From contig JAPOIY010000025.1 in NCBI GenBank assembly GCA_029978705.1, positions 1-36,742 of the forward strand: a DNA stretch of 36,742 nucleotides, written 5' to 3'. Below, in pieces: positions 1 to 36,742 of the stretch (positions are counted from its first letter, which is position 1; every line of letters starts with the position of its first letter). The notes under the pieces were generated by a model. The model had not been told where the DNA came from. It searched no databases and saw only the letters and a list, made by a program, of their open reading frames with translations. The translations under genes were made by a program, and so were the position numbers. Origin of the DNA: Actinomycetota bacterium. Lineage in GTDB: Bacteria > Actinomycetota > Actinomycetes > S36-B12 > GCA-2699445.

Positions 1-1173
<1,173 letters not shown>

Positions 1174-1609
1174 CCACAAGCGTCCGCCACAGCCATCACT
1201 TCACCCGAAGGGACCGCCGACCCAGCCTCGACGGCGATGAGCGACCTCCACGGACGCTGGTGGTCAGATCGACATCGTCCGCTGTCCAGGACCCGCGTAC
1301 CGTCACCGCCCAGGGTTGGCCATGCGGGAGCAACCCGCGGGCCCCAGCTGAGACCAGGCACCGCGCTTGAACTCTCTCGGCAGTCCGAAAGCACCGACCG
1401 TCGGGACTCGTCCACCGAGCTCACCGATGACTGTCTGGGAGCCTCAGCCGGTGACCCTCTCGGCTGGAAGGCGCCCCGCCCGCGCAATGACTGGTTGTGG
1501 CCCCTGATAGGGGAGTCGGGCGTGGGGAGCGCACGGACGTCAAGCCCCTTGAAAGGCTCCCGTAGTTGGGTGGAGTCGGACTGAGCAGGTACTGGGTCGA
1601 TAATCGCCG

Positions 1610-1828
1610 GTGAACGGGATTCACGCCGATAAGAAGTGCGTGCAAAAGGAAGAACCGCAACCACCACGGAAAGGCCCGCGGCTGACGGCCAATTCCTCAT
1701 TCGTTGCGTTAGTAACGGATCCCACTCCAGCTAAAGACCCTGAACCACGCCTGGTCTTTCCCGCAAATGAAATTCGGGATCAGGGAAATGAAGAGGCATA
1801 TAGACCTACAGGCATACTCAAGACATAG
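1610..1828 (+). CDS. Doubtful small ORF (72 aa) before the recombinase
   Basis: A GTG at 1610 follows a GATAAT hexamer (1599-1604) by 5 nt, which would suit a leaderless transcript. The frame ends 17 bases before the recombinase start. The product would be charged and Pro/Lys/Glu-rich, with no domain I recognise. Against it: there is no ribosome-binding site, two inverted repeats fall inside it, and the composition looks intergenic. It may be only a leader region. Confidence 0.2.
   Translation: MNGIHADKKCVQKEEPQPPRKGPRLTANSSFVALVTDPTPAKDPEPRLVFPANEIRDQGNEEAYRPTGILKT
1707..1717. promoter_or_regulatory. 11-bp palindrome CGTTAGTAACG, possible operator or att core
   Basis: Two perfect 5-bp half-sites (CGTTA and TAACG) surround a central G, about 130 bases before the recombinase start. 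Protein binding is inference. Alone, a palindrome of this size could arise by chance. Confidence 0.3.
1733..1759. promoter_or_regulatory. Inverted repeat AAAGACC-13 nt-GGTCTTT
   Basis: A perfect 7-bp inverted repeat has arms at 1733-1739 and 1753-1759, in the less GC-rich leader of the recombinase gene. It could be an operator, a recombinase arm site or a weak hairpin. The sequence does not decide between them. Confidence 0.3.
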
Positions 1829-1845
1829 AAACGAGAGGAGTACTG

Positions 1846-4224
1846 ATGTCGCTGGCAAGGAGCGGACGGGCGCTGGTCATTCCGGAGCGAAGTGACGGCA
1901 ATTATGAGGTTAGTCCGACACTGCCGGCGGAATTGATGGGAGCTTTATGCGAAGGCCGCGTGGTGACTCTCTTCGCCCGCTACAGCGGCAATGGCGGCAA
2001 GGATGCGCGCAAAGCGTGCATCCTGGATGCGGGCCAGTTGGTCGATGACCTCGCCACGTTCGGGTTGGATGTACGTCATCTCATGCCCCCGCAGGTGGAC
2101 ATGGATGCCTGGCTGAAAGCTGCCCCCGCCCAGCAGTCCAGCGACGCGACCACGTCGCGCCCCTTCTCGAACCGTTTCGTCGATGTGTGGCTGTGCCCCC
2201 AAATCCTGCTGGTCTTGTCCACGGGAACCGGCAGCAAACTCGCCGCCGAGGACCTGCAGCAGCCGTTCACCAGCTACCTCACCGACACGGTCAGACGGCT
2301 CAAGCCGGTACTGCTGTATGGGAAACGGTGGGACCGATTGGGACGACGCTCCTGGGCGTTGGGGGGAGCGATCGACGCTATGAAGGCGAATCGCCCGGCA
2401 TTCGTCGGAGACGAGACAGGGATCAAGATCCTGGACGACATGGCCGAGTTCTTCGCCTTCTTGTCCAGCAACCGTGCCGAAGGCTTCGCCGCGGCGATTC
2501 CGCTGCAGACGCGCCGAGGCATGCGCAGCCGAACCGGTACGCAAATGGTGGACGGACGCGTCGCCTACGCACTGCCCGCAGCCCTACCACCCGGACTGGC
2601 TCGCCTGCGACTCGTCGGTGGTGGAGTCGGCGGCAGCGGTGAAGTGATCATGTGCCTGGAACACCCCGACTGCCTGCCCGCTGCGGAGCACGTCTCGGTG
2701 GGGTATCCGCAGGTCCTGGATCCGGTCACGGGACGAGTGCAAGACCAGGTCGCCAACGTGCGGTGGGCACTGGAACGGCTCGCCGATCCCACCTGGACCT
2801 TGGACCAGATCGGTCAGGGGTTGATCGCCCGTCGATTCAGTCACACGAAGATCCGCGAACTGTGGGGCCTCGCGGCCACCGCTCGACCGCAGCCCAAGCA
2901 GATGGCCCAGAAGAAGTACCGGCGGCCCGCACAAAACGTCGTCGGGCCGATTATCAGCAATCTCGACGTGTATGAGACCGGAGTGCTGACGCGCACTCTG
3001 GGCGTGACCGGCATGCCACCGGTGATCGTGACCAACGTCCTACCGGTCGACGGGCGTCCGTGGGCGTCCCCGGAGGTATTCGCCAAGATCCGCGCGCGCC
3101 TGGCTGACACCAAGACCCGCTGGGCATCGCGCCAGACGCTGCCGCTGGCTGGGCTGTCACTGCGCGTGGATGGTCGCGACTGCTTTCTGCGCACCTACAG
3201 CGGGGCCACCCGGAAGGGATACGGGTCGAACGGGGAGCCGCGGTACACCATCAATGACGCCGAGTCGGGGCACACCGCCGGGTTCGGTGTGCTGCTCAGC
3301 CACCGTGATCTGGCGCACCTGGTTGCTGAAGCCCTGGACGCCGCGGTGGCCAGCGGTGCCCCGCTTCCTCCACTTCAGGTCAGCGGTGATCACGGCCGCA
3401 TGATCGAACAGACCGAGCAGGCGCTCAGCGGGCTTCGCGCCCAAGTGCGCGATGCCCGGAGCCGGGCGGATCTGTTGTACGAGCGGGTCAACGATGCACA
3501 TCTGAACGGTGCCATGCTGCACCGGATCCAAACCGACTACAACGACCTGGTCCAGTGCGTGGTGCCGAGCCTGGAACGCGACGTGGCCCGTCACGAGGAA
3601 CGCCTCCAGCAGATGATCGCCGACCACCAGCAGAGCGCGGGAACGCCGATGGAACGACTCAGTGCATTGGTGCGCTGCCTCGCCGACCCCCTCACCGCCC
3701 ATGACCGGATCGAAGTCCAGGCCCTGATCAGCCGCCTCGATCTCACGCTGGAGAGATTCTCCCAAGCGAACTGCAACGGATGGATCGCCTACGCAGGCAT
3801 CGAACTGGCGCTGCGCGACGACGAGGGTCACCTCCACGCCGTGCGCCACCAGGGACGTTTGCTCATCAACGGCGCCAAGACCTTCCACCAGATGGTGCAA
3901 CGCACCCGCGACCGACTGCGGTTCGGCCGGCGAGAACCGGCCACAGACATCGCTCGTCGTTATCGAGGACCCATCGCTGAGGCGCTCGGGTTGCGCGGCA
4001 CCGAGAAGTTGATCCTGGCCATCGAGGATCCACGGCTGGCTCGGCTGGCGTTCCTCCTGCACGAGCAGCGACACCACGGGCTTACCGCTGCCGACGCGAG
4101 GTCGGCGGTGGCCGCTGAGACCGGCGAAGCCCCGGCCCTGCTCGCCCGGCTAGATGTAACCGGCCACCACGTTCATGACAGGCGGCTGATGGGCGGTCCG
4201 CCGATGCTGTGGTGGTGTCGGTGA
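1846..4224 (+). CDS. Divergent large serine recombinase, 3' end replaced by IS sequence
   Basis: ATG with GAGAGGAG 5 nt upstream. The translation is 792 residues. I identify it as a serine recombinase by the catalytic motif R45-Y46-S47 (the 'YxRxS' nucleophile) and by D163-R164-L-G-R167, which matches the conserved DRLGR of the resolvase/invertase fold. These are followed by R223-R224-G at the end of the catalytic domain, a recombinase-like DNA-binding region (about 300-430), a long coiled coil (about 515-590) and a final helical segment typical of the large serine class. Two features are unusual. There is a 40-residue N-terminal extension, and about 117 residues separate the serine from the DRLGR arginine, against about 58 in gamma-delta resolvase. 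Residues 1-770 are native. The last 22 are read from the IS left end. The native C-terminal 101 residues lie beyond the IS (5245-5550). The truncated protein could still be made, but it lacks the Cys4 motif. Confidence 0.75.
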   Translation: MSLARSGRALVIPERSDGNYEVSPTLPAELMGALCEGRVVTLFARYSGNGGKDARKACILDAGQLVDDLATFGLDVRHLMPPQVDMDAWLKAAPAQQSSDATTSRPFSNRFVDVWLCPQILLVLSTGTGSKLAAEDLQQPFTSYLTDTVRRLKPVLLYGKRWDRLGRRSWALGGAIDAMKANRPAFVGDETGIKILDDMAEFFAFLSSNRAEGFAAAIPLQTRRGMRSRTGTQMVDGRVAYALPAALPPGLARLRLVGGGVGGSGEVIMCLEHPDCLPAAEHVSVGYPQVLDPVTGRVQDQVANVRWALERLADPTWTLDQIGQGLIARRFSHTKIRELWGLAATARPQPKQMAQKKYRRPAQNVVGPIISNLDVYETGVLTRTLGVTGMPPVIVTNVLPVDGRPWASPEVFAKIRARLADTKTRWASRQTLPLAGLSLRVDGRDCFLRTYSGATRKGYGSNGEPRYTINDAESGHTAGFGVLLSHRDLAHLVAEALDAAVASGAPLPPLQVSGDHGRMIEQTEQALSGLRAQVRDARSRADLLYERVNDAHLNGAMLHRIQTDYNDLVQCVVPSLERDVARHEERLQQMIADHQQSAGTPMERLSALVRCLADPLTAHDRIEVQALISRLDLTLERFSQANCNGWIAYAGIELALRDDEGHLHAVRHQGRLLINGAKTFHQMVQRTRDRLRFGRREPATDIARRYRGPIAEALGLRGTEKLILAIEDPRLARLAFLLHEQRHHGLTAADARSAVAAETGEAPALLARLDVTGHHVHDRRLMGGPPMLWWCR
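4149..4154. repeat. Target-site duplication GCTAGA, left copy
   Basis: GCTAGA lies directly outside the left terminal inverted repeat of the IS and is repeated exactly at 5238-5243. Confidence 0.92.
4155..4179 (+). repeat. IS left terminal inverted repeat
   Basis: Reads TGTAACCGGCCACCACGTTC and on to TGAC. It matches the reverse complement of 5213-5237 at 21 of 25 bases; the mismatches are CC/GG and CA/GG pairs. It lies just beyond the transposase 3' end and slightly overlaps its last codons. Confidence 0.9.
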
Positions 4225-5135
4225 TTGTTGTAGAAGTCGAGCCACGGGTCTAGCGCTCGTGCTCGCTGCTGATTGCTGGTGAAGGGTTGGCGGTAGGCCC
4301 ACTCGGTTTGCAGGGTGCGGTTGAGGCGCTCGACTTTGCCGTTCTGCCAGGGACAGTGGGGTTTGATGAAGATCTGGCGCGCGCCGATCGCGGCGACAGC
4401 ATCGATGAATGCTGCGGAGTTGCGGTAGGCGAAGGCGTTGTCGGTCATGACTTCGCGGATCGGGATGCCGTGGCCGGCGAACCAGGTGGCAGCGCGCAGC
4501 AGGAACGCCGCGCAGGTTGTGCCCTTCTCATCGGGCAGGATTTCTGCATAGGCCAGACGGGTGTGGTCATCGACCATGGCGTGGACGTAGTCGAATCCGA
4601 TCCGGTGCTTCTTGTCGCGTTGATGCCCGCTGGCTGCGCGGCCGTGGACGCGCCAGCCGCCGCCGTCGGGGATGCGGCCGATCTTCTTGACGTCGATGTG
4701 CACCAGCTCTCCGGGGGTCTGCCGTTCGTAGCGGTGCGTGGTGGCACGGCTGGACCGGATCACCTCGCCGGTGATCGGGTCACACGCCGCCAGGGGTGGC
4801 ACGCCGTGACGAGCCAGGACACGTGACACCGTCCGCGGAGCGACCCCGGCCCGCCGTGCGATCTCGTCACGACCCACGCGCAGTTCGCTGCGCAGCCGCA
4901 TGATGCGACCCGCCACAGCGTCACTGGTGCGATTGGCGACCCGGTGGGGGCGAGACGACCGGTCGGTCAGGCCCGCCCATCCATCACGGTCAAACCGACG
5001 AACCCAGCGGTGCGCGCACTGCCGCGACACCCCCATCTCCTTGGCCACATGCGACACCGGTCGCCCGTGGAATCGAATCCGTTCCACGAGGAGTCGACGA
5101 CCATGAACCGTCAAACGAGCGTTAGCGTGAACCAC
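4173..5135 (-). CDS. IS481-family transposase
   Basis: A DDE transposase of 320 residues, the usual size for the family, acting on the IS ends. The N-terminus 'VVHANARLTVHGRRLL' is typical of IS481 transposases. A helix-turn-helix DNA-binding region follows ('VSRQCAHRWVRRF' and 'GVAPRTVSRVLARHGV'), then an integrase-core RNase H fold. The three acidic residues are visible: D in 'LVHIDVKKI', D in 'VMTDNAFAYR' and E in 'NGKVERLNRTLQ'. I chose GTG at 5135 because AGGAGG (5147-5142) sits 6 nt upstream. An in-frame GTG at 5174 would add 13 residues and has no ribosome-binding site. The stop falls inside the left terminal repeat. The gene looks intact. Its ribosome-binding site lies in a hairpin (5137-5190). 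Confidence 0.95.
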   Translation of the reverse strand: MVHANARLTVHGRRLLVERIRFHGRPVSHVAKEMGVSRQCAHRWVRRFDRDGWAGLTDRSSRPHRVANRTSDAVAGRIMRLRSELRVGRDEIARRAGVAPRTVSRVLARHGVPPLAACDPITGEVIRSSRATTHRYERQTPGELVHIDVKKIGRIPDGGGWRVHGRAASGHQRDKKHRIGFDYVHAMVDDHTRLAYAEILPDEKGTTCAAFLLRAATWFAGHGIPIREVMTDNAFAYRNSAAFIDAVAAIGARQIFIKPHCPWQNGKVERLNRTLQTEWAYRQPFTSNQQRARALDPWLDFYNNHRHHHSIGGPPISRLS

Positions 5136-5136
5136 A

Positions 5137-5190
5137 GAGGACCTCCTGGGCAGTAGTGCGTAGACACCACTCACCGCACTGGAGGTCCTC
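5137..5190 (-). promoter_or_regulatory. Hairpin overlapping the transposase ribosome-binding site
   Basis: Perfect 10-bp arms GAGGACCTCC (5137-5146) and GGAGGTCCTC (5181-5190) are joined by a second pairing, AGTGCG (5155-5160) with CGCACT (5175-5180). In the transposase mRNA the 3' arm contains the GGAGG of the Shine-Dalgarno sequence and ends one base before the GTG start. Folding would hide the ribosome-binding site. By analogy with fold-back inhibition in IS10 and IS50, it could block transposase translation from outside transcripts. Confidence 0.7.
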
Positions 5191-5191
5191 C

Positions 5192-5220
5192 CTCATATCA
5201 AGACGCCGCGCCGTCACCAA
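5192..5220 (-). promoter_or_regulatory. Candidate transposase promoter in the IS right end
   Basis: On the minus strand TTGGTG (5220-5215, inside the terminal repeat) is followed after 17 bases by TATGAG (5197-5192). Spacing and partial consensus fit a sigma-70-type promoter. The predicted transcript would begin inside the 5' arm of the leader hairpin, so that hairpin would be shorter than on read-through mRNA. Confidence 0.45.
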
Positions 5221-5237
5221 CGTCCTGGCCGGTTACA
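5213..5237 (-). repeat. IS right terminal inverted repeat
   Basis: On the minus strand it reads TGTAACCGGCCAGGACGTTG and on to TGAC, mirroring the left end at 4155-4179. The candidate -35 box of the transposase promoter lies inside it. Confidence 0.9.
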
Positions 5238-5243
5238 GCTAGA
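5238..5243. repeat. Target-site duplication GCTAGA, right copy
   Basis: Identical to 4149-4154 and directly adjacent to the right terminal inverted repeat. Deleting 4155-5243 rejoins the recombinase gene in frame. Confidence 0.92.
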
Positions 5244-5550
5244 TGGGCTGTACGCGCCTGACGGGGTGGCCCGAAGCCGCTGGTGGCGGCAACGCCTGAC
5301 CTGGCGTGATCGACCTCCGGTGCCGTGTCGGCATTGCGGACATCCCGCAGTGTTCGGCACTCTCCTGGCCGAGATCGACACCGGGGTATGCCCGGCGTGC
5401 CGCCGCGACGCCGCCGGAGTGGCATGGGACGTGTCGTACGACCAGCATCTCGTCGAACAAACGGCGACCGGGCCGCGCACCGTGACTGGCGAGCCACCGG
5501 TGTGGCGTCGGCCCCGATACCGCACCTACACCGCGTGGCCGTCACGGTAA
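5238..5550 (+). pseudogene. Severed C-terminal part of the serine recombinase
   Basis: After removal of the IS and one GCTAGA copy, residue 770 continues directly into 5245-5550 without a frameshift, giving an 871-residue protein ending at TAA 5548-5550. The severed 101 residues begin 'GLYAPDGVARSRWWRQ' and contain C798-x2-C801 ('CRHC') and C819-x2-C822 ('CPAC') in reconstructed numbering, probably a zinc ribbon. The segment 'WRDRPPVPCRHC' followed later by 'CPACRRDAAG' resembles the end of other actinobacterial large serine recombinases. A GTG at 5266 could in principle start a 94-residue fragment, but I see no ribosome-binding site, so I treat it as untranslated debris. Confidence 0.85.
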
Positions 5551-5641
5551 GCCCCCGCCGCCCACGCGCCTCCTCCAGCCCGAGTCCGGCTCGATAGCGC
5601 GACTGGGCGAGCGGCCCGTCGCCTGCTCGGATGACGTCGTC

Positions 5642-7054
5642 CTAGTGGGTGGGATCCGTTCGTCGTGTTGGTTCGATTTGACGGCCGGGCTCGCGGGAGA
5701 CCAGCGGGTGATCGACTCCGAAGATCGCCGCCACCGCGGCGGCGTTTTCGATCAGGGTCGCGCCGGTATAGATGCTGGTGGTGTCGCTGGGCTGCCGGTG
5801 GCCCAGATGCCGCGCCGCGACCGCGTGACCGGCGACGCGGTCCAGCATCGTTCCGGTGGTGTGGCGGAAGTCGTGCCAACGCAAGAAGAAGTCGTCGGCC
5901 CACGGCAAGTACCGCTTGACCCGCTCACGAAGATTGTCCAACGACCGGCAGGTCACCGGCCGGGTGGTGCGCGCCACGAAGTAGCCGTCGTCATCGAACT
6001 CGTCGACCGGGGCGCGATACAGCAGCGGATCGATGGCGGTGACACACGGGATACCCGCGCGGCGCTGCGCCTCGGGTGCCTCGGCCGGTGCTGCTCTGCG
6101 CGGACCGCGATCCATCACATGCCGATGCAGCGCGGCCATCAAGGTCGGTGTGACGGGGACGACGTGCTCAGGACCGTCGCCCTTCTGTTCTTTCACCCTC
6201 ACGGTGCACTCCGTGGCATTCACGAAGCCGTAGCGGCTGTTGAGGACCCCGCCGCGCCGCGCCGCCGTCTCCGCGATGTAGACGACGATCAGACCGTCGC
6301 CGTCGGGGTCTTGTCCGGTTGTGATGGCGGTCTGGTAGATCTCCTCCGCCTGGGGAGCGGACAACGCTCGCGGCTCGCGCTCCTTTCGCTTGGGTTTACG
6401 CAGGCGTTCCCTGGCGGGGTTGCGGGTGGCGAATCCGTCGGCGATGGCGCGGTCGTACAGCCACCGGATCGCTCCCACGTAGTTCTCCGACGCGCCGCGC
6501 CCGTCGTGGCCCCCCGGTGTGCGGCCGCGGTGCACCCGGCGTCGGTCGCGGTCACGGTTGACGGCGAACGCGCGCACGCGAGCCCAGTACTGGCATTGCT
6601 GGAGGTCGGCCAGCGACAATGCCGAGAACCCCAGGGTCCCGCGGCCGGTCCACCGCGAGGCGCACGCCCCGCCGCGGCCGGTGCACGACTCATGGTGCGG
6701 CTGCACCGCCACCTGGTCGCACGGTCGTCCGTGGTGCGCGCCGTCGGCGTCGACGTCGCACCCGCACGCGCACGGGCAGCCGCCGAGGTCATCACACGCC
6801 GGGCAGTCGCACTCGCAGACTTTGTGGTCGCCGTCGGCGAGCAATCGCAGCCCGGCGGTGTAGGTGTCGCCGGAGCCCGGGCTGCTTTGCCGAAGTGCGG
6901 ACAGTTGCTGATCGATGTAATCCGCCAGTATCGGGCCGTGCCCCGCCTGTAAGGAGTGCTGCTGCAGGTCGTCGATGGACAACCCGACCGCCGTCAGCAA
7001 CGCCTGCGCGGCCTGCAGCGCCGCGGTTTGAGGGTCAAGAGGCTGGGTGGTCAT
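5642..7054 (-). CDS. Tyrosine recombinase/integrase with Cys-rich insertion
   Basis: 470 residues. ATG at 7054 is preceded by GGGAGAA at a good distance. The C-terminal catalytic domain shows R266 ('TAARRGG'), H394-x2-R397 ('WHDFRHTTGT'), H419 ('HLGHR') and the nucleophile Y429 ('TTSIYTGA'). A lysine in 'VRVKEQKGD' may complete the set. The usual Glu after the first Arg (RxGE) is Gly here. The N-terminal half is odd: residues 80-131 hold eleven cysteines (C80, C82, C84, C87, C93, C95, C97, C99, C112, C124, C131), interrupting what looks like the core-binding domain and suggesting bound zinc. The start overlaps the preceding AbrB-like gene by four bases (ATGA), so the two are probably translated together. 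It lies one gene away from tRNA-Leu, a common integrase target, and converges on the serine recombinase remnant 91 bp away. Confidence 0.88.
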   Translation of the reverse strand: MTTQPLDPQTAALQAAQALLTAVGLSIDDLQQHSLQAGHGPILADYIDQQLSALRQSSPGSGDTYTAGLRLLADGDHKVCECDCPACDDLGGCPCACGCDVDADGAHHGRPCDQVAVQPHHESCTGRGGACASRWTGRGTLGFSALSLADLQQCQYWARVRAFAVNRDRDRRRVHRGRTPGGHDGRGASENYVGAIRWLYDRAIADGFATRNPARERLRKPKRKEREPRALSAPQAEEIYQTAITTGQDPDGDGLIVVYIAETAARRGGVLNSRYGFVNATECTVRVKEQKGDGPEHVVPVTPTLMAALHRHVMDRGPRRAAPAEAPEAQRRAGIPCVTAIDPLLYRAPVDEFDDDGYFVARTTRPVTCRSLDNLRERVKRYLPWADDFFLRWHDFRHTTGTMLDRVAGHAVAARHLGHRQPSDTTSIYTGATLIENAAAVAAIFGVDHPLVSREPGRQIEPTRRTDPTH

Positions 7055-7887
7055 GCGATTCTCCCTGTTCGATGGGTGTCCAACGCCACCACGTCGGCGG
7101 CGTGGATCGTGGGGGCTGCGGCAGCGGCGATGAGCGGGGCGAACACCGCGTCCAGACAGGAAGCCGCGATCACCGCCCACGTGCCGTCGGGGCCGGGGGC
7201 CACGATGATGTCGCTGGGGGCGTCGATCCCAGCGCGGCGCCGCTGCGTGGCGGGCACACACAAACGCGTCCCGGTCATCCGTGCCGTCCCGGCGCGCGAC
7301 GCGTCTGAGGCAGCCGGGCTCAGCAGCAGCATCCCCGGGTGAACCGTGACGGTGAACACCGCGCCTCCCGCCGCAGCGATCTCCGGCACGGCGATCCGGC
7401 CCTTGTCGTCGCTGCGGCGCATCAGCCACGACGCGTGCGCCGCCTGCGGCGGGTGAACCACGGTGGCGCTGGCGGCGGCGTGCAGTTGGTGCAGCGGCGC
7501 GGGGCCGCTGGCGTGGCGGGCGGGGGACGCCGCAGGGTCGAGGGCGTCGCGGTTGTACCGCAGCGGCGGCGGCGCCGTGATCGGTGACACCGAGGAGCCC
7601 GTTGATGCCTGCTGGGGTTCGTGATCGGGCGCCGCGGTCGTGGGGGTTCCCCGGCGGGCGCGCGCGGCTCCCGGCAGGCGTGGGGGGCGTGAGTTCGGCA
7701 CGTCACCATTCATCGGCGGTGCCGTCTTTTCGTTTGCGGTTGCCGGTGGTGGCGCTGGCGGCGCACCGTCCGTGCCTGCGGAATCCCGCCGGTCACCGGG
7801 CGGTTCGGGCGCCAGCGGCGAGGGGGGATCACCCGCGGCGGGGCGGGGGGTGGTTAAGTGGGCGAAAAGGTGGGTGGGATCCCACAT
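7051..7887 (-). CDS. Protein with tandem AbrB/SpoVT-like segments, coupled to the integrase
   Basis: Up to 278 residues. The first 140 or so are Pro/Ala-rich and of low complexity. The C-terminal third contains two segments that resemble SpoVT/AbrB swapped-hairpin DNA-binding domains: 'DDKGRIAVPEIAAAGG' and, about 50 residues later, 'TRLCVPATQRRRAGID' followed by 'GTWAVIAASCLDAVF'. I infer a transcription factor or accessory DNA-binding protein for the element. The stop overlaps the integrase start (ATGA). The ATG at 7887 begins only 5 bases after the tRNA-Leu discriminator base and has no ribosome-binding site. Transcription could come from the tRNA promoter, or the true start may be internal (for example ATG at 7713). 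The frame is reliable; the N-terminus and the AbrB assignment are tentative. Confidence 0.6.
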   Translation of the reverse strand: MWDPTHLFAHLTTPRPAAGDPPSPLAPEPPGDRRDSAGTDGAPPAPPPATANEKTAPPMNGDVPNSRPPRLPGAARARRGTPTTAAPDHEPQQASTGSSVSPITAPPPLRYNRDALDPAASPARHASGPAPLHQLHAAASATVVHPPQAAHASWLMRRSDDKGRIAVPEIAAAGGAVFTVTVHPGMLLLSPAASDASRAGTARMTGTRLCVPATQRRRAGIDAPSDIIVAPGPDGTWAVIAASCLDAVFAPLIAAAAAPTIHAADVVALDTHRTGRIA

Positions 7888-7892
7888 CGTTG

Positions 7893-7978
7893 TGTCCGAG
7901 GGGGGATTTGAACCCCCACCCTCTTATACGAGGACTAGCACCTCAAGCTAGCGCGTCTGCCTATTCCGCCACCCGGAC
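7893..7978 (-). tRNA. tRNA-Leu, anticodon GAG
   Basis: 86 bases with the discriminator base. The acceptor stem GTCCGGG (5') pairs with CTCGGAC (3'), with one G-U pair. The anticodon stem CTAGC/GCTAG encloses the loop TTGAGGT, giving anticodon GAG, which reads CUC and CUU. The long variable arm (TCCTCGTATAAGAGG) is characteristic of tRNA-Leu, and the T-arm contains GGTTCAAATCC. CCA is not encoded. The 3' end points at the AbrB-like/integrase operon, so this tRNA is the likely integration site. I found no second copy of its 3' end in the window. Confidence 0.95.
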
Positions 7979-7990
7979 GTGACGCGGATC

Positions 7991-7996
7991 AGGATA
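7991..7996 (-). promoter_or_regulatory. -10 box of tRNA-Leu (TATCCT)
   Basis: TATCCT on the minus strand lies 12 bases before the first tRNA base. No clear -35 box is visible in the very GC-rich sequence further upstream. Confidence 0.5.
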
Positions 7997-8122
7997 GCAA
8001 GGCCCGCGCAGTGCCCCCCGCCGCCCGGCCCCACCCGACGGCCGCCGTGGGCGGGAGCCGGGTTAACCGATCGAGCACAGTCGTCGGGCGGCATCAGATG
8101 GCCGTCACCCCACGTTCCAGGG

Positions 8123-8128
8123 CAGGAT
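8123..8128 (+). promoter_or_regulatory. Leaderless -10 box (CAGGAT) of the M20 peptidase gene
   Basis: CAGGAT ends 6 nt before ATG 8135. The same hexamer at the same distance precedes the HAD gene at 24262. This spacing places the transcription start at the start codon. Confidence 0.5.
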
Positions 8129-8134
8129 GGGGCC

Positions 8135-9460
8135 ATGTCGCAGCAGCAGAGCCTGAAAGCCGTGGAGGACGACGCTCTCGACATCCTGCGCCAACTGCTG
8201 CGCATCGACACCACCAACACCGGAGACCCCCGCACGACCGTCGGTGAGGCCGTGGCGGCCGAGTACGCCGAGGCCGTCCTGCGCGACGTCGGGTACGAGC
8301 CGGAACGCTTCGAGACCACGTCGGGCTCCCGGCAGGGCGTGTACCTGCGCATCCCCGGCAGCGACCCCGACCGCGGAGCCCTGCTCCTGCACGGCCACCT
8401 CGACGTGGTCCCCGCCATCGCCGACGAATGGTCGGTGCCCCCCTTCGAGGGCATCGAGGCCGATGGCATGATCTGGGGTCGCGGTGCCATCGACATGAAG
8501 GACATGGACGCCATGCTGCTGGCGCTGGTGCGGCACTGGGCGCGCACCGGGTGGGTGCCACCGCGCGACATCGTCCTCATCCTCACCCCCGACGAGGAAG
8601 CGGGCATGCGTCACGGCGCGCACTGGATCGTGACGAACCGCCCCGACATGCTGGCCGGCGTGACCGAAGCCGTCGGTGAGGTCGGCGGGTTCTCCATCAC
8701 CGCGCCCGACCAGCGCCGGCTCTACCTGATCCAGACCGGCGAGAAGGGCCTGGCGTGGCTGCGCCTCCGCGCCGCCGGGACCGTCGGTCACGGGTCGATG
8801 CTCAACGACGACAATGCCGTCACCACGCTGGCCGCCGCGATGGCCCGGGTGGGGGAGTACCGCTTCCCCGTCCGCATGACCCCGACCATGGCTGCCTGCG
8901 CCGACGAACTCGCCGCCGCCCTGGGGGTGGAGTTCGACCCCCGCGACCCCGAGCCGTTCCTCGCCGCCGTCGGCCCGATGGCCCGCGCCCTCGGCGCGAC
9001 CCTGGCCAACACCGCCAACCCCACCATGCTGACCGCCGGCTACAAGGCCAACGTGATCCCCGACGTCGCGGAGGGGACGATCGACGGGCGGTTCCTGCCC
9101 GGCTACGAAGACGAACTGCTCGCCACCCTCGACGACCTGCTCGGTCCCGGCATCACGCGGGAGTTCGTCAACCACGACATCGCCGTCGAGACCACCTTCG
9201 ACTGGGACACGATCACCGCCATGGCGGCCGCCCTGTCCGAACTGGATCCGGGAGCCCGAGCCATCCCCTACCTGATGAGCGGTGGAACGGACGCCAAGGC
9301 GTGGAGCACGCTGGGGATCCGGTGTTACGGGTTCGTCCCTCTACGCCTCCCGCCGGACCTCGACTTTCCCGCTCTGTTCCACGGCATCGACGAGCGGGTC
9401 CCCGTGGAGTCGGTGCGCTTCGGGGTGCGCGCGCTGCAGCGGTTCCTGGAACTCGCCTGA
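8135..9460 (+). CDS. M20-family metallopeptidase/deacylase
   Basis: 441 residues. A cytoplasmic di-zinc hydrolase of the M20/DapE/carboxypeptidase G2 type. The metal-site motifs are visible: H88-x-D90 in 'HGHLDVVPA', the bridging D120 in 'GRGAIDMKD', the catalytic pair E154-E155 in 'TPDEEAG', and the C-terminal metal-binding His in 'ALFHGIDERVP'. The middle segment 'AGTVGHGSMLNDDNAVTTL' marks the lid/dimerisation domain. I chose ATG 8135 because translation reading 'MSQQQSLKAVEDDALDILRQLLRIDT' gives the normal family N-terminus and a leaderless -10 box precedes it. The longer in-frame upstream reading would run from the tRNA. The substrate is unknown: M20 proteins of this size act on dipeptides, N-acyl amino acids or succinyl-diaminopimelate. 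It stands at the core side of the tRNA boundary. Confidence 0.92.
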   Translation: MSQQQSLKAVEDDALDILRQLLRIDTTNTGDPRTTVGEAVAAEYAEAVLRDVGYEPERFETTSGSRQGVYLRIPGSDPDRGALLLHGHLDVVPAIADEWSVPPFEGIEADGMIWGRGAIDMKDMDAMLLALVRHWARTGWVPPRDIVLILTPDEEAGMRHGAHWIVTNRPDMLAGVTEAVGEVGGFSITAPDQRRLYLIQTGEKGLAWLRLRAAGTVGHGSMLNDDNAVTTLAAAMARVGEYRFPVRMTPTMAACADELAAALGVEFDPRDPEPFLAAVGPMARALGATLANTANPTMLTAGYKANVIPDVAEGTIDGRFLPGYEDELLATLDDLLGPGITREFVNHDIAVETTFDWDTITAMAAALSELDPGARAIPYLMSGGTDAKAWSTLGIRCYGFVPLRLPPDLDFPALFHGIDERVPVESVRFGVRALQRFLELA

Positions 9461-9497
9461 CGGCGCGCCGTCCCCGGGTCGGTCACCCTGCGGTCGA

Positions 9498-9503
9498 TAC
9501 AGT
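9498..9503 (+). promoter_or_regulatory. Candidate -10 box (TACAGT) for the 9558 gene
   Basis: TACAGT lies about 55 bases before ATG 9558, between the peptidase stop and the membrane-protein gene. No obvious -35 box is seen. Confidence 0.35.
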
Positions 9504-9557
9504 CGTGCTGAACCGTGGGTCGCACCGGATCCGCGGCTGCGCGAACAAGGAGTGTGC

Positions 9558-10025
9558 ATGAGCCAGGGAGCACCCGTCAGCCGTCCGGGCGGCGTCACCC
9601 TCGTGGTGGTGCTGATGTGGATCGCCGGCATCCTCGAGATGATCGGCGGTCTGGTCTACCTCTGGTTGTCCTTCAACCCCAGCCAGGTCCCCTCGGTCCT
9701 GACCGGCCAGCAGGGACTGGCGCTGGTGGACGCCTCGGCGAACAGCGGCAACAGCCTCACGAGCATCCTGCTGATCCTCGGGATCTTCGGCATCGTGTTG
9801 GGCCTCATCACGGTCCTGCTGGCCTCGGCGCTGAAGAACGGCAGCAACGGGGTCCGGATCTTCATGACGATCATCATCGTGTTCCAGATCCTGGCCGACG
9901 CCTACGACATGGTGACGCTGCACGGCAACGCCATCTGGATGAACCTGCTGGGGATCCTGGTCTGGCTCATCGCACTGGGGCTGCTGTGGTCCTCCCGCGC
10001 GAGCGCTTTCTTCCACCAGCGCTGA
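9558..10025 (+). CDS. Small four-helix membrane protein
   Basis: 155 residues. ATG 9558 has AAGGAG 5 nt upstream. A short hydrophilic N-terminus is followed by four hydrophobic segments, roughly residues 14-35 ('TLVVVLMWIAGILEMIGGLVY'), 72-95 ('SILLILGIFGIVLGLITVLLA'), 102-125 and 128-148. This pattern occurs in many uncharacterised actinobacterial membrane proteins. I recognise no catalytic or transport motif. It follows the peptidase gene in the same direction but appears to have its own promoter (TACAGT at 9498). It converges on the aldo/keto reductase gene with a 16-bp gap. The gene call is secure; the function is unknown. Confidence 0.85.
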   Translation: MSQGAPVSRPGGVTLVVVLMWIAGILEMIGGLVYLWLSFNPSQVPSVLTGQQGLALVDASANSGNSLTSILLILGIFGIVLGLITVLLASALKNGSNGVRIFMTIIIVFQILADAYDMVTLHGNAIWMNLLGILVWLIALGLLWSSRASAFFHQR

Positions 10026-10041
10026 ACCGGCCCGGGTGGGA

Positions 10042-11028
10042 TCAGCGGGCGAGCTGGTTCCACCCGTGCTCGGGGTAGCCGAGCTCCGGCGCGGAGATGT
10101 CGTCCAGCGCCGTGCGGATCTCCGCCGGCAGTTCCAGGTCCTCCGACTCCATCGCGCCGCGCAACTGCTGTACGGTCCGGGCCCCGACCACGGGGGCCGT
10201 CACGCCCGGACGGTCGCGGACCCACGCCAGCGCCACCTCCAGCGGCGCCACGTCCAGGCCCTCCGCAGCGGTGTGTACGGCGTCGACGATGCGGCGCGAC
10301 CGCTCGTCCAGGTATTCCGCCACGAAGGACGAGAAGTGCGGGGAGGCGGCACGAGAGTCGCTGGGCGTTCCGTACCGGTACTTGCCCGTCAACACGCCCC
10401 GCCCGAGCGGCGACCAGGGCGTGATGCCCACGCCGAGCGCCTCGGCGGCCGGCACCACCTCCCGCTCGATCCCGCGCTGCACCAGCGAGTACTCCATCTG
10501 GGCCGCGGCCAGCAGCGACCGGCTGGGGACCGCGGACTGCCACGTGGCCGCCTGCGCCAACTGCCACCCCGAGTAGTTCGACACCCCCACGTACCGCACC
10601 TTGCCGGAGTGCACCGCGTCGTCCGCGGCGGCCAGGGTCTCGTCCAGGGGTGTGTGCGGGTCCCACGCGTGCAGATACCAGACATCGATGTAGTCGGTGC
10701 CCAGTCGACGCAGCGACCCGTCCAGCGACGACAACAGATGGCCGCGCGAGGCGTCGAACCGGCGCTTCGTACGCGGCCGGCTCACCGCCTTGGTGGCGAT
10801 GACCGTGCGGTCGCGCGTGTTCGTCTCGGCGAGCAGCATGCCGATGATCTCTTCGCTGGAACCGTCGGCATAGACGTCGGCGGTGTCGATGAACGTGCCG
10901 CCGCCGTCGAGGAAGGTCTTCCACTGGTCGCGGGCCTCGTGCTCGTCGGTGTCCCGCCCCCACGTCATCGTGCCGAGGGCGAGCCGGGAGACCCACAGAC
11001 CGGTCGCTCCGAGTGCTCGCTGCCGCAT
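10042..11028 (-). CDS. Aldo/keto reductase
   Basis: 328 residues. An NADPH-dependent oxidoreductase of the aldo/keto reductase superfamily, closest in appearance to the potassium-channel beta subunit/YghZ-like subgroup. The catalytic tetrad is present: D48 and Y53 ('FIDTADVYADG'), K80 ('VIATKAV') and H120 ('VWYLHAWD'). Further barrel motifs are 'VRYVGVSNYSGWQL', 'YSLVQRGIE' and, near the end, 'VTAPVVGARTVQQL', which binds the nucleotide. The start at 11028 is supported by TACCGT exactly 6 nt upstream, implying a leaderless mRNA. An upstream in-frame extension is Arg/Pro-rich and rejected. The natural substrate cannot be read from the sequence. It is divergent from the LLM oxidoreductase gene. 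Confidence 0.93.
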   Translation of the reverse strand: MRQRALGATGLWVSRLALGTMTWGRDTDEHEARDQWKTFLDGGGTFIDTADVYADGSSEEIIGMLLAETNTRDRTVIATKAVSRPRTKRRFDASRGHLLSSLDGSLRRLGTDYIDVWYLHAWDPHTPLDETLAAADDAVHSGKVRYVGVSNYSGWQLAQAATWQSAVPSRSLLAAAQMEYSLVQRGIEREVVPAAEALGVGITPWSPLGRGVLTGKYRYGTPSDSRAASPHFSSFVAEYLDERSRRIVDAVHTAAEGLDVAPLEVALAWVRDRPGVTAPVVGARTVQQLRGAMESEDLELPAEIRTALDDISAPELGYPEHGWNQLAR

Positions 11029-11034
11029 GGAGCG

Positions 11035-11040
11035 ACGGTA
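11035..11040 (-). promoter_or_regulatory. Leaderless -10 box (TACCGT) of the aldo/keto reductase gene
   Basis: On the minus strand TACCGT ends 6 nt before ATG 11028, so transcription should start at the start codon. Confidence 0.55.
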
Positions 11041-11108
11041 ACCCGAACCGGTGGCCCGGCAGAAGCGCCGCGCCGGGGTGCCTCGTTCCCCGCGCCCGGA
11101 GCCGGGAG

Positions 11109-11114
11109 TACGCT
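11109..11114 (+). promoter_or_regulatory. Candidate -10 box (TACGCT) for the LLM oxidoreductase-uppP operon
   Basis: TACGCT lies 36 bases before ATG 11151. It leaves room for a short leader containing GGGGAGG. Confidence 0.4.
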
Positions 11115-11150
11115 CACACGGGCGCCTCGGCGGCGCCTGGGGAGGCGACC

Positions 11151-12200
11151 ATGCGACTGGGCCTGAATCTCGGCTACTGGGGGATGGGCAACGACGCCGA
11201 GAATCTGGCTCTCGCGCGGGTGGCCGACGAACTCGGCTACTCCGTGGTGTGGGTGGCGGAGGCCTACGGGTCGGACGCACCGTCGGTCCTGAGCTGGATC
11301 GCCGCCCAGACGACGCAGATCGACATCGGCTCCGCGGTCTTCCAGATTCCCGGCCGCACTCCCGCCAACACGGCCATGACCGCCGCGACCCTCGACACCC
11401 TGTCCGGGGGCCGATTCCGGCTGGGGCTCGGGGTCTCGGGCCCGCAGGTGTCGGAGGGCTGGCACGGGGTGCGGTTCGCCAAACCGCTGACGCGCACCCG
11501 CGAATACACCGAGATCGTCAAGAAGGCGCTGCGCCGGGAACGGCTCACCTACGACGGCGAGTTCTTCACCCTGCCGCTGCCCGACGGCCCCGGCAAGGCC
11601 CTGACCCTGACCGTGCACCCGGTGCGGGAACACATCCCCATGTACCTGGCGGCGATCGGGCCCAAGAACCTGGAACTGGCCGGCGAACTGTTCGACGGCT
11701 GGCTGGCGATCTTCTACTCCCCGGAGTTCGCCCCGGAGCTGCTCGCGAGCATCGAGGCGGGCCGGCAGAAGGTGGGCCGCACGCTGGCCGGTTTCGATGT
11801 CGTGCCCACCGTGCCGGTGGTGATCGGGGACGATCTCGCCTCTTGCGCGGAGCCGCTGCGGGCCTACGCGTCGCTGTACATCGGGGGTATGGGCAGCCGC
11901 GAACAGAACTTCTACAACCGGCTGGCGGTCCGGATGGGCTACGACCAGGCGGCGCAGGAGGTCCAGGACCGTTACCTGGAACGCGACTACGCGGGCGCCG
12001 GGGCCGCGGTGCCGATGGACTTCATCGACAACACGTCACTGATCGGGCCTCCGGAACGGATCCGGGATCGTCTCGCGGCGTATGCCGAGTCGGGCGTCAC
12101 GACGTTGACGATCGCCTCCTACGCGGGGTCACTGGAGGAACGGGTCGCGACAATCCGGACCATGGCGGAACTTCTAGAGCAGTCGGGAGTCGGAGAATGA
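11151..12200 (+). CDS. LLM-class F420-dependent oxidoreductase
   Basis: 349 residues with a luciferase-like TIM barrel. Typical segments are '[11 protein letters not shown]', '[21 protein letters not shown]', '[21 protein letters not shown]', '[20 protein letters not shown]' and '[21 protein letters not shown]'. The family is known for reactions using coenzyme F420 or FMN. Use of F420 here is inferred from the family and the actinobacterial context, not from a decisive motif. ATG 11151 has GGGGAGG upstream. Its stop overlaps the uppP start (ATGA at 12197-12200), so the two are translationally coupled. A neighbouring LLM-family gene before uppP is a recurrent actinobacterial arrangement, but its role there is not established. 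The substrate is unknown. Confidence 0.9.
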
Positions 12201-13030
12201 TCTCGTGGTTCGAGGCGGTCGTCCTCGGTCTGGTGCAGGGCTTGACCGAGTTCCTGCCCATCTCGTCCAGTGCCCACCTGCTGATCATCTCCCAGTTGTT
12301 CGGCTGGGATGACCCGGGCGCGGCGTTCACCGCGGTGACGCAGATCGGCACCGAGCTGGCGGTCATCATCTTCTTCCGCCGGGAGATCTGGCGCATCATC
12401 AGCACCTGGGTCCGGTCCCTGTACACGCCGGCGCTGCGCTCCGACATCGACGCCCGGATGGGTTGGTACGTCATCATCGGCACGATCCCGATCGCCGTCC
12501 TGGGGGTTCTGTTCCAGGACCAGATCGAGACCGTCGCCCGCAACCTGTGGCTGGTGTCCTTCACGCTCATCTTCTTCGGCATCGTGCTGGGGATCGCCGA
12601 CAAGGTGGGCCGCAAGACCGAGCAGATCGAGGACCTCAACTTCCGCGACGGCATCCTGTACGGCATCGGGCAGGCCTTCGCCCTCATCCCGGGAGTCTCC
12701 CGGTCCGGAGCCACCATCTCCACCGGCCTGTTCCTGGGCTACACGCGCGAAGCCGCCACCCGCTACGCGTTCCTCCTCGCCATCCCGGCGGTGATGGCGT
12801 CGGGCCTGTTCGAGGCCACGAAGATCGGCCAAGGGCCGACGCCGGCCTGGGGCCCGACGATCCTGGCGACGGTGATCGCGTTCGTCGTGGGCTATCTGGT
12901 GATCGCGTGGCTGCTGCGCTACATCGCCACGAATTCGTACATGCCGTTCGTCGTGTACCGGATCGTGCTGGGGGTCCTGGTCATCGTGCTGTGCAGCGTC
13001 GGGGTCCTGGACGCCACCCCGCTGACGTAG
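12197..13030 (+). CDS. uppP: Undecaprenyl-diphosphatase
   Basis: 277 residues, integral membrane protein (BacA/UppP family). It removes a phosphate from undecaprenyl diphosphate, recycling the lipid carrier for peptidoglycan and wall polymers. Overproduction of the family is known to cause bacitracin resistance. The two signature regions are intact: E18 with S23-S25 and H27 in '[12 protein letters not shown]', and P165-G-V-S-R169-S-G in '[10 protein letters not shown]', where the Arg is catalytically essential. Seven or eight hydrophobic helices are visible, and the length is normal. Its ATG overlaps the stop of the LLM oxidoreductase gene. It converges on a lipoprotein gene with only 5 bases between the stops. 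Confidence 0.97.
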
Positions 13031-13035
13031 CCGGG

Positions 13036-13584
13036 TCAGTTCCGCGTCACGGTCACGTGGCCCCCGCGGGCGTCCGCCAGCAGCGAGCCGTACCCCCGGG
13101 CTCCGGACACCGCGATGTAGATCCGCGGCTGCGGTTGTCCCTCGATGCGGTCCACGGACACGATGCTGATCGTCTCGTCCTCCAGGTCCAGGTCCGCCAG
13201 GGCCCTCTCCTGCAGCCCGGGGATGACACTCCAGTCCACGGCGCCGAGCCGGAAGGTGGTGCGGTCGAGGCGGTCGATGTCGTACTGGCTGACCGAGACG
13301 GGCTCGGTGTCCCAGCGCCCATAGGCGTAGGAGTACTCGTCGAGGTTCTGGGGATGCTGCGGGTCGCGCACCTCCGCCCGGAACCCGTAGTCGTACAGGG
13401 TCACCCGTCTCACCACGATGTCCTCGCCGAGCTCCCGGCGCAGCAGCACGGGCACGGCCACGGGGTCCGCGAGTCCGTCGAACACCGGCGTGGCCGTCGG
13501 GTTGGGGCTGGTGGCGCCGCCGGAGCAGCCGGCCACCAGCGCCAGCGACAGCGCCCCCACCGCTGCTCCCAGACGTCGTCGCAT
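13036..13584 (-). CDS. Secreted lipoprotein, unknown function
   Basis: 182 residues. The N-terminus is a clear lipoprotein signal: three Arg, a hydrophobic stretch and the lipobox 'LVAGC' with C20 as the lipid-modified residue, followed by a Ser/Gly/Pro/Thr linker. The mature part is acidic and alternates hydrophobic and charged residues ('RLDRTTFRLGAVDWSVIPGL', 'ISIVSVDRI', 'PRIYIAVSGARGYGSLLAD'), suggesting a small beta-rich domain anchored outside the membrane. ATG 13584 gives the best signal peptide and lies 7 nt after CACACT (13597-13592); a GTG at 13590 would add two residues. I do not recognise the family. Mycobacteria also carry a small lipoprotein near the mshC/uppP cluster, but I cannot claim orthology. 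Confidence 0.85.
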   Translation of the reverse strand: MRRRLGAAVGALSLALVAGCSGGATSPNPTATPVFDGLADPVAVPVLLRRELGEDIVVRRVTLYDYGFRAEVRDPQHPQNLDEYSYAYGRWDTEPVSVSQYDIDRLDRTTFRLGAVDWSVIPGLQERALADLDLEDETISIVSVDRIEGQPQPRIYIAVSGARGYGSLLADARGGHVTVTRN

Positions 13585-13618
13585 GGTCACCAGTGTGCGC
13601 CCCTCGGCCCGGTCGGGG

Positions 13619-14638
13619 TCAGAGCCACCCGCTCTTCTTGAACTGTCGGTAGAGGAAGACGCAGATGGTGGCCATGACCAGCAGGACCAGCGGATAGCCG
13701 AAACTGGAGTGCAGTTCCGGCATGTCGTCGAAGTTCATGCCGTAGATGCCGGCGATCGCCGTGGGCACGGCGATGATCGCCGCCCACGCCGAGATCTTGC
13801 GCATGTCCTTGTTCTGCTGGAGGTCCTGTTGCGAGGTGGCGGCCATGAGCATGGTCATCAGCAGTTGGTCGTTGGACTCGACGATGTCGCTGGCGCGCAG
13901 CACGTGGTCCCCGACGTCGCGGAAGTAGGGCGCCAGCTCGGTGGGCACGTCGGGGTGCTGCTCGGCCACCAGCACGCGCGCTTCGGCCAGGAGCGGCGAG
14001 ATGGCCCTCTTGACCTCGAGGTTCTCGCGTTTGAGGTTGTAGACGTCGCCAGCGCTGTCGGAGGCCGTCATCCGGAACACCTGGTCCTCCAGGTCCACCA
14101 GGTCATCCGACAGGTGCTGCACGATGTCGAGGTAGCCGTCGACCACGGTGTCGGAGATGGCATAGAGGACGCTCATGGGCCCGTACCGGGTGAGTTCCTG
14201 CGCGGCGCGCAGCCGCGCCCGCGAGGAGCTGGGGGTGGCGTCGCCGGTGCGCACGGACACGACGTAGCCGGGCCCCAGGAAGACCGCCACCTGGCCGGTC
14301 TCCACCGCTGAAGTCTCGTCGGTATAGCGCAACTCCTTGAGGACGACGAAGGCGCACTCGCCCTCCGACTCGATCTTGGGGCGCTGGCGCGGGTTCAGGG
14401 CGTCCTCGACCTGCAACACGGGCAGGTCGAACAGCTTCTCGACGAGGTCCATCTCGCGGCGGCTGGGATGCGCCATCTTGACCCACAGGAAGGTGCTCTC
14501 GTCGCGGTCCTGCTGCACATCGCGGACCGCGTCATGCAGGGCCTGCGACAGCTCCCACGGCGGCGTGTCCGGCGACGTGATGGCCGGGTCGACGGGGAGC
14601 TCCGCCCCTTTCCCGAACCGGAGCACCTCTGTGATCAC
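13619..14638 (-). CDS. CorA-family magnesium/divalent cation channel
   Basis: 339 residues. The large N-terminal cytoplasmic domain is rich in charged helices ('DGYLDIVQHLSDDLVDLEDQVF', 'LKRENLEVKRAISPL'). Two C-terminal membrane helices follow. The first ends in the diagnostic 'GIYGMNFDDMPE', whose Gly-Met-Asn forms the ion selectivity filter. The tail is basic ('RQFKKSGWL'), as in CorA. It should form a homopentameric channel that takes up Mg2+, possibly also Co2+ or Ni2+. I chose GTG 14638 because CACAAT lies 6 nt upstream (leaderless) and the protein then has normal CorA length. A longer open frame upstream overlaps the divergent phosphatase gene and is rejected. Confidence 0.93.
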   Translation of the reverse strand: MITEVLRFGKGAELPVDPAITSPDTPPWELSQALHDAVRDVQQDRDESTFLWVKMAHPSRREMDLVEKLFDLPVLQVEDALNPRQRPKIESEGECAFVVLKELRYTDETSAVETGQVAVFLGPGYVVSVRTGDATPSSSRARLRAAQELTRYGPMSVLYAISDTVVDGYLDIVQHLSDDLVDLEDQVFRMTASDSAGDVYNLKRENLEVKRAISPLLAEARVLVAEQHPDVPTELAPYFRDVGDHVLRASDIVESNDQLLMTMLMAATSQQDLQQNKDMRKISAWAAIIAVPTAIAGIYGMNFDDMPELHSSFGYPLVLLVMATICVFLYRQFKKSGWL

Positions 14639-14644
14639 GACTGC

Positions 14645-14650
14645 ATTGTG
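14645..14650 (-). promoter_or_regulatory. Leaderless -10 box (CACAAT) of the CorA gene
   Basis: On the minus strand CACAAT ends 6 nt before GTG 14638. It sits back to back with the box of the divergent phosphatase gene, only 10 bases away. Confidence 0.45.
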
Positions 14651-14659
14651 ACGAACCCA

Positions 14660-14665
14660 TAGGCT
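14660..14665 (+). promoter_or_regulatory. Leaderless -10 box (TAGGCT) of the histidine phosphatase gene
   Basis: TAGGCT ends 6 nt before GTG 14672. The same hexamer and spacing precede dop (31802-31807). Confidence 0.6.
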
Positions 14666-14671
14666 GTTCGC

Positions 14672-15358
14672 GTGACAACGGTGCTGCTCCTCCGGCATGG
14701 CCGGACGACTGCCAATGCCGACGGCGTGCTGGCGGGGTGGACGCCGGGGGTCGAACTGGACGCGACCGGGCGTGACCAGGCGAAGGCGGTCGCCGCCCGA
14801 CTGGCCGAGGTGCGCTACAGCGCCATCATCACCAGCCCGCTGGAACGGTGCCGGCAGACCGCGGAGATCGTGGCCCGGCGCCGCCGCACCGACATGCCGG
14901 TGCACACCGAGGTCGACCTGGCCGAGGTCAGGTACGGCGACTGGACCGGACAGAGTCTCGAGGTGCTGGCCAAGGAGCCGCTGTGGGACGTGGTGCAGCA
15001 CCATCCCAGCGGGGTCACCTTCCCCGGAGGCGAGTCGCTGGGGGTGGTGCAGGCCCGCGCCATCCACGCCATCCGGCGCTGGAACCGGAAACTGGGCGAC
15101 GGCGCCACCTACGTGGCGGTGACCCACGGGGACGTGATCAAGGCGATCGTGGCGGACGCCCTCGGCATGCACCTGGACCTGTTCCAGCGCATCCAGGTCG
15201 ACCCGTGCTCGGTCTCCGTCGTCCGCTACACGCCGGCCCGCACGTTCGTCGCCCGGCTCAACGACATCGGGGGAGACCTGTCGGTGTACTCCCCGGACCG
15301 GCGCCGGCGCCGACGCCGCCCGTCCGACGGGGCCGTGGGCGGCGAGACGGGGTCCTGA
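14672..15358 (+). CDS. Histidine phosphatase, MSMEG_4193 type
   Basis: 228 residues. A histidine phosphatase (phosphoglycerate-mutase-like fold). The phosphohistidine motif is R8-H9-G10 in 'LLLRHGRTTANADG'. A further Arg is in 'SPLERCRQTAE', the Glu region is 'AEVRYGDWTGQ', and the second catalytic His is H152 in 'VTHGDVIKA'. The product matches the actinobacterial MSMEG_4193 group annotated as a putative phosphomutase, which regularly precedes DUF3090, an SCO1664-type gene and mshC, as here. A link with mycothiol or inositol phosphate metabolism is tempting but not shown. The C-terminus is Arg-rich. GTG start with a leaderless promoter; divergent from the CorA gene. Confidence 0.92.
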   Translation: MTTVLLLRHGRTTANADGVLAGWTPGVELDATGRDQAKAVAARLAEVRYSAIITSPLERCRQTAEIVARRRRTDMPVHTEVDLAEVRYGDWTGQSLEVLAKEPLWDVVQHHPSGVTFPGGESLGVVQARAIHAIRRWNRKLGDGATYVAVTHGDVIKAIVADALGMHLDLFQRIQVDPCSVSVVRYTPARTFVARLNDIGGDLSVYSPDRRRRRRRPSDGAVGGETGS

Positions 15359-15374
15359 TCCCGGGGTCGCCGGG

Positions 15375-15380
15375 TAGGGT
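15375..15380 (+). promoter_or_regulatory. Leaderless -10 box (TAGGGT) of the DUF3090 gene
   Basis: TAGGGT ends 6 nt before ATG 15387, just after the phosphatase stop. DUF3090 and the following gene may therefore have their own transcript. Confidence 0.6.
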
Positions 15381-15386
15381 GGCGGG

Positions 15387-15911
15387 ATGCGTCAGGTGTA
15401 CGTGCACGACTCGCCGGACCGGTGTGTCATCGGCACCGTGGGGGAGCCGGGTCAGCGCACCTTCTTCCTCCAGGTGCGCAGCGGACAGCGGGTCAATGCA
15501 GTGGTGCTGGAGAAGGAGCAGGCCCGCATCCTCGCCGAGAGGATCGGCTCCCTGCTCTCCGAGACCGACGCCCCGCCCGGCTCGGCGCCCCGGGACGATG
15601 CGCCCCTCGACACCCCGATCGAGGAGGACTTCCGGGCCGCGTCCCTGGGGCTGGGCTGGAACACGGAGACCGAGCGCGTGATCATCGAGGCGCACGCGGG
15701 CACAGGCGAGGACGTCGACGTGCCGGACCTGGAGGACGACTCCCCGGGTCCCGACACCGTCCGCATCCGGCTCACCGCGGAGGAGGCGCGGGCCTTCGCC
15801 GCCCGGGCCGAGGCCGTCATCTCCTCCGGCCGGCCGCCGTGCCCCCTGTGCAACTTTCCGCTCGACCCCGCCGGCCACATCTGTCCCCGCGCCAACGGGT
15901 ACCGGCGCTGA
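15387..15911 (+). CDS. DUF3090 family protein
   Basis: 174 residues. A conserved actinobacterial family of unknown function. Recognisable features are the N-terminus 'MRQVYVHDSPDRCVIGTVGEPGQRTFFLQ' region (residues 1-29), the block 'ASLGLGWNTETERVIIEAHA', and the C-terminal cysteine/histidine cluster C152-x2-C155...H164-x-C166 ('CPLCNFPLDPAGHICPR'), which looks like a zinc site. The acidic middle part ('EDVDVPDLEDDSPGPD') is probably flexible. The stop is one base before the GTG of the SCO1664-type gene, so the two form an operon. The constant neighbourhood with mshC suggests a related task, but none is known to me. Confidence 0.93.
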   Translation: MRQVYVHDSPDRCVIGTVGEPGQRTFFLQVRSGQRVNAVVLEKEQARILAERIGSLLSETDAPPGSAPRDDAPLDTPIEEDFRAASLGLGWNTETERVIIEAHAGTGEDVDVPDLEDDSPGPDTVRIRLTAEEARAFAARAEAVISSGRPPCPLCNFPLDPAGHICPRANGYRR

Positions 15912-15912
15912 G

Positions 15913-16632
15913 GTGTCCGACTGGACCGTGCTCGGGCAGGTGTCCGACGCCTCCAACGCCACGCTGGTGGTCGAGGCGGGCGACCACCGCCTGGTCTACA
16001 AGCCCGTACGCGGCGAACGCCCACTGTGGGACTTCCCCGACGGCACGCTGGCCCGCCGCGAGGTAGCCGCCTACGAGATCTCCCGGCACCTCGGGTGGGA
16101 CGTTGTGCCGCCCACCCGATGGGTCGAGGACGGACCCTACGGCCCGGGCAGCGTGCAGGACTGGGTGGGCGACGATGTGGCCGCGGTCTCGGTCTTCCGG
16201 GAGGGCGCGGTCCCCGAGGGGTGGCTGCCCGTGCTGCAGGCTGTCGACGACGCCGACCGTCCGCTGGTGGTCGCACACGCCGACACCCCCCGCCTACGCC
16301 TGATCACCGTGTTCGACCTCGTGGTGAACAACGCCGACCGCAAGGGCGGCCATCTGCTGGGGGACGGGGACGCGGCGTGGGGTATCGACCACGGGCTGAG
16401 TTTCCACGCCGAACCCAAACTGCGGTCGGTGCTGTGGGGTTTCGTGGGCCGCCCCATCGACGACGGTGTCCTGGCCGATCTCGCCGACCGGCGCGACGAT
16501 CTGCCCGACCTCCTCGTCGGCCTGAGCGGCGCGGAGGGGGCCGCGCTGCGGGCGCGGGTGGACCGGGTCCTGGCCGATGGGGTGTTCCCGCCGCCCCGCG
16601 GCGGTCCGGTGATCCCGTGGCCGCCCATCTGA
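15913..16632 (+). CDS. SCO1664-family kinase-like protein
   Basis: 239 residues with a compact protein/lipid-kinase-like fold (PI3/4-kinase or HipA-like). '[18 protein letters not shown]' includes the probable ATP-binding Lys, and '[21 protein letters not shown]' the helix that positions it. '[16 protein letters not shown]' (D135, N140, D142) resembles a catalytic loop, and '[10 protein letters not shown]' (D159) a metal-binding motif. The sequence therefore predicts an active phosphotransferase, although the family has no established substrate. It starts at GTG 15913, one base after the DUF3090 stop, so translation is likely coupled. It is followed by mshC with its own -10 box. Arrangement with DUF3090 and mshC is common in actinobacteria. 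Confidence 0.92.
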
Positions 16633-16644
16633 GGGGCGCGCCGC

Positions 16645-16650
16645 TAGGGT
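16645..16650 (+). promoter_or_regulatory. Leaderless -10 box (TAGGGT) of mshC
   Basis: TAGGGT ends 7 nt before ATG 16658. It also overlaps the alternative GTG at 16649, which argues against that codon as the start. Confidence 0.55.
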
Positions 16651-16657
16651 GTGGCCC

Positions 16658-17878
16658 ATGCAGTCGTGGTCCGAGCACCCGGTGCCCGAGATCCCCGGTG
16701 CACCCCCTCCGCTCCGCCTGTGGGACACCGCCACCCGGGAACTGCGTCCTGTCGCCCCCGGCGCGCCGGCCACGCTGTATGTCTGCGGCATCACGCCCTA
16801 CGACGCGACCCACCTGGGCCACGCCGCGACCTACGTCGCCTTCGACCTGGTCAACCGGGTGTGGCGCGACGCCGGCCATGAGGTCCAGTACGTCCAGAAC
16901 GTGACCGACGTCGACGATCCGCTGCTGGAGCGGGCGGTGGCCTCCGGACAGGACTGGCGCGCCCTGGCGGACGCGGAGACCGAGGCCTTCCGCTCCGACA
17001 TGCGCGCCCTGCGCGTGCTGCCGCCCGACGACTACATCGGGGCTGTGGAGTCCATCCCCGCCATCGTGGAGACCATCACCGAACTGCAGGAGCGCGGCGC
17101 CGTCTACGAACTGGACGGCGACCTGTACTTCCCGGTGGGTGCGGATCCGGCGTTCGGCTCGGTGGCCGGACTTGACCGCCCCGCGATGACCGAACTCGCC
17201 ACGGAACGCGGCGGGGACCCCGAGCGCCCCGGCAAGAGGGATCCCCTCGACCCGCTGCTGTGGCAGGCCGCCCGGCCCGAGGAGCCGTCCTGGCACACCG
17301 ATCTGGGCGACGGTCGCCCCGGGTGGCACGTCGAATGCACCTCGATCGCGGAGGAGTACCTGGGCCTGCCGTTCGACGTGCAGGGCGGGGGATCGGACCT
17401 CGCCTTCCCCCACCATGAGATGTGCGCCGCCATCGGGCGCGTCAACTCCGGCGACCCCCTCTTCGCCCGCCACTACGTGCACGCCGGCATGGTCGGTTAC
17501 GACGGCCACAAGATGAGCAAGTCGCGGGGGAACCTGGTCCTGGTCCGCGCGCTGCGCGACGCCGGGGTGGACCCCATGGCCATCCGCCTGGCTCTCCTGG
17601 CCCACCACTACCGATCGGACTGGGAGTGGACGGACGCCGACCTCACCCGCGCCGGGGAGCGGCTGGATCGGTGGCGCCGGGCCGTGGCCGCACCGACTGC
17701 CCCGTCGGCCGACCGCGTGGTGACCGCTCTCCGTGAGGCCATCTCGGATGACCTGAACACGCCCCGCGCGCTGGCCGCCGTCGACGACTGGGCGTCCGGC
17801 CGCGGCTCGGACCCGGAGGCCGGCACGCAGGTGGCGCTAGCGGTCGACGCCTTGCTGGGTGTAGACCTCACCACCTGA
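16658..17878 (+). CDS. mshC: L-cysteine:1D-myo-inositol 2-amino-2-deoxy-alpha-D-glucopyranoside ligase
   Basis: 406 residues. MshC joins cysteine to GlcN-inositol using ATP, the penultimate step of mycothiol synthesis, in the cytoplasm. It is a paralogue of cysteinyl-tRNA synthetase. It has C43 of the zinc site and the HIGH-like motif in '[17 protein letters not shown]', the KMSKS loop (285-289), '[15 protein letters not shown]' and the zinc-binding 'FPHHEMC'. It lacks the long tRNA-binding C-terminal region of CysS. The N-terminal '[22 protein letters not shown]' region (residues 1-22) is distinctive for MshC as against CysS. ATG 16658 follows a TAGGGT box. A strong hairpin behind the stop separates it from the convergent gnd. 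Its presence indicates a mycothiol-producing actinobacterium. Confidence 0.97.
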
Positions 17879-17904
17879 CGGCCCTCTGCCGCCCCCGATC
17901 CGAG

Positions 17905-17931
17905 CCGCCCCCGTGGGCCAGCCGGGGGCGG
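17905..17931. terminator. Bidirectional terminator between mshC and gnd
   Basis: A perfect 9-bp inverted repeat CCGCCCCCG (17905-17913)/CGGGGGCGG (17923-17931) with a 9-nt loop lies in the 62-bp gap between two convergent genes. There is no U-tract on either strand, as usual in high-GC actinobacteria. Confidence 0.8.
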
Positions 17932-17940
17932 TCGCGGTGG

Positions 17941-18975
17941 TCAGTCCGACTTCTCGTCGTGGCCGCCGAACTCCTTGCGCATGGCCGACTGCACCTGGTT
18001 GGCGAACTTCGCGTTGCCCTGCGAGTCGAAGCGGGAGAACAGCGCCGACGTCAGCACCGGGGTGGGCACGCCTACGTCGATGGCCGCCTGGCTGGTCCAG
18101 CGGCCCTCGCCGGAGTCCGAGACCCGCCCGCTGAACTCCTCCAGGTCGGGCGACTTCTCCAGCGCCGCCGCCGTGAGGTCCAGCAGCCATGAGCCGATCA
18201 CCGAGCCGCGGCGCCACAACTCCGCCACATCCGTCGTGTTGATGTTGTACATGTAGTACTCGGGGTCCTCCAGGGGAGCCGTCTCGGCGTCCTGGTCCCG
18301 CGACTTCTCGCCGGCGTCGGCGTTGTGCAGGATGTTGAGGCCTTCGGCGTAGGCCGCCATGATCCCGTACTCGATGCCGTTGTGCACCATCTTCACGAAG
18401 TGCCCGGCTCCGCTCGGGCCGCAGTGCAGCCAGCCGCGCTCCGCCGGCGACGGCTCGCCGGAGCGGCCGGGGGTCCGCTCGACGTCCCCCAGCCCGGGGG
18501 CGATGGAGTCCCAGATCGGGGTCAGCCGGTCCACGGCCTTGTCGTCCCCGCCGATCATGAGGCAGTAGCCGCGGTCCAGGCCCCACACGCCGCCGCTGGT
18601 GCCGCAGTCCAGGTAGTGGATGCCGCGCTCGGCGAAGTGCTTCGAGCGGCGGATGTCGTCGTGGTAGCGCGAGTTGCCGCCGTCGATCATGGTGTCGTCG
18701 GCCTCGAGCAGAGCGCCGAGCTCCTCGGTGACCTTCTCCGTGATCTCGCCGGCGGGGACCATCACCCACGCGTTGCGCGGCTTGTCGAGTTTCGCGACGA
18801 AGTCCTCGAGCGAGTCGGCACCGATCGCGCCTTCCTTGACCAGTTCGGCCACGGCCTCGGGATTGTTGTCGAAGACGACGCACTCGTGGCCGTCCCGCTT
18901 GAGGCGGCGCACGAGGTTGGCCCCCATCCGTCCCAGTCCCACCATTCCCAGCTGCATGGGCTTATCGGTCGGCAC
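17941..18975 (-). CDS. gnd: 6-phosphogluconate dehydrogenase, decarboxylating (short form)
   Basis: 344 residues. Oxidises 6-phosphogluconate to ribulose 5-phosphate and CO2 in the pentose-phosphate pathway. The N-terminal Rossmann fold reads '[20 protein letters not shown]'. Substrate-binding and catalytic segments are '[13 protein letters not shown]', '[20 protein letters not shown]', '[19 protein letters not shown]' (catalytic Lys and the His-Asn pair) and '[18 protein letters not shown]'. The length matches the short GntZ-like type rather than the roughly 470-residue enzyme; in the short type NAD is often preferred, but I cannot read the coenzyme with certainty. I chose GTG 18975 because AAGGAG lies 6 nt upstream. 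The long open frame upstream is antisense to pgi and rejected. It is divergent from pgi. Confidence 0.95.
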
Positions 18976-19027
18976 GATCGTCTCCTTCCGCCCGGGTGTC
19001 CTCGGGCAAACCGCTGCGTTTGCTGGA

Positions 19028-19033
19028 ACGCTA
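19028..19033 (-). promoter_or_regulatory. Candidate -10 box (TAGCGT) of gnd
   Basis: TAGCGT on the minus strand lies 52 bases before GTG 18975 in the gnd/pgi divergent gap. It would leave a leader of about 45 bases with the AAGGAG site. Confidence 0.4.
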
Positions 19034-19086
19034 GTGCAAGAGTGTGGGGCGACGCGCAGGGACGGGTCGCCCGGAAAGGAAATGAC

Positions 19087-20697
<1,611 letters not shown>

Positions 20698-20730
20698 CGG
20701 TCGGATTCGGCCCCCTGCCCGGGTCGGCCC

Positions 20731-20736
20731 TATCCT
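20731..20736 (+). promoter_or_regulatory. Near-leaderless -10 box (TATCCT) of metH
   Basis: TATCCT ends 7 nt before ATG 20744. The gap after pgi is only 46 bases, so a cobalamin riboswitch cannot fit. Confidence 0.55.
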
Positions 20737-20743
20737 GTAGCGC

Positions 20744-23700
20744 ATGCCCCAACAGCCCTTCCTGGACGCCATGCGGGAACGTGTCCTGGTCGCCGACGGC
20801 GCCATGGGCACCATGCTGCAGGCGGCCGACCTGAGCCTCGCCGACTTCCAGAACCTGGACGGCTGCAACGAGATCCTGAACGTCACGCGGCCGGACGTGG
20901 TCGCAGGGGTGCACCGCGCCTACTTCGACGTCGGAGTCGACTGTGTCGAGACCAACACGTTCGGCGCGAACTACGCCAACCTGGGCGAGTACGGCATCGT
21001 CGAGCGCATCTACGAGCTGGCCGAGGCGGGCGCGCGTATCGCCCGGGAGGTCGCGGACTCCTACGACGACGGCCGGGACCGGTACGTGCTGGGCTCCGTG
21101 GGACCCGGCACGAAACTGCCCTCCCTGGGGCACACGGACTTCCGCACGCTGCGGGACGCCTACCAGGAGGAGGCGCGCGGACTGATCGACGGCGGCGCCG
21201 ACGCGATTCTCATTGAGACCGCGCAGGACCTCCTGCAGGCCAAGGCAGCCGTCGTGGGCGCCCAGCGGGCCATGGCGGACACGGGGCGCGATGTCCCGAT
21301 CCTGGCTCAGGTGACCGTCGAGACCACCGGCACGATGCTGCTGGGCACCGAGATCGGCGCCGCCCTGACCGCCCTGCGCACCCTCGGGGTCGCGGGCATC
21401 GGACTGAACTGCGCCACCGGCCCGGCGGAGATGTCCGAACACCTGCGCTACCTCGCCCAGCACGCGGACGTGGCCATCACGTGTATGCCCAACGCGGGGC
21501 TGCCGCAGCTGACCTCCGACGGAGCCTTCTATCCCCTCACCGCCGACGAGCTGGCGGACGCCCATGACAGGTTCACCACCGACTACGGCCTGAACCTGGT
21601 GGGCGGGTGCTGCGGCACCACGCCGGAGCACCTGCGCGCCGTCGTCGAACGGGTCGGCGGCCGCCCGGTCACCCCGCGCGAGCCGGAGGTCGAGCCCGCC
21701 ATCGCGTCGCTGTACCAGGCGGTGCCGTTCAACCAGGACACCACGTTCCTGTCGATCGGCGAACGCACCAACGCCAACGGCTCCAAGGCCTTCCGCGAGG
21801 CCATGCTGGCCGGCGACTGGGAGAAGTGCGTCGACATCGCCCGCGCGCAGATCGCCGACGGCGCCCACACGCTCGACCTGTGCGTCGACTACGTGGGACG
21901 CGACGGCACCGGCGACATGCGCACGATGGCCGGCATGCTGGCAACCGCCTCGACCCTGCCCCTGGTGCTGGACTCGACCGAGCCGCAGGTCATCGAGGCC
22001 GGACTGGAGATGCTCGGCGGCAGGTCCCTCATCAACTCGGTGAACTTCGAGGACGGAGACGGCCCGGGTTCGCGGTTCCAGCAGATCATGCCCATCGTCA
22101 AGGAGCATGGGGCCGCGGTCGTCGCCCTCACCATCGACGAGGAGGGGCAGGCGCGGACCGCCGAGTGGAAGGTGCGCGTCGCCGACCGTCTCATCGGCGA
22201 ACTCGTGGACACGTGGGGCATGGACCCGGCCGACATCGTCATCGACACCTTGACGTTCCCCATCGCCACCGGCCAGGACGAGACCCGCCGCGACGCCATC
22301 GAGACGATCGAGGCCATCCGCGAGGTCAACCGCCGTCATCCGCGGGTCCAGACGACGCTGGGCGTGTCGAACGTGTCCTTCGGGCTGTCACCGGCGGCCC
22401 GGCAGGTGCTGAACTCGGTGTTCCTGCACGAGTGCACCGAGGCCGGGCTGACGTCCGCGATCGTGCATGCCTCCAAGATCCTGCCGATGACCCGCATCCC
22501 GGACGAGCAGCGTGATGCGGCGCTCGACCTGATCTACGACCGGCGCCGCTACGACGACGCCGGGGAGATCACCTTCGACCCGGTACAGAACTACCTGTCG
22601 GTCTTCGAGGGGGTCGCGGCGACCGGTGGTCCCGACCGCGCGGAGATCCTCGCCGCCCTGCCGCTGGATGAGCGGCTGGAGCGGCGCATCATCGACGCCG
22701 AGAAGAACGGCCTCGATGCGGATCTGGACGAGGCGCTGACGACCCGTACCGCCATCGAGATCATCAACGACAACCTGCTCGCCGGCATGCGTACGGTGGG
22801 GGAGCTGTTCGGCTCCGGCCAGATGCAGTTGCCGTTCGTCCTGGCCAGCGCCGAGGTGATGAAGGCTGCGGTGGCCCACCTGGAGCCGCACATGGACAAG
22901 ACCGACGATGCGGGCAAGGGCACCATCGTGCTGGCCACCGTCAAGGGCGACGTGCATGACATCGGCAAGAACCTCGTCGACATCATCCTGACCAACAACG
23001 GCTATCAGGTCGTCAACATCGGGATCAAACAGCCCATCACCACCATCATCGAGGCCGCCGAACGCCACGACGCCGACGCCATCGGCATGTCGGGGCTGCT
23101 GGTGAAGTCCACGGTGATCATGAAGGAGAACCTCGAGGAGATGAACCAGCGCGGCGTCGCAGCGCGCTGGCCCGTCCTGCTCGGGGGCGCCGCCCTGACC
23201 CGGGCCTACGTGGAGCAGGATCTGGGGGAGATGTACGAGGGCGACGTGCGCTACGCACGCGACGCCTTCGAGGGTCTCGCCCTGATGGACACCCTCATGG
23301 CCATCCGACGCGGGGAGCCAGACGCCGAACTGCCCGCCCCTCGCAAGCGCCGCGTGCCGCGCAAGGACGGCCCCGGCGCCAGCGATCAGCCGGTGGACCT
23401 TCCCGAACGCTCCGACGTGGCGGTGGACAACCCGGTGCCCACGCCTCCGTTCTGGGGCACACGCGTGGTGCGTGGCATCGCGATGGCGGACATCGTCGCC
23501 TACCTCGACGAGCGGGCGACGTTCGTCGGCCAGTGGGGCCTGAAGCCACTGAAGGGCAGCAAGCAGACGTTCGCCGATCTCGCCGAGGAAGAAGGTCGCC
23601 CGCGGTTGCGGATGTGGTTGGACCGCATCAAGACCGAGGGTCTCTTGGAGCCTGCCGTGGTCTATGGCTACTTCCCCGCCAACAGCGACGGGGACGACCT

Positions 23701-24235
23701 GGTGGTCTACGACCCCGACGACCACGACCGGGAGGTCGCCCGCTTCCCGCTGCCGCGGCAGCGCCGGGGACGTCACCTGTGCCTGGCCGACTTCTTCCGC
23801 CCGGTGGGGTCGGGGGAGAAGGACGTGATCGCGTTCCAGGTCGTGACGATGGGCGAAGTCGCCTCGGAGTCCACCGCGCGGCTGTTCGAGGCCGACAACT
23901 ACCGCGAGTACCTCGAGTTGCACGGCCTGAGCGTGCAACTCACCGAGGCGCTGGCCGAGCTGTGGCACGCCCGCGTTCGCGGTGAGTGGGGCTTCGCCAA
24001 CGGCGACCACGACGAGATGACGACCCTCATCCACAAGCAGGGATACCGCGGCTCGCGCTACTCCTTCGGCTACCCCGCATGCCCGGACGTGGAACAGCAA
24101 CGCGATCTCGTCCGGCTGCTGCAACCGGAGCGGATCGGCGTCAGGTTGTCGGAGGAGGACCAGCTCCACCCCGAGCAGTCGACGTCGGCCCTGATCGTGC
24201 ACCACCCCGAAGCCAAGTACTTCAACGCGACCTGA
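20744..24235 (+). CDS. metH: Cobalamin-dependent methionine synthase
   Basis: 1163 residues, a complete four-module enzyme. It transfers methyl from 5-methyltetrahydrofolate via cobalamin to homocysteine, giving methionine. (1) Homocysteine domain, about 1-310, with zinc ligands C223 ('GLNCATGP') and C289-C290 ('GGCCGTTPEH'). (2) Pterin domain, about 325-610, with 'FLSIGERTNANGSKAF' and 'NSVNFEDGDG'. (3) Cobalamin cap and binding domain, about 640-880, with the lower axial ligand H738 in 'DVHDIGKN' and the partner motif 'IGMSGLLVKST'. (4) Reactivation domain, about 920-1160, with 'RGSRYSFGYPACPD', which binds S-adenosylmethionine. The linker near 865-900 is Pro/Lys/Arg-rich. The gene has its own leaderless-type promoter and is followed after 26 bases by the HAD gene. 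No riboswitch is visible. Confidence 0.97.
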   Translation: MPQQPFLDAMRERVLVADGAMGTMLQAADLSLADFQNLDGCNEILNVTRPDVVAGVHRAYFDVGVDCVETNTFGANYANLGEYGIVERIYELAEAGARIAREVADSYDDGRDRYVLGSVGPGTKLPSLGHTDFRTLRDAYQEEARGLIDGGADAILIETAQDLLQAKAAVVGAQRAMADTGRDVPILAQVTVETTGTMLLGTEIGAALTALRTLGVAGIGLNCATGPAEMSEHLRYLAQHADVAITCMPNAGLPQLTSDGAFYPLTADELADAHDRFTTDYGLNLVGGCCGTTPEHLRAVVERVGGRPVTPREPEVEPAIASLYQAVPFNQDTTFLSIGERTNANGSKAFREAMLAGDWEKCVDIARAQIADGAHTLDLCVDYVGRDGTGDMRTMAGMLATASTLPLVLDSTEPQVIEAGLEMLGGRSLINSVNFEDGDGPGSRFQQIMPIVKEHGAAVVALTIDEEGQARTAEWKVRVADRLIGELVDTWGMDPADIVIDTLTFPIATGQDETRRDAIETIEAIREVNRRHPRVQTTLGVSNVSFGLSPAARQVLNSVFLHECTEAGLTSAIVHASKILPMTRIPDEQRDAALDLIYDRRRYDDAGEITFDPVQNYLSVFEGVAATGGPDRAEILAALPLDERLERRIIDAEKNGLDADLDEALTTRTAIEIINDNLLAGMRTVGELFGSGQMQLPFVLASAEVMKAAVAHLEPHMDKTDDAGKGTIVLATVKGDVHDIGKNLVDIILTNNGYQVVNIGIKQPITTIIEAAERHDADAIGMSGLLVKSTVIMKENLEEMNQRGVAARWPVLLGGAALTRAYVEQDLGEMYEGDVRYARDAFEGLALMDTLMAIRRGEPDAELPAPRKRRVPRKDGPGASDQPVDLPERSDVAVDNPVPTPPFWGTRVVRGIAMADIVAYLDERATFVGQWGLKPLKGSKQTFADLAEEEGRPRLRMWLDRIKTEGLLEPAVVYGYFPANSDGDDLVVYDPDDHDREVARFPLPRQRRGRHLCLADFFRPVGSGEKDVIAFQVVTMGEVASESTARLFEADNYREYLELHGLSVQLTEALAELWHARVRGEWGFANGDHDEMTTLIHKQGYRGSRYSFGYPACPDVEQQRDLVRLLQPERIGVRLSEEDQLHPEQSTSALIVHHPEAKYFNAT

Positions 24236-24249
24236 CGTCGCCGATCCGC

Positions 24250-24255
24250 CAGGAT
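24250..24255 (+). promoter_or_regulatory. Leaderless -10 box (CAGGAT) of the HAD gene
   Basis: CAGGAT ends 6 nt before ATG 24262, as before the M20 peptidase gene. Confidence 0.5.
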
Positions 24256-24261
24256 GGGCGG

Positions 24262-24948
24262 ATGCCGCCGTTCCAGGCCGTCCTGTTCGACATGGACGGC
24301 ACCCTCGTGGACACCGAACCCAAGTGGCAGGCGGCCGAGGCCGACATCATGGCGTCCTTCGGTGCCCCGTGGACCGACGCGGACCAGGCCCACTGCCTGG
24401 GAGGATCCACCGAACGGGTGGCGCGCTACATGATCTCGCTGATCGAGGCCGCCGGTGCCCGTCCGCCGACACCGGACGACCTCATCGAGATGTTCCTGGA
24501 CGTGATGCTGCAGCAACTGCGGGATGAGCCGCCGGCCCTGCAGCCCGGCGCGGCCAGACTGCTGCACGACGTGCGGGCCGCCGGAATCCCGAGCGCCCTC
24601 GTCTCGTCGTCGTCACGTCCCCTGATGGACGCGGTGCTGGCCGCCATCGGATCCCACTGGTTCGACCTCACGGTCAGCGCCGACGACGTGACCCGCCACA
24701 AACCCGACCCGCTGCCGTACCTACAGGCGGCTCAGGTCCTCGCGGTCGACCCCGACTGGTGCCTGGCCATCGAGGACTCACCCACGGGGGCGGCCAGCGC
24801 CAATGCGGCGGGCGCGTTCGTGGTGGCCGTCGAGCATCTGGCGGTCATCGACCCCGAGCCGCGCCGCCGGGTGGTCGCGACTCTGTCCGGCATCGGGCTG
24901 GCGGAATTGGGGCAGATGTTCATCCCACCGTCACTGCGCAGCGGGTAG
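24262..24948 (+). CDS. HAD-superfamily phosphatase (beta-phosphoglucomutase/YcjU-like)
   Basis: 228 residues. Class I HAD hydrolase. The nucleophile and acid are D10 and D12 in 'VLFDMDGTLVDTEP'. The second motif Ser is in 'ALVSSSSRPLM', the third motif Lys in 'RHKPDPLPYL', and the fourth motif acidic residues are in 'LAIEDSPTGAASANAAG'. A helical cap follows the first motif (about residues 16-80), as in phosphatases acting on small sugar phosphates. Mutase activity is less likely without further support, so a phosphatase call is safer; the substrate is unknown. In actinobacteria a HAD gene of this kind often follows metH. Its last 18 bases overlap the end of the convergent lipoprotein gene. 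Confidence 0.9.
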   Translation: MPPFQAVLFDMDGTLVDTEPKWQAAEADIMASFGAPWTDADQAHCLGGSTERVARYMISLIEAAGARPPTPDDLIEMFLDVMLQQLRDEPPALQPGAARLLHDVRAAGIPSALVSSSSRPLMDAVLAAIGSHWFDLTVSADDVTRHKPDPLPYLQAAQVLAVDPDWCLAIEDSPTGAASANAAGAFVVAVEHLAVIDPEPRRRVVATLSGIGLAELGQMFIPPSLRSG

Positions 24949-25323
24949 CAGCGGGACGAGGGCGTCCCAGCGCTGCGTCTGGCACCCGTCGGTGCGGGAG
25001 AAGGTCGCGTTCACCGGCTTGCCCTGCCAGGTGCCCGTGACGGTCGCGGTCTGCGGCCCGCCGAACACCTGCGCGCACACCCGGTCGGTGGGTACCGGGG
25101 CGAACGGGTCGGCGCCGGTGAGCGCCGCGCAGGCGGCGCTGGGATCGGGATGGCTACCGCCGGGCGGGTCGCACGTCAGGGTCCACTCCACGGGGGTGCC
25201 GCCCTTGCCCGGGTCGACCGAGATCGTCAATGAGGTGCCGGCAGACGGGGCGGGTGCAGCAGGGGTGGAGGAGCAGGCGGCGGTGCCGGCCAGGACCAGC
25301 AACAACACCAGGGCGAGTCTCAC
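24931..25323 (-). CDS. Subtilisin-inhibitor-like (SSI-like) lipoprotein
   Basis: 130 residues. The N-terminus is a lipoprotein signal with lipobox 'GTAAC' (C17), then a Pro/Ala-rich linker. The mature domain has the pattern of Streptomyces subtilisin inhibitor-like proteins: 'WTLTCDPPGGSHPDPSAAC', 'DRVCAQVFGGPQTATVTG' and 'GKPVNATFSRTDGCQTQRWD', with four cysteines placed for two disulfides. SSI proteins inhibit serine proteases outside the cell. Inhibitory activity here is inferred from the family, and the membrane anchor differs from classical secreted SSI. The GTG start overlaps the stop of the upstream nuclease gene (GTGA), so the two are in one operon, which is a curious pairing. The 3' end overlaps the HAD gene by 18 bases. 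Confidence 0.85.
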   Translation of the reverse strand: MRLALVLLLVLAGTAACSSTPAAPAPSAGTSLTISVDPGKGGTPVEWTLTCDPPGGSHPDPSAACAALTGADPFAPVPTDRVCAQVFGGPQTATVTGTWQGKPVNATFSRTDGCQTQRWDALVPLLPAAQ

Positions 25324-26249
25324 GCCTTCACGCTAGACGTGACCGGCGCCGGCGGCAATGGCGGCGGGGTGCCGCCGTACTCGGGGCACAGGGACTGGAA
25401 GGAGCACCACGAGCACAGTTTGGAGGGCCGGGCCGGCCACTGGCCGTCCCGCGTAGCAGCGGCGATGGTCTCCCACAGCGCCTGCACCTTGCGTTCCGTG
25501 GCCACCAGTTCGGCCTCCGTCGGGTCGATGCTGATGCGTTCGCCGCTACCGAGGTACAGCAACTGCAGCCGCGCCGGGAGCTGCCCGCTGCGCCGCCACA
25601 GGACCAGACCGTAGAACCGCATCTGGAACAGGGCCTTGGCTTCCCAGCCCGCCCCCGGGGCCCGGCCGGTCTTGTAGTCCACGACCCGCACCGCGCCGTT
25701 GGGGGCGCGGTCCACCCGGTCGATGATGCCGCGCAGGACGAGGCCCGAGGGCAGTTCACAGGTGACGCTCACCTCCCGCTCGGCCGGCTCGAGGCGCGTG
25801 GGGTCTTCGAGTGCGAAGTAGCGGTCGACGAAGGACCGGGCCTCGCCGAGGAACGCCGTCACGGCAGCGGGATCGGGGGCGGCCAGCGCCTCGTCGTCCA
25901 ACCACCGCTGCCACGCGTCCTCCGGCCCGAACAGCAGCGGCGCGAGGTGAGGCTGCTCCCGGGTCAGTTCCTCCCACTGCTGCGGGATGAAGCCCGCCGC
26001 CACGTCGGGGGTGCGTTGCGCGGCGGGGACGTCGAACAGTCGCTCCAGCACGGCGTGGACCAGGGTGCCGCGGGCGGCCGCGACCCCCGGGGGTTCCGGC
26101 AGGCGGTCGATGCTGCGCAGCCGGTACAGCAGGGGGCAGGTCAGGAAGTCCGAGGCGCGCGACGGCGACAGGGACGCGGCCGGCCGCTCCCCACCCCGGT
26201 CCCGCAGGTCCACGACCTCCGCGGGGGGCACGCCGGGCGTTGTGGTCAT
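25320..26249 (-). CDS. RecB-family PD-(D/E)XK exonuclease with probable Fe-S cluster
   Basis: 309 residues. A stand-alone nuclease of the RecB/AddB C-terminal (Cas4-like) class. The active site is seen in 'LRGIIDRVDRAPNGAVRVVDYKTG' elements: D of 'IDRVDR', then D-Y-K of 'VVDYKTG', followed by 'QMRFYGLVLW' with the conserved Gln and Tyr. Four cysteines in the AddB/Cas4 arrangement, C38 ('SDFLTCPLLYRL') and C279-x2-C282-x5-C288 ('CSWCSFQSLC'), probably hold a 4Fe-4S cluster. This gene is standard in actinobacteria near trmI and mpa, and no CRISPR array accompanies it, so a Cas4 role is unlikely. Its start has TACGGT 5 nt upstream. It is divergent from the site-2 protease gene. Confidence 0.92.
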   Translation of the reverse strand: MTTTPGVPPAEVVDLRDRGGERPAASLSPSRASDFLTCPLLYRLRSIDRLPEPPGVAAARGTLVHAVLERLFDVPAAQRTPDVAAGFIPQQWEELTREQPHLAPLLFGPEDAWQRWLDDEALAAPDPAAVTAFLGEARSFVDRYFALEDPTRLEPAEREVSVTCELPSGLVLRGIIDRVDRAPNGAVRVVDYKTGRAPGAGWEAKALFQMRFYGLVLWRRSGQLPARLQLLYLGSGERISIDPTEAELVATERKVQALWETIAAATRDGQWPARPSKLCSWCSFQSLCPEYGGTPPPLPPAPVTSSVKA

Positions 26250-26254
26250 GCCTC

Positions 26255-26260
26255 ACCGTA
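26255..26260 (-). promoter_or_regulatory. Near-leaderless -10 box (TACGGT) of the RecB-family gene
   Basis: TACGGT on the minus strand ends 5 nt before ATG 26249. Confidence 0.4.
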
Positions 26261-26311
26261 CGTCGCCGGTCCGACACGGCCCGCGCGGCACGCGGGAGGC
26301 CGGTGCGCCCG

Positions 26312-26317
26312 TAGCAT
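26312..26317 (+). promoter_or_regulatory. Leaderless -10 box (TAGCAT) of the site-2 protease gene
   Basis: TAGCAT ends 6 nt before GTG 26324, which supports that codon over the ATG at 26336. Confidence 0.55.
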
Positions 26318-26323
26318 GACGCC

Positions 26324-27436
26324 GTGAGCATCGCCATGTCCGAGAGCACCTCGGGTTGGCACTTCCGGTTCGCCGGGGTCCCGGTGTCCGTGCCCTGGAA
26401 CGCCCTCATCGGCATCGCCGTGATCGCGCTGCTGTGGTATCCGGAGTTCGCGGGGTCGACCGGCATCGGCGGCACCGCGGCCCAGTGGGTCCTGGCCGCC
26501 GGGTTCGCGGTGCTGCTCATGCTGTCGATCCTGGTCCACGAGCTGGCGCATGCCTATGCCGCGCGGGCGTTCCAGTACCCCGTCTCGGGGATCACGCTGT
26601 GGGCCATGGGGGGCGTCACGAGCTACCGCACCACCACCCGGCACGGGCCGCTGCGAGAGGCGGTCATCGCCCTCGCCGGGCCGGCGGCCACGCTCGCGAT
26701 CGCCTACGTCGCCTGGGTGGCGGCCGGTGCCGTGCCGGGAGGCGTCGTGCACGACCTCCTGGCCGCCCTCGCCTCCGCCAACTTCCTGGTGGGTTTCTTC
26801 AACCTGCTGCCCGGCGCCCCCCTCGACGGCGGAGCGGTCGTGCGGGCGGTCGTGTGGGCCGTCACCGGCTCCCCGGTCACGGGACAGGTCGTGGCCGCGT
26901 GGGTGGGCCGCGCCCTCGCCGTCCTCATCGTCGTCTCCCCGTTTCTCCTGGCCTGGCAGGTCGGGGGTACCCCCTCCCTGATGCTGATCACCGTCGCCGT
27001 GGTGCTCGCCTGGGTGTTGTGGAGCGGGGCGTCGGCGTCCTTGCGCCAGGCCGCGGCGAGCCGCACGCTGGCCAACGTGCGGGCAGCGGACCTGGCCCGC
27101 GAGGTGGTCGCGGTCCCCGGGTCCCTCACCGTGGCTGCCCTGTTGCCGGGCCTGTCGCCGGAGGTCTGCCTGGTCGTCGCCGACGAGACCGGCCGGCCCC
27201 GCGGCGTGGTGCAGGCGGCGGCGGCCCACGCGGTGCCCGAGGCCGAACGGGACCGGGTCACGGCCCTGGCCGTTGCCGCCTCCGTCCCCCGGGACGCCCC
27301 CGCCCTCTCCCCGGACGCCCCCGCCTCCGACGTCGTGGCAGCGTGCCAGGCGACGGGATCCCGGTTCGTGTTCGTCACGAGTACCCCGCCGCGCATCATC
27401 GACACCGATGCGGCCTTCGTGGTGGAGGGTCCATGA
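26324..27436 (+). CDS. M50 site-2 protease-like membrane metalloprotease
   Basis: 370 residues. An intramembrane zinc protease (site-2 protease family, SpoIVFB/Rip3-like). The zinc motif is H72-E73-L-A-H76 in 'LVHELAHAYAAR', and the third ligand is D168 in 'NLLPGAPLDGG'. About six membrane helices are visible in residues 28-230. The C-terminal part (about 250-365) is soluble and resembles degenerate CBS domains ('REVVAVPGSLTVAAL', 'CLVVADETGRPRGVV'), which in related proteases sense nucleotides. The substrate is unknown; the family usually cleaves membrane-bound anti-sigma factors or other single-pass proteins. Its stop overlaps the trmI start (ATGA), so the two are coupled, an arrangement conserved in actinobacteria. 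Confidence 0.93.
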   Translation: MSIAMSESTSGWHFRFAGVPVSVPWNALIGIAVIALLWYPEFAGSTGIGGTAAQWVLAAGFAVLLMLSILVHELAHAYAARAFQYPVSGITLWAMGGVTSYRTTTRHGPLREAVIALAGPAATLAIAYVAWVAAGAVPGGVVHDLLAALASANFLVGFFNLLPGAPLDGGAVVRAVVWAVTGSPVTGQVVAAWVGRALAVLIVVSPFLLAWQVGGTPSLMLITVAVVLAWVLWSGASASLRQAAASRTLANVRAADLAREVVAVPGSLTVAALLPGLSPEVCLVVADETGRPRGVVQAAAAHAVPEAERDRVTALAVAASVPRDAPALSPDAPASDVVAACQATGSRFVFVTSTPPRIIDTDAAFVVEGP

Positions 27437-28335
27437 CCACTGCCTTCGCCGTGGGCGACCTGGTGCAACTGACCGACAACAAGGGTCGTCACCACACCCT
27501 GACGCTGACGCCGGGGGCGGTGTTCCACAGCCACAAGGGGGGGCTGGCCCACGACGACCTCATCGGCCGCGACGAGGGGATCGTCGTCACCAGCACCGGG
27601 GGGATGCCGTACCTGGTCCTGCGGCCCATCCTCGAGGACTACGTCCTGTCCATGGGCCGCGGGGCCGCCATCATCTACCCCAAAGACGCCTTCGCGATCG
27701 TCGGCCTGGCCGGGATCGGCCCGGGCAGCCACGTCGTGGAGGCGGGAGCGGGGTCGGGCGCCCTCACGTGTTTCCTGCTGACGGCGGTCGGTCCCACCGG
27801 CTCGGTGCTGTCCTACGAACTGCGCCCCGAGTTCGCCGATATCGCCCGGCGCAATGTCGTCCGCTGGTTCGGCGCCGAGCCGGACACCTGGCGCCTCGAG
27901 GTCGGGGACCTCGCCGACGCCGCGTCGGGCGCCGCCGATGCGCTCGTGCTGGACATGCTGGCCCCCTGGGACTGCCTCGATGCGGCCGCCCGCCTGCTGC
28001 GCCCGGGCGGTCGCCTGATCGGGTACGTCGCCACGACCACACAGCTGTCGCGGCTGGCCGAGTCGCTGCGCGCCGACGCCCGCTGGACGGAGCCGCGGGC
28101 CACCGAGTCGCTGGTGCGCACATGGCACCTCGAAGGGCTCGCCGTGCGGCCCGACCACCGGATGATCGCGCACACCGCCTTCCTGCTGGTGACACGCCGG
28201 CTGGCCGACGGGCAGGCCCCGCCGGTGCGCCGCCGCCGCCCCGCGCCGGGAGCGTACGGGCCGGACTACACCGGCCCTCGGCCGCCGGACCTCGCCGGTG
28301 TTGCGCTTCCCGAACCGGAGTCGCAGGATCGATAA
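27433..28335 (+). CDS. trmI: tRNA (adenine-58-N1)-methyltransferase
   Basis: 300 residues. Methylates N1 of A58 in the T-loop of tRNAs as a homotetramer, using S-adenosylmethionine. The N-terminal beta domain ('MTTAFAVGDLVQLTDNKGRH', 'FHSHKGGLAHDDLIGRDEG') and the linker 'RPILEDYVLSMGRGAAIIYPKD' are typical of TrmI. The SAM-binding motif is at 103-111 in 'VVEAGAGSGALT', and 'VLDMLAPWDCLDAA' contains the catalytic Asp region. The C-terminal tail is Arg/Pro-rich and probably disordered. The start overlaps the site-2 protease stop. In mycobacteria and relatives trmI likewise sits beside mpa and the RecB-family gene. Confidence 0.95.
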   Translation: MTTAFAVGDLVQLTDNKGRHHTLTLTPGAVFHSHKGGLAHDDLIGRDEGIVVTSTGGMPYLVLRPILEDYVLSMGRGAAIIYPKDAFAIVGLAGIGPGSHVVEAGAGSGALTCFLLTAVGPTGSVLSYELRPEFADIARRNVVRWFGAEPDTWRLEVGDLADAASGAADALVLDMLAPWDCLDAAARLLRPGGRLIGYVATTTQLSRLAESLRADARWTEPRATESLVRTWHLEGLAVRPDHRMIAHTAFLLVTRRLADGQAPPVRRRRPAPGAYGPDYTGPRPPDLAGVALPEPESQDR

Positions 28336-28349
28336 CGGGTTGGGGGCGG

Positions 28350-28363
28350 CTTTTCGGCGAAAG
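28350..28363 (+). terminator. Possible small hairpin after trmI
   Basis: CTTTTCGGCGAAAG can form a five-pair stem (one G-U) with a CGGC loop, 14 bases after the trmI stop and before the mpa promoter. It is weak. Confidence 0.3.
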
Positions 28364-28387
28364 AGTGGCGATCGCGCCCCCCGTGGG

Positions 28388-28393
28388 TAAGGT
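28388..28393 (+). promoter_or_regulatory. Candidate -10 box (TAAGGT) of mpa
   Basis: TAAGGT lies 23 bases before ATG 28417, leaving a short leader that contains AGGAGG (28403-28408). Confidence 0.5.
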
Positions 28394-28416
28394 GCCCAGA
28401 ACAGGAGGTGGTCGAC

Positions 28417-30087
28417 ATGGCCGACAGTCCTTCCTTCGGGTACGACCCCGACCAGGCGGATGCCGCTGTCACCCGCCGGTTCGCGGAGTTGCGCCGGGAG
28501 TTGGCCGCCTGCCAGTCGCAGAACCAGCGCATGGCGGCGACGCTGCGTGAGGCGCGTGACCAGATCGTGGCCCTGAAGGCTGAGGTGGACCGGCTCGCCG
28601 AGCCGCCCTCCGGCTACGGGGTGTTCCTGCAGGCCAACGACGACGACTCCCTGGACGTCCTGGCGTCCGGCCGCAAGATGCGCGTCGTGGCCAGCCCCAG
28701 CGTGGCCGTCGATGAGTTGCGGCCCGGCCAGGAGCTGATGCTCAACGAGTCCCTCAACGTCGTGGGCGCCCGCGAGTACGAGCGGGCCGGCGACATCGTG
28801 ATGTTCAAGGAGAAGCTCGACGAGGATCGCGCCCTCGTCATCGGGCACACCGATGACGAACGCGTCGTCCGCCTGGCAGAGCCACTGCGCGACCGGCGCC
28901 TGCGCGCCGGCGATTCGCTGCTGCTCGACCCCCGCAGCGGGTTCGTCTTCGAGCGGATCCCGAAGGCCGAGGTCGAGGAGCTCGTCCTCGAGGAGGTGCC
29001 GGACATCGACTACGGCGACATCGGTGGCCTCGCCAGCCAGATCGAGATGATCCGCGATGCCGTGGAGTTGCCGTTCTTGCACCAGGACCTCTTCGCCGAA
29101 CACAAATTGGCCGCCCCCAAGGGCATCCTGCTGTACGGCCCACCCGGTTGCGGTAAGACCCTGATCGCGAAGGCCGTGGCCAACTCCCTGGCCAAGAAGG
29201 TCGCCGAGGTGGAGGGCCGCGACGACGCCCGGTCGTTCTTCCTCAACATCAAGGGCCCCGAACTGCTCAACAAGTACGTGGGGGAGACCGAACGGCACAT
29301 TCGGCTGGTGTTCCAGCGGGCGCGCGAGAAGGCCAGCGAGGGGATGCCCGTCATCGTCTTCTTCGACGAGATGGACTCGCTGTTCCGCACTCGCGGCAGC
29401 GGCGTCTCGAGCGATGTCGAGAACACGATCGTGCCGCAGTTGCTCAGTGAGATCGACGGCGTGGAGGGCCTGGAGAACGTCATCGTCATCGGTGCCTCCA
29501 ACCGAGAGGACATGATCGACCCCGCGATCCTGCGGCCCGGCCGACTCGACGTGAAGATCAAGATCGAGCGCCCCGACGCCCAGGCTGCTGCGGACATCTT
29601 CGCGAAGTACCTCACCGACGACCTGCCCCTGAACGTCGACGACCTCGCCGAGAACAGCGGGTCGGCGGCCCAGACGTGTGCCGCGATGATCCGGGCGGCG
29701 GTGGAGCGGATGTACTCCGAGGCCGACGACAACCGGTTCCTCGAGGTGACCTACGCCAACGGAGACAAGGAGGTCCTGTACTTCAAGGACTTCAACTCCG
29801 GCGCGATGATCGAGAACATCGTCGCCCGGGCGAAGAAGAGCGCCATCAAGGACTTCCTCGACACCGGCCAGAAGGGGCTGCGGGTGCAGCACCTGCTGGC
29901 GGCCTGTGTGGACGAGTTCCGCGAGAACGAGGACCTGCCCAACACCACCAACCCCGACGACTGGGCCCGGATCTCGGGCAAGAAGGGGGAGCGGATCGTG
30001 TTCATCCGCACTCTCGTGCGGGGCAAGACCGGCGACGACCAGGGTCGTTCGATCGAATCCGTCGCCAACACCGGCCAGTACCTCTGA
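28417..30087 (+). CDS. mpa: Proteasome-associated AAA ATPase (Mpa/ARC)
   Basis: 556 residues. The hexameric unfoldase recognises pupylated proteins and threads them into the 20S proteasome. The N-terminal coiled coil (about 15-70) binds Pup. Two OB-type beta domains follow (about 75-200). The AAA domain has Walker A G241-x4-GK-T248 ('GPPGCGKT') and Walker B ending D317-E318 ('[12 protein letters not shown]'). The pore and sensor regions ('[18 protein letters not shown]', '[20 protein letters not shown]') are intact. The protein ends 'NTGQYL': the terminal Gln-Tyr-Leu is the known proteasome-docking tail. ATG 28417 has AGGAGG 8 nt upstream; a GTG at 28408 overlaps that site and is rejected. 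Dop, pup, prcBA and pafA lie downstream after one transporter gene. Confidence 0.98.
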
Positions 30088-30104
30088 GGGTGTTGCGACA
30101 TATC

Positions 30105-30122
30105 GGACACCGCCGGGTGTCC
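30105..30122 (+). terminator. Hairpin terminator after mpa
   Basis: GGACACC-GCCG-GGTGTCC is a perfect 7-bp stem with a 4-nt loop, 17 bases after the mpa stop. It has no U-tract. It would separate mpa from the transporter gene. Confidence 0.65.
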
Positions 30123-30168
30123 CTGGGCGCGCCTCCCGTAATACCGCGCATGTGAAGTGCGCCGTCGC

Positions 30169-30174
30169 TAGCGT
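30169..30174 (+). promoter_or_regulatory. Candidate -10 box (TAGCGT) of the transporter gene
   Basis: TAGCGT lies 26 bases before ATG 30201, followed by a short leader with AAGGAGG. It supports independent transcription of the transporter. Confidence 0.4.
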
Positions 30175-30200
30175 GGTCCCACACGGCTAAGGAGGCGGCC

Positions 30201-31760
30201 ATGCAGGGTCCCGTTGATTCAGCGAGTGCGTCGGGCGACAGCACCGAGGTGGCCCCGGTCCACACCGGCAGAGTCGTCTACATCGCCGTCATCGCCGCCC
30301 TGGGCGGCTTCCTGTTCGGCTACGACAGTTCCGTCATCAACGGTGCGAACAAGGCCGTTTTCTACCAGTTCCAGGTGACGGACACGTTCCTGCAGGGCTT
30401 CGCCGTGGCGATCGCGCTGCTCGGTTCCGCGGTCGGTGCGTTTGTGGGTGGCCGGCTCACGGACAAGTACGGCCGCAAGAAGGTCATGGTCACCGCCGCC
30501 ATCCTGTTCCTGATCGCCGGCATCGGGCAGGCCTTCCCGATCGGGCTGTGGGACTTCATGCTGTGGCGCATCGTGGGCGGTTTCGCGATCGGCCTCGCGG
30601 CCGTGGTGTCTCCCATGTACATCTCCGAGGTCGCCCCCGCCCACCTGCGTGGGCGCCTCACCTCGCTGTTCCAGCTGGCGATCGTGTTCGGGATCTTCGC
30701 CACGCAGCTGGTCAACCAGGTCATCATCGGGCTGGTGCCCGACCAGCCCGGCGCCCCGGTCCTGAACCCGCAGGTTCCCCCCGTGGAGGCGAACAACGAA
30801 CTGGCGCTGGGCCTGGAGGCCTGGCAGTGGATGTTCCTGTGCATGGTCGTCCCGGCCGTCGTCTACTGGGTGCTGTCGCTGTCCCTGCCCGAGTCGCCGC
30901 GTTACCTCGTGGCCAAGGGCAAGTCCGACGAGGCCAAGCAGGTGCTCGAACAGATCTACGTGGACGACGTGACGCCGCGGCTGGACTCCATCGAGGACTC
31001 GCTGAAGGGCGAGCACAAGATGAACATGGCCGACATCAAGGGCCCGGCCCTTGGGCTGCTTCCCATCGTGTGGGTGGGCATCATCCTCGCGGTGCTGCAG
31101 CAGTTCGTCGGCATCAATGCGGTGTTCTACTACTCCAACCTCATCTGGAGCGCCGTCGGCTTCGACGAGAGCCGCGCCTTCCTGACGTCGACGATCATCT
31201 CGGCTGTCAACGTGATCTTCACGTTCGTGGCGATCGCCCTCATCGACCGGATGGGCCGCAAACCGCTGCTGCTGATCGGCTCCGCCGGCATGTTCGTGAC
31301 GCTGGGGATCCTCACGATCGTCTTCCAGACCGCTCCCAAGTGCACCCAGGCTCTGATCGACTCCGGAGGCCAGGCGGGATGTACCGGCGTCTCCGAGCTC
31401 AATACCCCGATCCTGTCGTCCAGCAGCGGCTGGATCGCCGTGATCATGCTCAACCTGTATGTGGCGTTCTTCGCGGCGACGTGGGGGCCCATCGTCTGGG
31501 TCCTCCTCGGCGAGATGTTCCCGAACAAGATCCGCGCAGCCGCGATGTCGATCGGCGTCATGGCCAACTGGGTCGCCAACTTCATCGTGTCCGAGACCTT
31601 CCCGACCCTGGTCGGCATCTCCCTCGGGCTGGCGTACGGACTGTTCACCCTCGGCGCGCTCGTGTCGTTCCTCTATGTACTGAAGTACGTCAAGGAGACC
31701 AAGGGCGTGCAGTTGGAGGACATGGGCTCTCTCGAGGGCGTGGAGCTGTCCAAGTCCTGA
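30201..31760 (+). CDS. Sugar porter family MFS transporter
   Basis: 519 residues and twelve predicted membrane helices. A proton-coupled or facilitative sugar transporter of the XylE/GLUT type. Family signatures are 'GGFLFGYDSSVINGA' in helix 1, 'GGRLTDKYGRKK' after helix 2, 'PMYISEVAPAHLRGRL' around helix 5, 'LSLPESPRYLVAKGK' after helix 6, 'VLQQFVGINAVFYYS' in helix 7, 'IDRMGRKPLLLIG' after helix 8 and the final 'VKETKGVQLEDM'. Two insertions, in the helix 5-6 loop (Pro/Asn-rich) and the helix 9-10 loop (two cysteines), make it slightly longer than usual. The sugar cannot be told. ATG 30201 has AAGGAGG upstream. It stands between mpa and dop, where I know of no functional link. Confidence 0.95.
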   Translation: MQGPVDSASASGDSTEVAPVHTGRVVYIAVIAALGGFLFGYDSSVINGANKAVFYQFQVTDTFLQGFAVAIALLGSAVGAFVGGRLTDKYGRKKVMVTAAILFLIAGIGQAFPIGLWDFMLWRIVGGFAIGLAAVVSPMYISEVAPAHLRGRLTSLFQLAIVFGIFATQLVNQVIIGLVPDQPGAPVLNPQVPPVEANNELALGLEAWQWMFLCMVVPAVVYWVLSLSLPESPRYLVAKGKSDEAKQVLEQIYVDDVTPRLDSIEDSLKGEHKMNMADIKGPALGLLPIVWVGIILAVLQQFVGINAVFYYSNLIWSAVGFDESRAFLTSTIISAVNVIFTFVAIALIDRMGRKPLLLIGSAGMFVTLGILTIVFQTAPKCTQALIDSGGQAGCTGVSELNTPILSSSSGWIAVIMLNLYVAFFAATWGPIVWVLLGEMFPNKIRAAAMSIGVMANWVANFIVSETFPTLVGISLGLAYGLFTLGALVSFLYVLKYVKETKGVQLEDMGSLEGVELSKS

Positions 31761-31801
31761 GCCGTACCGCGCGCCGGGTTCCCGCGCAGCCCGGGTCGTT
31801 C

Positions 31802-31807
31802 TAGGCT
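31802..31807 (+). promoter_or_regulatory. Leaderless -10 box (TAGGCT) of dop
   Basis: TAGGCT ends 6 nt before GTG 31814, identical in sequence and spacing to the phosphatase gene promoter at 14660. Confidence 0.6.
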
Positions 31808-31813
31808 GCTCTG

Positions 31814-33331
31814 GTGACCGTCCACCGCGTGATGGGGATCGAGACCGAGTACGGCATCTCGGTCCCGGGCAAGCCGCATGTCAACGCGATGCTGGCGTCG
31901 TCGCAGATCGTCAACGCCTACGCGCACGACACCCTGGGCGAGCGTCGCGTGCGCGCGCGCTGGGACTACGACGAGGAGAACCCGCTGCGCGACGCGCGCG
32001 GATTCGACCTCTCCCGCGCGGAGGCGGACCCGACACAGCTCACCGACGAGGACCTGGGACTGGCGAACGTCATCCTCACCAACGGAGCCCGGCTGTACGT
32101 CGACCATGCCCACCCGGAGTACTCCACCCCCGAGGTGACCAACCCGTTCGACGCCGTGCTGTGGGATACGGCCGGACAGCGCATCATGGCCCGGGCCGCG
32201 CAACTGGCCGCGGCCGCCCCCGGCGGGCTGCCACTGCAGTTGTACAAGAACAACACCGACAACAAGGGGGCCTCCTACGGCACCCACGAGAACTACCTGA
32301 TGTCCCGGGCCACCCGGTTCCCCGACATCGTCACCGGCCTCACCCCCTTCTTCGTGTCCCGGCAGGTCTTCACGGGTGCGGGCCGGGTGGGCCTCGGACA
32401 GGACGGGAGCCGCACGGGGTTCCAGATCAGCCAACGGGCGGACTTCTTCGAGGTCGAGGTGGGCCTGGAGACCACCATCAAACGCCCGATCATCAACACC
32501 CGCGACGAGCCCCACGCGGATCCGGAGATCTACCGCCGCCTGCACGTGATCGTCGGCGATGCCAACCTGTCCGAGACCGCCACATATCTGAAGGTGGGGA
32601 CCACGGCCCTCGTCCTGTCCGCCCTGGAGGCGGGGGCCGTGCCGAGCACCCTCATGCCGCGCAAGCCTGTCGCGGAACTGCATGCGGTGTCCCACGACCC
32701 CGACCTGCGGCACCGCATCGAACTGCAGGACGGACGGCGGCTGACGGCCGTGGACCTGCAGTGGGAGTTCCACGAGGTCGCCGCCAAACACGTGGCCGAC
32801 ACGCAGGGCGCCTCGGTGGACGACCAGACCCAAGATGTGCTCGACCTGTGGGCGGAGACCCTCGAAGCCCTCGGCACCGACCCGGAGTCGCTGTCCGACC
32901 GGATCGACTGGATCGCCAAGAAGGTGCTCCTCGACGGCTACCGCCGGCGCGACGGACTGGAGTGGGGCGCCCCCCGCCTCGAGCTGGTGGACCTGCAGTA
33001 CAGCGACGTGCGCCCCGACAAGGGCCTGGCCAACCGGCTGGCCGAGCGGGGGCGCTTGCGCCGGATCACCACGGATGAGCAGGTGGCCCACGCCATCGGC
33101 CACCCACCCGAGGACACCCGCGCCTGGTTCCGGGGGGAGTGCCTGCGCCGCTACGGAGACGACGTGGCCGCGGCCTCCTGGGACTCGGTCATCTTCGACC
33201 TGCCGGACCGGTCCGCGCTGCAGCGGGTGCCCACGCTGGACCCGCTGCGCGGCACGCGGCAACACGTCGGTGGGGTCCTGGACCGGGCCGGGTCGGCTGC
33301 GGACCTGGTGCGGATGCTGACCGGCGACTGA
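31814..33331 (+). CDS. dop: Depupylase/Pup deamidase (Dop)
   Basis: 505 residues. Cleaves Pup from substrates and, where Pup ends in Gln, deamidates it. It shares the carboxylate-amine ligase fold with PafA (glutamine synthetase-like). The ATP/Mg-binding Glu pair is in 'GIETEYG' (E10, E12). The Dop-specific loop absent from PafA is about residues 40-78 ('RARWDYDEENPLRDARGF'). The catalytic Asp is D97 in 'LYVDHAHPEYSTPE'. Further shared blocks are 'LYKNNTDNKGASYGTHENYL', 'RPIINTRDEPHAD' and 'LHVIVGDANLSETATYLK'. GTG start, apparently leaderless. Because the local Pup ends in Glu, its main role here should be depupylation. Confidence 0.97.
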   Translation: MTVHRVMGIETEYGISVPGKPHVNAMLASSQIVNAYAHDTLGERRVRARWDYDEENPLRDARGFDLSRAEADPTQLTDEDLGLANVILTNGARLYVDHAHPEYSTPEVTNPFDAVLWDTAGQRIMARAAQLAAAAPGGLPLQLYKNNTDNKGASYGTHENYLMSRATRFPDIVTGLTPFFVSRQVFTGAGRVGLGQDGSRTGFQISQRADFFEVEVGLETTIKRPIINTRDEPHADPEIYRRLHVIVGDANLSETATYLKVGTTALVLSALEAGAVPSTLMPRKPVAELHAVSHDPDLRHRIELQDGRRLTAVDLQWEFHEVAAKHVADTQGASVDDQTQDVLDLWAETLEALGTDPESLSDRIDWIAKKVLLDGYRRRDGLEWGAPRLELVDLQYSDVRPDKGLANRLAERGRLRRITTDEQVAHAIGHPPEDTRAWFRGECLRRYGDDVAAASWDSVIFDLPDRSALQRVPTLDPLRGTRQHVGGVLDRAGSAADLVRMLTGD

Positions 33332-33336
33332 GCGCT

Positions 33337-33353
33337 GCGGGCGGCAAACCCGT
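33337..33353 (+). terminator. Possible weak hairpin after dop
   Basis: GCGGG and CCCGT can pair (one G-U) around a 7-nt loop, 5 bases after the dop stop and before the pup promoter. It is weak and tentative. Confidence 0.25.
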
Positions 33354-33374
33354 GCGGCGACCGATTCCCGGTAC

Positions 33375-33380
33375 TAGGGT
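33375..33380 (+). promoter_or_regulatory. Candidate -10 box (TAGGGT) of the pup-prcB-prcA-pafA operon
   Basis: TAGGGT lies 38 bases before GTG 33419. Unlike its neighbours this promoter leaves a leader of about 30 bases with a strong GAGGAGGG site, consistent with high expression of Pup. Confidence 0.5.
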
Positions 33381-33418
33381 CGCAAGCACGGCAACCGCCC
33401 CGAGCCCGAGGAGGGACC

Positions 33419-33619
33419 GTGCCGACTCAGGAACGCCCCCAGCCCAGCCGACGCCGTGACGACGAGTCCGAGGAGCCGGTCGGGCCGTCCCCGGACGCCG
33501 CGGAACGCAAAGAGGCCATCGACGACGACGTGGACGCCATCCTCGACGAGATCGACGACGTGCTCGAAGAGAACGCCGAGGAGTTCGTGCGAGGGTTCGT
33601 CCAGAAGGGCGGCGAGTAG
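33419..33619 (+). CDS. pup: Prokaryotic ubiquitin-like protein Pup, ending in GGE
   Basis: 66 residues. The small, acidic, largely disordered tag attached to lysines of proteins for degradation. The N-terminal half is charged. The central helix region '[20 protein letters not shown]' binds the Mpa coiled coil. The end reads '[11 protein letters not shown]'. The final residue is Glu (GAG before TAG), whereas mycobacterial and streptomycete Pup ends in Gln and must be deamidated. Pup here should be ligation-ready as translated. GTG 33419 follows GAGGAGGG. The stop codon overlaps the prcB start by one base (TAGTG), so Pup and proteasome are translated together. Confidence 0.97.
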
Positions 33620-34464
33620 TGGACCACGCGCTACCGGGAGCGTTCCGGCGCCCCGATGACCCCTCGTTCGCGGCATTCCTGGCCCAGCAGGCCCCGGAAC
33701 TCGTGACCCCCGAGGTTCCGGCGGGAACCACTGATGCCGGAGGAGCTGCCGACCTGGCCCCCCACGGCACCACCATCGTCGCCGTCACGTTCGCCGACGG
33801 TGTGGTGATCGCGGGGGACCGCCGCGCCACGATGGGCAACGTCATTGCCCAGCGCGACATCGAGAAGGTCTTCCCGGCCGACGACTACACCGGTGTGGGG
33901 ATCGCGGGCAGCGCCGGCATCGCCGTCGAGTTGGTGCGCCTGTACCAGGTTGAGTTGGAGCACTACGAGAAGATCGAGGGCACGCCGCTGTCCATGGAGG
34001 GCAAGGCCAACCGGCTCGCGACGCTGCTGCGGGGGAACCTCGGGCTGGCCCTGCAGGGGCTGGCCGCGGTGCCCATGCTGGCCGGGTACGACACGGCCAA
34101 GGACCGCGGCCGGATCTTCTCCTACGACGTGACCGGCGGCCGGTACGAGGAGCACGACTTCCACGCCATCGGGTCCGGTTCCTACTTCGCCCGCGGCTCC
34201 ATGAAGAAGCTCTTCGCTCCCGACCACGACCGGGCGGCTGCGGTCGCAACGGTCCTGCAGGCGCTGTACGACGCCGCCGACGACGACTCGGCGACCGGCG
34301 GCCCGGATCTGTCGCGCGGCATCTTCCCGGTCGTGGCGGTCATCACCGCCGACGGGTTCGAACGGGTCGACGAGGATGAGATGAGCCGGGCGGTCGAGGC
34401 CATGGTGGCGGAACGCCGCACCCGGCCGGATGGCCCCCTCGCCGCGCTGGGGAGGGACGCCTGA
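33619..34464 (+). CDS. prcB: Proteasome subunit beta
   Basis: 281 residues. The catalytic subunit of the 20S proteasome. A propeptide of 50 residues precedes the cleavage site G50-T51 ('[11 protein letters not shown]'). After cleavage T51 becomes the N-terminal nucleophile. The partner residues fall in the classical mature positions: D17 ('AGDRRAT') and K33 ('DIEKVF'). '[19 protein letters not shown]' and '[17 protein letters not shown]' are typical beta-subunit blocks. GTG 33619 overlaps the pup stop, and its stop overlaps the prcA start (TGATG), giving tight stoichiometric coupling. Confidence 0.97.
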
Positions 34465-35258
34465 TGTCGATGCCGTTCTATGTCTCGCCCGAGCAGATCA
34501 TCAAGGACAAGGCCGACTTCGCCCGCAAGGGGATCGCCCGGGGCCGCAGTGTGGTGGTCATGGAGTACGACGGCGGCATCCTCTTCGTCGCCGAGAACCC
34601 CTCACGGGCCCTGCACAAGGTGTCCGAGATCTACGACCGCATCGGCTTCGCCGCGGTCGGCAAGTACAACGAGTTCGAGTCGCTGCGCGTCGCCGGGATC
34701 CGCTTGGCGGACATGCGCGGTTTCTCCTACGACCGCTCGGATGTGTCGGCGCGCAGTCTGGCCAACGCCTACGCCACCACCCTCGGCACGATCTTCACCG
34801 AGACCCAGAAGCCCTATGAGGTCGAGATCGTGGTCGCCGAGGTCGGGGACGACCGCGACGACGACCAGATGTACCGGCTGCGGTTCGACGGTTCGGTGGC
34901 CGACGAGAAGGGCTTCGTCGCCATGGGCGGCTCGTCGGAGGACCTGACCGAGACCCTCGCCAGCGACTGGCGGGTCGGGCTGAGCCTCGCCGAGGCGCTG
35001 CAGGTCAGTGTGGCCGGCCTGCAGAGTGCCGGCGGTGAGGGCCACCGGCTGGCCCCCGACCAACTCGAGGTGGCGATCCTCGACCGCGCCCGGCCGCGGC
35101 GCAAGTTCCGCCGGCTGACCGTCGAGCAACTGAGGGAGATGCTCCCCGACGCCGCCCCCGACCACCCGGACCCCGAGGCAACGGTCGACGTCGGCATCCC
35201 ACCGAGCGGTGCGGAGCGGGATATCGACCCCGACGAGGGCGCCGGCAAGGGGGCCTAG
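34464..35258 (+). CDS. prcA: Proteasome subunit alpha
   Basis: 264 residues. Forms the outer gated rings of the 20S proteasome and docks Mpa. The N-terminus '[20 protein letters not shown]' contains the gating segment and helix H0 typical of actinobacterial PrcA. Lacking the nucleophilic Thr, it is not proteolytic. '[20 protein letters not shown]' and '[19 protein letters not shown]' are conserved alpha blocks. The last 30 residues are acidic and Pro/Gly-rich. ATG 34464 shares one base with the prcB stop. pafA starts 2 bases after its stop. Confidence 0.97.
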
Positions 35259-35260
35259 GC

Positions 35261-36625
35261 ATGGACCGGCGCATCTACGGCATCGAGACCGAGTACGGCG
35301 TCACGTGCACGTTCAACGGTCAGCGGCGACTCAGTCCCGATGAGGTGGCGCGCTATCTGTTCCGCCGGGTCGTGTCGTGGGGGCGGTCCAGCAACGTCTT
35401 CTTGCGCAACGGCTCGCGGCTGTACCTGGACGTGGGCAGCCACCCCGAGTACGCCACGGCGGAGTGCGACGACATCCGCGAACTCGTCATCCAGGACCGG
35501 GCGGGGGAGCGCATCCTCGAAGGCCTGCTCGTCGACGCGGAACGCCGTCTGCGCGAGGAGGGCATCGCCGGCGACATCTACCTGTTCAAGAACAACACCG
35601 ACTCCGCGGGCAACTCCTACGGCTGCCACGAGAACTACCTCGTCGCGCGGGTGGGGGAGTTCGGGCGCCTCGCGGACTCCCTGCTGCCCTTCCTGATCTC
35701 CCGGCAGATCGTCACCGGCGCGGGCAAGGTGCTGCAGACCCCTCGTGGGGCGGTGTACTGCGTCAGTCAGCGCGCGGAGCACGTGTGGGAGGGCATCTCC
35801 AGCGCCACCACGCGCTCCCGCCCGATCATCAACCCCCGCGACGAGCCACACGCCGACGCCGAACGGTTCCGCCGCCTGCACATCATCGTCGGCGACTCGA
35901 ACATGAGCGAGACCACGACGATGCTGAAGGTGGCCAGTACCGACCTCGTGCTGCGCATGCTCGAGGAGGGCGGCACCGTCCGCGACATGACGCTGGAGAA
36001 CCCCATCCGGGCCATCCGCGAGATCAGCCACGACACCACCGGCAAAGCCTGTGTGCGCTTGGCCAACGGGCGGGAACTGTCCGCCCTGGACATCCAGTGG
36101 GAGTACTTCACCCGCGTGCTCGCCTTCGCCGAACGCACCGGCATCGCCGAGCAGCCCCTCTACGCGCGCTCCCTGGACCTGTGGCGGCGCGCGCTGATGG
36201 CCGTGGAGTCCCAGAACTACGACCTCGTCAAGGGCGAGATCGACTGGATGATCAAGTGGAACCTGCTGGAGAGGTACATGGCCCGCAACGCGGTGAGCCT
36301 GTCCTCCCCCAAGGTGGCCATGATCGACCTCGCCTACCACGACATCTCCCGGACCCGCGGGCTGTACTACAAGCTCGCGGAGCGTGGCGGGGGGGCGCGC
36401 GTGGCATCCGACGTCGAGGTCTTCGAGGCCAAGTCGGTGCCGCCGCAGACGACACGGGCCCGGCTGCGGGGCGACTTCATCCGCCGCGCCCAGGAGCGCC
36501 GGCGGGACTACACGGTGGACTGGGTCCACCTGAAACTCAACGACCAGGCCCAGCGCACGGTGCTGTGCAAGGACCCGTTCCGCTCGGTGGACGAGCGGGT
36601 GGAACGGCTGATCGAAGGGATGTAG
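35261..36625 (+). CDS. pafA: Pup-protein ligase PafA
   Basis: 454 residues. Activates the C-terminal Glu of Pup with ATP and links its side chain to lysines of target proteins. The glutamine-synthetase-like site has E9 and E11 in '[10 protein letters not shown]' and the catalytic base D57 in '[15 protein letters not shown]'. Shared blocks with Dop are '[20 protein letters not shown]', '[13 protein letters not shown]' and '[18 protein letters not shown]'. The Dop loop is absent, which distinguishes the ligase from the depupylase. The C-terminal domain '[19 protein letters not shown]' binds ATP/Pup in the family. It is the last gene of the pup-prcB-prcA-pafA operon. The following ROK kinase starts 3 bases after the stop. 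Confidence 0.97.
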
Positions 36626-36627
36626 CG

Positions 36628-36742
36628 GTGCTCGGAGGAATCGAGTTCGGCGGGACGAAGACGGTCTGCGTTGTCGGCGAGCGGGGCGGCGTCACCGACG
36701 AGATCCGGTTCCCGACCGGCGACGACCCGGCCGCCAACCTGG
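36628..36742 (+). CDS. ROK-family sugar kinase (3' end missing)
   Basis: Only the first 38 residues are in the window. 'MLGGIEFGGTKTVCVVG' is the phosphate-1 ATP-binding motif of ROK kinases (glucokinase/fructokinase type: GGIExGGTK). Fructokinase-like members often read 'GGIEFGGTK', so fructokinase is slightly favoured. The GTG lies 2 bases after the pafA stop, so the gene probably continues the proteasome operon transcript. Confidence 0.85.
   Translation, partial: MLGGIEFGGTKTVCVVGERGGVTDEIRFPTGDDPAANL

Follow-up and report, generated by a model that had tools for sequence, protein, structure and literature searches.

A divergent serine recombinase gene, probably of a tRNA-Leu island, split by an IS481-family insertion in an actinobacterial genome

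The split gene and the inserted element

The window analyzed here, a stretch of 36,742 nucleotides from the draft genome of an Actinomycetota bacterium (contig JAPOIY010000025.1), harbors a gene in two parts, which homology, motifs and fold prediction assign to the serine recombinases. The 5′ part (1846..4154, plus strand) encodes residues 1–769 plus two bases of codon 770, and its product comprises a catalytic domain at about residues 24–250, a recombinase-domain-like region at about 300–430 and a predicted coiled-coil hairpin. The 3′ part (5244..5550, plus strand) completes codon 770 with its last base, adds 101 residues and the stop codon, and carries four cysteines, Cys798, Cys801, Cys819, and Cys822, exactly where the preliminary description had placed them.

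Between the two parts lies an IS481-family insertion sequence of 1083 bp (4155..5237, minus strand). Its terminal inverted repeats begin TGTAACCGGCCA; 12 bp are identical between the two ends, and beyond that the match is partial. The element encodes an uninterrupted transposase of 333 aa (4173..5174, minus strand) with rve and HTH domains, which scores 303 bits against the NCBIfam IS481 model NF033577 (curated cut-off 224). The element is flanked by a perfect 6-bp target duplication, GCTAGA, whose left and right copies occupy 4149..4154 and 5238..5243, so that the ends and the duplication claimed before are confirmed to the base. The published target of IS481-family elements in actinobacteria is the 6-bp NCTAGN (PMC2516522; PMC6794481), to which GCTAGA conforms. 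Thus, the transposase score, the NCTAGN duplication and the TGT...ACA ends all place the element in this family. Indeed, ISLxc2 from Leifsonia xyli and ISRe46 from Rhodococcus equi resemble it in transposase family, size, TGT...ACA ends and NCTAGN duplication, and it differs from these elements in sequence only. On plasmids of Rhodococcus and Tessaracoccus, two related copies have ends that match it and are flanked by perfect duplications, ACTAGG and ACTAGC. The closest plasmid copy spanning the whole element has 68.6% identity, and the draft genome that the window comes from contains the element once.

CTAG is a rare word in the window, with 15 occurrences seen against about 104 expected from base composition (about seven times rarer), and the joined gene has a single CTAG, namely at the insertion point. 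A recent insertion is plausible, because the duplication is perfect, the transposase is open and both halves of the gene are still open. The insertion event itself is routine, one more clean example of an IS481 element picking CTAG.

When the element and one copy of the repeat are removed, 1846–4154 joined to 5244–5550 forms a single open frame of 871 residues, with the junction inside the codon of residue 770. The interrupted gene of today runs 22 codons into the element and stops at 4224, giving 792 aa. It could be argued that the recombinase naturally ends near residue 770 and that the 101-codon frame after the element is unrelated, since the interrupted gene has a stop codon of its own and the split gene is known here from its sequence. 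Against this, an uninterrupted homologue of 868 aa from the same order (locus L030), 46% identical over 842 residues, crosses the junction to the same four-cysteine end, where 71 residues align with the severed tail at 49% identity. More distant homologues (25–31% identity) from the same order and from Nitriliruptoria genomes likewise continue beyond residue 770 with the same two-plus-two cysteine pattern, which ends all complete members, and no homologue stopping near residue 770 was seen. Separate profile matches to the 3′ part are found at 5323–5547 and 5272–5538, from profiles that themselves include the window sequence. A natural end near residue 770 therefore has almost no chance, and sequence comparison indicates that it is already refuted by the intact homologues. 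The ancestral 871-residue frame proposed earlier is thus borne out, because the uninterrupted homologue runs straight through the junction.

A remote relative of the serine recombinases

Family databases say little about the reconstructed protein: Pfam, NCBIfam and PHROG give no meaningful family match, and neither PF00239 nor the Pfam recombinase domain matches it. Across eight family members, PF00239 matches two, one of them above the cut-off; the relative at L031 passes the Pfam Resolvase model with 25.4 bits (cut-off 23.3). Evidence for a serine recombinase comes instead from several indirect lines. R45, S47, D163, R164, and R167, arranged as R-x-S followed by DRxxR, are invariant in all eight aligned, diverse members. 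We take them to be the equivalents of R8, S10, D67, R68, and R71 of gamma-delta resolvase; a literature search on the catalytic arginines found nothing. By hhalign, the catalytic region aligns with small and large serine recombinases at scores of 41–45, compared with a maximum of 22 for 60 column shuffles and 13 for the reversed alignment. In a sequence-profile search of the PDB, the best match is gamma-delta resolvase with DRxxR in register, at an E-value (0.16) that is not significant alone.

The predicted fold points the same way. For residues 24–205, serine integrases head the list (Z 7.2, rmsd 4.0, 127 residues aligned), and further serine recombinases follow lower down to gamma-delta resolvase. 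This Z value is below 8, in the background range for common folds, with macrodomain and KaiC entries close behind, and therefore the fold alone would not decide. Foldseek alone gives no significant match, and the match list of the full-length model is filled by the coiled coil. Taken together, the relatives, the motifs, the profile scores against shuffles and the predicted fold converge, if indirectly, on a divergent serine recombinase, so that the first assignment of the protein appears right but the relationship is remote.

Several features separate the protein from the well-characterized systems. Large serine integrases such as TP901-1, phiC31, and the A118/LI integrase share with it the order R-x-S, DRxxR and a coiled-coil hairpin, which is predicted in the window protein at 514–597. 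TP901-1 aligns in register across the catalytic and the following region; an hhalign alignment of the catalytic plus middle region reaches TP901-1 residues 178–211, and the middle region alone is not significant. However, the window protein is far longer (871 aa, as against 485 aa in TP901-1), and it has no Pfam match. In the family alignment, the position of gamma-delta Arg45, in a register taken from profile alignments, is occupied by an invariant Gln (Q139), unlike in the large serine integrases. The domain order differs as well. In known large serine integrases, LI integrase for example, the recombinase domain is followed by a zinc ribbon into which the coiled coil is built (PMC3783163), whereas the family has no such ribbon and its conserved cysteines cluster only at 798–822, after the coiled coil, at the C-terminus. 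Compared with gamma-delta (Tn3-type) resolvase, the protein is predicted to have the same catalytic core fold and motif register, while the resolvase, at about 180 aa, is without the long C-terminal part. Because of the invariant Gln and the C-terminal cysteine cluster, we class the window protein within the serine recombinase superfamily, as a divergent member, and outside the canonical large serine integrases.

The probable tRNA-Leu island and its tyrosine integrase

To the right of the split gene lies a tRNA-Leu (gag) gene (7892..7978, minus strand). Similarity to six relatives breaks exactly at 7892, the 3′ end of the tRNA; rightward of this point, DNA identity reaches 78% within the same genus. 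Since the breakpoint is the same in all relatives compared, the simplest reading of the sequence to its left is an island that inserted at the tRNA. A tyrosine integrase gene (5642..7054, minus strand) separates the split gene from the tRNA. Its 470-aa product has the R, HxxR, H, and Y motifs and matches the phrog_1 integrase profile (E 3.8e-23); its match to Pfam Phage_integrase stays below the cut-off. An open frame of up to 278 aa with no family match (7051..7887, minus strand) fills the space up to the tRNA, and its stop codon overlaps the integrase start (ATGA). At the far left of the window, positions 1–1173 encode a DUF7933-domain protein that also has a long Pro-Thr repeat and is cut by the contig start.

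A second tRNA 3′-end fragment, as a mark of the far island end, was not found within the contig, which ends at base 1. A 13-bp direct repeat, GTGGGTGGGATCC, occurs at 5645–5657, inside the 3′ end of the integrase gene, and again at 7870–7882, some 10 bases short of where tRNA-Leu ends at its 3′ side. It may be an attachment core or a chance repeat; as an attachment site it is short and stops before the tRNA.

Where an island with an open tyrosine integrase gene occupies a tRNA 3′ end, this integrase is the simplest candidate for moving it. It had been suggested that the insertion may have frozen the host element in place. This part of the preliminary description is not supported, since a distinct tyrosine integrase, catalytic motifs included, remains next to tRNA-Leu; most likely, the insertion inactivated an accessory or second recombinase. 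For immobilization, the serine recombinase would have to be the only working excision enzyme of the island. Its position could be read in this sense: in three islands (those of the window, L030, and L033) it lies beside a tyrosine integrase and convergent with it, in L030 and L033 likewise near a tRNA. Furthermore, the copies at L031 and L116 have no recognized tyrosine integrase in the stretches read, where part of the frames was scanned. Against immobilization stand the integrase between gene and tRNA, with its motifs in place, and the absence of the serine recombinase from most islands that carry an L030/L033-type integrase, and we regard it as quite improbable.

The same comparison weakens the idea of a fixed two-recombinase module. 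The L030/L033-type integrase has about 12 good matches in the order; the serine recombinase accompanies it in L030 and L033 alone, and the integrase of the window belongs to a different lineage. Because most such islands are without the serine recombinase and L031 and L116 are without a recognized tyrosine integrase, the pair is not obligatory. On elements that combine the two recombinase types, a literature search yielded no more than a review.

The reading we prefer, and hold to be very probable, is that of a tRNA-Leu island whose divergent large serine recombinase gene was split by an IS481-family element at its CTAG. The island at the 3′ end of tRNA-Leu(gag) would have carried the 871-residue gene beside the tyrosine integrase. 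Judging from invariance and fold, the catalytic serine S47, together with R45, R164, and R167, is expected to cleave and rejoin DNA in the manner of other serine recombinases. The recombinase-like region, the coiled-coil hairpin and the Cys4 end, probably zinc-binding, would position the protein on DNA. The element then entered the sole CTAG of the gene with duplication of GCTAGA, and 22 residues encoded by the element took the place of the last 101. The 792-aa product would keep the catalytic domain and is most likely inactive or altered, because the conserved Cys4 end is lost.

The family and its islands

Of some 1,300 scanned genomes, about nine have a member of the family, for which Pfam, NCBIfam, and PHROG contain no dedicated model; searches of plasmids, phage records, and viral contigs gave no relatives. 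Weak matches at L006 and L007 were rejected, since the frames at these loci resemble ordinary genes unrelated to the family.

Some of the other members show peculiar gene arrangements. At L031, an extra catalytic-domain copy of 227 aa (9308–9991) is located directly upstream of the full 873-aa gene, and its stop codon overlaps the start of that gene. In this copy the catalytic Ser is replaced by Ala and DRLSR is kept, and from its sequence it could be a catalytically dead partner. The same locus has a 50-bp exact copy of a tRNA-Phe 3′ end (16025–16074 and 17950–17999), about 1.9 kb from the intact tRNA gene, which suggests an island end. At L033, the family gene occupies two frames (8589–11881; 573 and 524 aa) with a 4-base overlap; its product may consist of two separate chains, or the copy may be frameshifted. 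The member at L116 (7118–9477) is split by an apparent frameshift. The splits at L033 and L116 are at other places than that of the window gene. At L034, two identical tRNA-Gln genes (1459–1531 and 6312–6384) flank about 4.8 kb, which include a reverse-transcriptase-like frame as well as a fragment of an IS3-like transposase.

The neighborhoods of the members suggest defence-rich islands. L031 has a cytosine methylase together with a possible restriction enzyme, L033 has AbiE genes, and the neighbors of the L116 member are a type III restriction system, an AAA_13 protein and a GmrSD-like gene. Such proximity is weak evidence of function. This adjacency of members to restriction or AbiE genes, together with the invariant Gln at the gamma-delta Arg45 position and the Ser-to-Ala copy at L031, would fit a protein that keeps the serine recombinase fold without recombining DNA, as a regulatory or defence-related derivative. 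We consider such a derivative unlikely, as R45, S47, D163, R164, and R167 are invariant in eight of eight members, which is expected if catalysis is kept.

Beyond the single gene, the members may form an undescribed class of large serine recombinases from actinobacterial islands, with a Gln-for-arginine active site, a C-terminal zinc end in place of the common zinc ribbon and perhaps a tyrosine integrase as partner in some tRNA islands, a proposal that we put forward tentatively and with somewhat more doubt than confidence. The recombinase family matters more than the insertion, because both its active site and its domain order set it apart from the large serine integrases known so far. Should it prove active, the range of serine integrases would become wider, and their chemistry would be seen to tolerate the loss of an active-site arginine.
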